Below, one piece after another: positions 1 to 64,000 of a stretch of 64,000 bases of DNA. The notes below the pieces were generated by a model that saw only the letters and a program-made list of their open reading frames with translations, did not search any database and was not told the origin of the DNA. The DNA comes from Embleya hyalina (GTDB lineage Bacteria; Actinomycetota; Actinomycetes; Streptomycetales; Streptomycetaceae), in contig NZ_BIFH01000024.1 of assembly GCF_003967355.1 (NCBI RefSeq), forward strand, positions 1-64,000, read 5' to 3'. The position numbers and the translations under genes are program-made. How positions within the stretch are numbered: the first letter of the stretch is position 1; each line of letters begins with the position of its first letter.

Positions 1-814
1 AAGCCTTCTTCGGGCCGCCCTTGGGGAGGAGGAGGAAGAGTGCCATGACGGGGATCAGGTACAGGAGCCAGACGGTGGTCTGGAGGACGGTGGGGTCGGG
101 TTGGAAGTTGAGGATGCCCTTGAGGAGGGTGCCGTACCAGGTGTCGGGCGGGATGGTGTCGCTGATGTCGAAGGCCCGGTCGTTCAGGCCGGGGAGGTAG
201 TCGGCCTCCTGGAGGTCGTGGACGCCGTAGGCGAGTACGCCGGCGGCGACGACGACGAGTCCGGCGCCGGTCCAGAGGAAGAATCTGGCGAGGTTGATCC
301 GGACGGCGCCGGCGTAGAAGAGGTATCCGAGCACGACGGCGGTGGCCAGGCCCAGGGCGACGCCGACCATCGGTTCGGTGTTCTCGCCGGTGGAGCGGGC
401 GGTGCCCCACACGATGACCGCGGTCTCCAGGCCCTCCCGACCCACCGACAGGAACGCGGTGAGCACCAGCGCACCGGTGCCCATCGCCAGCGCGTGGTCC
501 AGCCTCCCCTGCAACTCCGCCTTCAACGCGTGCGAGGTGCGCCGCATCCAGAAGATCATCCAGGTGACCAGGAGCACGGCCAGGACGGAGAGCGAGCCGC
601 CGAACATCTCCTGCTGCTTGAACGTCATCTCGGCCGAGGTCAGCTCGAGGGTGGCCTCCAGCGCGACGCTGAGCGCGACGGCCGCGCCGATCCCGAGCCA
701 GACGGCGGGCAGCGCGTCCCGGCGGTCGCTCTTGACGAGATAGGCGATCAGGATGCTGACCACGAGGGCCGCTTCCAGCCCCTCGCGCAGACCTATCAGG
801 TAGTTGGCGAACAC
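1..814 (-). CDS. efeU: FTR1-family ferrous/ferric iron permease, 3' end cut by the window edge
   Basis: Membrane iron permease of the FTR1/EfeU family, normally paired with EfeO and EfeB in a three-part iron importer. About 271 codons are visible before the left edge and no stop is reached. The start reads VFANYLIGLREGLEAALVV, with the first REGLE iron-binding motif in TM1. A second copy (GREGLET) lies near residue 115. At least six hydrophobic segments follow, and the visible end is a membrane helix plus a Lys-rich tail. I chose GTG at 814 because family members begin M/V-F-x-N-Y-L-I-G-L-R-E-G; an in-frame GTG at 838 would add eight residues. An iron box lies just upstream, so repression by iron-loaded DtxR/IdeR/DmdR is expected. 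efeO/efeB, if present, would lie beyond the left edge. The function is secure from the motifs; the downstream operon is inference. Confidence 0.9.
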   Translation of the reverse strand, partial: MFANYLIGLREGLEAALVVSILIAYLVKSDRRDALPAVWLGIGAAVALSVALEATLELTSAEMTFKQQEMFGGSLSVLAVLLVTWMIFWMRRTSHALKAELQGRLDHALAMGTGALVLTAFLSVGREGLETAVIVWGTARSTGENTEPMVGVALGLATAVVLGYLFYAGAVRINLARFFLWTGAGLVVVAAGVLAYGVHDLQEADYLPGLNDRAFDISDTIPPDTWYGTLLKGILNFQPDPTVLQTTVWLLYLIPVMALFLLLPKGGPKKA

Positions 815-849
815 AGGCCACCCCGCAGGCTCGAACACATGGTGAGAAA

Positions 850-868
850 TTAGGCGAGCCTAACCAAA
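850..868. promoter_or_regulatory. Iron box (DtxR/IdeR/DmdR operator) upstream of efeU
   Basis: The 19-bp site TTAGGCGAGCCTAACCAAA matches the actinobacterial iron-box consensus (TTAGGTTAGGCTAACCTAA) at 15 of 19 positions as I count them and keeps the inverted-repeat character. It sits 36 bp before the chosen efeU start (12 bp before the alternative GTG), where a bound repressor would block initiation. A TTGACG hexamer on the minus strand (887-892) could be a -35 element; I could not place a convincing -10. Confidence 0.75.
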
Positions 869-1038
869 CCATTCGGAGGGATCCGGCGTCAATGCGGACA
901 AAGCAAAGCTCGGGTAAGGCGGTACGGGCGGCCGGCGGCGGCTCGCCGGTCGCCTGCGGGCACCCGAAAGCGCGCCGCGCCGGCACCGATTCGCGCGGCT
1001 CGCGGCAGTTGCTCCCAGGCCCCGGTTCCGGTGTGTGA

Positions 1039-2319
1039 CTAGGCCCCGGCCGTGCCGTTGGCGGCGTGTGCGGCCAGGCGCAGGAACGCGCCGGACAGGG
1101 CCGGCGCGGTGAGCGCGATCTGCCAGGGCCGGGCGCCGAACACGCGCAGTACGTCGCCGACCGCGTCCGCGGTGGGGGCCGACGGCGGCGCCCAGGCCAA
1201 CCGGCGTACGTAGTCCGGCGCGAGCAGGTTCTCGGTGGGCAGCGTGTGCTCGTCCGCGATGGCCGCGACCGCCGTCTTGGCGGCGGTCAGCCGCTCCGCG
1301 GCGGCCGGGTCCTTGTCGGTCCACGCGCGTGCCGGCGGCGGGCCCTCGTGCGGCAGCGTGGACATCGGCAGCTCGACCTCGGGCAGCGCCCTGGCCTGCT
1401 CGATCGCGGCCAGCCACACCCCGGCCTGGCGTCGGCTGTCCCGGCCCGTGAAGCCGGGCAGCGCGAGCAGGGCGGCCACCGACGCGGGCCCGGCCAGCGC
1501 GGCCTCGACGATCGCGGTGTCCGGGATGACCCGACCCGGCGAGACGTCCTTCTGGCGGGCGACGGTGTCCCGCGCCTGCCACAACGAGCGCACGATGGCC
1601 AACTGCCGGCGGCGGCGCACCCGGTGCAGGCCCGACGTGCGGCGCCACGGGTCGACCCGGGGGGCGGGCGGCGGCGCGGCGGCGATCGCGGCGAACTCCT
1701 GCAGCGCCCAGTCGAGCTTGCCCTGCTCGGTCAGCGTCGCCTCGAGCTCGTTGCGCAACTCGATCAGCACCTCGACGTCCAACGCCGCGTAGCGCAGCCA
1801 GGGCTCGGGCAGCGGACGGGTGGACCAGTCCACCGCCGAGTGCCCCTTCTCCAGCGAGAAGCCGAGCACGGTCTCCACCATCGCGCCCAGGCCCACCCGG
1901 GGGAAGGCGGCCAGCCGGCCCGCCAGCTCGGTGTCGAAGATGCGCCGCGGGACCATGCCGACCTCGGCCAGGCAGGGCAGGTCCTGGGAGGCGGCGTGCA
2001 GGACCCATTCGGCGTCGACGATCGCGGCGCCGAGCGCGGACAGGTCGGGGCAGGCCGCCGGGTCGACCAGGGCGCTGCCCGCGCCGGCCCGGCGCAGTTG
2101 GATCAGATACGCGCGTTGCCCGTAGCGATAGCCCGACGCCCGTTCGGCGTCGACGGCGACCGGTCCCGCTCCGGCGGCGAAGGCGGCGACGGTCTCGGCG
2201 AGCGCCTCCGGGTCCGCCACGACCGGCGGAACGCCCTCGCGAGGTGCCAGGAGCGGGACCGGCGCCGGGGGGACCGGCGCCGGAAGTTCGGATGAGGTTT
2301 CGAAGGAGGCGTCGGTCAC
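1039..2319 (-). CDS. rnd: Ribonuclease D-like 3'-5' exoribonuclease (DEDDy plus HRDC)
   Basis: A 426-aa 3'-5' exonuclease of the RNase D family, expected to trim structured RNA 3' ends. The DEDDy nuclease fold is clear: Exo I Asp57-Ala-Glu59 (VAVDAERASGY), Exo II around Asp113 (HAASQDL), and Exo III Tyr177-x3-Asp181 (RYAALDVEVL). An HRDC-type helical domain follows at roughly 215-300, with a C-terminal helical extension typical of actinobacterial homologues. The start is GTG at 2319 (VTDASFET), preceded by GGTGGG; an upstream in-frame ATG lacks a comparable ribosome site. It lies downstream of the response regulator, with a strong terminator between them, so it probably has its own promoter. 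Confidence 0.92.
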   Translation of the reverse strand: MTDASFETSSELPAPVPPAPVPLLAPREGVPPVVADPEALAETVAAFAAGAGPVAVDAERASGYRYGQRAYLIQLRRAGAGSALVDPAACPDLSALGAAIVDAEWVLHAASQDLPCLAEVGMVPRRIFDTELAGRLAAFPRVGLGAMVETVLGFSLEKGHSAVDWSTRPLPEPWLRYAALDVEVLIELRNELEATLTEQGKLDWALQEFAAIAAAPPPAPRVDPWRRTSGLHRVRRRRQLAIVRSLWQARDTVARQKDVSPGRVIPDTAIVEAALAGPASVAALLALPGFTGRDSRRQAGVWLAAIEQARALPEVELPMSTLPHEGPPPARAWTDKDPAAAERLTAAKTAVAAIADEHTLPTENLLAPDYVRRLAWAPPSAPTADAVGDVLRVFGARPWQIALTAPALSGAFLRLAAHAANGTAGA

Positions 2320-2448
2320 CCCACCAAAATAACCCGCCCGCCCGGCCGACCGGGCAGGTCCCCGCCAAGGTGGGCGCGCCACGGCGGGTGTAGGGCGGTC
2401 GGAACCGCACGAAATCGCGCGCGGAAGCGGAAAGCCGGCTCCCGGAAA

Positions 2449-2490
2449 AGCCGAATCCCGGCGGGTGGGTTCACCCGCCGGGATTCGGCT
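2449..2490 (-). terminator. Intrinsic terminator after the response-regulator gene
   Basis: A perfect 19-bp inverted repeat (arms 2449-2467 and 2472-2490, loop GGTT). Read on the minus strand it is followed by a run of T, the classic intrinsic terminator form. It lies 75 bp beyond the stop of the regulator gene at 2565 and before the RNase D gene. Confidence 0.85.
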
Positions 2491-2564
2491 GTACCTGATG
2501 GTGTGTCACCTGATGAGGTGTCCTGATGCTCCGCCGGCCCGGGGCCGGTCGATGCCGACCGGGG

Positions 2565-3233
2565 TCAGCTGATGATGCCCGCCCGCAACGCGAGGGCCAC
2601 CATGCCGGCCCGGTCGCCCGTGCCCATCTTGCGGGCGATGCGGGCGAGATGGCTCTTGACCGTCAGCGCCGACAGGCCCATCGCCTGGCCGATCGCCTTG
2701 TTGGACCGGCCCTCCGCGACGAGGCGCAGGACCTCGATCTCGCGCGCCGAAAGCTCCCGGACGCCGGAGCCGGGCTCCGTCCCGCGCTGTTCCGACGGAC
2801 GCATGCGGTTTGCCTGGGGCATCCCGTGGTGCATTCCGGCTTGCCGTGCGTGTCCAGGGTTCAGTCCCGCTCGCGCGCCGGTCACGACGTAGCCCCGAAC
2901 ACCCGCGGCAAGCGCGGAGCGAACGGCACCGATGTCGTCGGCTGCGGAGAGTGCCAGGCCGTTCGGCCACCCGGACGCGCGCATCTCGGTGAGAAGCGTG
3001 AGTCCGGAGCCGTCCGGCAGGTGCACGTCGGCGACACACAGGTCGCGCGGCGTGCCGGCGCGGGAGCGAGCCTCGGCGATGGTCGACGCCCCGACGACGT
3101 CGCGTACACCGAGGGCCCACAGGTGGCGGATGACGGCGTCGCGAACCCGGGGGTCCGCGACGACGACCATCGCCGTGGGCTTGGAAGGACGATAGGCAAG
3201 CAGGTTTGCAGGGTGATCGAGAAGTACCGACAC
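2565..3233 (-). CDS. Atypical NarL/LuxR-type response regulator
   Basis: A 222-aa transcription regulator with a receiver-like N-terminus (about 20-120) and a LuxR/NarL helix-turn-helix (about 158-215; ELSAREIEVLRLVAEG, NKAIGQAMGLSALTVKSHL). The receiver keeps a phosphoacceptor-like Asp69 (VADVHLPDG). Its acidic pocket has a single Asp (VVVADPRV), and the usual Lys of the last strand is Arg (GVRGYVV), so phosphorylation may be weak or absent. A variable linker at about 120-155 joins the domains. No histidine kinase gene is adjacent. The gene order regulator / DUF3000 / hemE is familiar from streptomycetes. I cannot name its targets; a link to haem or iron genes is only positional. Confidence 0.88.
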   Translation of the reverse strand: MSVLLDHPANLLAYRPSKPTAMVVVADPRVRDAVIRHLWALGVRDVVGASTIAEARSRAGTPRDLCVADVHLPDGSGLTLLTEMRASGWPNGLALSAADDIGAVRSALAAGVRGYVVTGARAGLNPGHARQAGMHHGMPQANRMRPSEQRGTEPGSGVRELSAREIEVLRLVAEGRSNKAIGQAMGLSALTVKSHLARIARKMGTGDRAGMVALALRAGIIS

Positions 3234-3412
3234 CGGGCCTCCTGCGCAGTGATCGCGATTCCCGAAGAAGCGGCCCGACCAGCTACTCCTTCGGGGTGGT
3301 CACCCTGTCCTTCGGCACATATGGCGTCGGGCTTTAGAGGAAGATCCAAATCCGTTATGCGACGTTGACCCGGGTGTGTGACCCGGAGGTCTCGCGATGG
3401 TGATCCGGCGTG

Positions 3413-4009
3413 TCAGGAACCGGGTCGCGAGGGCCGGCGCGGTATGGCGACGACGCCCTCCCCGGCCGCCACCGGCGGCAAACCGGCACAGGTGCACAGC
3501 AGTTCGGTCCACGCCAGCAGATGCGGCAACAACTCGTCGTCGGCCGGCGTCCACGACGCCCTGACCTCGATCTCGGTGCGGGCGATCTGTCCGGAGAGTC
3601 CGCCGAAGCCCTGGGAGGTGCTGCGGCTGACCGTGCCGCTGGGGGCCCGATAGGTCGCGCCGACCGCGTACAGCGACTCGGTCAGCCAGGTCCAGCCGAC
3701 CTCGGGCAGCAGCGGGTCCATCGCCAGTTCCGGTTCGAGTTCGGCGCGGGTCATGGTGACCACGCGGAACGTGCCCTCCCACGCCTCGTGGCCCGCCGGG
3801 TCGTGCAGCAGCACGATCCGGCCGCCGGCGAGTTCGTCCTCGTCCTCGCCGAGCGCGACCTCGGCGGTGAACGCGGCGGAGTACGGCGCCAGGCCGCGCG
3901 GCCGGGCCATCTCGTCCAGCACGATCTCCGGACGCAGGACCGCGGCCCGCCATCCGGCCAGTGCCTGCCGGAACTCCTCGGGCTCCTCGGTCTCGCCGAC
4001 TCCTGCCAT
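3413..4009 (-). CDS. DUF3000 family protein
   Basis: A 198-aa soluble protein of the actinobacterial DUF3000 family, function unknown. Family hallmarks are the opening helix (EEFRQALAGWRAAVLRPEI), the motif RGLAPYSAAFTAEV, a central strand region (GRIVLLHDPAGHEAWEGTFRVV), and the C-terminal W-T-P-x-x-D-E-L-x-x-H-L-x-A-W segment. There is no signal peptide or membrane helix. It diverges from hemE with 92 bp between the start codons, a conserved arrangement in streptomycetes, so a shared regulatory region is plausible. Family assignment is from memory of the sequence type. Confidence 0.88.
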   Translation of the reverse strand: MAGVGETEEPEEFRQALAGWRAAVLRPEIVLDEMARPRGLAPYSAAFTAEVALGEDEDELAGGRIVLLHDPAGHEAWEGTFRVVTMTRAELEPELAMDPLLPEVGWTWLTESLYAVGATYRAPSGTVSRSTSQGFGGLSGQIARTEIEVRASWTPADDELLPHLLAWTELLCTCAGLPPVAAGEGVVAIPRRPSRPGS

Positions 4010-4101
4010 GCCTGGCAGCCTAGGCCGCGTCGGGGGGGTCGGGCCCGGGCGACGCGCCGGGCGGGGTGCTCCGTCTGGGCCGCCCGCGTGCGTCTGGGAC
4101 G

Positions 4102-5166
4102 ATGGCGGATGTGACCGAAACGAGCCTTCCGCACGCCACCGTCCGCGACTCGGCCTTCCTGCGCGCCTGCCGGCGCGAACCCGTCCCGCACACCCCGGTG
4201 TGGTTCATGCGTCAGGCGGGCCGTTCGCTGCCCGAGTACCGCAAGCTGCGTGAGGGCACCGCGATGCTCGAGTCGTGCATGCGGCCGGACCTGGTCACCG
4301 AGATCACGCTGCAGCCGGTGCGCCGGCACGGGGTGGACGCGGCGATCTTCTTCAGCGACATCGTGGTCCCGCTCAAGGCGATCGGGGTCGACCTCGACAT
4401 CAAGCCCGGTGTCGGTCCGGTGGTGGCGAACCCGATCCGCTCGCGCGCCGACCTCGCGCAGTTGCGCGACCTCACGCCCGACGACGTGCCGTACATCACC
4501 GAGGCGGTCGGCCGACTCGTCGACGAGCTGGGCGGCACGCCGCTGATCGGCTTCGCCGGTGCGCCGTTCACCCTCGCGAGCTACCTGGTCGAGGGCGGGC
4601 CGTCGAAGAACCACGAGCGCACCAAGGCGCTGATGTACGGCGACCCGCAGCTGTGGGCCGACCTGGTGGACCGGCTCGCGGAGATCACGTCGGCGTTCCT
4701 GAAGGTACAGATCGAGGCGGGGGCGTCGGCGATCCAGCTGTTCGACTCGTGGGCCGGGGCGCTGTCCGCGGCGGACTACCGGGCGTCGGTGTTGCCGGCG
4801 AGCACGAAGGTGTTGGCGTCGGTCGAGCACTACGGCGTGCCGCGGATCCACTTCGGGGTGGGCACCGGCGAGTTGCTGCGCATGTTCGGCGAGGCCGGGG
4901 CGGACGTGGTGGGCGTCGACTGGCGCATCCCGCTGGACGAGGCGGCGCGGCGGGTGGGGCCGGGGCGGGCGCTGCAGGGGAACTTGGACTCGGCGGTGGT
5001 GTTCGCGCCGTGGGAGGCGGTTCGGGCCAAGGCGGACGAGGTGTTGGCGGCGGGGCGTGGTGCGGAGGGGCACATCTTCAATTTGGGGCATGGGGTGTTG
5101 CCGAATACGGATCCCGAGGTGCTCACGCGCCTGGTGGCGCACGTCCATGCGGCGAGCGCTCGGTAG
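4102..5166 (+). CDS. hemE: Uroporphyrinogen III decarboxylase
   Basis: Decarboxylates the four acetate side chains of uroporphyrinogen III to give coproporphyrinogen III, the last step shared by haem routes. The 354-aa cytosolic enzyme has the N-terminal signature [16 protein letters not shown] (substrate-binding Arg residues), the catalytic Asp loop ([13 protein letters not shown]), [28 protein letters not shown] and a C-terminal [13 protein letters not shown] motif. I took ATG at 4102; GTG at 4111 is also possible. The 3' third (from about 4740) uses G rather than C at many wobble positions, unlike the 5' part. hemG and hemQ follow on the same strand after a repeat-rich gap. Confidence 0.96.
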
Positions 5167-5178
5167 GTCGGCTTTTTT

Positions 5179-5204
5179 GGCCTCAAGCGCCGGCCGGGCT
5201 GGGG
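5179..5204. repeat. Short interspersed repeat, copy 1 (CTCAA-CGCCGGCCGGGCTG type)
   Basis: GGCCTCAAGCGCCGGCCGGGCTG lies 12 bp after the hemE stop. It is nearly identical to a second copy at 5307-5330 (one A/G difference in the core) and resembles a short CTCAAACGCCGG...GGGCTGA element that I recall being scattered through intergenic DNA of Streptomyces chromosomes. The GCCGGC core is palindromic. Function is unknown. Confidence 0.6.
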
Positions 5205-5743
5205 GTTTGCGGTCGGGCCGGCTCGGGGGGTGGGTGGCTTGGCGTCGTCGGCGGGGTTGATGTGGTTTCTGGTCGGGCCGGCGTTGGCGTTCGGTCGGGT
5301 TGGGGTGGCCTCAAACGCCGGCCGGGCTGAATCGGGTGGGCTGACTTGATCGGCTGGGTTCGTCGGGTCGGTCGGATTGGTCGGGCTGACTCGGCCGGGC
5401 TCGGTCGGGTCGGGTTGGGCGGGCTGACTCGGTTGGGTCGGGTTGGCCAGCTCGGTCGGGTTGGCAGGGCTGGGTTGGACGGGCTCGGTCGGGTCGGGCG
5501 GGCTGACTGGGTTGGGTCAGGTTGGCCGGGTTCGGGTCGGCTGGGTCGGGCGGGCTGGGCTGGGCTGGCCGGGCTGGGTCGGTTTGGTTGGGTCGGGCGG
5601 GCTGGGCTGGGTCGGGCGGGCTGGGCTGGGTTGGCCGGGCTGGGTTGGTTTGGGTGGGGTGGGGTGGTTGGGGTGGAATTGGTGGGGTGGGGGGATTCGG
5701 GTTTGGGTGTCGGGTTGGGGTGGCTTGTGGGAGAGGGTGTGAC
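5205..5743. repeat. Low-complexity G/T-rich degenerate tandem repeat between hemE and hemG
   Basis: About 540 bp in which the plus strand is built almost only from permutations of CGGGCTGGGTCGG, TCGGGTTGG and GGGCTGGG units 5-10 bp long, with little A or C. I see no credible gene. The minus strand is open for a long distance but encodes only Pro/Ser/Arg/Gln repeats, a by-product of the composition. Dense GGG runs on the hemG-sense strand suggest quadruplex-forming potential in DNA or in a hemG leader transcript. Repeat copies diverge, which suggests slippage growth followed by decay. Confidence 0.8.
5307..5330. repeat. Short interspersed repeat, copy 2 (CTCAAACGCCGGCCGGGCTGA)
   Basis: This is the second copy of the element described at 5179, in the same orientation, 128 bp further on. 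The core CTCAAACGCCGGCCGGGCTG differs from copy 1 by one base. The two copies bracket the first part of the G/T-rich tract. Confidence 0.6.
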
Positions 5744-7195
5744 GTGGGTGGTTCGGTGATGGCCGGCGGGCGGCATGTGGTTGTCGTGGGTGGTGGGATC
5801 GCCGGGTTGACGGCCGCTTGGGTTTTGCTGCGGGACGGGGATCCCGGGCTCACCGTCACCGTGCTCGAGGGGGCTTCCCGGGTCGGGGGGAAGCTGCGTG
5901 CCGGGAGCATCGCGGGGGTCGCGGTCGACGAGGGTGCGGAGTCGATGTTGGCTCGGCGTTCCGAGGCGGTCGAACTGGCTCGTGAGGTCGGGTTGGGCGA
6001 CGATCTTCAGCCCCCGGCCACCGCGGGTGCGTCGTTGTGGACGCGTGGCGCCCTGCGGCCGATGCCGCGCGGGCATGTGATGGGTGTGCCGGGCGACCTG
6101 GAGCCGCTGGCGGCGAGCGGGGTGTTGTCGCCCGCGGGCCTGGCCCGGATCCCGCTGGACCACGCGCTGGCGCCGCACCGGTACGAGGACGACGTCTCGG
6201 TCGGCCGCTACGTCGCCGAACGGCTCGGCCACGAGGTGGTGGACCGGCTGGTCGAACCGCTGCTCGGCGGGGTGTACGCGGGCAACGCCTACGACATCTC
6301 GCTCGCCGCCGCCGTTCCGCAACTGTTGCCGATCGCCCGCTCCGGCGGCTCGTTGGTGGCGGGGGTGCGCGCCCTGCTCGACGCCGCCGCCGAGCGGCCC
6401 GCGGGGCCGGTGTTCATGGGGGTGCGCGGCGGTGTCGGGCGATTGCCGCTCGCGGTCGCCGGCGCCGTGGTGGCCGGTGGGCGCGGCAGCATCCGGACCC
6501 GGACCACGGTGCGCGAACTGGAGCGCACGCCGACCGGCTGGCGGCTGATCACCGGGCCGACCAACGCCCCCGTCCCGATCGAGGCGGACGCCGTGGTGCT
6601 CGCGGTACCGGCCGCGCCCGCGGCCCGCCTCCTGCGCCCGCACTCGACGGTCGCGGCGGTCGAGCTGTCCTCGATCGAATACGCGGGAATGGCGCTGGTG
6701 ACCCTCGCGTTCCGGCGCGCCGACCTGGCGTCGATGCCCGCCGGAACCGGGTTCCTGGTGCCGCCGGTGGACGGCCGGCGGATCAAGGCGAGCACGTTCG
6801 CGTCGAACAAGTGGGGCTGGCTCGCCGAGTCGGATCCGGACCTGTTCGTGCTGCGCACCTCGCTCGGCCGGGCCGGCGAGGAGGCGGTGCTCCAGCGCGA
6901 GGACGCCGAACTGGTCGCCGACTCGCTCGACGACCTGCGCGAGGCGGTCGGACTGGCCGCCGAGCCGATCGATACCCGGGTCACCCGCTGGGGTGGCGGG
7001 CTGCCCCAGTACGCGGTCGGCCACCTCGGTCGGATCGCCTGCGTGCGGGACGCGGTCGAGCGGTTGCCGCGCCTGGCGGTGTGCGGCGCGGTGTACGAGG
7101 GCGTCGGCATCCCGGCGTGTGTGGCGAGCGCGTCCAAGGCCGCGGCCGAGGTGCTGGCGCAGCTCGCCGGGCCGTACGCGCGCCCCGTGCACTGA
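5744..7195 (+). CDS. hemG: FAD-dependent coproporphyrinogen III oxidase (HemG/HemY/CgoX type)
   Basis: A flavoprotein that oxidises porphyrinogen to porphyrin with O2. It is usually annotated as protoporphyrinogen oxidase, but with hemQ next door the expected substrate is coproporphyrinogen III (CgoX role). The 483-aa product starts with a dinucleotide fold (HVVVVGGGIAGLTAAWVLL) followed by an FAD ribose-binding Glu (VTVLEGASRVGGKLR). It has the family middle segment (RLVEPLLGGVYAGNAYDISLAAAVPQLL) and the C-terminal FAD motif (RLAVCGAVYEGVGIPACVASA). GTG at 5744 is chosen because GGGAGAGGG precedes it by about 6 bp; ATG at 5759 is the alternative. The first 350 bp share the G-rich wobble bias of the repeat tract, then composition returns to normal. 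hemQ starts 30 bp after the stop. Confidence 0.93.
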   Translation: MGGSVMAGGRHVVVVGGGIAGLTAAWVLLRDGDPGLTVTVLEGASRVGGKLRAGSIAGVAVDEGAESMLARRSEAVELAREVGLGDDLQPPATAGASLWTRGALRPMPRGHVMGVPGDLEPLAASGVLSPAGLARIPLDHALAPHRYEDDVSVGRYVAERLGHEVVDRLVEPLLGGVYAGNAYDISLAAAVPQLLPIARSGGSLVAGVRALLDAAAERPAGPVFMGVRGGVGRLPLAVAGAVVAGGRGSIRTRTTVRELERTPTGWRLITGPTNAPVPIEADAVVLAVPAAPAARLLRPHSTVAAVELSSIEYAGMALVTLAFRRADLASMPAGTGFLVPPVDGRRIKASTFASNKWGWLAESDPDLFVLRTSLGRAGEEAVLQREDAELVADSLDDLREAVGLAAEPIDTRVTRWGGGLPQYAVGHLGRIACVRDAVERLPRLAVCGAVYEGVGIPACVASASKAAAEVLAQLAGPYARPVH

Positions 7196-7225
7196 GCGCG
7201 CGGACGAGCCAGGCAGAATCGGACC

Positions 7226-8023
7226 ATGACGCAAAGCACCTCGGAGAACACCCCGGAACCGGTCGACGCCGCCGCAGCGGTGGTCGACGCCGCCCTCAAC
7301 GCCGACGGCCCCGAGTCCGCGGGCGAATCCGCTCCGGTCCGGCGCAAGGCCCGCGACCTCAACCAGGTGATCAGGTACACGATGTGGTCGGTCTTCCGGC
7401 TCCGTGAGCCGCTGCCGGGTGCGCGGGCCGGGCTGGCGGGCGAGGTGGAGCAGTTGTTCGAGCAGCTGCTCGACAAGGACGTGGTGGTGCGCGGCACCTA
7501 CGACGTCTCCGGCCTGCGCGCCGACGCGGACCTGATGATCTGGTGGCACGCGGAGGACTCGGACGCGCTCCAGGAGGCGTACAACCGCTTCCGGCGCACC
7601 GGCCTGGGCCGGCTGCTGGAGCCGGTGTGGTCGAACATGGCGCTGCACCGTCCGGCCGAGTTCAACAAGAGCCACATCCCGGCCTTCCTGGCCGAGGAGA
7701 CCCCGCGCGACTACGTCGCGGTGTATCCGTTCGTGCGTTCGTACGAGTGGTATCTGCTCGAGGACGACGAGCGCCGCCGGCTGCTCGCCGAGCACGGGCG
7801 GATGGCGCGCGGCTACCCGGACGTGCGGGCCAACACGGTGCCGTCGTTCGCGCTGGGCGACTACGAGTGGATCCTCGCCTTCGAGGCGGACGAGCTGCAC
7901 CGCATCGTCGACCTGATGCGGCACCTGCGCGGCTCGGAGACGCGCCGCCACGTGCGCGAGGAGGTGCCGTTCTACACCGGCCGCCGGCACCCGGTCGCCG
8001 AACTGCTCGCCGGCCTGGCCTGA
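7226..8023 (+). CDS. hemQ: Coproheme decarboxylase (chlorite dismutase family)
   Basis: Converts iron-coproporphyrin III to haem b by two oxidative decarboxylations, the last step of the coproporphyrin-dependent pathway of Gram-positive bacteria. The 265-aa protein has a disordered acidic N-terminus (1-40) and then the Cld/HemQ fold. Motifs are TMWSVFRL, the [20 protein letters not shown] strand pair (115 aa from the end of the extension), [12 protein letters not shown] (Tyr167 is the likely redox Tyr) and [15 protein letters not shown] with proximal His190. It lies 30 bp behind hemG, so the two are probably cotranscribed and coregulated. A ferrochelatase-type hemH/cpfC is not in the window. 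Confidence 0.95.
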
Positions 8024-8115
8024 GCCCGCGCCCCGGTCGGTCGGGCAGCGGGCGAGCGATCGCTCCGACCGACCGAGGGTGCGGTGTCGAACTCGAATCC
8101 GGGTCGGACTCGAAC

Positions 8116-8574
8116 CTAGGTCGAACTCGAACAGGATGATCCGCTCGAGCAGGACGATCCGCTCGAACACGATGAGCCGCTCGAACACGACGACCCGCAG
8201 GACGATCCGCTCGAACAGGACGACCCGCCCGAACCCGAGGAGTCGCCGCCTCCGCCCGAGGCGCAGGACCAGCCGGTGCCGCACCAGGTGTGGTGGCCGT
8301 GCCAGTGGTGATGGTGGTCGTGCGGGTCGTGACCCTGATGCCCCCGGTTCCCCTGCGGGCCGGGTGGCCACGGGCCGGGGTACGGACCGGGGTACGGACC
8401 GGGCCCGCCGCCGTAGGGCCTGCCGGTGCCGGGTGCGTGGCCGGGGGGCGGGCCGGCCGGTCGGCCGAAGGTGTGGCGGAGCCGGCGTCGGGCCGCGCGG
8501 TGGACCCGGACGGCGATCACGATCGGCAGGGCGGCGACGAGGACCGCCACCGCCACGAGCAGCAGCAAGGACAT
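8116..8574 (-). CDS. Membrane-anchored His-rich, Ser/Cys-repeat protein; candidate MNIO substrate
   Basis: No family recognised. The 152-aa product has one N-terminal membrane segment (about 2-23, SLLLLVAVAVLVAALPIVIAV), a basic stretch (HRAARRRLRH) and a Pro/Gly/Tyr-rich linker (40-75). A His cluster follows (79-96, including HDHHHHWHGHH), then a tail of SSGSSC repeats with eight Cys (98, 104, 120, 126, 130, 136, 142, 148). Basic residues after the helix suggest a cytoplasmic tail; if the helix acts as a signal anchor in the other sense, the tail would be outside. It starts 27 bp after the partner-protein stop and ends the TIGR04222 / MNIO / partner operon. MNIO enzymes modify Cys residues of ribosomal peptides, so this tail is a natural candidate substrate, perhaps for copper or another soft metal. 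That role is inference. Confidence 0.7.
   Translation of the reverse strand: MSLLLLVAVAVLVAALPIVIAVRVHRAARRRLRHTFGRPAGPPPGHAPGTGRPYGGGPGPYPGPYPGPWPPGPQGNRGHQGHDPHDHHHHWHGHHTWCGTGWSCASGGGGDSSGSGGSSCSSGSSCGSSCSSGSSCSSGSSCSSGSSCSSST
8131..8238. repeat. 18-bp coding tandem repeat (SSGSSC units)
   Basis: Plus-strand units close to GACGATCCGCTCGAACA(C/G) recur about every 18 bp over roughly 100 bp, with one shortened unit. On the minus strand each encodes Ser-Ser-Gly-Ser-Ser-Cys at the C-terminus of the gene at 8116-8574. Copy number is likely to vary by slippage. Confidence 0.8.
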
Positions 8575-8600
8575 GTTGCCGACCCCCGTGTGGGTGGTGC

Positions 8601-8996
8601 CTACCCGTGGCCGGCCGGCGCACGGGATGCGAATCGGGTGCGCAGCCGGGCCCATCGGGACGGCTTTCGTTCGACGAACACCTCGGCCAGCGCCTTCGGC
8701 AGCGCGTCCCGCTCCCACAGATGGGCCGCGAAGGCGTGTACGTCGGCGCGGGTGCCTCCCTCGGCGGGCTTCGGGTGGACCAGGGCCCAGGTCATGAACT
8801 CGCCCGGCCAGCGCGGGCCCAGCGTCGTCGCCAACTCCGGGAGCGCGCGCAGCGCCGAGTCGCGCCGTTTGGCGGCCAGCGCGCGGGCCTGTACGCGGAT
8901 CCGGTCCGGGTCGAAACCCGGCGGTGTCGGCCCGCCGGCGACCAGTGCCGTGAGCAGCGCGGTCTGCCGTGCGGCCAGCCGCTCGCGCGCGCTCAT
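8601..8996 (-). CDS. Small partner protein of the DUF692/MNIO enzyme
   Basis: A 131-aa soluble protein, mostly helical, beginning [21 protein letters not shown] and containing [20 protein letters not shown] and a basic C-terminus. Its ATG overlaps the stop of the DUF692 gene (ATGA), so translation is coupled. MNIO enzymes of the MbnB, TglH and BufB groups usually need a small partner (MbnC, TglI or DUF2063-type) that recruits the precursor peptide. The size, position and coupling suggest that role, but I do not see a clear sequence match to a named partner family. Homologues next to DUF692 genes occur in other streptomycetes, from memory. Confidence 0.75.
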
Positions 8997-9805
8997 CGGC
9001 GCGCCGCCGTCCGGTCCACCACGGCGCGGATCGCGGCCAACTCGGCGGCGATCTCGCCCGCCGTCGGGAAGTCGCCGTCGCGTTCGAGCAGTACGCGCGG
9101 CGGCGGGCGCAGCGCGCACAGCGTGGCCAGCACCTCCAGGATCGGCTCGGTCACCGGGTGCGCGTGGGTGTCGTGCCACAGGCCGTCGCGCTCGACGCCG
9201 CCGGCGACGTGTACGTACTCCACCGCCTCCAGCGGGAGTTCGGCCAGCGCGGCGGCCGGGTCGACGCCGTGGTTGATCCGCTGGGTGTGCAGGTTGGCCA
9301 CGTCGATCAGCAGTCGCACGCCGGTGCGCTCGACCAGTTCGGTGAGGAAGCGGGCCTCGCTCATCTCGTTGTCGGGCCAGGTCAGCAGTGTCGCCGGGTT
9401 CTCCAGGGCGAGCGGGACCGGCAGCGCGTCCTGGGCGACGCGGACGTTTTCCGTGACGACGTCGAGCGCGTCCCACGTCATCGGTGTCGGCAGCAGGTGA
9501 CCGGCCTCCATGCCGCCGGCCCGGACGAACGCCAGGTGTTCGCTGACCACCGGCGAGCCCAGGGCGTCGGCCACTTCGGCCAGCCGGGCCAGCCGCGCGG
9601 GGTCGGGACGGTCCGCGCCGGCCAGGCCGAGGCCGACGCCGTGCGGGATCACCTCGACGCCGCGCTCGCGCAACACGCGCAGCGACTCGGGCAGGTGTCC
9701 GACGCACACGTTCTCCGCGACGACCTCGACGAAGTCGACGCCGGCCAGGCGCTCGACGGTCAGATCGATCTCCGGCCGCCATCCGATTCCCACCGCTGTC
9801 CGCAT
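8993..9805 (-). CDS. DUF692 / MNIO-family multinuclear non-haem iron oxidase
   Basis: A 270-aa TIM-barrel protein of the DUF692 family, which includes MbnB, TglH, ChrH, ApyH and BufB. These are di- or tri-iron enzymes that modify Cys or C-terminal residues of ribosomal peptides. Expected ligands are all present: His55 ([10 protein letters not shown]), His90 (VSEHLAF), Glu135/Asn136 ([10 protein letters not shown]), Asp168-Asn171-His173 (LIDVANLH), His199 (YVHVAGG), His211/His214 ([10 protein letters not shown]) and Glu241/Asp243 (LLERDGDFP). The start is ATG at 9805. It lies between the TIGR04222 gene (129 bp upstream) and its overlapping partner. The substrate is unknown; the two Cys-tailed membrane proteins of the operon are the obvious candidates. 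Confidence 0.92.
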
Positions 9806-9934
9806 ACGTCCAGCATGGCGGGTCCGTCCCGGACCGAAACAGGCGGAGTTCCCTCGGTTCGCCCGCCTGAGCGCGCCGGGTGGCGAGCGGCCGGCGACGC
9901 GGGCGGGTCGCGGGCCGCCCGGCGCTCGGCGCGG

Positions 9935-10810
9935 TCAGTTGCCGCAGCCGTCGGCGGTGCCGCCGCAGGAGCCCGCCCGGGCGCCCTGGGGGGAGGCGCA
10001 GGAAGTGCCGCCGCACCAGGTGGACTCCGGGGCGCGGCCGGCGGGGGTGGGCGCGTTGCGGCGGAAGATCTCCTTGATCACCGGGTCGGGGAAGCGGTCC
10101 AGGCCCCACAGGGCGACCGTGCCCAGGCCGTCGGCGCCGAGCGCGGCGACGGCCGCCTCGTCGCGGCGCAGCCGGATCAGCCGGCGCGTGGTCGGCGCGG
10201 TGGGCACCACCCGCTCGCCGAACACGCCCAGGAGCAGCAGGCCCGCGACGCACGCCTGGCTGCCGATCACCGCGAGCAGCAGGCCCACCCACGGCAGTGC
10301 GCCCGAGGTCGCGTCGTCGGCCCGGACGAAGCCCGCGACGGCGGTGGCCAGGCCCAGGGGGAGGGTGGCGAACAGCGCCCAGCGGGGGAGCCGGCGCGGC
10401 CCCGCGTCCGGGCGGGCGATCAGGCCGGCCGCGAACAGGTCGGCGCCGATGCCCTGGATCTCCGGGGCCGCGGCCAGCCGGGTCCGCAGGTCGCGCAGCG
10501 GCAGGCCGCCGTACTCCCGATCCAGGATCCGCAGCGGCGCGTCGCCCGTCGCGTCGGCCGCGGGTGCCCGGGCCGCGACCACCTGCCCGTCGCGGTTCAG
10601 GTGCAGCGCGCCCTCGCCGAGCAGGGCCAGGATCGACACGTCGACCGCGCGGGCCGCGCCGCCGCCGACGAACGCGTATTCGGCCGCGCCCAGTTCGGCC
10701 AGGCGCGCCCGGTCCGCCCGTCGGCCGCCGCGCCGGGCGGACCCGATGGCGACGCCGAGTACGAGCGCCGTCCAGACCGAGTACGCGAGGGGTGGCAGCC
10801 AGGGATTCAT
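9935..10810 (-). CDS. TIGR04222-domain membrane protein with Cys-containing C-terminal tail
   Basis: A 291-aa protein with an N-terminal membrane helix (about 5-24) followed by a soluble domain (RLAELGAAEYAFVGGGAARAVDVSILALLGEG is not quoted further; it covers about 37-67). Two more helices lie near 145-162 and 173-197, and there is a second soluble part. The tail from residue 262 is short and Gly/Ser/Cys-rich, with Cys266, Cys271, Cys282 and Cys289 (TWCGGTSCAS; SCGGTADGCGN). The architecture fits TIGR04222, a domain I recall being typically followed by a low-complexity Gly/Cys-rich tail. It is the first gene of the putative MNIO operon and starts 133 bp after msrB. Function is unknown. The Cys tail could be a second MNIO target. 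Confidence 0.82.
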   Translation of the reverse strand: MNPWLPPLAYSVWTALVLGVAIGSARRGGRRADRARLAELGAAEYAFVGGGAARAVDVSILALLGEGALHLNRDGQVVAARAPAADATGDAPLRILDREYGGLPLRDLRTRLAAAPEIQGIGADLFAAGLIARPDAGPRRLPRWALFATLPLGLATAVAGFVRADDATSGALPWVGLLLAVIGSQACVAGLLLLGVFGERVVPTAPTTRRLIRLRRDEAAVAALGADGLGTVALWGLDRFPDPVIKEIFRRNAPTPAGRAPESTWCGGTSCASPQGARAGSCGGTADGCGN

Positions 10811-10943
10811 GGTCCCCAGACATAGCGGACGCACCCGCCGCGCGCGGGCTCGATGTGAGTTTTGCCGCACCGCCCGTACCGATGTTTGAACGGGCGACGG
10901 CGGCGCCGACCGGGCCGGCCCGGGGGCCGACCCGCGCCTCGGC

Positions 10944-11354
10944 TCAGCCCTGCGGGTCCGGCTCCAGGGTCAGCGAGATGGAGTTGATGCAGTAGCGCTG
11001 GTCGGTGGGCGTCCCGTAGCCCTCGCCCTCGAACACGTGGCCCAGGTGCGAGCCACAGGTCCCGCAGCGCACCTCGACCCGGGTCATGCCCATCGTGTCG
11101 TCCTCGATGTATTCGACCCGGTCCTCGGCCAGCGGCGCGTAGAACGACGGCCAGCCGCAGTGGCTGTCGAACTTGGTGTCGGAGCGGAACAGCTCCGCCT
11201 TGCACGCCCGACAGCGGTAGACGCCGGTCGTCTTGGTCTCGGTGTACTCGCCCGTCCAGGCACGCTCGGTGCCCGCCCGACGCAGCACCCGGAACTCGTC
11301 CGGGGTCAGCTCGGCCCGCCACTGGTCGTCGGTCTTCTCGATTTCGTAGGCCAT
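10944..11354 (-). CDS. msrB: Peptide-methionine (R)-S-oxide reductase
   Basis: Reduces the R-epimer of methionine sulfoxide in proteins, a repair activity after oxidative stress. The 136-aa cytosolic product shows the two zinc CxxC pairs (YRCRACKAEL; VRCGTCGSHLGHVF), the motif HCGWPSFYAP and the catalytic Cys in RYCINSISL. The second, resolving Cys position near the substrate loop should be compared with MsrB types. The start is ATG at 11354 (MAYEIEKTDDQWRAEL). It lies 70 bp downstream of murC and 133 bp upstream of the TIGR04222 gene. Confidence 0.95.
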   Translation of the reverse strand: MAYEIEKTDDQWRAELTPDEFRVLRRAGTERAWTGEYTETKTTGVYRCRACKAELFRSDTKFDSHCGWPSFYAPLAEDRVEYIEDDTMGMTRVEVRCGTCGSHLGHVFEGEGYGTPTDQRYCINSISLTLEPDPQG

Positions 11355-11424
11355 GTGCACATCCAACACGCAACGGCGCCGCGACGTTCCCCGAGGGGAC
11401 GGCACGGCGCCGGCGGGTGTCGGC

Positions 11425-12849
11425 TCAGCGGGCGGCGGTGCTGCGGGCGCGGATCGCGTCCAGGATCTCGGGGCCGAGCAGGGTCACGTCGCCCGCGCCC
11501 ATGGTCAGGACCAGATCGCCGGGGCGGGCCAGCGCGGCCACCGAGCCGGCCACGTCGGACCAGCTGTGCTCGGTGCGCACCAGGCCGCCGTTGTCCAGCG
11601 CGGCGTGCGCGATGATGTTGCTGGTCACGCCGGGCTGCGGGTCCTCCCGGGCGGCGTAGATGTCCATCACCACGGCGATGTCGGCGGCGGCGAGCGCGCG
11701 GCCCATCTCCACCCCGAGCTGCTGGGTGCGGCTGAACAGGTGCGGCTGGTACACCGCGATCACCCGACCCGCGCCCACCGCGCCGCGGGCGGTGGCCAGA
11801 TCGGCGGTGATCTCGGTGGGGTGGTGCGCGTACGAGTCGACGACCCGGATGCCGCTCTCCTCGCCCTTGAGCTGGAACCGCCGGCGCACGCCCTGGTAGT
11901 TGGCCAGTCCCTCGGCCATGCGCCGCGGCTCGACGCCGAGCGCCAGGCCCACCGCGAGCGCCATCACCGCGTTGGAGGCGTTGTGCCGCCCCGGCACCGC
12001 GACGGTCAGCACCGACTCGCCGCCCACGGCCTTGCCGTGCACGGTGACCCGGCTGCTCAGGCCGGACGCCTCGATCCGCGCCAGGCGCAGATCCGCGCCC
12101 TCGTGTTCGCCGACCGTGACCACGTTCAGCGTCGGCGCGGAGACCGCCAGCCGCTCGCGCAGGGCGCCGGCGCCGGCGTCGTCGGCGGAGAGCACCAGGG
12201 TGCCGCCGGGCACGATCCGGCCGGCGAAGATCTCGAACGCGTCGAGCACGTCGTCCAGCGAGCCGTAGTTGGCGTGGTGGTCCAGTTCCACGTTCAGCAC
12301 CACGGCCACCTCGGGCGCGTACTTGTGGAAGCTGCGGTCGCTCTCGTCCGCCTCGGCCACGAAGATGTCGCCCAGGCCGTGGTGGGCGTTGCTGCCCGCC
12401 TCGTTGAGGTCGGCGCCGATCGCGAAGGAGGGGTCCAGGCCGAGCGAGGTCAGGCCGACCGCGAGCATGCTCGTCGTGGTGGTCTTGCCGTGCGTGCCCG
12501 CGACGGCCACCGAGCGCCGGCCGTCCATCAGTCGGGCCAGCGCGTCCGCGCGGTGCACGATCGGGATGCCCCGCTCGCGCGCGACGACCAGCTCGGGGTT
12601 GTCCTCCCGGATCGCCGAGGAGACCACCACGCACGAGACGTCCTCGGCGACGTTCGCCCGATCGTGGCCCACGTGCACCGTGCAGCCGAGCCGGCGCAGC
12701 GCCAGCACCTGGGTGGAGTCCTTGGCGTCGCTGCCGGAGACCCTCGCGCCGCGGATCGCGAGGATCTTGGCGAGCCCCGACATGCCGGCACCACCGATGC
12801 CGACGAAGAACGGGCTGCCGAGGTCGACGGGCTCGGCGGGGGGTGCCAT
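11425..12849 (-). CDS. murC: UDP-N-acetylmuramate--L-alanine ligase
   Basis: ATP-dependent addition of L-Ala to UDP-MurNAc, the first peptide step of peptidoglycan precursor synthesis, in the cytosol. The 474-aa protein has the UDP-binding fold (FFVGIGGAGMSGLAKIL), the Mur ligase P-loop (VAGTHGKTTTTSML), the EADESD magnesium motif (FVAEADESDRSF), a C-terminal domain opening with GVRRRFQLKG, and SYAHHPTEI. The start is ATG at 12849 with AAGGAG upstream. The gene stands outside the main dcw cluster, as in several streptomycetes; the stress-protein-like gene upstream lies 59 bp away. Confidence 0.96.
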   Translation of the reverse strand: MAPPAEPVDLGSPFFVGIGGAGMSGLAKILAIRGARVSGSDAKDSTQVLALRRLGCTVHVGHDRANVAEDVSCVVVSSAIREDNPELVVARERGIPIVHRADALARLMDGRRSVAVAGTHGKTTTTSMLAVGLTSLGLDPSFAIGADLNEAGSNAHHGLGDIFVAEADESDRSFHKYAPEVAVVLNVELDHHANYGSLDDVLDAFEIFAGRIVPGGTLVLSADDAGAGALRERLAVSAPTLNVVTVGEHEGADLRLARIEASGLSSRVTVHGKAVGGESVLTVAVPGRHNASNAVMALAVGLALGVEPRRMAEGLANYQGVRRRFQLKGEESGIRVVDSYAHHPTEITADLATARGAVGAGRVIAVYQPHLFSRTQQLGVEMGRALAAADIAVVMDIYAAREDPQPGVTSNIIAHAALDNGGLVRTEHSWSDVAGSVAALARPGDLVLTMGAGDVTLLGPEILDAIRARSTAAR

Positions 12850-12908
12850 GAAGCGGGCTCCTTCGCATGGGGTGGACCCGCGTTCGGCGCGGGCTCCCCG
12901 CGATTGTG

Positions 12909-13385
12909 TCAGCTCACGTCGTGTGCGAAGAGCTTGAGCACCGGCACGCCCACGTTCTGTCGGGCCCGCGAGGCCCAGTCGCGGTGGAAGACCTCTTCGA
13001 TGAAGTGCGGGTCGGTGAGCACGATCACCTCGTCGGCGTGGTGCCGCTCGACGATCTGCTTGAGCGTGTCCAGCGGGTCCCGGCCGGGGGTGGTCTCGCC
13101 GACGGCGGTGGCGCCGCTCGCGCGCAGTGCCGCCACGCTCGCCTCCAGGGTGCGCCGGGCCGCCTCCGCGCCGTCGTCGGGGCCGGGCCGCTCCTCGATG
13201 TCGTCGGCCACCTCGCCCAGGCGTACCAGGGCCGCGTCGTCCAGCGCCTGGAGCAGCTTGCGATGGTCGGCCTTGCCGGGCAGGACCACCACGAACGAGG
13301 TCTCGACGCCCTCGTGCAGGCCGGTCACGAACGCGACGTCCGCCTCGTTCAGGACCTTTTCGACGAGCAGCACGATCGTGTACAC
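12909..13385 (-). CDS. Universal-stress-protein-like small protein
   Basis: A 158-aa soluble protein with an alpha/beta pattern resembling a universal stress (UspA-like) domain: an opening strand (VYTIVLLVEKVL), a long helical segment (ADHRKLLQALDDAALVRL), a beta-alpha unit around GATAVGETTPGRDPLDTL, and a final strand-helix (HHADEVIVLTDPHFIEEVF ... VGVPVLKLFAHD). The clear G-x2-G-x9-G-S/T ATP loop of UspA is not obvious, so nucleotide binding is doubtful. Start GTG at 13385 has AAGGAG at good spacing. It precedes murC by 59 bp and follows the RibD-C gene after a terminator-like hairpin. The function is not known to me. Confidence 0.75.
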   Translation of the reverse strand: MYTIVLLVEKVLNEADVAFVTGLHEGVETSFVVVLPGKADHRKLLQALDDAALVRLGEVADDIEERPGPDDGAEAARRTLEASVAALRASGATAVGETTPGRDPLDTLKQIVERHHADEVIVLTDPHFIEEVFHRDWASRARQNVGVPVLKLFAHDVS

Positions 13386-13472
13386 GCAACACTCCTTGAC
13401 GCATCGGTCGAGCCGGGTGTCCACGCCCCGTCTGCCCGGAGTCCACCCTCCCATTCGCACCGACCGGCGGGC

Positions 13473-13506
13473 GCCGGCCGGGGCCGCCGAAACGGCCCCG
13501 GCCGGG
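13473..13506 (-). terminator. GC-rich hairpin after the RibD-C-like gene
   Basis: Arms 13473-13485 and 13494-13506 pair at 12 of 13 positions around an 8-base loop. The hairpin begins two bases past the stop of the gene at 13509 on the minus strand. There is no T-run, as is usual for actinomycete terminators. Confidence 0.6.
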
Positions 13507-13508
13507 TC

Positions 13509-14249
13509 CTACGCGCGGACGTAGCGGGAGAACAGCGCGCCGTCCTCCTCGAGGATCGAGATCGGGCGCATCGCCTGCGCCTCGGCGAGCGCGGGGCCGG
13601 CCAGAAGCCGGTGGGCGGGTCCCGAGGTCAGCAGCGGGCTCACGGTCAGGCACAGCTCGTCCAGCCGGCCGCACGCGGCGATCTGCGCCAGTACGTGCGG
13701 GCCGCCCTCGGTGAGCTGCCGGGTCAGCCCGCGGGCGGCCAGCGCGTCGAGGGCGAGGCCCAGGTCGACCCGGTCGCGCCCGGCCAGGAGCACGTCGCCG
13801 TACTCGGCCGCCGCCGCCAGGCCCTTGGGCTGGGCCTCCTCGCAGGTGATCACGATGGTGGGGGTGACCGCCTCGGTGAACAGCGGCGTGGTGAAGTCGA
13901 TGGCGAGGCTGCGCGAGACGATCGCGATCACCGGCGCGGGCAACTGTCCGGCGGCGGCCCGGGCGGCGGCGTAGGCGGGCCTGGGCCGCGGCGGCCGGTA
14001 GCCCTCCTGGCGCACGGTGGCGGCGCCCACCACGATCACGTCGGCCAGGCCGCGCAGCACACCGAAGACGCGCTTGTCCGCGGGTGAGGACAGGCCGGCG
14101 GACAGGCCGTCGGGGGCCTGCGCGGCGCCGTCCAGGCTCGTCACCATGTTCGCCCGCAGCCAGGTGCGGTCGGGGGGATAGGCGTAGGCCTCGACCAGGT
14201 CGACGTCGGGTTCGTCGGGGGTGGAGGGCACGGGAAGGAGACGGCGCAT
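13509..14249 (-). CDS. RibD C-terminal / dihydrofolate-reductase-like pyrimidine reductase family protein
   Basis: A 246-aa NADPH-dependent reductase fold related to the C-terminal domain of RibD. Supporting segments are ANMVTSLDGAAQAPDGLSAG (substrate loop), DVIVVGAATVRQEGY, VIAIVSRSLAIDF, the nucleotide-binding LTRQLTEGGPHVLAQ and DELCLTVSPLLTSG. The deaminase half of RibD is absent, so this is a stand-alone reductase. It may act on a riboflavin precursor or another pyrimidine/pteridine; the substrate cannot be read from sequence. Start ATG at 14249 follows AGGAG (GGGAAGGAGACGGCGC on the opposite strand belongs to the coding end). It diverges from zapE with only 31 bp between starts. Confidence 0.82.
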   Translation of the reverse strand: MRRLLPVPSTPDEPDVDLVEAYAYPPDRTWLRANMVTSLDGAAQAPDGLSAGLSSPADKRVFGVLRGLADVIVVGAATVRQEGYRPPRPRPAYAAARAAAGQLPAPVIAIVSRSLAIDFTTPLFTEAVTPTIVITCEEAQPKGLAAAAEYGDVLLAGRDRVDLGLALDALAARGLTRQLTEGGPHVLAQIAACGRLDELCLTVSPLLTSGPAHRLLAGPALAEAQAMRPISILEEDGALFSRYVRA

Positions 14250-14280
14250 GCGATCGAGTTTCGCACGCGTCGTAGGCTTG

Positions 14281-15321
14281 ATGATCGTGTCCGTAGCTCC
14301 CGTGTCGTTGACCACGCGCCACCCCAGCGTCCCCGCCGACCGCCTCGTCGCCGAGATGGTCCCGCCGCCGCGGTTCGGCGACGTGCGTTTCGACACGTAC
14401 ATCCCCGACCCGAACCAACCCGGGCAGGCCGCGGCCGTGGTCCGGCTGGAGCGGTTCGCGGCGGGGCTGAACGGGGACGGCGCAAAGCGCCGCTGGTTCC
14501 GCCGGGAGCAGGCGGCCGGGCCGAGCGGGATCTATCTCGACGGCGGCTACGGCGTCGGCAAGACCCACCTGCTGGCCTCGCTGTGGCACGCCTCGCCCGG
14601 CCCGAAGTCGCTGTGCACCTTCGTCGAGCTGACCAACCTGGTCGGCGCGCTCGGATTCCGGCGGACCGTCGAGGCGCTGTCCGGACACCGGCTGCTGTGC
14701 ATCGACGAGTTCGAACTCGACGACCCGGGCGACACCGTCCTGGTGTCGACCCTCCTGGGCAAGCTCGCCGACGCCGGCGTCAAGCTCGCCGCGACCTCGA
14801 ACACGCTGCCGGACAAACTGGGCGAGGGGCGGTTCGCCGCGCAGGACTTCATGCGCGAGATACAGGGGTTGTCCGCGCGCTTCGAGGCGCTGCGCATCGA
14901 CGGCGAGGACTACCGGCACCGGGGCCTGCCGGCGGCGCCCGCGCCAGTGGCCGAGGACATGGTCACCGCGGCCGCCGAGGCCGCGCCCGACGGTGCCGCG
15001 CTGGACGACTTCCCCGCACTGCTCGCGCACCTGGCCACGGTGCACCCCAGCCGCTACGGCGCGATGCTCGACGGGATCACCGGCGTCTTCTGGCGCGGGG
15101 TGCACCCGGTCGAGGACCAGGGCACCGCGCTGCGTCTGGTGGTGCTCGCGGACCGGATGTACGACCGCGAACTGCCGGTGGTGGCCTCGGGCGTGCCGTT
15201 CGACGAACTGTTCACCGAGGAACTGCTCGGCGGCGGCTACCGCAAGAAGTACCTGCGCGCGATATCGCGCCTGGTGTCGATGGCCCGCGACGGCGCCGAG
15301 CGCATCCCCGCCCCCCGCTGA
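14281..15321 (+). CDS. zapE: AFG1/ZapE-type AAA ATPase
   Basis: A 346-aa cytosolic P-loop ATPase of the AFG1/ZapE family. The E. coli member binds FtsZ and affects division under stress; a role in quality control is also known for the eukaryotic homologue. Walker A is GGYGVGKTHLLASL near residue 88, Walker B is LLCIDEFELDDPGDT, sensor 1 is LAATSNTLPDKLGEGRF, and the family C-terminus is GGYRKKYLRAISRL. Start ATG at 14281 (MIVSVAPVSLTTRHP) is preferred; GTG at 14287 is possible. No strong ribosome site is seen and the divergent neighbour starts 31 bp away, so a short or leaderless transcript is likely. Confidence 0.9.
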   Translation: MIVSVAPVSLTTRHPSVPADRLVAEMVPPPRFGDVRFDTYIPDPNQPGQAAAVVRLERFAAGLNGDGAKRRWFRREQAAGPSGIYLDGGYGVGKTHLLASLWHASPGPKSLCTFVELTNLVGALGFRRTVEALSGHRLLCIDEFELDDPGDTVLVSTLLGKLADAGVKLAATSNTLPDKLGEGRFAAQDFMREIQGLSARFEALRIDGEDYRHRGLPAAPAPVAEDMVTAAAEAAPDGAALDDFPALLAHLATVHPSRYGAMLDGITGVFWRGVHPVEDQGTALRLVVLADRMYDRELPVVASGVPFDELFTEELLGGGYRKKYLRAISRLVSMARDGAERIPAPR

Positions 15322-15410
15322 TCCGCCGCCGCCCGGACGCCGCGCGTGGGCGATCGGCGGGTCGGTGCGGCATCATCGGAGCCGGGTCCCGACGACGCGG
15401 AGGCAGCGGC

Positions 15411-17018
15411 ATGGCGAAGAAGGCCGACGGCAGGAGTGCAGGCAGGGCCGACCGGGGCACGAAGGGGTCGACGCCGGTGGGCCTGGGCGAGGCCCCGGAC
15501 GCCGAGGCGGTCGTGCAGGGGCCGACGGCCACGAAGAAGGCGACCAAGCCCGCGAAGGCCGCGAAGGCCGCCAAGCCCGCGAAGGGCGACAAGCCCGCGA
15601 AGGCCGCGAAGGGTGACAAGTCCCCGAAGCCCGCCAAGCTCGACAAGGCGGCGAAGGCCGCGAAGGGCGACAAGCCCGCGAAGCCCGCCAAGCTCGACAA
15701 GGCCGCCCGGGCCGCGAAGGCGGAGCGGGTCGACGAGGCGGCCAAGGCCGCGAAGAAGGCCGCGAAGAAGGCGGCCAAGGTGCTCGAGGCCGAGCGCGAG
15801 GCGCAGGCCGACCTCGCCAAGGCGGCGAAGAAGGCCGCCAAGAAGGCGGACCGCAAGGCCGCCGCGGCGCTGGAGGCCGCGGCCGAGCGGGTCGCCGCCG
15901 AGGCCGCGAAGGCGGCGAAGGCACTCGCGAAGCAGACCGAGGCCGAGCGCGCGATCGCCGAGGCGCCGGCCGCGGACCCGGAGCCCGCCGTCGGCCCGGC
16001 CGTACACTTGGTCGCCGACCCGGCGGACGATCCGGCCCCCGACGCCGAGCCCGCCGTCGACCCGACCGCCCCGACCGCCGTCGAGCCGGGTCCCGCCGAG
16101 CAGCGGCCCGAGCCCGCCCCGCCCCGACTCCGGGTGCTCGTCGAGGTGCCCGCCGACAAGTACGCGCCCCCGGCCGATGTGCCGTCCGTACGGGCCGCGT
16201 TGCGGCTGCCGGGCGGCCCCGTCGACCTGGCCGCGATCGATCCGCGCGCCACGCCGAGCTTCGCGGGCGACAAGGCCGACGCGCTCGCCGACATCGGCGC
16301 GATGGGACCCAGGCTGGCCGAACTCCAGGAGCGGCTGTACGCGCAGGCCGTGGCCGGCGGGGCGCGCCGCCGGGTGCTCCTGGTGGTCCAGGGCATGGAC
16401 ACCTCCGGCAAGGGCGGCACGGTCAAGCACGTGATCGGCCAGTTCAACCCGTCGGGCTGCCACATCCACGCGTTCAAGGCGCCGACCGAGGACGAACTCG
16501 CCCACCCGTTCCTGTGGCGGGTCCGCGCCCAGGTGCCCGGCCCCGGTCTGATCGGCGTGTTCGACCGTTCGCACTACGAGGACGTGCTGATCGCGCGGGT
16601 GCGCGACCTGGTCCCGCGCCAGGTCTGGTCGCGCCGCTACGCCACGATCAACCGCTTCGAGCAGAGCCTGGCCAAGGACGAGGTGACCGTCGTCAAGGTC
16701 TTCCTGCACATCTCGCCCGAGGAGCAGAAGGAACGGCTGCTGGCCCGGCTCGACAACCCGGACAAACACTGGAAGTTCAACCCGGCCGACATCGACGAGC
16801 GTTCCGTGTGGCCCGACTACCGCACCGCCTACGAGGCCGCGCTGGAGAAGTGCGACGGCGACGCGGCGCCCTGGTACGTGGTGCCGGCCGACCGCAAGTG
16901 GTACCGCAACTGGGCGATCAGCCGGCTGCTCCTGGAGCACCTGACCGAGTTGGACCCCCGCTACCCGGCGGGCGACTTCGACGTCGAGGCCGAGCGCAAG
17001 CGCCTGCTCGACGCCTGA
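15411..17018 (+). CDS. PPK2-family polyphosphate kinase with a histone-H1-like Lys/Ala-rich N-terminal half
   Basis: The C-terminal 300 residues (about 236-535) are a polyphosphate kinase 2 domain, which transfers phosphate between polyphosphate and a nucleotide. Walker A is GMDTSGKGGTVKHV (about 328-341) and the lid/Walker B is GVFDRSHYEDVL (Asp385), followed by PEEQKERLLARLDNPDKHWKF and WYVVPADRKWYRNW. Residues 1-185 are unrelated. They consist of KAAK, KPAKGDK and AAKKAAKK repeats like histone-H1-like actinobacterial DNA-binding proteins, and an acidic Pro-rich linker (about 186-235) follows. Total length is 535 aa against roughly 250-300 for ordinary PPK2. Start ATG at 15411 has GGAGG 8 bp upstream and the frame is continuous, so this is a genuine fusion. 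Nucleoid, nucleic acid or polyphosphate binding by the tail is inference. Confidence 0.9.
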   Translation: MAKKADGRSAGRADRGTKGSTPVGLGEAPDAEAVVQGPTATKKATKPAKAAKAAKPAKGDKPAKAAKGDKSPKPAKLDKAAKAAKGDKPAKPAKLDKAARAAKAERVDEAAKAAKKAAKKAAKVLEAEREAQADLAKAAKKAAKKADRKAAAALEAAAERVAAEAAKAAKALAKQTEAERAIAEAPAADPEPAVGPAVHLVADPADDPAPDAEPAVDPTAPTAVEPGPAEQRPEPAPPRLRVLVEVPADKYAPPADVPSVRAALRLPGGPVDLAAIDPRATPSFAGDKADALADIGAMGPRLAELQERLYAQAVAGGARRRVLLVVQGMDTSGKGGTVKHVIGQFNPSGCHIHAFKAPTEDELAHPFLWRVRAQVPGPGLIGVFDRSHYEDVLIARVRDLVPRQVWSRRYATINRFEQSLAKDEVTVVKVFLHISPEEQKERLLARLDNPDKHWKFNPADIDERSVWPDYRTAYEAALEKCDGDAAPWYVVPADRKWYRNWAISRLLLEHLTELDPRYPAGDFDVEAERKRLLDA

Positions 17019-17069
17019 GCGTTTCCGACGGCCGAGGACGGCGGTCGCGGTCGGCGCGGCGGCACGCCC

Positions 17070-18830
17070 CTAACGGGTGCCGATCCGGACCACCGCGACC
17101 GACGTCGCGGGCAGCCGCAGGGTGGTGCCGACCAGGCCCCGGCGGATCTCCGCGCGGTCGTCCCAGGCCGCGACGATCTCCGCCGCCCCGGTGCCCATCG
17201 GCAGCGTCGCGGGCTGCTCGGCCAGGTTGACCGCGGTACGGAACGCGCCCCGGTGCACCATCAGCCAGCCGGCGGTCTCCTCGAAGCTGACCTGGACCCG
17301 GGTCAGGTCCGGATCGGTCAGGTTCTCCCACTCCCGGCGCAGCGCGATCAGCCGCCGGTACCAGGCCAGCAGGGCCGCGTGCGGGGCGCGGGCGGGCTCC
17401 TTCCAGTCCAGGCACGAGTCGCGCACGGTCTGCGCCGACTGCGGGTCGGGGATCTGCGCCGCGTCCCACCCGTGCGAGGCGAACTCGGCGCGGCGGCCGT
17501 TGCGTACCGCCTCGGCCAGCTCCGGGTCGGTGTGGTCGGTGAAGTATTGCCAGGGCGTGGACGCGCCCCACTCCTCGCCCATGAACAACATCGGGGTGAA
17601 CGGCGCGGTGAGCACGAGCGCGGCGCCCGCCGCGAGCAGCGCCGGCGGCAGGGTCGCCGAGATCCGGTCGCCGGTGGCCCGGTTGCCGACCTGGTCGTGG
17701 GTCTGGAGGTAGCCCAGGAATCGATACGCGGGCATCCGCGAGGTGGGCACCGGGCGGCCGTGCGTGCGCTTGCGGAACGAGGACCAGGTGCCGTCGTGCA
17801 GCCAGACCCGGGTGAGTGTCTTGGCGAGGGTGCCCATCGAGCCGAAGTCGCCGTAGTAGCCCTGGCGTTCGCCGGTGAGCAGGGCGTGCAGCGCGTGGTG
17901 GAAGTCGTCGCTCCACTGGGCCTGCACGCCCATGCCGCCGCTCTCGCGCGGGGTGACCACGCGAGGGTCGTTCAGATCCGACTCGGCGATCAGGAACAGC
18001 GGCCGGCCGGTGGCGGCGGCGAGCTTGTCCACCGCCTCGGACAACTCCTCCAGGAACGGCACCGCGCGGTTGTCCGCGAGCGCGTGCACCGCGTCCAGGC
18101 GCAGTCCGTCCACGTGGTAGTCGTGCAGCCACATCAGCGCGCTGCCGACCAGGTAGGCGCGGACCTCGTCGGAGCCCGGGCCGTCCAGGTTCACCGCCGA
18201 ACCCCACGGGGTGCGGTAGCGGTCGGTGAAGTAGGGGCCGAAGGCGGGCAGGTGGTTCCCGGACGGGCCCAGGTGGTTGTGCACGACGTCCAGGATCACG
18301 CCCAGGCCGCGCACGTGGCAGGCGTCGACGAACCGCTTGAGGCCGTCCGGGCCGCCGTAGGGCTCGTGCACCGCCCACGGGCACACGCCGTCGTAGCCCC
18401 ATCCGTGCCGGCCCGGGAACGCGGACACCGGCATCACCTCGACGTGGGTGACGCCGAGGTCGACCAGGTGGTCGAGCCGCTCGACGGCCGCGGCGAACGT
18501 GCCCTCGGTGGTGAACGTACCGATGTGCAGCTCGTAGACGACCGCGCCCGGGAGCGGCCGGCCGGTCCAGGCCCCGTCGCCCCACGTGTACGCCGCGTGG
18601 TCGACCACGCGGCTCGGGCCGTCGGGGCCGGTGGGCTGCCACCGCGAACGTGGGTCGGGCAGCGGGTCGTTGCCGTCGATGGCGAACGCGTAGTCGCTGC
18701 CGTGTACCGCCGTCGGCACGTCCGCCTGCCACCACCCCGGCCGGTTCGCGTCGCGCATCGGCTTGCGTCGGCCGTCGACGACGACCTCCAGGGACGACGC
18801 TTTCGGAGCCCAGACCTCGAACCTGACCAC
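17070..18830 (-). CDS. treZ: Malto-oligosyltrehalose trehalohydrolase
   Basis: A GH13 enzyme that cleaves the terminal trehalose from maltooligosyltrehalose, the second step of the TreY/TreZ route from glycogen. The 586-aa product has an N-terminal CBM48/E-set domain (VVRFEVWAPKASSLEVVVDG), the barrel motif GVILDVVHNHLGPSG, nucleophile Asp in HVDGLRLDAVHAL, acid Glu in FLIAESDLNDPR and the transition-state stabiliser in LQTHDQVGNRATG. Start GTG at 18830 gives VRFEVW directly, with GGAAGG upstream. It lies 68 bp behind treY on the minus strand, the last gene of treX-treY-treZ. Confidence 0.95.
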   Translation of the reverse strand: MVRFEVWAPKASSLEVVVDGRRKPMRDANRPGWWQADVPTAVHGSDYAFAIDGNDPLPDPRSRWQPTGPDGPSRVVDHAAYTWGDGAWTGRPLPGAVVYELHIGTFTTEGTFAAAVERLDHLVDLGVTHVEVMPVSAFPGRHGWGYDGVCPWAVHEPYGGPDGLKRFVDACHVRGLGVILDVVHNHLGPSGNHLPAFGPYFTDRYRTPWGSAVNLDGPGSDEVRAYLVGSALMWLHDYHVDGLRLDAVHALADNRAVPFLEELSEAVDKLAAATGRPLFLIAESDLNDPRVVTPRESGGMGVQAQWSDDFHHALHALLTGERQGYYGDFGSMGTLAKTLTRVWLHDGTWSSFRKRTHGRPVPTSRMPAYRFLGYLQTHDQVGNRATGDRISATLPPALLAAGAALVLTAPFTPMLFMGEEWGASTPWQYFTDHTDPELAEAVRNGRRAEFASHGWDAAQIPDPQSAQTVRDSCLDWKEPARAPHAALLAWYRRLIALRREWENLTDPDLTRVQVSFEETAGWLMVHRGAFRTAVNLAEQPATLPMGTGAAEIVAAWDDRAEIRRGLVGTTLRLPATSVAVVRIGTR

Positions 18831-18898
18831 GATGGTTGTGTCCTTCCGGGAACGCGTGCGAACGGATGGGAACGGCCGGGCGCCGGGCCCCGGCCGGA

Positions 18899-21190
18899 TC
18901 AGCCCCGGGTGAGCAGGGCGACGGGCAGGTCCTCCAGGATGTGCCGCAGGCGGGCCTGGCCGGTGTACGTGCCGCCGGTCAGCGCGTCGACCCAGCGGCC
19001 TTCGGGCAGCGGGAGCAGCGCGCCGCCCCAGTGGCCCTTGGCGGCGAGACCGGCCGGCAGCCGGGTCGCCACCGTGATCGCCTCGCCGCCGCGGATGAAC
19101 GCGATGGCGTGGTCCGCTTCCTTGCCGCGGGCGCGCAGCGGCGTGTAGGCGCCGGCGAACCAGTCGGGACGCGCGCGGCGCAGCCGCAGCGCGGCGGAGG
19201 TGACCCGGAGCTTGAGCGCGTCCAGCGGGCCGTGCTCGCGCCCGAAGTCGACGGGGGCCCGGTTGTCCGGGTCGACCAGGGTGTACAGCGCCAGTTCGCC
19301 GCCCTGGTACACGTCCGGTACGCCCGGCATGGTCAGCTGGACCAGCTTGGCGCCGAGCGAGACCGCGTGTGCGGCGCGGTCCACCGTGGCGACGAAGTCG
19401 GCGATGTCGGCGCCGAGTTCGTCGTCGGCGAGGACGGCGCGGACGAAGGCCTCGCTCGCCGCCTCGTAGTCCGGGTTCGGGTCGGCCCAGGTGGTTTCCC
19501 GGGCCGCCTCGCGCATCGCCTTGCGCAGGTAGGCCACCGCCCGGTCCGGGGTGAGCGGCCAGGCGCCGACCAGGGTCTGCCACAGCAGGTAGGTGTCGTA
19601 GCCGTCCGGGCCGAAGCGGAACTCGGAACGGTGCGGTCGGGACAGCTCGTTCCAGGCGTGCACCCGGTCCGCCCAGTCCTCGGGAATCTCCGCGAGCACC
19701 GACAGCCGGGCCCGGACGTCCTCGCTGCGCTTGGTGTCGTGGGTGCTCAGCGTGGTCATCGTGGTCGGGGACATGCGCCGGCAGGCGGCGTGGAACCCGG
19801 CGAGGTCCGAACCGAACGTGTCGGGCGCGCCGCCGACCTCGTTCAGCGAGCTCAGGGTGTACCAGCGGTAGAACGCGCGGTCCTCCACGCCCTTGGCCGC
19901 GAGCGCCGCCGCGACCTGGCCGAAGCGGGTACCGAACTCGCCGTCGGCGAGCGCGAGTTCGGCGATCTCGCGGGCCGCCTCGGAGACCTGTCCCGGGACC
20001 CCGGTCAGCGCCCGGGCCATCGCGGCGATCGAGCCGGGGCCGGCGCCGGGGTAGGGGCGGTAGGTGGGGAACGCGGTCAGCAGCGGGGGCAGCGCGCGGC
20101 CGACGTCGCCGGCGCCGGCCACCGGCTCCAGCCGGTCCAGGGTGCGGCGCAGTCGGGCGAACTCGGTGGCCAGGCCGCCGGCGAGGACCTCGGCCCTGGC
20201 CTCCTGCGCGAGGTAGTCGAAGCCTTCGCGCACCCCGGTTTGTTCGCGGTGCAGCGCGCGCAGCGGGTCGGCGCCCTCGGGGTCCAGGAAGAGGTTGTCC
20301 ACCCGGCGCAGCGCGTCGTAGCCGGTGGTGCCGTCGCAGGCCCAGTCGGCGGGCGTCGTCTCCTCGTCGGAGAGGATCTTCTCCACCACGATCCACGCGT
20401 TCGGCGCGGCGGCGCGCAGCCGCTCCAGATAGCCGCGCGGGTCGGCGAGGCCGTCGGGGTGGTCGATCCGCAGCCCCTGGATCAGGCCCTCGTTCAGCAG
20501 CCGCAGAATGGTTCCGTGGGTGGCCGCGAAGACCTCGTCGTCCTCCTGGCGCAGCGCGATGAGCCCGGAAATGGTGAAGAAGCGGCGATAGTTCAGCTCG
20601 GTGTCGGCGCGCCGCCAGTGCGCGAGTTCGTAGTGCTGGGCGGCGAGCAGTTCGTCGAGCGCGAGCTTTTCGGTGCCGGGACGGAGCGGGAACTCGTGGT
20701 CGTGGTAGCGCAGCACGTGGCCGTCCACGATCAGCTCGTCGGCGACCTCCTCGACCGGGCCGCCGAGCACGGGCAGCAGGACGCGCCCGTCGTGCATGGT
20801 CCGGTCGATGTCGAACCAGCGGGCGAAGGGCGAGTCGGCGCCCTCGCGCAGCGTCTCCCACAGCGGCCGGTTCAGCGACTCGGGCGTGGGCACCGCCATG
20901 TGGTTGGGCACGATGTCCACCACGAGGCCGAGCCCGTGTGCGGCGGCGGCCGCCGCCAGCTCGCGCAGCCCGTCCTCGCCGCCGAGGTCGGCGGACACGC
21001 GCGAGTGGTCGACCACGTCGTAGCCGTGGGTGGATCCGGGGACGGCTTGCAGGACGGGCGACAGGTGCAGGTGGCTCACCCCGAGCGAGGCGAGGTGGGG
21101 CACGGCGGCGGCGGCCTCGGCGAACCCGAAGGCGGGTTGCAGCTGGAGCCGATAGGTGCCGGTCGGAACACGAGAAGGCGACGAGGTCAT
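18899..21190 (-). CDS. treY: Malto-oligosyltrehalose synthase
   Basis: A GH13 enzyme that isomerises the reducing-end alpha-1,4 bond of a maltodextrin to the alpha,alpha-1,1 trehalose linkage. The 763-aa protein starts PTGTYRLQLQPAFGF, typical of TreY. It has VDIVPNHMAV, nucleophile Asp in GLRIDHPDGLADP, acid Glu in WIVVEKIL and the stabilising His-Asp in LSTHDTKRSEDVRAR. It also has the family C-terminus (KLVQLTMPGVPDVYQGGEL). ATG at 21190 (MTSSPSRVPTG) is used. It sits 75 bp after glgX/treX and 68 bp before treZ. Confidence 0.95.
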   Translation of the reverse strand: MTSSPSRVPTGTYRLQLQPAFGFAEAAAAVPHLASLGVSHLHLSPVLQAVPGSTHGYDVVDHSRVSADLGGEDGLRELAAAAAAHGLGLVVDIVPNHMAVPTPESLNRPLWETLREGADSPFARWFDIDRTMHDGRVLLPVLGGPVEEVADELIVDGHVLRYHDHEFPLRPGTEKLALDELLAAQHYELAHWRRADTELNYRRFFTISGLIALRQEDDEVFAATHGTILRLLNEGLIQGLRIDHPDGLADPRGYLERLRAAAPNAWIVVEKILSDEETTPADWACDGTTGYDALRRVDNLFLDPEGADPLRALHREQTGVREGFDYLAQEARAEVLAGGLATEFARLRRTLDRLEPVAGAGDVGRALPPLLTAFPTYRPYPGAGPGSIAAMARALTGVPGQVSEAAREIAELALADGEFGTRFGQVAAALAAKGVEDRAFYRWYTLSSLNEVGGAPDTFGSDLAGFHAACRRMSPTTMTTLSTHDTKRSEDVRARLSVLAEIPEDWADRVHAWNELSRPHRSEFRFGPDGYDTYLLWQTLVGAWPLTPDRAVAYLRKAMREAARETTWADPNPDYEAASEAFVRAVLADDELGADIADFVATVDRAAHAVSLGAKLVQLTMPGVPDVYQGGELALYTLVDPDNRAPVDFGREHGPLDALKLRVTSAALRLRRARPDWFAGAYTPLRARGKEADHAIAFIRGGEAITVATRLPAGLAAKGHWGGALLPLPEGRWVDALTGGTYTGQARLRHILEDLPVALLTRG

Positions 21191-21265
21191 GCCGACAAGC
21201 TTCCCCGGACATCCGTGACCTACCACCCGCCGGGGTGGTGAAACCCACGCCGGCGGGTGATCGGG

Positions 21266-23380
<2,115 letters not shown>

Positions 23381-23565
23381 GAGCAACCTGCTTTGTCGCG
23401 GATCGTGCTTCGGCAGCATTTCGGCAGCTTGCAGTCTCCCGTACCGGACCCGATCCGGGGGTGCAATCCACTCCGGCGTCCCCCGGTCGGGTGGATTTCA
23501 TGCCTGGGGCGGGCCGTGTGCGGCCGGCCGAACCGATCGTCGCCGATCAATTCCGGTCGGAACGA

Positions 23566-23769
23566 TCAGATCCAGTCGAGCAGTTCGGCGGCGAGCATTT
23601 CCTCCCGGCAGGGCCAGGCGCCGCCGCACGAGCACGCCACGCCGTCGGTGTCGGGGATCGCGGTGCGCCGATGGTGCGCGAAGATCTCCGCGACCACATC
23701 GCGATACCGGGCGAAATCGTCCTCGGCGCCGTCGTGTACCGCCGGGATCCTGCTGTTCGTGGCCAACAT
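23566..23769 (-). CDS. 67-aa conserved small protein with CxCG-x3-WPC motif
   Basis: A short soluble protein starting MLATNSRIPAVHDGAEDDF and ending CSCGGAWPCREEMLAAELLDWI in two conserved blocks. Three Cys in CSCG...WPC could bind metal or form a redox pair. A perfect AGGAGG lies 6 bp before ATG at 23769, so this is a real gene despite its size. I recall similar small unannotated proteins in streptomycetes; function unknown. A 10-bp inverted repeat (23804-23826) lies 35 bp upstream and may be its operator. It is on the same strand as glgX but 185 bp downstream from that gene's start, so it is separately transcribed or reads toward glgX. Confidence 0.78.
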   Translation of the reverse strand: MLATNSRIPAVHDGAEDDFARYRDVVAEIFAHHRRTAIPDTDGVACSCGGAWPCREEMLAAELLDWI

Positions 23770-24078
23770 GACGACCTCCTGGGTGCCACGGTTCCTGCCG
23801 GATGAGACGGATCGTCGATCCGTCTCGGTTGCGCCCCGGAACAGGAGGAGGGAAGACCCTCTCCCGTCCGGCAATTGTTTCGCTATGACGTTGCGCTGCT
23901 CGGCAGAAGTTGCCAGAGCGCGTCGAGTCCCCCCAATCGCCTTACGCCATCCGGGTAATGCCGGTGCATTCGTCACCCGAACGGGGCACGCCGACCGGCC
24001 CGCGCGGGCCCCCCGAGGCCGCCGGGTTTCGCTATACGCTCGTTCGGTTCCGGCTCGACGACGAACGGATGGGACGCG
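23770..24078. other. Divergent intergenic region between the 67-aa protein and the HEPN gene
   Basis: About 309 bp without a gene. It holds the Shine-Dalgarno of the leftward small gene, the palindrome at 23804-23826, and a smaller GAGGG-AAGA-CCCTC hairpin near 23849. A comparatively AT-containing stretch (23874-23890, CAATTGTTTCGCTATGA) is a plausible promoter area. No other element is recognised. Confidence 0.6.
23804..23826. promoter_or_regulatory. Perfect 10-bp inverted repeat, candidate operator
   Basis: GAGACGGATC and GATCCGTCTC flank a 3-base spacer (GTC). It lies 35 bp upstream of the leftward ATG at 23769. This is the geometry of a dimeric repressor site or of a small 5'-UTR hairpin. 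No named motif recognised. Confidence 0.5.
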
Positions 24079-25497
24079 ATGGCCGATCGGGAGTCCAACC
24101 CGCCACCCTCGACAACCGACGAGGATCCCGCGGCGGGGACGAGTACGACCGGTCTCGACGGCACGACCGGATTCGGCTCGGGCGGCGACACCTTCCCGGA
24201 CCCGTACGCCCCCTGTCCCGACGGCGACCCCCCGGGCGGCACGGCCGGTCTCCCGGGCACCGTCGGACTCACCGACACCGGCTCGTTCGCCCTCGACCCG
24301 GGCAGCCTGCCCGGCCCCCGCCACGCGGCCGCCGGCACCGCCGTCCTGGACGGCTCCGGGCCGCCCGACCCGATGCCGGGGATAGACCCCGCGACGCTCA
24401 CCTGGACCGAGGACGACTGGGCCGCCGCCCTGCTGCGCGGCCGCCGCGCCGGTCGGGCGTACGTGTACCTGAACCTGATCGAGCAGCGGCTGCGCGCGGT
24501 GATCAGCGCGGTGCTGGTCCCGGTCTACGGACCCGGAGAGAACCCGCACGACGACGGCGCGTGGGTGCTGGCCGCGGCCGGCAGCGTGCAGAACGAATGG
24601 GTCGAACGCGCCGAGGCGGTCCGGGAGATGAGCCGCCGGCGCGGCTACATCGTGGACCCCGCCGACGACGAGCTGATCGCCTTTTTGACCCTTCCGCAGC
24701 TGCGCGAGCTGATGGTGCGCAACTGGTGGTGCTTCGAGCCCTTCCTGCCGGACCGGCGCAAGCTGGAACGCGCCCTGGAGGAGGTCGAGATCGGCCGGCA
24801 CATCGTGGCCCGCAACCGGGTGCTCTCGCCCGACGTGCTCGCCCAGGTGGAACGCGCGTGCCTGCGCGTGCTGGCCATGCTGGACGGGCCGCTCGCCGAC
24901 CAGGGCGACCGACGGCTGGCCCTGGACGCGGTCGAGGAGTTGTTCGCCGGGCGCTACGCCGACGTGGTGGGCGTCTTCCAGGACCGCTCCGCGCTGCAGC
25001 GCCGGTTGCCCTTCGCCGACCTGGTGGACGGCGCGCGCGGGATCGACGCGATGGGCGTCTCGCTCAACCTGCTGTGCCAGAACCACTCGGGCCGCGATCT
25101 GGCCCGGCTCGGCGCCGGCGGGTGCGACATGCGGCTGCTCTTCCTCAACCCCGCGGGCGACGCGATGAAGCAGCGCGAGCGCGACGAGGGCATCAAGAAG
25201 GGGCTGCTGTCGCGGATGACCACGCTCAACATCCTGCACATGCGCCGCGTCCGGGCGATGCTGCGCGAGCCGCGCCGGATCGAGATCCGGCTCTACGACG
25301 AGGCGCCGCGCTTCGGGGCCTACCTGGTGGACGGGGAGGTGGGGCTGATCCAGCCGTATCTGCGGCACGCGCGCGGCGTCGAGTCGCCCGCGTTCGTGCT
25401 GCGCGCCGACGCGGCGGGCGGCTCCGGACGCGGGCTCTACCCGCTGTTCCAGGAGGAGTTCGAGCAGCTGTGGGTGGCGGGCAAGCGGACCTCGTGA
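24079..25497 (+). CDS. SAV2148-family HEPN-domain protein
   Basis: A 472-aa soluble actinobacterial protein. The first 110 residues are a disordered Pro/Gly/Asp/Thr-rich segment. From about 112 a helical HEPN-like region begins (DDWAAALLRGRRAGRAYVYLNLIEQRLRAV is cited only in part: RAYVYLNLIEQRLRAV). It continues with IVDPADDELIAFLTLPQLRELM, VGRHIVARNRVLSPD-like IGRHIVARNRVLSPD, and a conserved C-terminal domain (RRIEIRLYDEAPRFGAYLVDG). HEPN proteins often bind or cut RNA or nucleotides; the R-x4-6-H motif may be represented by RHIVARNRV but I cannot confirm activity. It is large and well conserved in streptomycetes, from memory. Start ATG at 24079 is the only good candidate. It is followed convergently by the APH gene after 15 bp. 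Confidence 0.8.
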   Translation: MADRESNPPPSTTDEDPAAGTSTTGLDGTTGFGSGGDTFPDPYAPCPDGDPPGGTAGLPGTVGLTDTGSFALDPGSLPGPRHAAAGTAVLDGSGPPDPMPGIDPATLTWTEDDWAAALLRGRRAGRAYVYLNLIEQRLRAVISAVLVPVYGPGENPHDDGAWVLAAAGSVQNEWVERAEAVREMSRRRGYIVDPADDELIAFLTLPQLRELMVRNWWCFEPFLPDRRKLERALEEVEIGRHIVARNRVLSPDVLAQVERACLRVLAMLDGPLADQGDRRLALDAVEELFAGRYADVVGVFQDRSALQRRLPFADLVDGARGIDAMGVSLNLLCQNHSGRDLARLGAGGCDMRLLFLNPAGDAMKQRERDEGIKKGLLSRMTTLNILHMRRVRAMLREPRRIEIRLYDEAPRFGAYLVDGEVGLIQPYLRHARGVESPAFVLRADAAGGSGRGLYPLFQEEFEQLWVAGKRTS

Positions 25498-25512
25498 GCG
25501 CCGGGGACCCGG

Positions 25513-26400
25513 TCAGAACGCGTGCCAGCGCGCCTCGGTGTCGCCGGTGCGCAGGGTGCGGACCCGGTGGTGGAACTCCTCCTCCGCCGCCGGGTTGCCC
25601 GGCACGTGCTGGGCCACCCAGGCGGTGGCGGCCAACTCGCGGGTGTCGCGCAGCACCGGGTAGCCGGGCCACTCGGTCACGTCGAAGCCGTACTTGCGGG
25701 CGAACCGCCGCTCCGCGCCGTCGGGCAGGCCGTAGCGGGCGGCGGCCATCGGGGTGAGCACCAGGTCGAACTCGCGCAGGTCGTGCGCGACCGTCTCCCA
25801 GTCCAACAGCAGCGCCCGGCCGCCGTGTACGCCCACGTTGCGCAGCAGCGCGTCGCCGTGGATCAGGCCGGTCGGCAATGCCGGGGTCAGCTCGCGGCGG
25901 GCCGCCTCCAACGCGTCGCGGCGGGCCGACAGATAGCGCCGATCGGCCAGCCCCACCGCCGCGTCGGCCGAGTCCAGCCAGGTCTCCACCAGCGCCAGCG
26001 GATCGCGGGCGGGCAGCGCGAACGGCGGCGCGGGCAGCGCGTGCAGCTTGCGCAACAGCCGGGCCAGGTCGGCCACGTTCGGCTCACGCTCGGCCGGCGG
26101 CAACAACTCCCAGAAGGTGACGGGGCGCCCGTCGACCAGCACCGGCCGGGCCTCGATCCCGGCCGCCGGTCGCACCGCCGGGAAGTCCTGTTCGGCCAGC
26201 CAGCAGGCGACCGCGATCTCGCGCCGGGCGCGCTCGGCCAGGTGCGCCCCCCGGGCCACCCGCGCGACCAGGCCGGGACCGGGCAGCGCGAACACCGCGT
26301 TCTCGCCGAAGGAGAGCAACGTCGCGTCGGCGGAGGGCACTTCGACCTCCGCACACGCGCGCACGAGCACCGAACGTTCGCCGGCCACCGAGTCGATCAC
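25513..26400 (-). CDS. APH-fold phosphotransferase (aminoglycoside phosphotransferase family)
   Basis: A 295-aa kinase-like protein with the APH catalytic signature LIHGDALLRNV (HGDxxxxN) and metal-binding LLLDWETVAHDLREFDL. The N-lobe has a nucleotide loop (LLSFGENAVFALPG) and VARVARG. Substrates in this family range from aminoglycosides to choline, sugars and amino-acid derivatives, so a resistance role should not be assumed. GTG at 26400 is the start. The gene begins 24 bp after the sirohydrochlorin chelatase stop on the same strand and may be the tail of the sulfur operon. Confidence 0.85.
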   Translation of the reverse strand: MIDSVAGERSVLVRACAEVEVPSADATLLSFGENAVFALPGPGLVARVARGAHLAERARREIAVACWLAEQDFPAVRPAAGIEARPVLVDGRPVTFWELLPPAEREPNVADLARLLRKLHALPAPPFALPARDPLALVETWLDSADAAVGLADRRYLSARRDALEAARRELTPALPTGLIHGDALLRNVGVHGGRALLLDWETVAHDLREFDLVLTPMAAARYGLPDGAERRFARKYGFDVTEWPGYPVLRDTRELAATAWVAQHVPGNPAAEEEFHHRVRTLRTGDTEARWHAF

Positions 26401-26424
26401 GCCGGAGATGGTACCGGTCCGGGC

Positions 26425-27162
26425 TCAGGCGGAGAGCCCGGATCTCGCCGGCAGCGCCGCGTCGTAGCGATCGAGGACCAACCGGGCGATTTCGGGGGTG
26501 TCCGCGACCGGTTCGGTGACCAGCTCGGCACCGGCCGCCAGCGCCTGTCCGACGATGCGGTCCGGCAGGATCCCCGGCGCCAGCATGCAGGACGCCACCG
26601 CGATCCGCTCGGCGCCCAGGGCGCGCAACCCCTCGACCGCGGCGCCGACCGTGGAGCCCTGGTGGACGGAGGCGAACGCGGGGACCACGGCGCACCAACC
26701 GGTACGCCGCCACTCCCGCGCGACGATGGTGGTCACCGCGTTCGCCTCCGGATCGGTGGAGCCCGCGGTGGCCAGGACGACGCCGTAGCGGGCGTCTCCC
26801 GGCCGTACCCCGGCCTCGCGCATGCGCAGGTTCAAAGCGTCGAGCAGCAGCGGGGACGGGGCCAGTGTGGCCGTTTGGCGCACCGTCAATCCGCGGTGGC
26901 GCAGGACGTTCGGCACGTCCTGCTTGGCGTGGAACGCCGGGGTGAACAGCAGCGGCACCGCGACCGCGGTGTCCGCCCCCGCCTCGGCCAACTCGGCCAA
27001 CCGCTCCGGCACACGCGGGCCGCAGTGGTCCAGATAGCCGATCTCCACCCGCAACCCGGGCCGCAGCGCGCGCACCCGCGCGGCCAGGGCGGCCATCGCC
27101 GCGGCATGCCGGGGATCGCGGCTGCCGTGCGCGACGGCCACAAGCGGGGGAGCGAGGTTCAT
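26425..27162 (-). CDS. Sirohydrochlorin chelatase (CbiX/SirB family)
   Basis: A 245-aa class II chelatase that inserts Fe2+ (siroheme) or Co2+ (cobalamin) into sirohydrochlorin. The sequence starts MNLAPPLVAVAHGSRDPRH with the metal-binding His in AHGSRDPR. A second His lies in PLLFTPAFHAKQDVP. The duplicated second half (YGVVLATAGSTDPEAN) has lost the matching His, as in long CbiX/SirB forms. It starts 10 bp after the ABC permease in the sulfur operon, so the likely job is supplying siroheme to the sulfite reductase encoded at the other end of the same operon. Confidence 0.9.
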   Translation of the reverse strand: MNLAPPLVAVAHGSRDPRHAAAMAALAARVRALRPGLRVEIGYLDHCGPRVPERLAELAEAGADTAVAVPLLFTPAFHAKQDVPNVLRHRGLTVRQTATLAPSPLLLDALNLRMREAGVRPGDARYGVVLATAGSTDPEANAVTTIVAREWRRTGWCAVVPAFASVHQGSTVGAAVEGLRALGAERIAVASCMLAPGILPDRIVGQALAAGAELVTEPVADTPEIARLVLDRYDAALPARSGLSA

Positions 27163-27172
27163 GGCCGCCTTC

Positions 27173-28090
27173 CTACCGGCCCGCGACCAGGCCGCGCTGC
27201 CGCAGCACCAGGCGCTCGATCGGAGTGAACACCAGCATCTCGATGCCGATGCCCACGATCAGGATCATGAAGACCGCGGTCAACATCATCGGCATGTCGC
27301 CCAGGTCGCGTCCCTGGTCCATCAACTGTCCCAGACCCGAGCCCAGTTCCGGCCCCGCCGCGATCAGCTCGGCGGCCATCAGCGAGCGCCAGGAGAACGC
27401 CCAGCCCTGCTTGAGGCCGGCGATGTAGCCGGGCAGCGACGCGGGCAGCATCACGTGCCACACGCTGTTGAGCCCGCGCGCGCCGAGTACCCGACCCGCG
27501 CGCAGGTACAGCGGCGGGATCTGGTCGATGCCGGCCACCAGGCCGTTCGCGATCGAGGGCACCGCGCCGAGCAGCACCACCGCGTAGATCGCGCTGTTGT
27601 TCAGGCCGAACCAGATCACCGCCGGCGGCACCCACGCGACCGAGGGCAACGACTGCAACCCGGACAGGATCGGCCCGATCGCCGCCCGGATCCAGTTCAC
27701 CCGGGCCACGATCAGGCCCAGCGGGGTGCCGATGGCGACCGCGATCAAAAAGCCCAGGATGCCTCGGGAGAGGCTGGTCCACAGGATGTCGAAGACGGTG
27801 CCCTTCTTCCACTGCACCATGAACGCGTCCCACACGTCGGCGGGGCTGGGCAGCGCGTAGCGGGGCTTGATCTCCATGGAGTAGGCGATCTGCCAGGCGG
27901 CCAGCACCAGCACGATCGCGACGACCGGCGGCAGCACCTTCTCCAGGAGCACCCGGTGCGGGGGCTTGCGCTCCTTGTCGTAGGTCTCCAGCGCGTCCAG
28001 GCCGGCTTCGAGCCCGGCGAGGTCGTCCGCGTCGGTCTCCGGGGCGGCGTCCGCCCCGGGGGCGGGCTTGGTCAGATCAGGCGCGGCCAT
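27173..28090 (-). CDS. ssuC: Sulfonate/taurine-type ABC transporter permease
   Basis: A 305-aa inner-membrane permease of the BPD family. A charged cytoplasmic N-terminus (1-50) precedes six predicted helices beginning with VVAIVLVLAAWQIAYSM. The EAA-like loop reads LRAGRVLGARGLNSVWHVMLPASLPGYIAGLKQG, of which LPASLPGYIAGLKQG is the diagnostic part. FSWRSLMAAELIAA and the SsuC/TauC-like ending support the sulfonate group. It overlaps the ATPase gene by 14 bp. Cotranscription with cysDN and the reductase genes argues for sulfonate or related organosulfur import. Confidence 0.88.
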   Translation of the reverse strand: MAAPDLTKPAPGADAAPETDADDLAGLEAGLDALETYDKERKPPHRVLLEKVLPPVVAIVLVLAAWQIAYSMEIKPRYALPSPADVWDAFMVQWKKGTVFDILWTSLSRGILGFLIAVAIGTPLGLIVARVNWIRAAIGPILSGLQSLPSVAWVPPAVIWFGLNNSAIYAVVLLGAVPSIANGLVAGIDQIPPLYLRAGRVLGARGLNSVWHVMLPASLPGYIAGLKQGWAFSWRSLMAAELIAAGPELGSGLGQLMDQGRDLGDMPMMLTAVFMILIVGIGIEMLVFTPIERLVLRQRGLVAGR

Positions 28091-28874
28091 GGCGGCGGAT
28101 TTCCCCTCGCAGGTGGTCGGTGATCTCGACGGACAGATCCGACACGCCGGCCGATTCGATCCGGCGCGGCTGCGGTATGTCGATGGTCCACTCCCGGGCG
28201 ATCCGACCCGGGCGCGAGGACATCAGGACGACGCGCTGGGCGAGCCGCACGGCCTCGCGCACGTTGTGGGTCACGAACACCACCGAGCGGCCGGTCTCCG
28301 CCCAGATCCGGGTCAGTTCGTCGTGCAGCACGTCGCGGGTGATCGCGTCGAGGGCGGCGAACGGCTCGTCCATCAGGAGCAGGTCGCCGGCCTGGGCCAG
28401 CGCCCGGGCCAGCGCCACCCGCTGGCGCATGCCGCCGGACAGTTCGTGCACCCGCTTGCCGTACGCGCCGCCGAGTCGGACCAACTCCAGCAGCGCGTCG
28501 GCCTCGGCGCGGCGCTGCTCGCGCGGCACCCCGCGCAGTTTCAGGGCCAGTTCGATGTTCTTGCCCGCGGTCAGCCACGGGAACAGCGCGTGGTCCTGGA
28601 ACATCAGCGCGGGGCGGTCGCCGGAGACCTCGATGGTGCCCGAGGTGGGCCGGTCCAGGTCGGCGATCAGGTTGAGCAGGGTGGACTTCCCGCAGCCCGA
28701 CGCGCCCAGGAGGCAGACGAACTCGCCCGGGCCGACGGTCAGGTCGATGCCGTCCAGGACGGGGGTGCCGCCGCGTCGGCCGAAGATCTTGGTGACCTGG
28801 TCAAGGCGGACCGCGAAGCCGGTGTCGACGGGGGTCGTGGCCGTGGGCGTGGCCTCGCTGATGGTCTGGGTCAT
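28077..28874 (-). CDS. ssuB: Sulfonate-type ABC transporter ATP-binding protein
   Basis: A 265-aa ABC ATPase. Walker A is LLGASGCGKSTLLNLIA, the Q-loop is ALMFQDHALFPWLTAGKNIELAL, the signature is ELSGGMRQRVALARAL, Walker B is DLLLMDEPFAALDA and the switch His is in VVFVTHNVREAVRLAQ. The DHALFPWLT form is typical of the SsuB/TauB subfamily. ATG at 28874. It lies between the binding protein (82 bp upstream, with a hairpin in the gap) and the permease (14-bp overlap). Confidence 0.9.
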   Translation of the reverse strand: MTQTISEATPTATTPVDTGFAVRLDQVTKIFGRRGGTPVLDGIDLTVGPGEFVCLLGASGCGKSTLLNLIADLDRPTSGTIEVSGDRPALMFQDHALFPWLTAGKNIELALKLRGVPREQRRAEADALLELVRLGGAYGKRVHELSGGMRQRVALARALAQAGDLLLMDEPFAALDAITRDVLHDELTRIWAETGRSVVFVTHNVREAVRLAQRVVLMSSRPGRIAREWTIDIPQPRRIESAGVSDLSVEITDHLRGEIRRHGRA

Positions 28875-28917
28875 GTCCGGATCACCTCTCTCGGTGGCGC
28901 GTCGGGCGGGAAGTGCG

Positions 28918-28939
28918 CCCCGGGCGCGGTGGCCCGGGG
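28918..28939 (-). terminator. Intergenic hairpin between the binding-protein and ATPase genes
   Basis: A perfect 8-bp stem (CCCCGGGC / GCCCGGGG) with a 6-base loop lies 18 bp after the binding-protein stop. Such a stem can partly terminate or stabilise the upstream mRNA, giving excess binding protein over ATPase and permease. That effect is inference. Confidence 0.45.
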
Positions 28940-28956
28940 GGAGAACGACGAGCGGA

Positions 28957-30108
28957 TTACTTCTTCGGGCCCAGTCCGGCGTCGGCGACCGCGGGCTTGC
29001 CGGCGGCGGCGAGGACCTTGTTCAGGATGGTCAGGTCGTAGATGCCGTGGATGTCGAGCTTCTTGGTCACGCCGACCGCGACCCCGTCCTCGGACAGCTT
29101 CACCAGCGACGCCGCGAGCGGGTCGTTGGTGATGGCGATGTTCGGCCAGGCCGCGTCGAGCACGTTCTGCGCGAGCGGCTTGCCCGCGAACTCGGTGATC
29201 TTGGCGTTGACCGCGGCCTTGGCCTTGTCCTGGTTGCCCGCCGCCCAGTCGTTCGCGGCGACCTGCCCCTTGATCAGGGCCTCGACGGTGTCCGGGTGTT
29301 CCTTGAGGAACTTGGTGGACACGATCAGGTCGGTGGTGACGAACTTGCCCTCCGGCCACAACGTGCGCTCGTCCACGAGCACCTTGGCGTTGGCCTCGAG
29401 CACCAGCCGGGTGGCCCACGGCTCGGGCAGCCAGGCGCCGTCCAGGTCGCCCTTCTGGAACGCGGCGAGGGTCTGCGCGTTGTCGGTCGGGACCACGCTC
29501 ACGTCGCCCTTGCCCGAGGTGTCCACGCTGTAGCCGTTCTTGGTCAGCCACGCGCGCAGGGCGACGTCCTGGGTGCCGCCGAGCTGCGGCGAGGCGATCT
29601 TCTTGCCCTTGAGGTCGGCGGGCCCGTTGATGCCCGGCTTGACCACCAGCGACGCGCCGCCCGAGGTGGCGCCCGCGACGATCCGCAGGAGTTCGCCGTT
29701 GGTGCTGGTGAACCCGGAGATCGAGGGGTTCGGACCGATGTAGGTCGCGTCGATCGAACCGCCCTTGAGCGCCTCGATCGCGGCCGGACCGGCGTTGAAC
29801 ACCTGCGGCTTGATCTCGGTGGTGCCCAACTCCTTCGCGAAGAAGCCCTCGTTCAGCCCGATCAGCGGCGTCGCGTGGGTGACGTTGGCGAAGAAGCCGA
29901 GTCGGATCTGCGAGGCCGACGTACCCGCCTTCGCGCCGCCCGTCGCCGGACCCGCGCCCGCGGCCGGCGTGTTCTTCTTGTCGTCCTTCTTGTCCGAGCC
30001 GTAGCCGCACGCGGACATGGCGAGCAGCGGCAGGAGGAGGGCGGCGGCGAAGCCGGTACGGATGGATCTGCGGCGGTATTGGCCGGATTGCGTCCCGAAA
30101 ACGGACAT
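28957..30108 (-). CDS. ssuA: Sulfonate/taurine-type ABC substrate-binding lipoprotein
   Basis: A 383-aa secreted lipoprotein. The signal peptide has a basic start (YRRRSIR), a hydrophobic core (FAAALLLPLLA) and a lipobox LAMSAC with Cys34. A charged/Gly linker follows, then a type II binding fold: IRLGFFANVTHATPLIGLNEG, GGSIDATYIGPNPSISGF, ADLKGKKIASPQLGGTQD, GDLDGAWLPEPWATRL. The family covers sulfonates, taurine, nitrate and similar ligands; location inside the cys operon favours organosulfur. ATG at 30108. A 10-bp hairpin (30126-30149) lies just upstream. Confidence 0.88.
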   Translation of the reverse strand: MSVFGTQSGQYRRRSIRTGFAAALLLPLLAMSACGYGSDKKDDKKNTPAAGAGPATGGAKAGTSASQIRLGFFANVTHATPLIGLNEGFFAKELGTTEIKPQVFNAGPAAIEALKGGSIDATYIGPNPSISGFTSTNGELLRIVAGATSGGASLVVKPGINGPADLKGKKIASPQLGGTQDVALRAWLTKNGYSVDTSGKGDVSVVPTDNAQTLAAFQKGDLDGAWLPEPWATRLVLEANAKVLVDERTLWPEGKFVTTDLIVSTKFLKEHPDTVEALIKGQVAANDWAAGNQDKAKAAVNAKITEFAGKPLAQNVLDAAWPNIAITNDPLAASLVKLSEDGVAVGVTKKLDIHGIYDLTILNKVLAAAGKPAVADAGLGPKK

Positions 30109-30125
30109 GCGGGGACCTTCCCTCG

Positions 30126-30149
30126 GGCCCGCGCCGTCGGGCGCGGGCC
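30126..30149 (-). terminator. Hairpin between cysN and ssuA
   Basis: GGCCCGCGCC and GGCGCGGGCC pair perfectly around a 4-base loop, 87 bp after the cysN stop and 18 bp before the ssuA start. It may terminate cysN transcription or act as a 5'-UTR element for ssuA, so the ssu genes may be partly uncoupled from cysHDN. Confidence 0.5.
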
Positions 30150-30235
30150 GGGATGACGAATGTGATGGGCGACGGGCGATGCCACGAACAGGGCTGACGG
30201 AGCGTCAAAAGCGGGTGGTCAGACCCGCGTTCGGA

Positions 30236-31582
30236 TCAGCCGTGACATCGGCCCGGCGCGGCGAACGCGGCGCCGGCCATGCCGGCGGTGAGCGTGGAGC
30301 CGTCGGCCTCGTCGATCAACAGGAAGGAACCGGTACGGCGGCCGACGGCGTAGTCGTCGAGCGCGAGCGGCTGGGCGGTGCGCAGGACCACGCGCGCGAT
30401 GTCGTTGGCGCGCAGTTCGGTCGGGTGCTGCTCGTGACCGAGTTCGCCGTCGATCGGCGCGTTCAGGTCGAGCCGGTAGGCGATGTCCTTGACGATCGCC
30501 TTGACCGTGCGGGTGGTGTGCTTGAGCAACACCCGGTCGCCGGTGCGCAGCGGCCGGTCGGCGACGTGGCACACGGTCGCCTCCACGTCCTGGGTCGGGG
30601 TGGGCGCCTCGTCGATCGGCGCGATCAGGTCGCCGCGCGAGACGTCCACGTCGTCGGCGAGCCGCAGGGTGACCGACTCGCCCTGCCGGGCCCGCCGGAC
30701 GGGGACGCCGAGCCGGTCGATGCCGGCGATCGTGGTGCGCTGTCCCGACGGCAGCACCACCACCTCGTCGTCCTCGTGGAACACGCCGGAGGCGATCTGC
30801 CCGGCGTAGCCCCGGTAGTCGCGGTACTCGTCGTCGGACTGCGGCCGCAGCACGTACTGCACGGGGAAGCGCGCGGGCTCCTGCGTCGGGTCGGTCTCGA
30901 CCGGCACCGTCTCCAGGTATTCCAGCAGCGTCGGCCCGGAGAACCAGTCCATGTGCGAGCTGGGGTCCACCACGTTGTCCCCGCGCAGCGCGGACACCGG
31001 GATCGAGCGCACGTCCGGCACCCCGAGCGCCTTCGCGTATTCGGTGAACGTGTTGGCGACCTCGGCGAAGCGCTCCTCGCTGTAGTCGACCAGGTCCATC
31101 TTGTTGACCGCGAGCACCACGTGCGGCACCCGCAGCAGCGCCGCCACCGCCGCGTGGCGCCGGGTCTGCTCGACCACGCCGTTGCGCGCGTCCACAAGCA
31201 CCACGGCCAGCTCCGCCGTGGAGGCGCCGGTGACCATGTTGCGCGTGTACTGCACGTGTCCCGGGGTGTCGGCGAGGATGAACCGGCGCCGGGCGGTGGC
31301 GAAGTAGCGGTAGGCGACGTCGATGGTGATGCCCTGCTCGCGCTCGGCCCGCAGGCCGTCGGTGAGCAGCGCGAGGTCCGCCTCCTCCTGGCCGCGCTCG
31401 TTGCTGACCCGGGTCACCGCCTCCAACTGGTCGCTCAGCACCGACTTCGAGTCGTGCAGCAACCGGCCCACCAGGGTCGACTTGCCGTCGTCGACGGAAC
31501 CCGCGGTGGCCAGTCGGAGCAGGCCCACACGATCGTCGACGGTCACGCCGGCCGTCGGGGAAATCTCGGACGTCCCACTCAT
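30236..31582 (-). CDS. cysN: Sulfate adenylyltransferase subunit 1 (GTPase)
   Basis: The GTPase subunit that drives CysD-catalysed formation of adenosine 5'-phosphosulfate (APS) from sulfate and ATP. The 448-aa protein is an EF-Tu-like GTPase: G1 GSVDDGKSTLVGRLLHD, G3 DTPGHVQYTRNM, G4 NKMDLVDY, then two beta-barrel domains. There is no C-terminal APS-kinase (CysC) fusion. ATG at 31582 lies 2 bp after the cysD stop, so the two are translationally linked. Confidence 0.96.
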   Translation of the reverse strand: MSGTSEISPTAGVTVDDRVGLLRLATAGSVDDGKSTLVGRLLHDSKSVLSDQLEAVTRVSNERGQEEADLALLTDGLRAEREQGITIDVAYRYFATARRRFILADTPGHVQYTRNMVTGASTAELAVVLVDARNGVVEQTRRHAAVAALLRVPHVVLAVNKMDLVDYSEERFAEVANTFTEYAKALGVPDVRSIPVSALRGDNVVDPSSHMDWFSGPTLLEYLETVPVETDPTQEPARFPVQYVLRPQSDDEYRDYRGYAGQIASGVFHEDDEVVVLPSGQRTTIAGIDRLGVPVRRARQGESVTLRLADDVDVSRGDLIAPIDEAPTPTQDVEATVCHVADRPLRTGDRVLLKHTTRTVKAIVKDIAYRLDLNAPIDGELGHEQHPTELRANDIARVVLRTAQPLALDDYAVGRRTGSFLLIDEADGSTLTAGMAGAAFAAPGRCHG

Positions 31583-31584
31583 GA

Positions 31585-32511
31585 CTAGAAGTACCCCTCG
31601 CGCTTGCGGTCCTCCATCGCGGCTTCGGACATCTTGTCGTCCGCGCGCGTGGCACCTCGTTCGGTCAGCCTGCTCACCGCGATCTCGGCGATGACGTCCG
31701 CCACCGTGGCGGCGGGGGAGTCGACGGCACCGGTGCAGCTCATGTCGCCGACCGTGCGGTAGCGCACCACGCGCCGCACGACGGCCTCGTCGGCCCGGGC
31801 GCCGCCCCACTCGCCGGGGGAGAGCCACATGCCGTTGCGCTCGAAGACCTCGCGCTCGTGCGAGAAGTAGATCCGCGGCAGCGCGATCTTCTCCCGCTCG
31901 ATGTACTGCCACACGTCCAGCTCGGTCCAGTTCGAGATCGGGAACACCCGCACGTGCTCGCCGACGCGGTGCCGGCCGTTGTACAGCTGCCACAACTCGG
32001 GGCGCTGGCGCCGCGGGTCCCACGCGCCGAACTCGTCGCGCAGCGAGAACACCCGCTCCTTGGCCCGGGCCTTCTCCTCGTCGCGTCGGCCGCCGCCGAA
32101 CACCGCGTCGAAGCGGTGCGACTCGATCGCCTCCAGGAGCGGCACCGTCTGCAGCGGGTTGCGGGTGCCGTCGGGGCGCTCGCGCAACCGGCCGTTGTCG
32201 ATGAACTCCTGCACGCTCGCCACGTGCAGCCGCAGATTGTGCTCGGCCACCACGTTGTCGCGGTATTCGATGACCTCTGGGAAGTTGTGCCCGGTATCGA
32301 CGTGTAGGAGCGCGAACGGCACCTGCGCCGGCCAGAAGGCCTTGCGCGCCAGGTGCAACATCACGATCGAGTCCTTGCCGCCGGAGAACAGGATCACCGG
32401 CTTCTCGAACTCGCCCGCCACCTCGCGGAAGATGTGCACGGACTCGGCTTCCAACGCGTCCAGGTGGGTCAGGGCTCCGGGTGCGGTGCCCTTGTCGATC
32501 GTCGTGGTCAC
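31585..32511 (-). CDS. cysD: Sulfate adenylyltransferase subunit 2
   Basis: The catalytic subunit of the heterodimeric ATP sulfurylase. The 308-aa product has the PP-loop KPVILFSGGKDSIVMLHLARKAF, LLHVDTGHNFPEVIEYRD, FGGGRRDEEKARAKERVFSLRD and the C-terminal GDMSCTGAVDS with RKREGYF at the end. GTG at 32511 has GGAGGGG upstream; an in-frame ATG at 32541 would add ten poorly conserved residues. cysN follows after 2 bp. cysH is 55 bp upstream with no cysC between them. Confidence 0.96.
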   Translation of the reverse strand: MTTTIDKGTAPGALTHLDALEAESVHIFREVAGEFEKPVILFSGGKDSIVMLHLARKAFWPAQVPFALLHVDTGHNFPEVIEYRDNVVAEHNLRLHVASVQEFIDNGRLRERPDGTRNPLQTVPLLEAIESHRFDAVFGGGRRDEEKARAKERVFSLRDEFGAWDPRRQRPELWQLYNGRHRVGEHVRVFPISNWTELDVWQYIEREKIALPRIYFSHEREVFERNGMWLSPGEWGGARADEAVVRRVVRYRTVGDMSCTGAVDSPAATVADVIAEIAVSRLTERGATRADDKMSEAAMEDRKREGYF

Positions 32512-32566
32512 GCCAACCCCTCCTTCGTCTTCGTCGAGCACGGTGCCGTGGTGCGTATCGGGCCGG

Positions 32567-33265
32567 TCATGCGTGGATCCCGCACTCGGTCTTGCCCAGG
32601 CCGGCCCAGCGGCCGGCGCGGGCGTCCTCGCCGGGAGCGACCCGGCGGGTGCAGGGCGCGCAGCCGATCGAGGCGTAGCCGTCCATCAGGAGCGGGTTGG
32701 TCAGCACGCCGTGCTCGGCGATGTAGGCCTCCACGTCGTCCTGGGTCCAGCGCGCGATCGGGGCGACCTTGACCTTGCGCCGACGCGCGTCCCAGGAGAC
32801 GACCGGGGTGTTCGCCCGGCTCGGCGAGTCGTCCCGGCGCAGGCCCGTGGCCCACGCGCGGTAGTCGGTCAGCGCCCGCTCCAGCGGCGCCACCTTGCGC
32901 ATCGCGCAACACGCGTCGGGGTCGCGATCGTGCAGCGCGGGGCCGTACTTCGCGTCCTGCTCGACGACGGTCAGCTCCGGGTGCACGGTGATCACGTTCA
33001 CGTCGTAGACCGCGTCGACCGCGTCGCGGGTGCCGATGGTCTCGGGGAAGTGGTAGCCCGTGTCGAGGAAGACCACGTCCACCCCGGGGGCGACCTTCGA
33101 GGCCAGGTGTGCCACCACGGCGTCCTCCATCGAGGAGGTCACGCACCAGGCCGGGCCGAACCGCTCGTGCGTCCAGGCCAGGATCTCGGACGCGGTCGCG
33201 TCCTCCAGTTCGAGCGCCGCCCGGCCGGCGAGCGCTTCGAGGTCGGTGCTCTCGGTGACGGTCAT
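32567..33265 (-). CDS. cysH: Assimilatory adenylylsulfate (APS) reductase, CysH type
   Basis: Reduces activated sulfate to sulfite with thioredoxin or an equivalent donor. The 232-aa enzyme carries the [4Fe-4S] set that marks the APS-using bacterial form: Cys119-Cys120 (DACCAMRKVAPL), Cys202 and Cys205 (SIGCAPCTRRV). The catalytic Cys is 228 in GKTECGIH. SSMEDAVVAHL and FLDTGYHFPET form the PP-type nucleotide site. An APS reductase needs no APS kinase, which agrees with the missing cysC. ATG at 33265 has AGGAGGAGG upstream and overlaps the stop of the zinc-ribbon gene (ATGA). Confidence 0.94.
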   Translation of the reverse strand: MTVTESTDLEALAGRAALELEDATASEILAWTHERFGPAWCVTSSMEDAVVAHLASKVAPGVDVVFLDTGYHFPETIGTRDAVDAVYDVNVITVHPELTVVEQDAKYGPALHDRDPDACCAMRKVAPLERALTDYRAWATGLRRDDSPSRANTPVVSWDARRRKVKVAPIARWTQDDVEAYIAEHGVLTNPLLMDGYASIGCAPCTRRVAPGEDARAGRWAGLGKTECGIHA

Positions 33266-33540
33266 CGGCCCTCCTCCTGTGCGATCGACTGGTGCGTGTG
33301 GCCGGCGAGCGGCTCGGTGCCGGGCCCGTCGGGGCCCCGCTGCCCGTCGCCATGCTTCTCGGGGCTGTGCCGTGTGGGGAAGACCAGGCCGAGGAACTTC
33401 AGCGAGAACGCCCGCCGGCAGGCCGAGCACAACCAGGTGCCGTGCCCCTCCTCGTGCGGGCGCAGGTCCTCGTCGCCGCAGAAGGGGCAGTAGAACGGCA
33501 CGGCCCGTTGGCCCGGCTCGGCACCGCCGGCGGCGCTCAC
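33262..33540 (-). CDS. 92-aa zinc-ribbon-like protein between sulfite reductase and APS reductase genes
   Basis: A small soluble protein with two CxxC knuckles, FYCPFCGDEDLRP and WLCSACRRAFSLKFLGL, forming a likely zinc ribbon or rubredoxin-like site in the first half. A hydrophilic tail rich in His, Gly and Pro follows. GTG at 33540 overlaps the upstream stop (GTGA) and its own stop overlaps the cysH start (ATGA), so the three genes are translationally coupled. The same small gene occupies this place in other streptomycete sulfur clusters, from memory. A role as a regulator, chaperone or electron carrier for the reductases is possible, but nothing in the sequence decides between them. Confidence 0.8.
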   Translation of the reverse strand: MSAAGGAEPGQRAVPFYCPFCGDEDLRPHEEGHGTWLCSACRRAFSLKFLGLVFPTRHSPEKHGDGQRGPDGPGTEPLAGHTHQSIAQEEGR

Positions 33541-35234
33541 GACAGGTCCGTGTCGGTCGCGCGCACGGCCCACTGGGCGAAGCGCTCGCCCTCGCCGCGC
33601 TGTTCCTCGAAACGACGCAGCACCCGCTCGATGTAGTCGGCCAGCCCGGCCGAGGTCACCTTGAGACCGCGGATCTTGCGGCCGAAGCCGGGGTCGAGGC
33701 CCAGGCCCCCGCCCAGGTGCACCTGGTAGCCCTCGACCTGCTCGCCGCTCTCGTCCAGGACCAACTGGCCCTTGAGGCCGAAGTCGGCGACCTGGATGCG
33801 CGCGCAGGCGTTCGGGCAGCCGTTGATGTTGATCGTGATCGGCTGGTCGAACTCCGGGAGCCGCTGCTCCAGTTCGTCGATCAGCGTGATCCCGCGACCC
33901 TTGGTCTCCACGATCGCCAGCTTGCAGAACTCGATGCCGGTGCAGGCCATCGTGCCGCGCCGGAAGGGACTCGGGTCCACCCGCAGGCCGAGCGCCTCCA
34001 GACCCTCCTTGAGCGAGGCCACCTTGTCCTCGGCGACGTCCAGGATGAGCATCTTCTGCTCGACCGTGGTGCGCACCCGGTCCGATCCGTGCCGCTCGGC
34101 GAGGTCGGCGATCTTGCCCAGCGTGGCCCCGTCCACCCGGCCCACGCGCGGGGCGAAGCCGACGTAGAAGCCGCCGCCCTTTTGCGGACGCACGCCGACA
34201 TGGTCGCGCCACACTTGCGCGGGCGCGTCCGGCGCGGGGCCGTCGATCAGCTTGCGCTCCAGGTATTCGCTCTCCAGCACCTCGCGGAAGCGCTCCGGCC
34301 CCCAGTCGGCGACCAGGAACTTCAGTCGCGCGCGGTTGCGCAGCCGGCGGTAGCCGTAGTCGCGGAAGATCGAGATGACGCCCTCCCAGACCTGCGGCAC
34401 CTCCTCCAGCGGCACCCAGGCGCCCAGTCGCACCGCGAGCTTGGGGTTGGTGGACAGCCCCCCGCCGACCCAGACGTCGAAGCCCGGACCGAACTCGGGG
34501 TGCACGACGCCCACGAAGGAGACGTCGTTGATCTCGTGCGCGACGTCGAGCAGCGGCGATCCGGAGATCGCGGTCTTGAACTTGCGCGGCAGGTTGGAGT
34601 ATTCGGGCTTGCCGATGTAGAGCCGGTTGATCTCGTCGATGGCCCAGGTGCCGTCGATGATCTCTTCCTCGGCGATGCCCGCCACCGGGGAGCCGAGCAC
34701 CACGCGCGGGGTGTCGCCGCACGCCTCGGTCGTGGACAGGCCGACGCCCTCCAGGATCCGCCAGATCTCCGGGACGTCCTCGATCCGGATCCAGTGGAAC
34801 TGCACGTTCTGCCGGTCGGTGATGTCGGCCGTGCCGCGCGCGAACCGCTCGGAGACCTCGGCGACGGCGCGCAGTTGGGCCAGGTTCAGCCGGCCGCCGT
34901 CGACCCGCACGCGCAGCATGAAGTATTCGTCGTCCAGCTCGTGCGGCTCCAGCACGCCGGTCTTGCCGCCGTCGATCCCGGGCTTGCGCTGCGTGTACAG
35001 GCCCCACCACCGCATGCGTCCGCGCAGGTCGTTGGGGTCGATCGAGGCGAAGCCGCGGTGGGCGTAGACGTTCTCGATGCGGGCTCGCACGTTGAGACCG
35101 TCGTCGTCCTTCTTGAACTGCTCGTTGCCGTTGAGCGGTTCACGATGGCCGAGGGCCCACTGACCCTCGCCGCGATGGCGAGCGGTCTTGCGGGCGCGGG
35201 GACCGCTGCCGGCGGTGTCGGTAGTGGCGGCCAT
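33537..35234 (-). CDS. sir: Ferredoxin-type assimilatory sulfite reductase (siroheme, 4Fe-4S)
   Basis: Six-electron reduction of sulfite to sulfide; nitrite is an alternative substrate for this family. The 565-aa protein has the duplicated ferredoxin-like/siroheme fold: GRMRWWGLYTQRKPG and DEYFMLRVRVDGGRLN at the N-terminal half, and the cluster Cys residues 431, 437 (ACTGIEFCKLA), 473 and 477 (NGCPNACAR). Context with cysH, cysDN and the siroheme chelatase settles the sulfite role. ATG at 35234 follows GGAGGACG. It is the first structural gene of the operon, 133 bp behind a Cys-containing leader peptide. Confidence 0.93.
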   Translation of the reverse strand: MAATTDTAGSGPRARKTARHRGEGQWALGHREPLNGNEQFKKDDDGLNVRARIENVYAHRGFASIDPNDLRGRMRWWGLYTQRKPGIDGGKTGVLEPHELDDEYFMLRVRVDGGRLNLAQLRAVAEVSERFARGTADITDRQNVQFHWIRIEDVPEIWRILEGVGLSTTEACGDTPRVVLGSPVAGIAEEEIIDGTWAIDEINRLYIGKPEYSNLPRKFKTAISGSPLLDVAHEINDVSFVGVVHPEFGPGFDVWVGGGLSTNPKLAVRLGAWVPLEEVPQVWEGVISIFRDYGYRRLRNRARLKFLVADWGPERFREVLESEYLERKLIDGPAPDAPAQVWRDHVGVRPQKGGGFYVGFAPRVGRVDGATLGKIADLAERHGSDRVRTTVEQKMLILDVAEDKVASLKEGLEALGLRVDPSPFRRGTMACTGIEFCKLAIVETKGRGITLIDELEQRLPEFDQPITININGCPNACARIQVADFGLKGQLVLDESGEQVEGYQVHLGGGLGLDPGFGRKIRGLKVTSAGLADYIERVLRRFEEQRGEGERFAQWAVRATDTDLS

Positions 35235-35367
35235 GGGGAGCGTCCTCCGGGCGGATCGGTGGGGGACGCACGGTGGGGCATCCGGCCGCACCCTCGCCGG
35301 ACCGGCCGTGAGAGTCGTGGTGCCGGTGCGACCGCGCGCCCGGCAGGCTGATGCGGCGGGCGGGTCG

Positions 35368-35451
35368 TCAGACCGGCGAACAGACGGCGCTGGACATGCG
35401 TCCGAGGTCGACGTGGAGTCGACCTACGAGAGCGATACCGGCGCGAGACAT
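35368..35451 (-). CDS. 27-aa leader peptide upstream of the sulfur operon
   Basis: A 27-residue ORF on the operon strand begins MSRAGIALVGRLHVDL and ends GRMSSAVCSPV, with one Cys at position 24. It matches the short streptomycete leader peptides (RRHVDL-x-R-x2-S/A-x-C type) that I recall upstream of cys and ssu operons. No good Shine-Dalgarno precedes ATG at 35451 (CTTTGCGAC before it), so leaderless translation is possible. The stop is 133 bp before the sulfite reductase ATG. That gap is GC-rich with complementary segments (CGGCCG/CCGGCCG) that could fold alternatively. Stalling at the Cys codon when cysteine is scarce, or Cys-dependent attenuation, is the likely function. Confidence 0.8.
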   Translation of the reverse strand: MSRAGIALVGRLHVDLGRMSSAVCSPV

Positions 35452-35678
35452 GTCGCAAAGATTGACATGGAGCCAGATAGCCGTCCATCGGTGTCCGGGA
35501 TGCGAACGGTCATCTCATATTTCGAACACCCATGCCCATAATGTGGGATGAGATGATCTTTTGCCGTCGGCCGCGGCATGGATCGTCGCCGCGGTTGGTT
35601 ACGGTACGGGTGGTCGGATCACGCACCCCCGGGCGGTATCACGACCCACGCACCACAGTGGACGAGGAGCTGATCGGT

Positions 35679-36209
35679 ATGCCAGGCGAGGTTCTGGGTG
35701 TGCCTCGGCGCAGAACGCGCTCCGTTTGTGTGGTCGAGGCCGGCCCCGCGCCCGCCGCCGAGCGGCCCGAGCCGCGGCGCGAGGAGGCGGTCGAGACGCT
35801 GCGCTACGCGCTCAACGGATTCCTGTCCGCGATCCGCGCCGACCGCGCCGGGCGGGCCGATCCGGTCGACGCCGACGCCGCCCGCCATCGCCTGCTCGCG
35901 ACGCTCGCCGACGAACTCGACCTGGACAACGAGCGGCTGGGCCGGGTGCTCGGGCTGTCCCCGGCCGCGGTGCGCGACCTGCTGGACGTACACGGGCGCG
36001 AGGGCCTGGTCGAGGCGGTGCGGGCCGGGCGCGGGCGGGGCGGCTCGGTGGCTCGGCTCACCCCCGCCGGGCGGCGCGAGCTGTACCGGCTCGACGCGCT
36101 GTTCCGGGAGAGCTGGGAGAGCGCTTTCGCCGACCTTCCGGCCGAGGAACTGCGGACCGCGGCCAGGGTGCTCAGCCGGCTTTCCGGGGTGCTGATCCCG
36201 AGCCGCTGA
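35679..36209 (+). CDS. MarR-like winged-helix regulator
   Basis: A 176-aa DNA-binding protein. A variable N-terminus (1-45) is followed by a helical segment (EEAVETLRYALNGFLSAIRAD). Next comes a winged-helix region in which NERLGRVLGLSPAAVRDLLDVH resembles the recognition helix and SVARLTPAGRRELYRLDALFRESW is the wing and dimerisation helix typical of MarR proteins. It ends RVLSRLSGVLIPS. ATG at 35679 is chosen (GAGGAG 10 bp upstream); in-frame GTG at 35658 is an alternative. It diverges from the sulfur operon leader, so control of that operon is possible but unproved. Confidence 0.7.
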   Translation: MPGEVLGVPRRRTRSVCVVEAGPAPAAERPEPRREEAVETLRYALNGFLSAIRADRAGRADPVDADAARHRLLATLADELDLDNERLGRVLGLSPAAVRDLLDVHGREGLVEAVRAGRGRGGSVARLTPAGRRELYRLDALFRESWESAFADLPAEELRTAARVLSRLSGVLIPSR

Positions 36210-36212
36210 CCA

Positions 36213-36230
36213 GCGCGGACCGGTCCGCGC
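36213..36230 (+). terminator. 18-bp perfect palindrome after the MarR-like gene
   Basis: GCGCGGACCGGTCCGCGC lies 4 bp beyond the stop at 36209 and can form an 8-bp stem with a minimal loop. It is a probable terminator without a U-run. Confidence 0.5.
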
Positions 36231-36320
36231 ACCGGTCCGGCGCGGCACCTCGCGCCGGGGGCGATTCACCCGGACGACGACTTGGCGAATGGCGGGCCTC
36301 CGGCCGGATACCTTAAAGGG

Positions 36321-37688
36321 GTGGCAGCGGACTACCAACAACGACCTCGCCTGCGAGGGGCCGGTCGCATCCGGTTGCGGAGCGCACTGTGGCGGATACT
36401 CCGCGAAACGGTGATCTCCTGCTTCAACCACCGGGTGACCGGCCTCGCCGCCGAGGCCGGGTTCTTCATGCTGCTGTCCCTGCCCCCGCTGCTGCTCGGC
36501 CTGGCCGGCACCGTCGGCTACCTGCACGGCCTGATCGGCGGCAGCACCGTCAACGACCTCAAGGCCGACATCGTCAAGGCGGCCGGGTCGGTGCTCTCCG
36601 ACAAGAGCATCGACCAGGTGGTCGTCCCACTGGTCAACGACGTCTTCGACTCCGGCCGCGCGGACATCATCTCGGCCGGCTTCCTGATCGCGCTGTGGTC
36701 CGGCTCGCGCGCGCTCAACGTCTACGTCGACACCATCACGATCATGTACGGCCTGTCCGGCAAGCGCGGCATCGTGCGCACCCGGTTGTTGTCCTTCACC
36801 CTCTATGTGGTCGGGCTGCTGCTCGGGATGTTCCTGATCCCGCTGCTCGTGGCCGGCCCGGAACTGGTGGTCAAGGCCTTCCCGCACTTCGCCGGGACCG
36901 TGCACATCCTCTATTGGCCGGTCCTGGTGGTGCTCTCGGTCTGCTTCCTGACCTCGCTCTACCACGTGTCGGTACCGGTGCGGACGCCGTGGCGCGAGGA
37001 CATACCGGGGGCGCTGGTCGCACTGCTGCTGTGCATCGTCGGCAGCTTCCTGCTCCGGGTGTACCTGGCCACCACCATCGACGGGCCCACCGTCTACGGC
37101 TCGCTCGCGGCCCCGGTCGCGGTGATGGTGTGGATGTACTTCGCCGCCATGGCGGTATTGATCGGCGCCGCCGTCAACGCCGCGATCGACCAGGTGTGGC
37201 CGAGCCAGGAGACCGCGCAGGCCCGGGCGGAGCGGGACAAGGAGAAGGCCGCCGAGGAGATCGCCGCGGCGATGGAGCACCTGCGCTCGGGGCGGCACCG
37301 GGGCACTCCCGGCGACTGGACGCCCGGGGGCGAGCACGACGAGATGGAGGACACCGTCATCCACGGCGAACTCCCCGACCTCGGCGAGCCGCCGTCGGAG
37401 TTCCCCGAACGCTGGGCGATCCACGCGCGCGACGCCAAACGCGGCGACGCGGGCACGATCAACGGCCGGGCCAACGGCGCCCGGCGGGCGGGCGAGCCGC
37501 AGAACCGCATGCCGTCCCGGCCGCCGCGCCCGCCGGGGCCGCCGCCCACCAACGGCCAGCCGCCCAGCCTGCACATGCCCGCCGGTCAGGAGTTGCCGGG
37601 CCTGCCGCTGGACGACACCGCGTGGCCGCCGCGCCCGACCCGACCGGTGGTCGGCGAGCAGGAACACGCTCGACGCGAGCGCCCGTGA
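36321..37688 (+). CDS. YihY/BrkB-family inner-membrane protein
   Basis: A 455-aa integral membrane protein. After a basic N-terminus come about six helices: MLLSLPPLLLGLAGTVGYL, IISAGFLIALWSGSRALNVY (family motif SGSRA), LYVVGLLLGMFLIPLLVAG, ILYWPVLVVLSVCFLTSLY, ALVALLLCIVGSFLLRVYL and AVMVWMYFAAMAVLIGAAVNAAI. The last 180 residues are a hydrophilic, Pro/Gly/Arg-rich cytoplasmic tail. Older RNase BN names for this family are wrong; the transport or envelope role is unresolved. GTG at 36321 is my start, but AAAGGG is very close to it; TTG at 36282 in frame is possible. Confidence 0.83.
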   Translation: MAADYQQRPRLRGAGRIRLRSALWRILRETVISCFNHRVTGLAAEAGFFMLLSLPPLLLGLAGTVGYLHGLIGGSTVNDLKADIVKAAGSVLSDKSIDQVVVPLVNDVFDSGRADIISAGFLIALWSGSRALNVYVDTITIMYGLSGKRGIVRTRLLSFTLYVVGLLLGMFLIPLLVAGPELVVKAFPHFAGTVHILYWPVLVVLSVCFLTSLYHVSVPVRTPWREDIPGALVALLLCIVGSFLLRVYLATTIDGPTVYGSLAAPVAVMVWMYFAAMAVLIGAAVNAAIDQVWPSQETAQARAERDKEKAAEEIAAAMEHLRSGRHRGTPGDWTPGGEHDEMEDTVIHGELPDLGEPPSEFPERWAIHARDAKRGDAGTINGRANGARRAGEPQNRMPSRPPRPPGPPPTNGQPPSLHMPAGQELPGLPLDDTAWPPRPTRPVVGEQEHARRERP

Positions 37689-37781
37689 TGGCCTAGGATT
37701 TTTCGAGCGGCCCGAGGGCCGTACGAAGCGGAGCCCGGAGCGCGGCCCAGAGCCGCACGAGACAGGTGGGAGGTGGATGTC

Positions 37782-37862
37782 GTGACCACGACCTTGATGA
37801 CGGTCGCCCGGACGGGCTGGACCTCATACCCCACCCCCATCCTCAGGGTCCGCACCGCGTAG
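37782..37862 (+). CDS. Possible 26-aa peptide between the YihY gene and rsgA
   Basis: GTG at 37782 opens a 27-codon frame (VTTTLMTVARTGWTSYPTPI and six more residues) with GGGAGGTGG about 6 bp upstream, a strong ribosome site. It ends 66 bp before rsgA. There is no family I recognise; it might be a leader peptide or a chance ORF. The rest of the 240-bp gap contains only an imperfect hairpin around CGGCCCGAGGGCCG near 37709-37722. Confidence 0.3.
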   Translation: MTTTLMTVARTGWTSYPTPILRVRTA

Positions 37863-37928
37863 CCGCGCCACGTCGTTCGTCGTGACGGCGCGCAGGTCGG
37901 CGGATCCGCCCCTCGAAGGGCCACCGGC

Positions 37929-39020
37929 TTGTCTTCCCAGCAGCACACCCGTTCCACCTCTTCTTCCTCCTCCTTCCCGACCTCCGACGTGCTCGCCGCC
38001 TACGGCTGGGACGCGGAGCGGGACACCGAATTCGCCCCCTACCTCGGACACGGCCTGATCCCCGGCCGGATCGCCCGGGTGGACCGCTCGTTGTGCGAGG
38101 TGGTCACCGCCGACGGCACCGTGCGTGCCGCGCACGGCGGCGGCGACCTGCCCTGCACCGGTGACTGGGCGGTCCTGGAAACCCCCGACGACGGTCGCGA
38201 ACCGTTCGTCGCGGCGCTGTTGACCCGGCGTACGTCCCTGGTGCGCTCGCAGGCGTCCGGGCGCTCGGCGGGTCAGGTCCTCGCGGTCAACGTCGACCTG
38301 ATCGGCGCCGTCGTCCCGCTGGACACGCCCCCCGACCTCGGCCGGCTGGAGCGGTTGCTCACCCTCGCGTGGGAGAGCGGCGCCCGGCCGCTGGTCATCC
38401 TCACCAAGGCCGACCTCGCGGCCGACGCCGACGATCTGCGCGCGGACGTCGAGGCGGTCGCGATGGGTGTCGACGTGGTCGTCGCCAGCGCCGTCACCGG
38501 CGAGGGCCTGGACGTCCTGGACGCGTACACCGCCGGGCAGACGGTCGCCCTGATCGGCACCTCCGGCGCGGGCAAGTCCACCCTCACCAACGCGCTCGCG
38601 GGCACCGAGGTCACCGCGGTCCAGGCGGTGCGCGGCGACGGCAAGGGCCGTCACACCACCACCTGGCGCGAGTTGGTGCCGCTGCCCAACGGCGGCGTGC
38701 TCGTGGACACCCCGGGGATGCGCGGGGTGGGCATGTACGACGTCGGCGAGGGGCTGGATCGCACCTTCTCCGACATCGACGCGCTGGTGGCCGACTGCCG
38801 GTTCGCCGACTGCACGCACGACAGCGAACCGGGCTGTGCGGTGCTCGCCGCGATCGAGGCGGGCGAACTTCCGCAGCGCCGTCTGGACAGCTATCGCAAG
38901 CTGCTCCGGGAGGCCCGGTGGATGGCCTCGCGCGAGGACCACCGCATCCGGGCCGAACGCGCCCGGGAGTGGAAGCTGATCCACAAGGAGATGCGCCGCT
39001 CGCCGTCGCCGAAGAAGTGA
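37929..39020 (+). CDS. rsgA: Ribosome small-subunit-dependent GTPase A
   Basis: A circularly permuted GTPase that assists late 30S maturation. The 363-aa protein has an N-terminal OB-fold (ARVDRSLCEVVTADG...), then permuted G motifs: G4 LVILTKADLA, G5 ASAVTGEG, G1 ALIGTSGAGKSTLTNAL, G2 GKGRHTTTWREL, and G3 LVDTPGMRGVGM. It ends with the C-terminal zinc site CRFADCTHDSEPGCAV. The start is TTG at 37929 with AAGGG 8 bp upstream; GTG at 37989 would cut into the conserved region. It converges with yidD across a strong terminator. Confidence 0.94.
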   Translation: MSSQQHTRSTSSSSSFPTSDVLAAYGWDAERDTEFAPYLGHGLIPGRIARVDRSLCEVVTADGTVRAAHGGGDLPCTGDWAVLETPDDGREPFVAALLTRRTSLVRSQASGRSAGQVLAVNVDLIGAVVPLDTPPDLGRLERLLTLAWESGARPLVILTKADLAADADDLRADVEAVAMGVDVVVASAVTGEGLDVLDAYTAGQTVALIGTSGAGKSTLTNALAGTEVTAVQAVRGDGKGRHTTTWRELVPLPNGGVLVDTPGMRGVGMYDVGEGLDRTFSDIDALVADCRFADCTHDSEPGCAVLAAIEAGELPQRRLDSYRKLLREARWMASREDHRIRAERAREWKLIHKEMRRSPSPKK

Positions 39021-39025
39021 CCCCG

Positions 39026-39055
39026 GGTCGGGGCGGGCGCGGGCCCGCCCCGACC
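39026..39055. terminator. Bidirectional terminator between rsgA and yidD
   Basis: Perfect 13-bp arms (39026-39038 GGTCGGGGCGGGC and 39043-39055) with a 4-base loop fill the 40-bp gap between the convergent stops. Confidence 0.8.
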
Positions 39056-39060
39056 GCCGG

Positions 39061-39747
39061 TCAGCGCGGCCGCCGCGCCGGCCGCGCGGCCGGTACCGGG
39101 TCGAAGCCGCCGTTGCCCGGCCGGCAGCGCAGCAGTCGGCGGGCGGTCAGGTACGTACCGCGGAGCGCGCCGTGGCGGTGCAGCGCCCGCTTGCCGTAGG
39201 TCGAACACGTGGGCGTGAAGGCACAACACGGCGCGGTCTGCGGGCTGATCTCGGTGCGGTAGCGGTCGACGGCGGCGCCGAGGCGGCGGGCGGGCGAGCC
39301 GGCGCGCGGGCGGAGCAGGCTCGTGAGCGTGATCCACATCAGGCGGAGCGAGAGCAGGTTGAGCAGGCAGGGGTCGCAGCCGCAGCCGTCGCCCCCGCCG
39401 CTGCCACCGCGACCGCCGCCTCCGCCGCCACCGCCTCCGCCACCGCCTCCGCCGAAGCAGCCGCCGTTGCCGTCGCGGTTGCGGTCGCCGCCCCGACCGA
39501 AGCAGCCGCCGCCCCCGCCGCCGCCCCCGCCGCCGGAGCCGCCCGCGCCGTCACCTCCCCCGCCGCCGCCCCCGGGCAGGTCGCCCAGGCCCTCGCCGGC
39601 GCCCTCCGCGAGGTCCTCGCGCCGTTCACGCCGGCGGCGGTCCTCCTCTTCCTGTTCGAGTCGGCGACGGCGTTCCTCGGGCGTCTCGTCGCTCGGGCCC
39701 GTCGCCCCCGCGAACAGGGGATGCGGTTCGGGCGGCGGTTGGGTCAT
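39061..39747 (-). CDS. yidD: YidD-like membrane protein insertion factor with Gly/Cys-rich N-terminal extension
   Basis: The C-terminal 95 residues are a YidD domain (YRTEISPQTAPCCAFTPTCSTYGKRA, HRHGALRGTYLTARRLLRC, GGFDPVP), which helps YidC/Sec insert membrane proteins. Ahead of it lies an extra 130 residues. A charged coil (EERRRRLEQEEEDRRRRERR, about 25-44) is followed by long polyglycine runs interrupted by CFGRGGDRNRDGNGGCFGG, then GCGCDPCLLNLLSLRLMWITLTSLL. Total length is 228 aa against about 70-110 for normal YidD. ATG at 39747. The classical yidD beside rnpA would be elsewhere, so this is probably a second copy. The role of the extension is unknown. Confidence 0.85.
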   Translation of the reverse strand: MTQPPPEPHPLFAGATGPSDETPEERRRRLEQEEEDRRRRERREDLAEGAGEGLGDLPGGGGGGGDGAGGSGGGGGGGGGGCFGRGGDRNRDGNGGCFGGGGGGGGGGGGGGRGGSGGGDGCGCDPCLLNLLSLRLMWITLTSLLRPRAGSPARRLGAAVDRYRTEISPQTAPCCAFTPTCSTYGKRALHRHGALRGTYLTARRLLRCRPGNGGFDPVPAARPARRPR

Positions 39748-39848
39748 GGTGGTGCTCCCCCGTGTTCCGGATCTATGTTCGGGGCAATCTATCGGGGCCC
39801 GTTCGACAGCGCTCGGGTCTCCCGAACAGCACCCAGGAGGCACCAGGC

Positions 39849-41030
39849 ATGGCCAAGGCACCCGCGTTCGACCCGGCCGACCCGCTCGGCATCGACGACC
39901 TGCTCGATGCCGAGGACCGGGCGATCCGGGACACCGTGCGGCGGTTCTGCGCCGACCACGTCACGCCCTACGTGGCGGACTGGTTCGAGCGCGGCGAGCT
40001 GCCCTCGGTGCGCGAACTCGCGCGCGGCCTCGGTGGGATCGGGGTGCTCGGGATGACCCTGGACGGCTACGGCTGCGCGGGCACCAGCGCCGTGCAGTAC
40101 GGCCTGGCCTGTCTGGAACTGGAGGCGTGCGACTCGGGGCTGCGTTCGCTGGTGTCGGTGCAGGGCTCGCTGGCGATGTACGCGATCCACCGCTTCGGGA
40201 GCGAGGAGCACCGACAGACCTGGCTGCCCCGGATGGCCGCCGGCGAGGCGCTCGGCTGCTTCGGCCTGACCGAGCCCGACCACGGCTCGGACCCGGCGTC
40301 GATGCGTACCCACGCCAAGCGGGACGGCGACGACTGGGTGCTCAACGGGCGCAAGATGTGGATCACCAACGGTTCGGTGGCCGAGGTCGCGGTGATCTGG
40401 GCGCGCACGGAGGAGGGCGTGCGCGGATTCGTGGTGCCGACCGACACTCCCGGGTTCGCGGCCGTCGACATCCGGCACAAGATGTCCCTGCGGGCCTCGA
40501 TCACCAGCGAGTTGACGCTGGACGACGTGCGGTTGCCGGCCGACGCGGTGTTGCCCGACGTGGTGGGCCTGCGCGGTCCGCTGAGCTGTCTGGGCGAGGC
40601 CCGCTACGGCATCGTTTGGGGATCGGTCGGCGCGGCGCGCTCCTGCTTCGAGTCGGCCCTCGACTACGCCCGCACCCGGGAGCAGTTCGGCCGCCCGATC
40701 GGCGCGTTCCAGCTGACCCAGGCCAAGTTGGCCGACATGGCGGTGGAGATCGGCAAGGCGCAATTGCTCGCGCTGCACCTGGGGCGGCGCAAGGACGCGG
40801 GCGGGGTGCGGCCGGAGCAGATCAGTTTCGGCAAGCTCAACAACGTCCGCGAGGCGATCGGGATCGCCCGCAGCGCGCGCACCATCCTGGGCGCGAACGG
40901 CATCTCGCTGGAGTATCCGGTGATCCGGCACATGAACAACCTGGAATCGGTGTTGACCTACGAGGGCACCTCCGAGATGCACACGCTGGTGATCGGCAAG
41001 GCGCTGACCGGCCTGGACGCCTTCCACTGA
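39849..41030 (+). CDS. gcdH: Acyl-CoA dehydrogenase, glutaryl-CoA dehydrogenase type
   Basis: A 393-aa FAD enzyme, most like glutaryl-CoA dehydrogenase (oxidative decarboxylation of glutaryl-CoA to crotonyl-CoA in lysine/tryptophan breakdown). Motifs are GCFGLTEPDHGSDPASM (FAD site), WITNGSVAEVAVIWA, ARYGIVWGSVGAARSCFESAL, TREQFGRPIGAFQLTQ and the catalytic Glu372 in TYEGTSEMHTLVIGKALTG. The Arg of the glutarate pocket would need alignment to confirm. ATG at 39849 has AGGAGG 9 bp upstream. It diverges from yidD. Confidence 0.88.
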   Translation: MAKAPAFDPADPLGIDDLLDAEDRAIRDTVRRFCADHVTPYVADWFERGELPSVRELARGLGGIGVLGMTLDGYGCAGTSAVQYGLACLELEACDSGLRSLVSVQGSLAMYAIHRFGSEEHRQTWLPRMAAGEALGCFGLTEPDHGSDPASMRTHAKRDGDDWVLNGRKMWITNGSVAEVAVIWARTEEGVRGFVVPTDTPGFAAVDIRHKMSLRASITSELTLDDVRLPADAVLPDVVGLRGPLSCLGEARYGIVWGSVGAARSCFESALDYARTREQFGRPIGAFQLTQAKLADMAVEIGKAQLLALHLGRRKDAGGVRPEQISFGKLNNVREAIGIARSARTILGANGISLEYPVIRHMNNLESVLTYEGTSEMHTLVIGKALTGLDAFH

Positions 41031-41058
41031 GCCGTCGCGCGCGGTCGCGCCGGGGCCG

Positions 41059-41718
41059 CTAGGCGTGTGCGTCCGTGTCCAGGGTGACCCGGATGCTCTT
41101 GCCGGGACCGCTGGGCACCACGTCGATCCGGCCGCCGAGCTCGGCCACCATCAGTTTCACGATCATCAGACCGCGCCCGTCCTCGGACTCCGGCCCCGTC
41201 TCCAGGAGCGCGTGCGGGCGGAAGGGGTGTCCGTCGGCGACCTCGAGGCGGATCTCGGCTCCGCCGTGCGCCGCGGTGATCCGGACCCGGTCGGTGCGGA
41301 TCGCCGCGTGGCGCACCGCGTTGGACGTCAGTTCGGTCGCGAGCAGGAGCAGGGTGTCGATCAGCTCCTCGGCGATCCCCCAGCCGTGTAACAGGTCGCG
41401 CAGGCGGTGCCGGACCTCCGGTACGCCCGCGACGGTGGGTGCGATGGTCCAGCGCACGAACACCGGCCCGGGCGGGTGTTCGTGCTCGGGTTCGCGGTGG
41501 TGGTTCGTCGAGGTGCGCCGCTCGTGCCGAGCGCGGGCACGGGCCCGCCCGACGGCGGTCACGGATGACTCCACGAGTGGTACGCGACGGGGGGGAGCGT
41601 CGGTCGCGGTGGGTGTGGCGCACGTGCGGGGGAGGGCATCCCGGAGTCCTTCGCTTCGTTCGCTGCGGTACGCGGCACTGGCCGGCGTTCGCAGTCTGCG
41701 ATGGCGAATCGTGCTCAT
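41059..41718 (-). CDS. RsbW-like ATP-binding protein (HATPase_c_2)
   Basis: A 219-aa protein whose last 140 residues form a GHKL ATPase of the anti-sigma factor / serine kinase type: N-box LATELTSNAVRHAA, G1 IRLEVADGHPFRP, G2 SEDGRGLMIVKLMVAELGG. The N-terminal 75 residues are Arg/Ala-rich and disordered. Streptomycetes encode dozens of such proteins; most lack a known partner, and no SpoIIAA-like antagonist or sigma factor gene is adjacent here. ATG at 41718 is weakly supported; ATG at 41769 is in frame. The kinase role is family-based. Confidence 0.8.
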   Translation of the reverse strand: MSTIRHRRLRTPASAAYRSERSEGLRDALPRTCATPTATDAPPRRVPLVESSVTAVGRARARARHERRTSTNHHREPEHEHPPGPVFVRWTIAPTVAGVPEVRHRLRDLLHGWGIAEELIDTLLLLATELTSNAVRHAAIRTDRVRITAAHGGAEIRLEVADGHPFRPHALLETGPESEDGRGLMIVKLMVAELGGRIDVVPSGPGKSIRVTLDTDAHA

Positions 41719-41810
41719 GCGCCGGTTTTCCGGGTGTGATCCGTAATGCTTCGGTAAGCGACGCTTCATCTCGACTTTGCGTCCGCTTCGGAGCCTGTTC
41801 GGACCCGGGA

Positions 41811-42233
41811 TCAGTCTCCGGTCGAGCGGCGCAGTCGTTTGATCTCACCGCGGTGGTGCTTGTTGCGCAGTCGGCGCTCGCGCATGCCGCGCGTGGGTTT
41901 GGTCGGTCGCCGGGGCGGCGGGGGTGGTGCCGTGGCCTCGACCAGGATGTCGGCCAGGCGCCGGGCGGCGGTTTGCCGGTTCATCAGTTGCGAGCGCTGC
42001 TCGGACGAGGCCACGGTGAGCACGCCGTCGACCAGACGCCCCTCCAGTCGGCGCAGCGCGCGCTGCTTGAGCACGTCGGGCAGCGCCGTGGTGGCGCCCA
42101 GGTCGAAGGACACCTCGGCGCGGCTGTCCGTGGTGTTCACCGACTGTCCGCCGGGGCCGGAGGAACGGGAGAACCGCCACGACAGCTCGGCGGCGGGTAT
42201 CGGCACGCCGCGAATGTCGAGATCTGTCGTCAT
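41811..42233 (-). CDS. arfB: Peptidyl-tRNA hydrolase ArfB (class I release-factor-like)
   Basis: A 140-aa ribosome-rescue protein that hydrolyses peptidyl-tRNA on stalled ribosomes. The GGQ catalytic motif is in SRSSGPGGQSVNTTDSRAEV. The C-terminal tail (TRGMRERRLRNKHHRGEIKRLRR) is strongly basic, as needed to probe the empty mRNA channel. A Pro run (PPPPPRRP) lies before the tail. ATG at 42233. It diverges from the S9 peptidase gene with 105 bp between starts. Confidence 0.93.
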   Translation of the reverse strand: MTTDLDIRGVPIPAAELSWRFSRSSGPGGQSVNTTDSRAEVSFDLGATTALPDVLKQRALRRLEGRLVDGVLTVASSEQRSQLMNRQTAARRLADILVEATAPPPPPRRPTKPTRGMRERRLRNKHHRGEIKRLRRSTGD

Positions 42234-42338
42234 ACGCACATGATCCCGCGTGCACCCGGCCGGGGTCGACCGGGTTTTCCGGGGTTTTCCCGGGGGTCGC
42301 CGGATGCTTTCCCGGCGTGGGACGGCGAGGATCGTGGG

Positions 42339-44348
42339 ATGAGTGCCGACACGAACGCGGAACAGACGCAGGCATACGGTTCCTGGCCCTCGCCGATCAC
42401 GGCCGAGCGGTTGGTGGAGGGGGCGGCCGGTCCCGGGGAGATCCGGGCCGACGGGGAAGAGGTGTGGTGGGCCGAGGCGCGGCCGACGGAGGGCGGGCGC
42501 ATCCAATTGGTGCGCCTACGCCCGGGTGGGGCACCGGAGGACGTGTTGCCGGAGGGTTTCTCGGCGCGGACCCGGGTGCACGAGTACGGCGGCGCGGCCT
42601 GGACGGTCCGGGCCGGCGTGCTGGTCTTCGCGAACTGGAGCGACCAGCGGTTGTACCGGCTGGGGCCCGGCGACGACGCGCCGGTGGCGATCACCGCCGA
42701 GCCGCGGGAGACGGCGGGGCTGCGCTACGCGGACCTCACCGTCGTGCCCGCGGGGCAGTGGGGGGAGGGGGAGTGGCTGGTCGCGGTGCGCGAGAGTCAC
42801 GAGCCGGCCGCGGTCGAGGCGCACGGCGAGGCGGTCAACGAGATCGTCGCCCTGCCGCTGGACGGTACGCGGCCCGCGCGGGTCCTGGTCACCGGGCCGG
42901 ACTTCGTCTCCTCGCCGCGACCGGCCGCCGACGGCTCGGCGCTGGCCTGGACCCAGTGGTCGCACCCGGACATGCCGTGGGACGCGGCCGAGTTGATGGT
43001 CGCCGCGATCGAGGCGGGACCGCGCACGACCGGCGCGCAGGCGGTCGCGGGTGGTGGACGCGAGTCCGTGTTGCAGCCCGAGTGGGGACCCGACGGGGCG
43101 TTGTGGTTCGCCTCGGACCGCACCGGGTGGTGGAACCTGTACCGGGTGGGCGCGGGCGGTCAGGTGGAGGCGGTGGCGCCGGTCGAGGCCGAGATCGGCG
43201 GCCCGCAGTGGGTGTTCGGCGAGCGGTTCTACGCCTTCCTCGACGACGGCCGGATCGCCTGCACGGTCAACGCGGGCGGCTTCGTGCACCTGGGCGTGCT
43301 CGATCCGACCCGCCCGGAGGAGCCGCCGACGCGGGTGGAGACCGGGCTGACCTGGTTGTCCGACCCGGCCGCGGTGGCCGGCGGGGTGCTGGTGATCGGG
43401 GGTGGTCCGGACGACGAGGACGCGCCGCGCCGGGTCCGGCTCGCGCCCACCGGGGGTACCGCGCTGCAGATCGAACGGCTGCGGCCGGCCCGGGACTTCG
43501 GTTTCGACGCCCGGTGGTTCAGCCCGCCGCGGCCGATCGAGTTCGACTCGGTGGCCGGGCGGACCGCGCACGCGCTGTTGTACCTGCCGAAGAATCCGCA
43601 CGCGCAGGCGCCCGCCGGTGCGCTGCCGCCGCTGATCGTCTCCATCCACGGCGGCCCGACCGCGCAGGCGCCGGCGGTGCTCAACCTGCGCATCCAGTAC
43701 TGGACCAGCCGCGGCTTCGCGGTGGCCGACGTGAACTACGGCGGCAGCACGGGATACGGCCGGGAGTACCGCAACCTGCTGTACGACTCGTGGGGCATCG
43801 TCGACGTGGAGGACTGCACGGCGGTGGCCCGGCACCTGGCCGACACGGGTGTCGTGGACGGCACGAAGCTGGCCATCCGGGGCGGTTCGGCGGGCGGCTA
43901 CACCACGCTGGCCGCGCTGGTGGGCAACGACGTCTTCACGGCCGGCGCCAGCCACTTCGGCGTCGCCGACATCGCGGCCCTGGCCCGGCACACGCACAAG
44001 TTCGAGTCGCGCTACCTGGACCGGCTGGTCGGCCCGTACCCGGAGGCCGAGGCGGTGTACCGGGCCCGCTCGCCGATCAACCACACCGACCACCTGTCCA
44101 GCCCGCTGGCGGTCTTCCAGGGCCTGGAGGACGAGGTGGTGCCGCCGGCCCAGGCCGAGATGATCGTGGCGGCCCTGAGGGACAAGAAACTCCCCTACGT
44201 CTACCTGGCGTTCGAGGGCGAACAACACGGCTTCCGTCGGGCGGAGAACATCATCCGCGCCCTGGAGGCCGAACTCTGGTTCTACGGCCGAGTCTTCGAC
44301 TTCACCCCCGCCGACCCGATCGAGCCGCCCCCGGGCGGCGGTTTCTGA
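42339..44348 (+). CDS. S9-family (prolyl-oligopeptidase-like) serine peptidase
   Basis: A 669-aa enzyme with an N-terminal beta-propeller (about 25-400; repeated W/F-rich blades such as LQPEWGPDGALWFASDRTGWWNLY) and a C-terminal alpha/beta-hydrolase. The catalytic triad is Ser517 (IRGGSAGGYTTLAAL), Asp598 (GLEDEVVPP) and His630 (GEQHGF). The oxyanion motif is IVSIHGGPTAQ. There is no signal peptide, so a cytosolic aminopeptidase or oligopeptidase of the dipeptidyl/acylaminoacyl-peptidase group is expected. ATG at 42339. A strong terminator follows. Confidence 0.9.
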   Translation: MSADTNAEQTQAYGSWPSPITAERLVEGAAGPGEIRADGEEVWWAEARPTEGGRIQLVRLRPGGAPEDVLPEGFSARTRVHEYGGAAWTVRAGVLVFANWSDQRLYRLGPGDDAPVAITAEPRETAGLRYADLTVVPAGQWGEGEWLVAVRESHEPAAVEAHGEAVNEIVALPLDGTRPARVLVTGPDFVSSPRPAADGSALAWTQWSHPDMPWDAAELMVAAIEAGPRTTGAQAVAGGGRESVLQPEWGPDGALWFASDRTGWWNLYRVGAGGQVEAVAPVEAEIGGPQWVFGERFYAFLDDGRIACTVNAGGFVHLGVLDPTRPEEPPTRVETGLTWLSDPAAVAGGVLVIGGGPDDEDAPRRVRLAPTGGTALQIERLRPARDFGFDARWFSPPRPIEFDSVAGRTAHALLYLPKNPHAQAPAGALPPLIVSIHGGPTAQAPAVLNLRIQYWTSRGFAVADVNYGGSTGYGREYRNLLYDSWGIVDVEDCTAVARHLADTGVVDGTKLAIRGGSAGGYTTLAALVGNDVFTAGASHFGVADIAALARHTHKFESRYLDRLVGPYPEAEAVYRARSPINHTDHLSSPLAVFQGLEDEVVPPAQAEMIVAALRDKKLPYVYLAFEGEQHGFRRAENIIRALEAELWFYGRVFDFTPADPIEPPPGGGF

Positions 44349-44359
44349 CGGAGCGCGAC

Positions 44360-44400
44360 GGGCCGCCGCCGAACCGCGTGGTGCGGTTCGGCGGCGGCCC
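44360..44400. terminator. Bidirectional terminator between the S9 peptidase and the FG-GAP protein gene
   Basis: Perfect 18-bp arms (44360-44377 and 44383-44400) with a 5-base loop (GTGGT) lie between two convergent stops at 44348 and 44422. Confidence 0.88.
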
Positions 44401-44421
44401 GCGCGTGGTGCGGCTCGCCGG

Positions 44422-47400
44422 CTACCAGGTGCCGGGGGCTGTCTGCCAGGCGGCTTCGCCGCCGTCGAAGCCGCCGTCGGGGCGGGCCTTGAAGACGAAG
44501 GCGGTGGTGGCGCCGTTGGCGTAGTTGTACATGATGGAGATGTCGGTGCGGCCGTCCTTGTCGTGGTCGCCGGAGACGGGTTGACCGGTGTTCGAGCCCC
44601 ACCACCAGCCGTCGGGGGTGTCGCGGGACTTCAGGTGGTCCTGGAATCCGCCGCTGCCGTCGGGCTTGGCGAGGAAGGTGAACATGGCGGAGTGGCCGGC
44701 GCCGTAGTCGTAGATGGCGACGATGTCGGCTTTTGCGTCGCCGTTGTAGTCACCGGCGGTGAGTTTGACGTCGGACCAGTTCCAACTCGCGGGGGGTACG
44801 CGCCAGGACAGGAGGGGCGCGGTGAGCTTGCCTTCCGGGTCGGCGAGGAGGGTGTGCAGGCTGACGCTGGTGTCGGACCAGCCGTACATGGCGCCGATGT
44901 CGGTGCGTCCGTCGCCGTTGAAGTCGCCGGTGACGTATTTGGCGGACTTGGCGTCCCAGGTGTTCGGAGCGCCGCGCCAGCCGAGGAAGGAGTCGTTGAA
45001 GGTGCCGTCGGGTTTGGCGATCCAGGTGTAGGTGCCGATGGAGTTGTCGCCGTGGTCGTAGATCATGGCGGCGTCGGTGCGTCCGTCGCCGTTGAAGTCG
45101 CCGGAGAGCAGGCGGGCGTTGTCCCAGGCCCAGTTGCCGGGGGCGACGTAGGCGCTGTCCGCGCCTTCGGTGAAGGTGCCGTCGGCTTTGGACAGGAAGG
45201 TGAACAGGCGGTTGCCGCCGTCCCAGTAGCCGTAGAGGGCGGCGACGTCGGTGCGTCCGTCGCCGTTGAAGTCGCCGGTCGTCCATTTCGAGCGGTCGTA
45301 GTCGAACCAGCCGATGTGGGCGGTCCAGGCGTTGCGGGGCGGGTCGTATCCGCCGGTGGGTCGGGCGATGAGGGTGTGCAGGGCGCTGGTGCCGGAGCCC
45401 AGGTTGTAGACGGTGAGCATGTCGGCCCGGCCGTCGCCGTTGAAGTCGCCGGACAGGTCGGTGCGCAGGTGGGCGGTGCGGTCGTCGGGGTGGTGGTCGG
45501 CGGCGCCCGCGGTGACGGGGTCGTAGAGGATGTAGCCGCCCTGGAAACTCGTCCGGGTCGAGCCGTTGGCGACGGTGAACTCGTCGGAGGTGGGGAAGCC
45601 GAGGTAGCCCTGTTCCCAACTGCGTTCGGCCCAGCGGGTGCGGATCGCGCCGCGAACCGACCAGGTCTCGCCGGTGCCCGCGTTCCAGTAGACGGAGGCG
45701 CTGTTGCCGGCGTCGGAGAGCTTGCGGAAGTGGTTGTAGCGGCCGACGTTGTTCGGGAGACCGGACTCGTCGGTGGTGGGGAAGCCGAGTGCGGCGGGGC
45801 CGCCGAGCGCGGTGTACTTGTCGTAGATGTTGCCGTGTACGGACCAGGCGTCGTATTCGGGCGTCCAATAGATGGCGCCGTTGCCGCCGGTGCCCCGGAA
45901 GGTGTTGACCCAGGCGTCGCCGATGCCGACGAGGGTGTCGTCGGCGGTGGGGTAGCCGAGGATGCTCGTCTCCCAGCCGAGTGCGGCCCACTTGAGGCGG
46001 ATGCCGCCGCCGATCATGGTGGCGCCGGTGGTGGGGTGCCAGTAGATCGACCAGTCCAGGCGGTTCGGCGCCCTGAAGTGCGCGTAGCGGCCGACCTCGT
46101 CGGGGGCGATCTTCATGTCGTTGATGGGGTAGCCGTTGGCCACGCCGCCGGCCGCGCGGAACTTGGCCAGCACCGGACCGCACAACTCGTGCCGCCCGGT
46201 CGCCGCCGACTCGAACGACTCGCACTCGCTCCACGGCGTGCTGCCGAGGGCCAGTTGCCGCGCCGGGCCGAACGCGGAGCCGTTGGACGGGGCTCGGCCG
46301 GGGAATTCGACGATCCTGCCCTCACCGTCGCGTGACCAGAGGTCGGCGAAGCCGTCCTTCTCCAGGTCGCCGTCGCTGGTCAGGTGCGGGTATGCGGCCC
46401 CGGTGAAGCCGGTGCCGATGGCGGCGGCGCGCACGGCCGGGTCGCCGTAGACGGTGAGATCGAGTGCGGTGGGGTTGCCGTCGCCGTCCGGCCCCGGGGC
46501 GGGCTTGGCGCGGCTGGTGTACTGGTGGATCTTGCCCGAGGCGGTGTCCCGGGACCAGATCTCCGGCAGCTTGTCGCCGTTGAGGTCGCCCGGGGACATC
46601 AGGGTCATGTTCTGCCAGTCGGCGTTGCCCAGGGCGATGGCGTCGCCGCGCGTGTCGATGAAGCCGGTCGGGCTGCCCAGGTAGAGCCAGAGCGCGGCGC
46701 CGGTCTTGACGAGCAGATCCGGGTAGTCGGCCTCGTCGATGACACCGTTGCCGTCGTCGTCGTTGACGCTGCCGATCGAGACGATCTGGTCGGCGTCGGC
46801 CCAGTGGTCGTTGGTCTCGCGGTCGCGTACCCGCAGCTCCCGGCGTTGGCTGTCGGCACTCTCCAGGGAGCCGTCGCCGCGTCCCGGGTAGACGTAGAGG
46901 CGGTTGCGCAGGCCGTCCGGCGCCGGGCGCAGGGTGACCAGGTCCTCGTAGTAGTCCGCGGTCCAGGTGCCCCGGTGGGTGAGCGAGCGCACGTCGGCGA
47001 AGGAGCCCGCGACCGGTAGGGGCGCGCCGAAGACGCCGTTGCCCTGGCCGGGTCGGGTGAGCAGTTTGCCCGAGCCCGGATCGATGTTCATCAGGTCGGT
47101 GTGGCCGTCGCCGTTGAGGTCGCCCGGGGCGTCCCGGTTCGGGGAACGCTTCGCGTAGTACAGGTAGTTGCGCACGTCGGAGCGGTTTCCGGCGGCGTCC
47201 AGGCTGCGTACGTAGAGGTAGTTCGAGCCGGCGACGGTGGGGGTGAAGGAGACGGTCGCCGGGCCGCCGACGTTCGTCGCCGGGACGTCCCGGACCCTGG
47301 GATCGCTCTCGGTCCACCACTGGTACCGGGTGACGTCGGCGACGCCGTTGGCGGTGAAGGTGAAGTCACCGGGGGTGCGCACCTGGGCGGCCTGGTCGGG

Positions 47401-49329
47401 ATTGCCCGCAGGGAACTGCGGCGAGGAGACGCCGGGGAGTTCGGCGGGGCGGCTGCCGTCGATGGTGAACAGGCACTGGCCGGCCCACGGGCTGAACACG
47501 CGGCCGTCGAAGATGCGGACGTCCCAGCGGTAGGTGCCGTCGAGCGCACTCGCCGGGATCTCGGCCCGGGCCACCGTGCCGCGCGAGATGTCACGGTAGA
47601 TCCTGGTCGGACCGTCGGTGGAACCGTCCTTCCAGTAGTGGAATTCGGCGGTGAGGTTGTTGTCCTCGGCGTCGTCCGCGCGCGCGAAGAGCACGACCTG
47701 GTCGGTCCGGCCGATGATGCCCCCGGTGCACGGCGTCGAGGGGTCGGTCGCGCGGTTGGCCGGCGTTTCCGGCGGGGTGTTGTACTCGGTGCTGATCCGG
47801 ACCGAGTCGGGCTTGAACTTGCGCCAGGACACGTCGATCGTGTCCTTCTGGCTCTTCAGGCCGAGCGTCCAGTTGCCCCAGTGGCTACGGGCGGCCTGGT
47901 CGACCGCCGAGGTCACGTTGACCTCGATGGTGTCGTTGGCGCCCGGGCAGTTCCGGCCGCCGTAGGACTCGTCGATGCTGCCGACCATGCGGTCCCAGCT
48001 CGGCTGGTTGTTCCAGGTGGTCGCCTTGCTGATGCTTGCGGTGTCCCAGACCTCGAGTTCGCCGGACCGGCAGTTCCAGGCACCCGCGTAGGGCTGCTGG
48101 AGGCGCAGCACGGAGTTGATGATCTGCTTGTCCCAGAGGTCCGTCATGCCGACCTGGAAGAACGTTTTGGCGCAGACGGTCGCGCCGCCCCGGTCGGCGT
48201 CCTTCGCACAGCCGACCCGGCCGTACTTCTCCGTCATGGTGCCGCCGTTCCAGTAACTGGTGTTGGCGGAACCGGCGATGGCGTTGTGCTTGTAGGCGAG
48301 TGCCCAGGCGAACTTCCAGTCGTCGCGCCAGACCGGGTCGACGACGACCGGGAACTTGGTGTCGGGTGCGGTCAACAGGGCCTGGTCGGTGGTCAGTTCG
48401 AGGGTCTGACCGGTGAGCTTGACGCCGAGGTCGGCGTGCTTGGCGCCGGGGTCGTAGCCGTCCGTGGGGTCGGCGGGCGCCGTCGTCGCGGCGCCGTCCG
48501 CGGTGAGCGCGCGTGCCGCCGGATCCAGGCCGGCCGTCGCGTTCGTGCCGGCCTCCCACATCTGCGGCTTGGGGGCGGTGAACACCGCTTGGCCGGTCGG
48601 GTCGAGGGCGCGCAGTTCGCCGCTCTCGTCCCTGGTGATGTCGAGTCCGGTGGTCTTCAGGCCGAACTTCAGCGTGGCCAGGGCCGGGTTCCGGCCGGCC
48701 TCGGGGGTCTTGATGACAACGTAGTGGGCGAAGTCGTCGACGTTGGCGACGACTTTGAGGTCCACGCCGGGCAGGACCTCGGGGTAGGTCGCGGAGTCGG
48801 CCTCGACGATCGGCTTCGGGAGCGTGCCGGGCCAGGTGAGGGCGATCCTGCGGTCGTTCTTGGCGAGTTCGGCCAAGGGGCCGTTGCCGCCGGCGGAGAA
48901 CGACATCCCGATCCTCGCCGCCCTGGGCGCGAGCCGGCCGTCCTTGCGCGCCGTGAGGGTGTCGTCGGCCTTGACGAGGTTGCCGTCGCGCCAGACCCGG
49001 ACGGGGCTCAGCGCGCGTTCCGAGGTGAACGTGCCCGAGGGGTTGGCCCAGACCTCGTCCGTCTCGGTGCGCAGCGACACCACCTCGACGCGGCGGCCGG
49101 TCTTCTTGGCCTCGGCGGCTGCCCCGGCCTGGTCGTCGGCCTGCTTGGCCGAGGCCGTTTTCGCGCCGGCGGATGTTTCCTTGTCGACTCCGGCGGCGGG
49201 TGCGGCCGATGCGGAGCCGGTCGGTACCGCGGTGATCAAACCGGCGGACAATGCCGCCGCAATCACCCAGATCGACGCCCTTTTCGGGCGATAAATGGGT
49301 GTGGGCACGGGTTTTATCAAGGGTTTCAC
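44422..49329 (-). CDS. Large secreted FG-GAP/VCBS and LGFP repeat protein with DNRLRE-like region
   Basis: A 1635-aa exported protein. The signal peptide (KRASIWVIAAALSAGLITAVPTG, with ASA-AP as cleavage site) lies near 17-42. A long N-terminal domain covers a wall- or toxin-associated region (VRVWRDGNLVKADDTL; GVDLKVVANVDDFAHYVV) and a DNRLRE-like stretch (NSVLRLQQPYAGAWNC ... ISKATTWNNQP). Next are Ig-like strands and about nine calcium-type FG-GAP motifs (DLNGDGHTD, DFNGDGRTD, DYNGDAKAD, DHDKDGRTD). Between them lie three or four LGFP-type repeats (LGYPTADD, LGFPTTDE, LGFPTSDE) that in other proteins bind cell wall. GTG at 49329 has GGAAG upstream and leads straight into the signal peptide. 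It diverges from the RHS toxin gene and may assist its export, anchoring or delivery; this is inference. Confidence 0.85.
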   Translation of the reverse strand: MKPLIKPVPTPIYRPKRASIWVIAAALSAGLITAVPTGSASAAPAAGVDKETSAGAKTASAKQADDQAGAAAEAKKTGRRVEVVSLRTETDEVWANPSGTFTSERALSPVRVWRDGNLVKADDTLTARKDGRLAPRAARIGMSFSAGGNGPLAELAKNDRRIALTWPGTLPKPIVEADSATYPEVLPGVDLKVVANVDDFAHYVVIKTPEAGRNPALATLKFGLKTTGLDITRDESGELRALDPTGQAVFTAPKPQMWEAGTNATAGLDPAARALTADGAATTAPADPTDGYDPGAKHADLGVKLTGQTLELTTDQALLTAPDTKFPVVVDPVWRDDWKFAWALAYKHNAIAGSANTSYWNGGTMTEKYGRVGCAKDADRGGATVCAKTFFQVGMTDLWDKQIINSVLRLQQPYAGAWNCRSGELEVWDTASISKATTWNNQPSWDRMVGSIDESYGGRNCPGANDTIEVNVTSAVDQAARSHWGNWTLGLKSQKDTIDVSWRKFKPDSVRISTEYNTPPETPANRATDPSTPCTGGIIGRTDQVVLFARADDAEDNNLTAEFHYWKDGSTDGPTRIYRDISRGTVARAEIPASALDGTYRWDVRIFDGRVFSPWAGQCLFTIDGSRPAELPGVSSPQFPAGNPDQAAQVRTPGDFTFTANGVADVTRYQWWTESDPRVRDVPATNVGGPATVSFTPTVAGSNYLYVRSLDAAGNRSDVRNYLYYAKRSPNRDAPGDLNGDGHTDLMNIDPGSGKLLTRPGQGNGVFGAPLPVAGSFADVRSLTHRGTWTADYYEDLVTLRPAPDGLRNRLYVYPGRGDGSLESADSQRRELRVRDRETNDHWADADQIVSIGSVNDDDGNGVIDEADYPDLLVKTGAALWLYLGSPTGFIDTRGDAIALGNADWQNMTLMSPGDLNGDKLPEIWSRDTASGKIHQYTSRAKPAPGPDGDGNPTALDLTVYGDPAVRAAAIGTGFTGAAYPHLTSDGDLEKDGFADLWSRDGEGRIVEFPGRAPSNGSAFGPARQLALGSTPWSECESFESAATGRHELCGPVLAKFRAAGGVANGYPINDMKIAPDEVGRYAHFRAPNRLDWSIYWHPTTGATMIGGGIRLKWAALGWETSILGYPTADDTLVGIGDAWVNTFRGTGGNGAIYWTPEYDAWSVHGNIYDKYTALGGPAALGFPTTDESGLPNNVGRYNHFRKLSDAGNSASVYWNAGTGETWSVRGAIRTRWAERSWEQGYLGFPTSDEFTVANGSTRTSFQGGYILYDPVTAGAADHHPDDRTAHLRTDLSGDFNGDGRADMLTVYNLGSGTSALHTLIARPTGGYDPPRNAWTAHIGWFDYDRSKWTTGDFNGDGRTDVAALYGYWDGGNRLFTFLSKADGTFTEGADSAYVAPGNWAWDNARLLSGDFNGDGRTDAAMIYDHGDNSIGTYTWIAKPDGTFNDSFLGWRGAPNTWDAKSAKYVTGDFNGDGRTDIGAMYGWSDTSVSLHTLLADPEGKLTAPLLSWRVPPASWNWSDVKLTAGDYNGDAKADIVAIYDYGAGHSAMFTFLAKPDGSGGFQDHLKSRDTPDGWWWGSNTGQPVSGDHDKDGRTDISIMYNYANGATTAFVFKARPDGGFDGGEAAWQTAPGTW

Positions 49330-49720
49330 GATGCTTCCGGGGAGAGAAGGAATGGGCTCGAAGAGCACGGCGCCGAAGGAGCGGATGCGGCACTGCCGTG
49401 GCTCGAAAACGACTGGTCGGTCCGGTGCAAAGCACCGCACTTGGCGTGAGTTTTAGCAGGTCACAGCCCTGCTTGGCGAGCTTGTCGCCTTACGGACATT
49501 ACGACCAAGTGGTTGGTATCCAGTTTATAGATCCTGATTTCCGACCCTGTGGATATTCGTTTATGAATGCCGGATCGACGGCCGGAGAATAAAAATCGAT
49601 AAAGTCGCCGTAACGGTTCTGCGACTGCTAGCTTCACCGCCATCATTGGGTGACGTGGATCTTGGGGGGCCCACGTCCGAATCCTTGGGTGGGGTTGTGC
49701 GCAGACGCAGAGCCCGTGCG
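49330..49720. other. AT-richer divergent promoter region between the FG-GAP and RHS genes
   Basis: About 390 bp without a gene. Its centre (49500-49620) is markedly less GC-rich than the surroundings, with segments such as CCAGTTTATAGATCC, TATTCGTTTATGAATG and GAATAAAAATCGATAAAG. It presumably holds both promoters and is the kind of island bound by the actinobacterial silencer Lsr2. I could not assign -10/-35 boxes. Confidence 0.55.
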
Positions 49721-52700
49721 ATGAGCACGGTGGTCAAACGTCCGTGGCGATGGCCGGTGCCACTGGTGGCGGCGGTACTGGTCGGGTCGAGCCTGACCGT
49801 GATGCCGGCCGCCGCGGAGCCGACCGCGAAGCCTTCGTTGCCGGAGTTGCAGCAGTTGACCCGGGTGCCGGGTGAGCGGGCGTCGACGAAGCGAACCGAT
49901 CCTCCGCCGGCGGAGTCACAGCTGAGGACCTGGCGGGGCGCGCCCGGCGTGGCCTGGCCCGCACCCGGCTCGGCCGAGGTGGAAGTCCCGCGCGCACAGG
50001 GCATGACGGCCGCGAAGTCGGCCGCCGCTCCCGCGGGTGTCCCGGCCGGCGCGTTGCCGATCCGGGTGGGTTCGCCGTCGGTGCCCGGAGCGGTGGGTCG
50101 ATCCGCGCAGACGGCGGTGGACGCACCGCCGGTCAAGGTCAAGGTGGACCTGCTCGACCGGGCGACCGCGACGAAGGCCGGCGTGGGCAACGGGCTGGTG
50201 CTGGGCGTCAAGCGCACCGACGGTGGCGTCGAGACGGCCCCGGTGTCCGTCGAGCTCGACTACAGCGCGTTCAAGAACGCGTACGGCGGCGGCTGGGGTT
50301 CCCGGTTGCAGTTCGTCGCGATGCCCGAATGTGCCGTGACCACACCGCAGTTGCCCGTGTGTCAGACTCGCACCCCGGTCGAGACGCGCAACGACTCCGG
50401 CACGGGGAAGCTGACCGCGACGGTGCAGCCCGCGGCCGCCGGCGTGGCGGGCCTTCAGGCCCGGACGGCCGGCGCGCCGGCGCAGGGCATGCTGCTCGCG
50501 GCCACCCCCTCGGCGAGTGGGCCGAACGGGACCTACAAGGCCACGTCGCTGAGCGCGTCCGGGTCGTGGCAGGCCGGTGGCGCCGCGGGTGACTTCTCGT
50601 GGTCGTACCCGCTGGAGTTGCCCGGCTCGCTCGGCGGCCCCGCCCCCTCGCTCGCGCTCGGCTACTCCTCGGCGAGCATCGACGGCCGTACCTCGGCCTC
50701 GTTGCAGCAGAGTTCGTGGGTCGGCGACGGCTGGGACCTCGGCTCGAACTACATCGAGCGCGCCTGGGTGCCGTGCAGCCAGGACAAGAAGGACGGGTCC
50801 GGGTTCAACAACCCCAAGGACGACACCGGCGACCTGTGCCACGGCGCGCCGATGATGACGATGTCGCTCAACGGCGGATCGACGCCGCTGGTTCGCGACG
50901 ACGCGTCCGGCGCCTGGCGGCCCGCGAAGGACGACGGCTCGCGGATCGAGCTGATCACCGGCGCCCAGGACCTCAACGGGGACAAGGAGGGCGTGCACTG
51001 GCGGGTGACGAACCCGCAGGGTGTGCAGTTCTATTTCGGCCTCAACAAGCTGCCGGGGTGGCAGAGCGGCAAGCCCGTCACCAACTCGGCCTGGCTGGTC
51101 CCGATCTACAACAACCAGCCCGGTGAGCCCTGCTACCAGCCGGACTTCGCCGACTCGGCCTGCGACCGGGCCTGGCGCTGGAACCTCGACTACGTCGTGG
51201 ATCCGCGCGGCAACGCGATGACCTATTGGTACAACAAGGAGGTCAACCACTACGGCGCGAACTTCAAGTTCGCCGGTGGTTCGACCAACCGGGCCTACGA
51301 CCGCGGTGGTTGGCTCGACCACGTCTCGTACGGCCTGCGCGGCGACAACCTCTTCACGAACGCCCCGGCACAGGTGGACTTCACGGTGGCCGAGCGCTGC
51401 CTGACCTCGCCGACGTTCGACTGCGCCGAGAACAAGCTGGGCCCCGAAGTCGACTGGAACATCGCCAAGATGTGGCCGGACACCCCGGGTGACCAGCTGT
51501 GCGCGGCGAACGAGGAGTGCAAGGCGCGGTTCACCCCGACGTTCTTCACCCGCAAGCGGCTGACCGAGATCAACACCAAGGTCTGGACGGGCGCCGCCTA
51601 CCAGCCGGTCGACACCTGGGCGCTGACCCAGGACTTCCCGATGACGGGCGACGGCACCGACTACCCGCTGTGGCTCGCGTCGATCCAGCGCACCGGGAAG
51701 AACGGTACGCCGATCACGCTGCCGCCGGTCACCTTCCGCGGCAAGCAGATGCCGAACCGGGTGGACAAGGACGGCGACGCGCTGCCGCCGTATCTGCGGT
51801 ACCGGATCGAGAACATCGACACCGAGACCGGTTCGATCGTCTCGGTGAAGTTCAAGGACACCGAGTGCTCGGCGGTCGACCCGGTGAAGCTGCCGACGGC
51901 GGCGGAGTCGAACGCGCTGCGGTGCTATCCGGTGATCCAGGAGATCCCGGACCCGACCGACCCGGACCACAAGCGCAAGCTCTACGTCACGGACTACTTC
52001 CACAAGCACGTGGTGGAGCGGGTCCAGGAGCAGGACGCGATCGCCGGTACGCCGACCCGGGTGACCTCGTACGACTACCTCGGCACTCCGGCGTGGGCGT
52101 ACGACGAGGAGAACGAGCTCACCGAGCCGAAGACGCGCACGTGGTCGCAGTGGCGCGGCTACGAGCGCGTGCGCACGCTGATCGGGCAGGCCCCGGATCG
52201 GCGCACGCAGACCGAGACGTTGTTCTTCCGCGGTCTGGACGGTGATCGGGCGTCGCCGACGTCGAACACGCGGCGGACCGTGAAGGTCAAGGACTCCGAG
52301 AACGGCGAGATCGCCGACCACAAGCTCTTCGCGGGCCAGACGCGCGAGGTGCTGGTCTACGACGGCGAGGGCGGCGCGCTCCAGGCGGCCACGACGTATA
52401 CGCCGTGGTTGTCGGGTCCGACCGCGACGCGCGTGCGGGCCAACGAGACACCGCCGTTGCAGGCGTTCGTGCAGCAGACGACGAAGACCGCCTCGCGGGT
52501 GTTGCTCACCGACGGGCGGGGCTGGCGCCGTACGGCGACGGAAAGCACGTTCAACGCGCGGGGGTTCATCGAGACGACGTCGTCGCTCGGCGACATCGCG
52601 GATGCGAACGACGACTCGTGCACGCGGTACTGGTACGCCCCGGACGAGGCGAAGTGGATGATCGACCGCCAGTCGCGGATCGAGTCGGTCGCGAAGGCGT

Positions 52701-55700
52701 GTGACGCGCAGAACGTACAGCGGCCGGAGGATGTCACTTCCGACGCGAGGATGTTCTACGACGGGGTCGGCAACCTGGAGCGCACGGAGTCCCTTTCGGA
52801 CTACGTGGGTGGACAGCCGGTGTATGTGCTGGACGGCACGGCGACGTTCGACGCGTACGGCCGGCCGAAGTCGGTGACCGACGTGTTGGGCGCGGTCAAC
52901 TCGACCGAGTACTTCCCGGCCGCCGGGCAGATCCCGACCAAGACCACGATCACGAACCCGCTCGGCCACCGGCAGTCGGTCGAGACCGACCCGGGACGCG
53001 GCGCGACGCTGGTCCAGGAGGACGCCAACAAGCGGCGCAGCGTGATGCGGTACGACGCGCTGGGTCGTCTGGTCAAGGCGTGGTCGCCGGACCGCAACCC
53101 CGATCAGAAGTCGGCGGACGCCGAGTTCTCGTACACGGTGCGTCGTGACGGGCCGGTCGTCATCACCAACAAGAACCTGTTGGACGACGGCAGTTACCGC
53201 ACCAGCTACGACATCTACGACGGCAGTCTGCGCATCCGGCAAACCCAGATGGAGGCGCTGGGCGGCGGTCGGATGGTGACCGACACCTTCTACAACAGCC
53301 TGGGCCAGATCTGGAAGTCGAACGGCGGCTACTACGCCGACGGCGCGCCCGAGGGGGCGATGTTCGCGCCGTTGGACACCAAGGTCCCGGCGTCGACGAT
53401 GACCGAGTACAACTCGACGGGTCAGCCGACGGTCCAGATCTCGCGCAAGTTCGGGGTCGAGACCTCGCGCACGACGACCACGTACGGCGGCGACTTCGTC
53501 ACGGTGGACCCGCCGACGGGAGAGACGCCGACGAAGGCGATCCTGGACGCGGTCGGCCGCAAGACGGAGTTGCAGTTCTTCAAGGGCACGGATCCCAGCG
53601 GCGCGCACGATACGACGCGCTACGCGTACAACCGACGCGGGCAACTGTCGTCGGTGGTGGACGAGGCCGGCAACACGTGGGGCTTCGAGTACGACCTGCG
53701 GGGTCGTCAGGTCAAGGTGACGGACCCGGACAAGGGCACGTCGACGATGACCTACGGCGCGGGTGACCGGTTGGCGACGACGACGGACGCGCGGGGCAAG
53801 ACGATCGCGCCGGAGTACGACGTGCTCGGCCGGGTCAAGGCCACGCACGAGGGTTCGATCACCGGCCCGAAGCTGACCGAGTCGGTGTTCGACACGCTGC
53901 CGAACGCCCTCGGGCTGCCGGTGTCGTCGACGCGGTTCGTGAACGGCAACGCGTACAAGCAGGAGGTCACGGGCTACGACACGGAGTACCGCCCGAAGGG
54001 TACGAAGATCACCATCCCGCCCTCCGAGGGCAAGTTGGCGAAGACGTACACCTTCTCCAGCACCTACTCCGAGACCAACGGTCTGCCCGAGACCAGCACG
54101 TTCCCGGCGGTGGCGGGTCTGCCGATCGAGGACATCACGATGTCCTACAACCGGTACGAACTGCCCACCGTGATGGGCATCAACGGGGACACGTTCGTCG
54201 ACCGGGTGGACTACTCGCCGCTGGGCGACGTACTGCGCACGCATGCCGGACCGGCGCCGAAGCAGGTCTGGTCGACGTACGAGTACGACGAGCAGACGCG
54301 GCGACCGACGCGCACGGTGAACGACCGGGAGACCTCGCCGTCGCGGATCAACGACGCGCGAACCGAGTACGACACGGTCGGCAACATCACCAAGATCACG
54401 GACGCGTTCGGGTCGAACCCGACGCCGTCGACGACGGACACCCAGTGCTTCGTGTACGACTACATGCGCCGGATGACGGAAGCGTGGTCGGCCACGGACG
54501 ACTGCGCCGCGAAGCCGGGCCAGGTCGGTCCGAGCGGCGGCCGGCCGAATGTGGGCGGACCGGATTCGTACTGGTCGTCCTACAGCTTCGACGCCGCGGG
54601 CAACCGCAAGACGGAGACGAAGCACGACCCGGCGGGTGTGGCGGGCCAGGACGTCAACCGGACGTACACGTACGGCACTCCGGGCACGGCGGGCGCGAAC
54701 TACCTGAAGAAGGTCGACACGGCGGGCCCGGGCGGAAGCCGGACCGAGTCGTATTCCTACGACGCGGCGGGCAACACGGCGACGCGGACGGTCCAGGGGG
54801 ATACGCAGAACCTGGAGTGGGATGCCGAGGGGCATGTCGCGAAGGTCACCGAGGGCACCAAGGTCACGTCGTTCCTGTACGACGCGGGCGGCGAACGGCT
54901 GATCAAGCGGGACCCGTCGGGCACCACGTTGTATCTCCCGGGAACCGAGGTCCAACTCGACCCGGCGGGCAACATCGTCAAGGGCACGCGCTACTACGCG
55001 CACCCGGCGGGCCCGACGCTGGTCAAGACGGTCGAGAACGGCCAGACCAAACGTTCGTACCTGATGGCCGACCAGAACGGCACCGCGAACACGGCGGTGG
55101 ACGCGGACACCCAGGAGGTGACGCGTCGAAAGTTCACTCCATTCGGTGATGTTCGCGGGACCAAGCCGTCGATCTGGCCCGGGAACCAGGGTTTCGTAGG
55201 CGGGACGAACGACGAGTCCACGGGGCTCGTCCATCTCGGCGCGCGTGAATACGACCCGGCGATAGGCCGGTTCCTGTCCGTCGACCCGGTGGTCGACTAC
55301 AGCGAACCGAAGCAGATGAACGCGTACGTGTACGCGGCCAACTCCCCGGTGACGTTCAGCGACCCGTCGGGTCTGGCCATCAGCATGCCGGTGATGCCGA
55401 TCAAGGACTTCTCGGACGCCGAGTTGGCCTGGGCGCACTGGGCCAAGGGCCGCAGCCTGATCGACGTCGCGATGGAGGCCGCGATGTCGGCCCTCAAGGA
55501 CGCATCCGGCTACAACGACATCCGCGACTGCGTCAGCGGCGACGGCTGGGCCTGCGCCGGCATTGCCGCAGACGCCGCTTTCTCCTTCTTCGGCGGCGGC
55601 GGCGCGGCCAAGCGAATAGCCAAGGGTCTGAAGCGCGCCTACGACGCGATGAAGAAGTGGGCCGGCGTAGTCCAACGCGCCCTCGACATCATCGCGAGAG

Positions 55701-56827
55701 CCGAGCGCTACCAGCAGGCAATGGCCAAGTACGCCGAGGACCTGGCGGCATGGCAACGAGAACAGGAAGCAGCAGCAGCGGCAGCAAGAAAGCTGGAGGA
55801 GGAGGCCGCCGCAGCGAAGAAGGCTCAAGAGGAAGCTGCTGCGGCTGCGGCCAAGAAGGCCGACGAGGCAGCGGCGTCCGCGGCCAAGCAGGGCAAGGAA
55901 TCCAGCACCAAGGCCAAGAGCGCGGACGGTGACGGCAAGGCATCGAAGTCAACCGAGGGCAAGAAGGCGGCAGACAAGCCGGCTAAGGAGACCTCATGCC
56001 CGACGAACAGCTTCGTCCCGACCACCAGAGTCTTGATGGCCGACGGTTCGGTGAAGCCGATAGCAGAAATCCAGCTTGGTGATTCGATCCTGGCGGATGA
56101 TCCCGAGTCGGGCCGCAGCGGTCAAGAGACGGTCGTCGCGCTGATCCAGGGCGAGGGGGCTAAAAACCTCGTAGAGATTACTGTCGATACGGATGGGGAA
56201 TCCGGGCCGGCAACCGAAAAGATAATTGCGACGGACGGTCACCCGTTCTGGCTGCCGGAAGTTCAGGAATGGACGCGTGCGGATCGAATCGTGCCTGGTG
56301 CCTGGCTCCGGACGTCTGCTGGGGTCTGGGTGCAGGCTGTTTCGGTCAGGTCGTGGACACAAACCCAGAGCGTTCGCAACCTCACTGTATCCAACCTGCA
56401 CACGTACTATGTGCTCGCGGGCGCCACTCCCGTTCTTGTTCACAATTGTGGTGAGGACAACAAGAGCAAGTGGACTCCTGATGAGAACTATTCGGACAAG
56501 GCTATTTCGGATAGAAGCGCCGCGAACAAAGCCTTCTACGATGTTCATCCGGAAACCCACGATCTGGTGAGGAGGGTGACCGCGAATCCGAACATGCCGC
56601 CGCGTCCTACTCCGAGCGGCGGTGTAGACAGGTTTCGAGGGACCGGACTCAGCGGCAGGGATGAAGCATTTTGGGGGCCTTGGAGAGGATCTCCGATCTA
56701 CTGGAATGGTAAACCGGGCAGCCAGATCAGAATTATGATCAATGAACAAACTGGTCAGATCGCCCATTTTCCTCTGAAGGGAAATGGTGAGCACAACTAC
56801 AACTCACCGCAGCTCTATAAGTGGTAG
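49721..56827 (+). CDS. RHS-repeat polymorphic toxin with Hint autoprocessing domain and unrecognised C-terminal toxin
   Basis: A 2368-aa exported protein. The N-terminus is a signal sequence (WPVPLVAAVLVGSSLTVMPAAA). A TcdB/SpvB-like segment (DFSWSYPLELPGSLGG; LGYSSASIDGRTSAS; SWVGDGWDLGSNYIE) leads into a long YD/RHS repeat shell, closed by the core motif GAREYDPAIGRFLSVDP...NAYVYAANSPVTFSDPSG (about 1850-1885). A Lys/Ala/Glu coiled stretch (about 1985-2085) follows. Residues 2093-2242 are a Hint domain: Cys2093, VLMADGSVKPIAEIQLGD, TDGHPFWL, and VLVHN before Cys2243. The last 125 residues (2244-2368) are the presumed toxin, released by Hint cleavage; I recognise no family. GC drops in the Hint and toxin codons. 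ATG at 49721 is chosen; GTG at 49697 is possible. An immunity candidate follows. Confidence 0.9.
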   Translation: MSTVVKRPWRWPVPLVAAVLVGSSLTVMPAAAEPTAKPSLPELQQLTRVPGERASTKRTDPPPAESQLRTWRGAPGVAWPAPGSAEVEVPRAQGMTAAKSAAAPAGVPAGALPIRVGSPSVPGAVGRSAQTAVDAPPVKVKVDLLDRATATKAGVGNGLVLGVKRTDGGVETAPVSVELDYSAFKNAYGGGWGSRLQFVAMPECAVTTPQLPVCQTRTPVETRNDSGTGKLTATVQPAAAGVAGLQARTAGAPAQGMLLAATPSASGPNGTYKATSLSASGSWQAGGAAGDFSWSYPLELPGSLGGPAPSLALGYSSASIDGRTSASLQQSSWVGDGWDLGSNYIERAWVPCSQDKKDGSGFNNPKDDTGDLCHGAPMMTMSLNGGSTPLVRDDASGAWRPAKDDGSRIELITGAQDLNGDKEGVHWRVTNPQGVQFYFGLNKLPGWQSGKPVTNSAWLVPIYNNQPGEPCYQPDFADSACDRAWRWNLDYVVDPRGNAMTYWYNKEVNHYGANFKFAGGSTNRAYDRGGWLDHVSYGLRGDNLFTNAPAQVDFTVAERCLTSPTFDCAENKLGPEVDWNIAKMWPDTPGDQLCAANEECKARFTPTFFTRKRLTEINTKVWTGAAYQPVDTWALTQDFPMTGDGTDYPLWLASIQRTGKNGTPITLPPVTFRGKQMPNRVDKDGDALPPYLRYRIENIDTETGSIVSVKFKDTECSAVDPVKLPTAAESNALRCYPVIQEIPDPTDPDHKRKLYVTDYFHKHVVERVQEQDAIAGTPTRVTSYDYLGTPAWAYDEENELTEPKTRTWSQWRGYERVRTLIGQAPDRRTQTETLFFRGLDGDRASPTSNTRRTVKVKDSENGEIADHKLFAGQTREVLVYDGEGGALQAATTYTPWLSGPTATRVRANETPPLQAFVQQTTKTASRVLLTDGRGWRRTATESTFNARGFIETTSSLGDIADANDDSCTRYWYAPDEAKWMIDRQSRIESVAKACDAQNVQRPEDVTSDARMFYDGVGNLERTESLSDYVGGQPVYVLDGTATFDAYGRPKSVTDVLGAVNSTEYFPAAGQIPTKTTITNPLGHRQSVETDPGRGATLVQEDANKRRSVMRYDALGRLVKAWSPDRNPDQKSADAEFSYTVRRDGPVVITNKNLLDDGSYRTSYDIYDGSLRIRQTQMEALGGGRMVTDTFYNSLGQIWKSNGGYYADGAPEGAMFAPLDTKVPASTMTEYNSTGQPTVQISRKFGVETSRTTTTYGGDFVTVDPPTGETPTKAILDAVGRKTELQFFKGTDPSGAHDTTRYAYNRRGQLSSVVDEAGNTWGFEYDLRGRQVKVTDPDKGTSTMTYGAGDRLATTTDARGKTIAPEYDVLGRVKATHEGSITGPKLTESVFDTLPNALGLPVSSTRFVNGNAYKQEVTGYDTEYRPKGTKITIPPSEGKLAKTYTFSSTYSETNGLPETSTFPAVAGLPIEDITMSYNRYELPTVMGINGDTFVDRVDYSPLGDVLRTHAGPAPKQVWSTYEYDEQTRRPTRTVNDRETSPSRINDARTEYDTVGNITKITDAFGSNPTPSTTDTQCFVYDYMRRMTEAWSATDDCAAKPGQVGPSGGRPNVGGPDSYWSSYSFDAAGNRKTETKHDPAGVAGQDVNRTYTYGTPGTAGANYLKKVDTAGPGGSRTESYSYDAAGNTATRTVQGDTQNLEWDAEGHVAKVTEGTKVTSFLYDAGGERLIKRDPSGTTLYLPGTEVQLDPAGNIVKGTRYYAHPAGPTLVKTVENGQTKRSYLMADQNGTANTAVDADTQEVTRRKFTPFGDVRGTKPSIWPGNQGFVGGTNDESTGLVHLGAREYDPAIGRFLSVDPVVDYSEPKQMNAYVYAANSPVTFSDPSGLAISMPVMPIKDFSDAELAWAHWAKGRSLIDVAMEAAMSALKDASGYNDIRDCVSGDGWACAGIAADAAFSFFGGGGAAKRIAKGLKRAYDAMKKWAGVVQRALDIIARAERYQQAMAKYAEDLAAWQREQEAAAAAARKLEEEAAAAKKAQEEAAAAAAKKADEAAASAAKQGKESSTKAKSADGDGKASKSTEGKKAADKPAKETSCPTNSFVPTTRVLMADGSVKPIAEIQLGDSILADDPESGRSGQETVVALIQGEGAKNLVEITVDTDGESGPATEKIIATDGHPFWLPEVQEWTRADRIVPGAWLRTSAGVWVQAVSVRSWTQTQSVRNLTVSNLHTYYVLAGATPVLVHNCGEDNKSKWTPDENYSDKAISDRSAANKAFYDVHPETHDLVRRVTANPNMPPRPTPSGGVDRFRGTGLSGRDEAFWGPWRGSPIYWNGKPGSQIRIMINEQTGQIAHFPLKGNGEHNYNSPQLYKW

Positions 56828-56934
56828 CTGTAGACCATAGCGGAAGCAGTGCACGGTACTCTCGATGGGTGCCGTGCGCTGCTTCTTCGGCGTATCTGCG
56901 GATCTTCATGATGCTTTCCAGAAAGGCCGAATCA

Positions 56935-57492
56935 ATGGATTACGTTGAACGACTTGCTTCCAGTGGCCTTGTCTTCCTGAGGTTGGTGAGTTCGGAGAGG
57001 CCCCTCATTCCACCGACGCTCGCTACTTTGGCCTCGGGGTATTTGCCTGAGGAATGGCCGAGGTCGATCGTGGACAGCGGTGACCCGGATTTTGTCGGCA
57101 AGGCCAACAAAGGTTGGTTCGATCTCTCTCGTGAGGGTGGACTATTCGGTGACGATCGAGAATTCCTGGTCGCCGTCGAAATCCATGACAGCGAGGATTC
57201 CTGGTGGTGGGCGCATGTCAGGCTGGCCGAAGTTTGGGATATCGTGGGTGCTGGTTCGGCTGCTGCACTCGGGAACGATTTCGGCGCACCGGAATTTGCT
57301 ATGCTTTCATTGACCGGAGATGTTATCGTCTGTGGCGTGACAGGGGAGTCCTCGATCGGCACTGTTCTGGTCAATGGATTCCGGGATCTCGCAGGTCTTC
57401 GAGAACTCGCCGACTGGCAAGCGGGTTGGCTGGGAACACCCGAGCAGGAAAGGATAGCCACCCGGAGATGGCTTGAGTGTGGCGACTCCTGA
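56935..57492 (+). CDS. Putative immunity protein to the RHS C-terminal toxin
   Basis: A 185-aa acidic, soluble protein with no recognised domain, directly downstream (107 bp) of the toxin gene and on the same strand. It is rich in Trp/Asp/Glu (EDSWWWAHVRLAEVWD; PEEWPRSIVDSGDPDF; DWQAGWLGTPEQERI). Position, size, acidity and low GC (many A/T third positions, unlike the flanks) are what is expected of a cognate immunity gene in a polymorphic toxin cassette. ATG at 56935 follows GAAAGG; an in-frame ATG pair near 56908 is less likely. The immunity function is inferred from context only. Confidence 0.75.
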   Translation: MDYVERLASSGLVFLRLVSSERPLIPPTLATLASGYLPEEWPRSIVDSGDPDFVGKANKGWFDLSREGGLFGDDREFLVAVEIHDSEDSWWWAHVRLAEVWDIVGAGSAAALGNDFGAPEFAMLSLTGDVIVCGVTGESSIGTVLVNGFRDLAGLRELADWQAGWLGTPEQERIATRRWLECGDS

Positions 57493-57787
57493 ACATAATT
57501 GCGTTCTCGGTCCTCATGTGGTCAACGAGAAAACTGCCGATTTTGTTTGGATGGTCATCCTTCGTTGAGCCCCGAAAAGTCGGCGGTCTATAGCCGGCTC
57601 GCTACCGCCGCCCGGATGATGCTCAAACTGTATATAAGTACAGGCATATCGACTGTATGGCGTAGGTATCCGTTGTCCTGAGTGTGAGAATTTGGATACC
57701 CTTAGTTAACATGCAGCGTTTCGGTGGGAAACACGGGGTGGTCAGGCTTGGGCAACGAGTCGGTGCGGTCCTGGAGGAGGTTGCCGC
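57493..57787. other. Low-GC intergenic region before the urease operon, with an inverted repeat
   Basis: About 295 bp without a credible gene, relatively AT-rich in its first two thirds (for example CTGTATATAAGTACAGG). GGTATCC (57665-57671) and GGATACC (57694-57700) form a 7-bp inverted repeat 88-123 bp upstream of ureA that could be an operator. A GTTTC-GGTGG-GAAAC stem follows near 57718. AGGAGG precedes the ureA GTG. The stretch marks the right border of the lower-GC toxin cassette. Confidence 0.5.
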
Positions 57788-58090
57788 GTGTTGTTGACGC
57801 CGCATGAGCAGGAGCGGTTGATGGTGTCGTATGCGGCTGAGCTTGCGCAGCGGCGTAGAGCGCGTGGGCTGCGGCTGAACCATCCCGAGGCTACTGCTGT
57901 GTTGGCTTCGTTTTTGCTGGAGGGGGCTCGGGATGGGCGGTCTGTGGCGGATCTTCAGGAGGCCGGGCGGCATGTGCTTGGGCGGGACGATGTGATGGAC
58001 GGGGTGCCGGAGTTGGTGGCCGAGGTGCAGGTGGAGGCTACCTTTCCGGATGGGACGAAGCTGGTCACCGTGCATCGGCCGATTCCGTGA
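57788..58090 (+). CDS. ureA: Urease gamma subunit
   Basis: The 100-aa structural gamma subunit of nickel urease, which hydrolyses urea to ammonia and carbamate. It shows the family opening [18 protein letters not shown] and [21 protein letters not shown], with [32 protein letters not shown] at the end in two conserved blocks. Start GTG at 57788 has AGGAGG 7 bp upstream. It overlaps ureB by 4 bases (GTGA). Wobble positions are unusually G-rich compared with most genes in the window. Confidence 0.95.
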
Positions 58091-58497
58091 GTGGGGGTAG
58101 GGCCCGGCGGTCGTTGGCTGCTGTGGTGCCTGGTGAGGTCTTGTTGGGCTCGGGCGAGATTGTGCTCAATCCCGGGCGGGCTGTGGTGACGTTGATGGTG
58201 TTGAACGCCGGGGATCGGCCCGTGCAGGTGGGGTCGCATCTGCATTTTCCGGCGGCCAACGATGCGTTGGAGTTCGATCGGGTCGCTGCCTGGGGGCATC
58301 GGTTGCATGTGCCGGCCGGGACCGCGGTGCGGTTCGAGCCGGGGGTCGGGCGTGAGGTGGAGTTGGTGCCGATCGCGGGGGCTCGGGTGGTGCCCGGGCT
58401 TCGGGGCGGGCGGGGTGGGGTTCTCGACGAGGTGCCCGGCGAAGTGGTGACGGGTGCGGCTTCGGGAGTGGTTGTTCCCGAGGAGGGCTCTCGGTGA
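58087..58497 (+). CDS. ureB: Urease beta subunit
   Basis: The 136-aa beta subunit of urease. Conserved segments are [54 protein letters not shown] and [20 protein letters not shown]. It begins with GTG overlapping the ureA stop and ends overlapping the ureC GTG, so ureABC are translationally coupled. The C-terminus is about 25 residues longer than minimal UreB. It shares the G-rich wobble bias of ureA. Confidence 0.95.
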
Positions 58498-60215
58498 CGA
58501 CCGTCGATCGGCATCGGTATGCGCTTCTGTACGGGCCGACCACCGGGGATCGGATTCGGTTGGCCGATACCGAGCTTTTGGTGGAGGTGACCGAGGATTT
58601 GACTCGGCCGCTCGGGGCTGCCGGGGACGAGGTGATCTTCGGTGGGGGCAAGGTGATTCGGGAGTCGATGGGGCAGTCGCTTCGGACTCGGGCCGAGGGG
58701 GCTCCGGACACCGTGATCACCGGGGCGGTGATCCTGGATCACTGGGGCATCGTCAAGGCCGACGTCGGCATCCGGGACGGCCGCGTGTGTGGCATCGGGA
58801 AGGCCGGCAACCCCGACACGATGGACGGGGTGCATCCCGATCTGGTGATCGGGCCGTCGACCGAGATCGTCGCGGGCAACGGGCGCATCCTGACCGCCGG
58901 CGCCGTGGACTGCCATGTGCATCTGATCTCGCCGACGCAGTTTCCCGAGGCCTTGTCCGCCGGGGTGACCACCATGGTCGCCGGCGGGACCGGTCCTGCC
59001 GAGGGGTCCAAGGCGACCACCGTCACGCCCGGCGCGTGGCATCTGGCCCGCATGCTCGAGGCGTTGGACGGCGTACCGATCAACTTCGTGCTCCTGGGCA
59101 AGGGCAACACCGTGTCCGAGGAGGCCCTGTGGGAGCAGATCCGGGCCGGCGCCGGCGGGCTCAAGCTGCACGAGGACTGGGGATCGACCCCGGCCGTGAT
59201 CGACGCCGCGCTGCGCGTGGCGGACCGGGCCGGCATCCAGGTCGCGCTGCACAGCGACACGCTCAACGAGACCGGCTTCGTGGAGAGCACGCTGGCCGCG
59301 ATCCGCGGGCGCACCATCCACGCCTACCACACCGAGGGCGCCGGCGGCGGCCACGCGCCGGACGTCATCACCGTGGCCGGACTGCCCAACATCCTGCCCT
59401 CGTCCACCAATCCGACCCGGCCGCACACCGTCAACACGGTCGAGGAACACCTCGACATGCTGATGGTCTGCCACCACCTGAATCCGGCCGTCGCCGAGGA
59501 CCTGGCGTTCGCCGAATCGCGGATCCGCCCCTCGACCATCGCCGCCGAGGACGTGCTGCACGACCTCGGCGCCATCTCCATGATCGGCTCGGACAGCCAG
59601 GCGATGGGCCGGGTCGGCGAGACCGTGCTCCGCACCTGGCAGACCGCGCACGTGAACAAGGTCCGGCGCGGTTCGCTGCCCGGCGACGGGGCCGCGGACA
59701 ATCTGCGGGCCCGTCGGTATGTGGCCAAGTACACGATCTGCCCGGCGGTCGCCCACGGACTCGACGACGAGGTCGGCTCGGTCGCCGTCGGCAAGCTCGC
59801 CGACCTGGTGTTGTGGGACCCGAGGTTCTTCGGCGTGCGTCCGCATCTGGTGGTCAAGGGAGGGGCGATCGCGTGGGCCGCGATGGGCGACGCGAACGCG
59901 TCGATCCCGACCCCGCAACCCGTGCTGCCCAGGCCGATGTTCGGCGCGGCGGCGCGCACCGCGGCGGCGACCTCGGTGCACTTCGTGGCGCCGGCGGCGT
60001 TGGAGGACGGGCTCGCGGGACGGCTGAACCTCGATCGTCGACTCGTGCCCACCGGCGACGTGCGGGGTCGGGGCAAGTCGGCCATGCCGCTCAATGACGC
60101 CATGCCGCACATCGAGGTCGATCCCGAGACGTTCTCCGTCCGGGTGGACGGCGAGAAGGTGGTCGCCGCGCCGGCCGGAACCCTGCCGATGGCCCAACGT
60201 TATTTCCTTTTCTGA
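58494..60215 (+). CDS. ureC: Urease alpha subunit (catalytic)
   Basis: The 573-aa nickel-containing catalytic subunit. Nickel ligands and active-site residues are present: HVH in [11 protein letters not shown], the carbamylated Lys224 in [12 protein letters not shown], His residues in [12 protein letters not shown] and [15 protein letters not shown], the flap [10 protein letters not shown] (Cys326, His327), and the Asp in [12 protein letters not shown]. There is normal length and no break. Composition changes abruptly near 58740: before it wobble bases are G-rich (like ureA/B), after it C-rich. GTG at 58494 overlaps the ureB stop. It is followed by a hairpin and then ureF. Confidence 0.97.
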
Positions 60216-60234
60216 TTGCGCACGCTTGCTTCTT

Positions 60235-60266
60235 GACGGAGGGTCAGGGAAAGCTGACTCACCGTC
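60235..60266. promoter_or_regulatory. 13-bp imperfect inverted repeat between ureC and ureF
   Basis: GACGGAGGGTCAG and CTGACTCACCGTC pair at 11 of 13 positions around a 6-base loop, 20 bp past the ureC stop and 76 bp before ureF. The elsewhere tightly packed operon opens to 126 bp only here. It may be a partial terminator that sets structural-to-accessory protein ratio, an RNA processing site, or an operator for an internal promoter. Confidence 0.5.
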
Positions 60267-60341
60267 AGGGGAGAGAACTGTGACTGCGGTGACCGGCCGG
60301 GACCGACATCGACACGTTACGACCAGTAAGAGGTGGTACTC

Positions 60342-61031
60342 ATGGGTGCTGGACTGCTCCTGCTCGGGGACTCACGCTTGCCCGCCGGCGGCTACGCGCA
60401 CTCCGGCGGTCTGGAGAACGCGGTCCTGCGCGGCGAGGTGCACGACCTCGACACGCTCACCGAGTTCCTGCTCGGCAAGCTCTACTCCACCGGCGCGGTA
60501 CAGGCGGCCTTCGCCGCCGTCGCCGCGCTGACCGCGGGCCCGTACACGCTGCCCGAACACGGCCCCTGGGCCGAACTCGACGCCGAACTCGACGCCAGGA
60601 CCGCGTCGGCGCCCGCCCGGGCCGCCTCGCGCGCGCAGGGCCGGTCGTTGCGCCGGGTGGTCAAGGCCGCCTGGCCCACGGAGCCGTGGACCGCGCTCGG
60701 GGTCTCCCCGCACCACGCGATCGTGCTCGGCGCCGCGGCCACCCGGGCCCGGCTGGACGCGCGCGAGGCGGCCGTGCTGGCCGCCACCAACGTGGTCAAC
60801 GGACCCGCCTCCGCCGCGGTGAAACTGCTCTCCCTCGACCCGATCTCGGTCACCGTCGTGCTCGCCGAGATGGCCGGGCACTGCGACCAGGTGGCGGAGG
60901 AGGCCGCCGACGCGGCCCGCACCGTGTCCACCGACGGCGACTGGGACCGGCTGCCCTGCTGGTCCGCCGTGGGCCTGGACGTCTGCCACGAACTGCACGT
61001 CCAGGAGGAGGTCGTCCACTTTGCATCTTGA
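60342..61031 (+). CDS. ureF: Urease accessory protein UreF
   Basis: A 229-aa chaperone that, with UreD and UreG, activates apo-urease and gates GTP-dependent nickel delivery. Conserved segments are [34 protein letters not shown] and [23 protein letters not shown] at 60342 has AGGTGG 6 bp upstream (GTG at 60333 is in frame). Its end overlaps the ureG start by 11 bp. Confidence 0.93.
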
Positions 61032-61737
61032 CCACACACCCGGCAACGGCGGGCCGTCGGCGCACCCGGAGCCCGCGGCGCCCGGTACGCGCGCGTTGCG
61101 GATCGGCGTCGGCGGTCCCGTGGGATCCGGCAAGACGGCGCTGGTCGCCGCGCTGTGCCGGGTCCTCGCGGGGCGCTTCTCGCTCGCCGTCGTCACCAAC
61201 GACATCTACACCACCGAGGACGCCGACTTCCTGCGCGCGGCCGGGGTGTTGGCGGCGGACCGGATCGCCGCGGTGCAGACCGGCTGTTGTCCGCACACCG
61301 CGGTGCGCGACGACATCAGCGGCAACCTCGACGCGGTCGAGGACCTGGAGGCGGCGCATCCGGACCTGGACCTGGTGCTGATCGAATCCGGCGGGGACAA
61401 CCTGACCATGACGTTCAGCCGGGGACTGGCCGACGTGCAGATGTTCGTCATCGACGTGTCCGGCGGCGACAAGGTCCCGCGCAAGGGCGGCCCCGGAGTG
61501 AGCCGTTCCGATCTGCTGGTGATCAACAAGACCGACATCGCCCCGCAGATCGGCGCCGACCTGGCGGTGATGGACCGGGACGCGGCCCGGATGCGCCCCG
61601 GCACCCCGGTGGTCTTCCTGTCCCTGCGCGAGACCCCGGACGCGGATGTGGTCGCCGCGTGGGTGCTCGACCGGATCGCCGCCTGGCGGGCGGGCGTCCC
61701 CGCCCCCGCGACGTACCCGGCCCCGGTCGGCGGGTGA
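61021..61737 (+). CDS. ureG: Urease accessory GTPase UreG
   Basis: A 238-aa SIMIBI-class GTPase that supplies nickel to urease. P-loop is [18 protein letters not shown], followed by [15 protein letters not shown], the metal-binding Cys-Pro-His in [30 protein letters not shown] and [13 protein letters not shown]. The start is TTG at 61021, supported by AGGAGGAGG upstream, with an N-terminal extension of about 25 residues (including HLDH) before the fold. UreE is not encoded in the operon, so the N-terminal His residues may help bind nickel. Confidence 0.95.
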
Positions 61738-62534
61738 GGGCGAGCGCCCTGATCCGCGCGGAGGTGCGGCACGGCCGCTCGGTGGTGACCCGGCTGCGCG
61801 GACAGGTGCCACTGGCGCCGCGCGAGGTGGCCGTGCCCGGGCCGATCCCCGAGGTGGTCCTCGTCGGCGGCGCGGCCGGCCCGATCGGCGGCGACGACCT
61901 GGCGGTGCGGGTCGAGGTGGGGCCGGGCGCCGGGTTGCGGATCCGGACCGCCGCCGCCGCGGTGGTGCTGATCGGCGACGGCACCCCGGCCCGGCAGCGG
62001 GTCGACCTGGTGATCGCCGCCGGCGGTGTCCTCGACTGGTCGCCCGAGCCGGTCGTGGTCGCCGCGCGGGCCGCGTTCCACACCGTCGTGCACGCCGAAC
62101 TCGCCGAGGGCGCGCGTTTGTTCGCCCGGGAGACGCTGATCCTGGGCCGGGCCGGCGAACCCTGCGGCGACGTGCTCTCGCGCTGGGACGCGGTGGTGGC
62201 CGGGCGGCCGGTGCTGCGTCAGCAGAGCGGATACGGCCCCGCCGCCCCGCCCGGGTGGCGGGGACCGGCCGGCACCGCCGGCGGAACCGTGGTGGCCGCC
62301 CGGCTGACCCTGCCCGCACCGGCCGAACCGGCGTCGAGCGCCCCCGGGCGCGCGGTGTGCGCGTTGGCCGGGGGCGGCCGGCTGATCACGGTGACCGCGG
62401 CCGACGCGCCGGCCGCCCACGCCGCGCTCGCCGCCGCGACCCGGGCGGATCAGATTTCGAGCGCGACCAGTTCGGACCCGGCCGTACCGAGGAGCAGCAC
62501 CTTGCCGACCCCCGCCGGGGCGGCGGTCAGGTAG
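61734..62534 (+). CDS. ureD: Urease accessory protein UreD (UreH)
   Basis: A 266-aa scaffold that binds urease with UreF and UreG. It opens [20 protein letters not shown] and shows [39 protein letters not shown] and [22 protein letters not shown], consistent with the divergent UreD family. GTG at 61734 overlaps the ureG stop (GTGA). The last 28 codons run through the 3' end of the convergent kinase gene (overlap 62450-62534), so the true C-terminus ([14 protein letters not shown]...) may be non-conserved. It is the last gene of ureABCFGD. Confidence 0.88.
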
Positions 62535-64000
62535 GTCGGCAGCCCGTGCCGCCAATGCCGCCCGCCGGTGATCGGGTCGAACGCGTACAGCGCGTCGGTG
62601 CCGCCGGCATAGGCGGTCCCGTTCACCAGGGCCACCGGACTGGGCACCCGCGCGCCGGTGGGCTGCCGCCAGCGCTCCCGGCCGGTGCGGGCGTCGAGCG
62701 CGTACAGCGCGCCGACGTCGGTGGTGTAGACGAGGTTCTCGGTCACCACCGGGACGGTCATGTCCGGGGCGCCCTGGAAACGCCACCGCACCTCGCCGGT
62801 CGACACGCTCAGCGCCACCAGCGTGAAGCCCGACACCACGTAGACCAGATCGCGCATCGCGCGCGCCGGGCGGGCGATCGGCGAGTCGAGCCGGGTCGAC
62901 CACCTCGGCTTCCCGCGATCGTCGCGGATCGCGCCGACCGTACCGTCGCTGTAGGTCAGGTACAGGAAGTCGCCGCCGGTCTCCGCGACGGCCGGCATCA
63001 CCCCGCCGTGTGGCATCCCCTCGCTCCACTGCCAACTCTGCGCGCCCTGGGTCATGTCGATGCCCACCACCCGGTCGTCCCGGGTGCCGACCACCAGGGA
63101 CGAGCCGTACAGCACCGGCGCGCCGAGGATCCGGTCGCCCGCGTGCTGCTGCCACAGCCGCTCGCCGGTGCCCGGATCGAGCGCGGAGACCTGTCCGGCC
63201 ACGCAGGCCAGGAACATCGCGGTGCCGGAGACCACGGGCTGGGACCACACCATCGACTCGGTCCGCGCCGTCCACAGCGCGACCCCGGTCTCGGTGCCGA
63301 CGGCCATCACCACGTTGTCCGTCGTGGTGCAGTAGGCGACGTTGTCGAAGACCTGAAGGGTGGTCACCCGACCCTCCACCGAGCGCCGCCACCGGACCCT
63401 GGGACGCGAGCGACCGTCCCCGGCGTAGCGCGCGAAGGCGACGCCGGCGGAGGTCACGGTGGCCGCGGTGAGCGCGAACCCGCCCCCGACGAGCAGGCGC
63501 CGACGGGTCAGCCCGCGCCCGGTCGGCGGATCCTGCGCGCGTGCCTCCTGCGGTACGTCGGCGCTGTCGTCCACCACCCCCGCGGGCAGCGTCAGCACGG
63601 CCGGCCTCGGGGTGAGCACCCGGTCCACGTCGACCGCCGTCGGGCGCCGCCCGGGATCGGGGTCGAGGCAGCGGCGCAGCAGCGGGCCGAGTTCGCCGCA
63701 GGACGCCCCGCCCCCGGCCAGGGTGATCAGCGTGCCGAAGGCGTACACGTCCTCCGACGGATCGCCGCCGTCGTCGGTGTCGGCGCGGCCGGCGAACCCG
63801 GTCACGCGCGGGCCGTGAGGGGTGAGCAGGACCTGGTCCGCACCGAGCCGGCCGTGCACGAGACCGATCGCGTGCACCCGGGCCAACGCGTCGGCGATAC
63901 CCGCCGCGACCTCGCGTAACGGCCCCTCGGCGAGGGGGCCGTCGTGGTCGAGCACTTCTTCGAGCGTGCGCACCCCGGGCATCGCCCACGCCCCTTCGGG
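62450..64000 (-). CDS. Degenerate Ser/Thr kinase domain fused to a PQQ-type beta-propeller, 5' end beyond the window
   Basis: At least 516 codons are visible; the frame continues past the right edge (EGAWAMPGVRTLEEVL is the kinase hinge region). The kinase C-lobe is clear but its catalytic residues are lost. HRDLKPSN is replaced by GLVHGRLGADQVLL, and DFG by VTGFAGRA. DVYAFGTLI and RCLDPDPGRRPTAVD remain recognisable. A linker with RRRLLVGGGFALTAATVTSAGVAF is a likely membrane anchor. The remaining 330 residues are seven-bladed PQQ/YWTD-like repeats (ETGVALWTA, GTGERLWQQH, STGEVRWRF, RTGRERWRQP, ITGGRHWRH), probably extracellular. It looks like a receptor-like pseudokinase. The 3' end overlaps ureD by 85 bp. 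Confidence 0.85.
   Translation of the reverse strand, partial: PEGAWAMPGVRTLEEVLDHDGPLAEGPLREVAAGIADALARVHAIGLVHGRLGADQVLLTPHGPRVTGFAGRADTDDGGDPSEDVYAFGTLITLAGGGASCGELGPLLRRCLDPDPGRRPTAVDVDRVLTPRPAVLTLPAGVVDDSADVPQEARAQDPPTGRGLTRRRLLVGGGFALTAATVTSAGVAFARYAGDGRSRPRVRWRRSVEGRVTTLQVFDNVAYCTTTDNVVMAVGTETGVALWTARTESMVWSQPVVSGTAMFLACVAGQVSALDPGTGERLWQQHAGDRILGAPVLYGSSLVVGTRDDRVVGIDMTQGAQSWQWSEGMPHGGVMPAVAETGGDFLYLTYSDGTVGAIRDDRGKPRWSTRLDSPIARPARAMRDLVYVVSGFTLVALSVSTGEVRWRFQGAPDMTVPVVTENLVYTTDVGALYALDARTGRERWRQPTGARVPSPVALVNGTAYAGGTDALYAFDPITGGRHWRHGLPTYLTAAPAGVGKVLLLGTAGSELVALEI

Follow-up and report, generated by a model that had tools for sequence, protein, structure and literature searches.

The operon at positions 8116..10810 of the window is a real and conserved MNIO (DUF692) system of an already predicted kind, extended by a second membrane protein that is specific to Embleya. 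The window comprises the 64,000 nucleotides of Embleya hyalina contig NZ_BIFH01000024.1 that we analyzed. The operon encodes a TIGR04222 membrane protein with a Cys-bearing C-terminal tail, and within a sample of Streptomycetaceae such tails are confined to genomes that possess an MNIO, which is evidence that the Cys tails depend on the presence of this enzyme. New here are the co-occurrence counts, a W-C-[G/A/S] motif in the tails, the predicted cytosolic placement of the tails, the fusion of enzyme and partner, and the Embleya-only His/Cys protein.

Gene content and conservation of the locus

All four minus-strand genes described in an earlier sequence-only reading are present. The TIGR04222 membrane protein (291 residues; 9935..10810; 66.9 bits against a domain cut-off of 43) is followed after 129 nt by the MNIO (270 residues; 8993..9805; PF05114, 268.4 bits against a cut-off of 25). 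The start of a short partner (131 residues; 8601..8996) overlaps the MNIO stop (ATGA), and a 152-residue single-pass protein, here called the His/Cys protein (8116..8574), begins 26 nt further on. The same four genes occur in three other Embleya genomes (G004, G020, and G031), so that, with the window's own, four Embleya genomes carry them. Among named relatives, Embleya scabrispora comes closest (89% for the enzyme; records very near the window were possibly left out). No sigma-70-like promoter or terminator was found in the region 7900–11500.

Two flanking genes are given for context only: a convergent plus-strand gene of the chlorite dismutase family (7226..8023; PF06778, 261 bits), a HemQ-like gene here called HemQ, and an upstream SelR-domain (MsrB-like) gene on the minus strand (10944..11369; PF01641, 165 bits). 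Among full-length loci, the flanking sequence contains a HemQ-like gene in 58 of 72 fetched and 52 of 62 named cases. The HemQ/HemY neighborhood stays where the MNIO is absent, and a locus outside the family (L134) gave no HemQ, HemY, MsrB, or MurC match. We therefore read the proximity of HemQ as synteny and do not follow the earlier suggestion of a functional link to heme. Elsewhere in the window, G-rich tandem repeats (5379–5723; periods 5–33) fill much of the gap between a HemE-like and a HemY-like gene and give rise to long spurious ORFs in several frames.

The DUF692 enzyme is intact, as had been claimed. Residues His-55, His-90, Glu-135, Asp-168, Asn-171, His-199, Asp-212, His-214, and Glu-241, presumably the iron ligands, each match an identical residue in the aligned solved MNIO chains, and none of them varies across the 12 sequences of alignment A1, which include the window enzyme. 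The best NCBIfam model is BufB (NF050167), whose 195.7 bits do not reach the equivalog cut-off of 310; the MbnB model (TIGR04159) gives 40.3 bits, below its equivalog cut-off of 325. The same genome holds a second, distant PF05114 match (46.5 bits; L002, contig C13, ∼448956–449516) in a 588-residue protein directly downstream of a putative radical-SAM enzyme, possibly a separate peptide-modification cluster. Eight Streptomycetaceae genomes (L009–L016) have a much higher-scoring PF05114 gene (∼350–376 bits), apparently of another subtype.

The partner is predicted to be all-helical. It has no Pfam or NCBIfam match up to E = 1 and lacks the DUF2063 signature; with its gene placed after that of the MNIO, it corresponds to the PME-type 2 partners of Antoine et al. 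(2025). Its best structural match is MbnC among Foldseek matches of which none reached E ≤ 0.001; TglI and NGO1945 were not among these matches, yet they are not excluded. Neither the partner nor the TIGR04222 profile gave a usable match when searched by sequence against solved structures. In two locus sets of 80 each, partner and MNIO form a single ORF at 23 and 58 loci, and they also share one frame in Embleya genome G031.

A residue count confirmed the His cluster and the eight Cys reported for the single-pass His/Cys protein, a second candidate substrate. Ten of its 13 His fall within residues 79–95 (8290..8340, minus strand). The Cys (98, 104, 120, 126, 130, 136, 142, and 148) are spaced by 6 residues five times, by 4 once, and by 16 once. 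The Cys tail (residues 98–152; 8119..8283, minus strand) directly follows Trp-97 and is encoded in part by an 18-bp tandem repeat at 8126–8234. The architecture, consisting of a TM helix, an Arg-rich stretch, the His cluster, and a tail rich in Ser and Gly in which Cys recurs at regular intervals, is kept in all four Embleya genomes sampled, and the differences to the nearest relative (G004) number 11, 16, and 30 at codon positions 1, 2, and 3 over 136 aligned codons. Because of this shared architecture and codon-position constraint, we regard the ORF as a real gene. It directly follows the partner gene in all four Embleya genomes and did not turn up outside this genus in two overlapping sets of 80 fetched and 80 named loci. 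The His/Cys tail is similar to the long tails that TIGR04222 proteins bear in other genera. When we used it as a query for free-standing Cys tails in 18 genomes, only the window was found; known tails in G014 and G024 were missed, so that this result carries no weight.

Association of the Cys tails with the MNIO

The TIGR04222 protein comprises a TM helix (residues 5–27), a soluble domain (∼34–133), and two further TM helices (143–163 and 172–198), followed in the model by a helical C-domain and a disordered Cys tail, the first candidate substrate (residues 262–291; 9938..10027, minus strand). All four tail Cys of the sequence-only reading (266, 271, 282, and 289) are present, and a further Cys lies at position 187.

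The first tail Cys is preceded by Trp-265 and followed by Gly, and the stretch T-W-C-G occurs both in the TIGR04222 tail and in the His/Cys protein of the window; the other three Embleya genomes have S-C in place of W-C in the His/Cys protein. A W-C-[G/A/S] motif is found in 88 of 109 distinct Cys tails of MNIO loci (Gly in 50, Ala in 35, and Ser in 3), a set in which one entry (L179, 7620–8525) is probably no true tail and in another (L169) the W-C lies immediately ahead of the segment that was read. The motif contains the first Cys of the tail in 75 of these 88, and 21 of the 109 tails lack W-C. Of the 111 Trp in these tails, 88 stand directly before Cys, at a Cys share of 7.8% of tail residues. 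In the genome sample, W-C is present in 20 of 31 MNIO-adjacent versus 2 of 10 non-adjacent Cys tails. A different kind of Cys tail (GGCGGCGGC or GGGSSCGGGGGCGGGGCGG), without W-C, was observed on TIGR04222 proteins away from any MNIO, both in the window's own genome (L003 and L004) and in other Embleya (L271, L276, L280, and L292).

Of 200 sampled Streptomycetaceae genomes, 158 possess PF05114 genes and 42 do not. We searched 84 of these genomes for TIGR04222, namely all 42 that lack PF05114 and 42 of the 158 that bear it. The number of candidates scored per genome was capped (in one of the searches at 38 of up to 90), so that copies may have been missed in either group, and genes running off contig ends were left out of the count. 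TIGR04222 was found in 37 MNIO-positive genomes, 28 of which have at least one Cys tail and 9 none. The 21 MNIO-negative genomes with TIGR04222 (23 genes; one genome, G050, with a weak match of 22.4 bits, under the cut-off) have no Cys tail at all. Fisher's test gives p = 4.6e-9, uncorrected for ancestry.

The same pattern is seen within single genera. In Kitasatospora (g14), Cys tails occur in 8 of 9 MNIO-positive versus 0 of 7 MNIO-negative genomes, and the one exception (G027) has only a distant MNIO (E 1.9e-35). Genera g6 (5/5 versus 0/3) and g3 (1/1 versus 0/6) agree, and no support is added by g9 (Streptomyces; 1/6 versus 0/1), g13 (0/1 versus 0/2), g16 (0/1 versus 0/1), and g5 (0/1). 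MNIO-positive Kitasatospora loci, for example L048, L054, and L057, have the order MNIO, partner, TIGR-A with a Cys tail, and TIGR-B without one, followed by HemQ on the other strand. In the seven MNIO-negative Kitasatospora genomes, TIGR-B is directly beside HemQ in six and one gene away in one (G154); MNIO, partner, and TIGR-A are absent both from the space between the two genes and from their immediate flanks. Across the phylum, six of 149 sampled genomes have a TIGR04222 match above the cut-off, and five of these have PF05114; the match in the sixth (G226) is frame-broken and its tail unreadable.

The restriction of Cys tails to MNIO-positive genomes, the joint absence of the genes in Kitasatospora, and the enzyme–partner fusion bear out the view that enzyme, partner, and Cys-tailed protein behave as one unit. 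The TIGR04222 gene need not be a neighbor of the MNIO gene: among the 28 such genes that are non-adjacent in MNIO-positive genomes, 10 encode a Cys tail as well (one gene counted as non-adjacent, in G028, may be adjacent, as the MNIO position is lacking), and the MNIO may thus act in trans. TIGR-B adjoins HemQ in many Streptomycetaceae (L057, L306, L310, and others) even without an MNIO, which suggests a separate role for this paralogue.

Among 80 named MNIO loci, 52 have a Cys-tailed TIGR04222 gene nearby, 15 have only TIGR04222 without a multi-Cys tail, and 13, some of them cut by contig ends, have none. We searched 21 of the 28 genomes in the latter two groups as a whole. Eighteen lack a TIGR04222 tail with at least two Cys (in four of them a glycine tail with just one Cys is present), one (L242, G361) has a W-C-G tail that is truncated at the end of a contig, and two (L254 and L255) encode short, divergent TIGR04222-like proteins that contain 6 and 3 Cys. 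Part of Streptomyces (these 18 of 21 genomes) thus retains enzyme and partner with no multi-Cys TIGR04222 tail detectable, which corresponds in part to the evidence that the sequence-only reading had named against its proposal; this does not apply to Embleya. The TIGR04222 tail therefore cannot be the sole substrate across the family.

Two further groups of proteins were observed in Streptomyces. The divergent short TIGR04222-like proteins (L250, L252, L253, L254, L255, and L257) end in a poly-glycine stretch that opens with a single Cys (CGGGGG); two of them have several Cys. A small conserved six-Cys protein, zinc-ribbon-like and ending in ACSG, is encoded a few genes from the MNIO at some loci without a Cys-tailed TIGR04222 protein (L121 3039–3218, L133 3026–3217, L148 7779–8030, and L052 9522–9710).

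Membrane side of the tails

The tails had been placed at the surface by the sequence-only reading, and predicted topology puts the low-complexity TIGR04222 tails in the periplasm according to Antoine et al. (PMC12452194). Our calculations point to the opposite side for both tails. The charge count was anchored on a conserved domain motif, which was widened after a narrower version had left out 91 hits; of 217 profile hits, 38 without the anchor motif, 7 without room for TM helices, and 9 duplicates were removed, and 163 were kept. Among the Cys-tailed TIGR04222 proteins, 65 of 67 usable sequences favor a cytosolic tail and 2 the reverse (12 of 79 fell outside the hydropathy limits). Of the Cys-less proteins, 83 of 84 were usable, with 67 for a cytosolic tail and 16 against. 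All homologues of the His/Cys protein show the charge bias of a cytosolic tail. An earlier count (cytosolic tail in 15 of 38 Cys-tailed and 15 of 26 Cys-less proteins) was discarded, as its sequences had been trimmed after TM1, with a mean “TM1” end at residue 93.

A likely kinship with DUF2207 proteins, which have a signal-peptide-like start, an outer domain, and a TM helix ahead of the part in common with TIGR04222, is consistent with this orientation. DUF2207_C does not match the TIGR04222 protein of the window and matches 4 of 29 relatives (best E 4.1e-4). An alignment of TIGR04222 proteins against five Pfam-confirmed DUF2207 proteins gave 93% (E 2.8e-7), and the window protein alone gave 0.4%. 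Sequence support for GPP34/GOLPH3 is weak (2 of 29 TIGR04222 members, best E 0.0038). Taken together, the charge bias, the three-helix model, and the likely DUF2207_C homology suggest that the TIGR04222 and His/Cys tails are on the cytosolic side.

Proposed function and relation to known systems

We propose that a cytosolic MNIO and an MbnC/DUF2063-like helper would oxidatively modify Cys in the disordered C-terminal tails of membrane proteins. These tails would be anchored at the cytosolic face of the plasma membrane: the TIGR04222 protein would bear one, and in Embleya the single-pass His/Cys protein would bear a second, longer one. We infer that the tails are substrates, and by analogy with bufferins the Cys chemistry may be thiooxazole-like; the modified tails might then constitute a membrane-tethered cytosolic thiol/imidazole trap for a metal, most likely Cu(I). 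For the proposal as a whole, we see the chances as evenly balanced. More tentatively, and with greater doubt than trust, we suggest a system for the modification of proteins and not of secreted peptides, in which the MNIO would rewrite Cys in permanent inner-face tails and the tail would be a portable module, carried by a TIGR04222/GPP34-like or by the Embleya one-helix His-rich anchor and served by one enzyme, partly in trans.

The strongest competitor, still rather unlikely in our view, is that the MNIO acts on a small unannotated peptide or another protein, while the tail thiols stay unmodified, with metal or redox activity of their own, and the tail genes just accompany that of the enzyme. 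The many Streptomyces that have MNIO and partner but no multi-Cys TIGR04222 tail would fit, as would the modification of non-Cys residues by some MNIOs (PMC12452194); such co-travel sits poorly, however, with the lack of any Cys tail in the 21 MNIO-negative genomes with TIGR04222 and with the joint absence of the three genes from the MNIO-negative Kitasatospora genomes. A different role for the two tails, with only that of TIGR04222 as substrate and the His/Cys protein as an independent metal-binding protein that lies at the end of the Embleya operon by chance, seems improbable. Its restriction to Embleya and the absence of W-C in the other three genomes could be read in this way, but the gene keeps its place directly after the partner in all four genomes, and its tail is similar to TIGR04222 tails from other genera.

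Quite improbable, finally, is an extracytoplasmic placement of MNIO-modified tails, which would then buffer metal at the surface or in the periplasm as bufferins do. The published topology and the Sec signal peptides and periplasmic function of bufferins (PMC12452194) argue for this placement, whereas the charge bias of 65 of 67 Cys-tailed proteins and of all His/Cys homologues and the layout of the DUF2207 relatives argue against it. If inner-face modification is true, a family known for small metal-binding peptides would extend to cytosol-facing membrane proteins. The tail motif, a topology that contradicts the published one, and the natural presence/absence pairs in Kitasatospora offer concrete handles on this question.

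The system cannot be called undescribed, as the sequence-only reading had it. Antoine et al. (2025; PMC12452194) report that TIGR04222 proteins are found mostly in Actinomycetota and often beside MNIO genes, propose their Cys-bearing Gly/Ser tails as MNIO substrates with PME-type 2 partners, and note that more than one-quarter of TIGR04222 proteins have no C-proximal Cys and one-third of TIGR04222 genomes no MNIO. Their clusters share with ours a TIGR04222 protein with a C-terminal Gly/Ser/Cys tail, the MNIO, and then a partner without DUF2063 signature, whereas Embleya has the second His/Cys membrane protein, and the tails are probably cytosolic instead of periplasmic. The passages of that paper that we consulted mention neither the W-C motif nor a dependence of the tails on the MNIO at the level of genomes, and the word “Trp” is absent from its main text. 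We found no tested function for a TIGR04222-type system in the literature searched.

Like the TIGR04222 proteins, DUF2207 membrane proteins combine a TM helix, a soluble domain, a TM hairpin, and a Gly/Ser-rich C-terminal tail; TIGR04222 proteins, however, lack the DUF2207 N-terminal domain, and the tails of the five DUF2207 proteins are Cys-free, four of them ending in GSW. The GPP34 proteins (GOLPH3/Vps74) are soluble, whereas TIGR04222 adds a TM helix and a TM hairpin. Bufferin systems (BufB with DUF2282 or Buf2 precursors) resemble the operon in the top NCBIfam model of the MNIO and in a Cys-rich candidate substrate. They differ in that our enzyme stays below the BufB cut-off, neither the TIGR04222 nor the His/Cys protein matches a bufferin family in Pfam and NCBIfam up to E = 1, and the partner has no DUF2063 signature. 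With methanobactin MbnB–MbnC, the operon shares an MNIO and a predicted helical partner whose best structural match is MbnC, but it falls far short of the MbnB model, and its candidate substrates are membrane proteins and not a short leader–core peptide.
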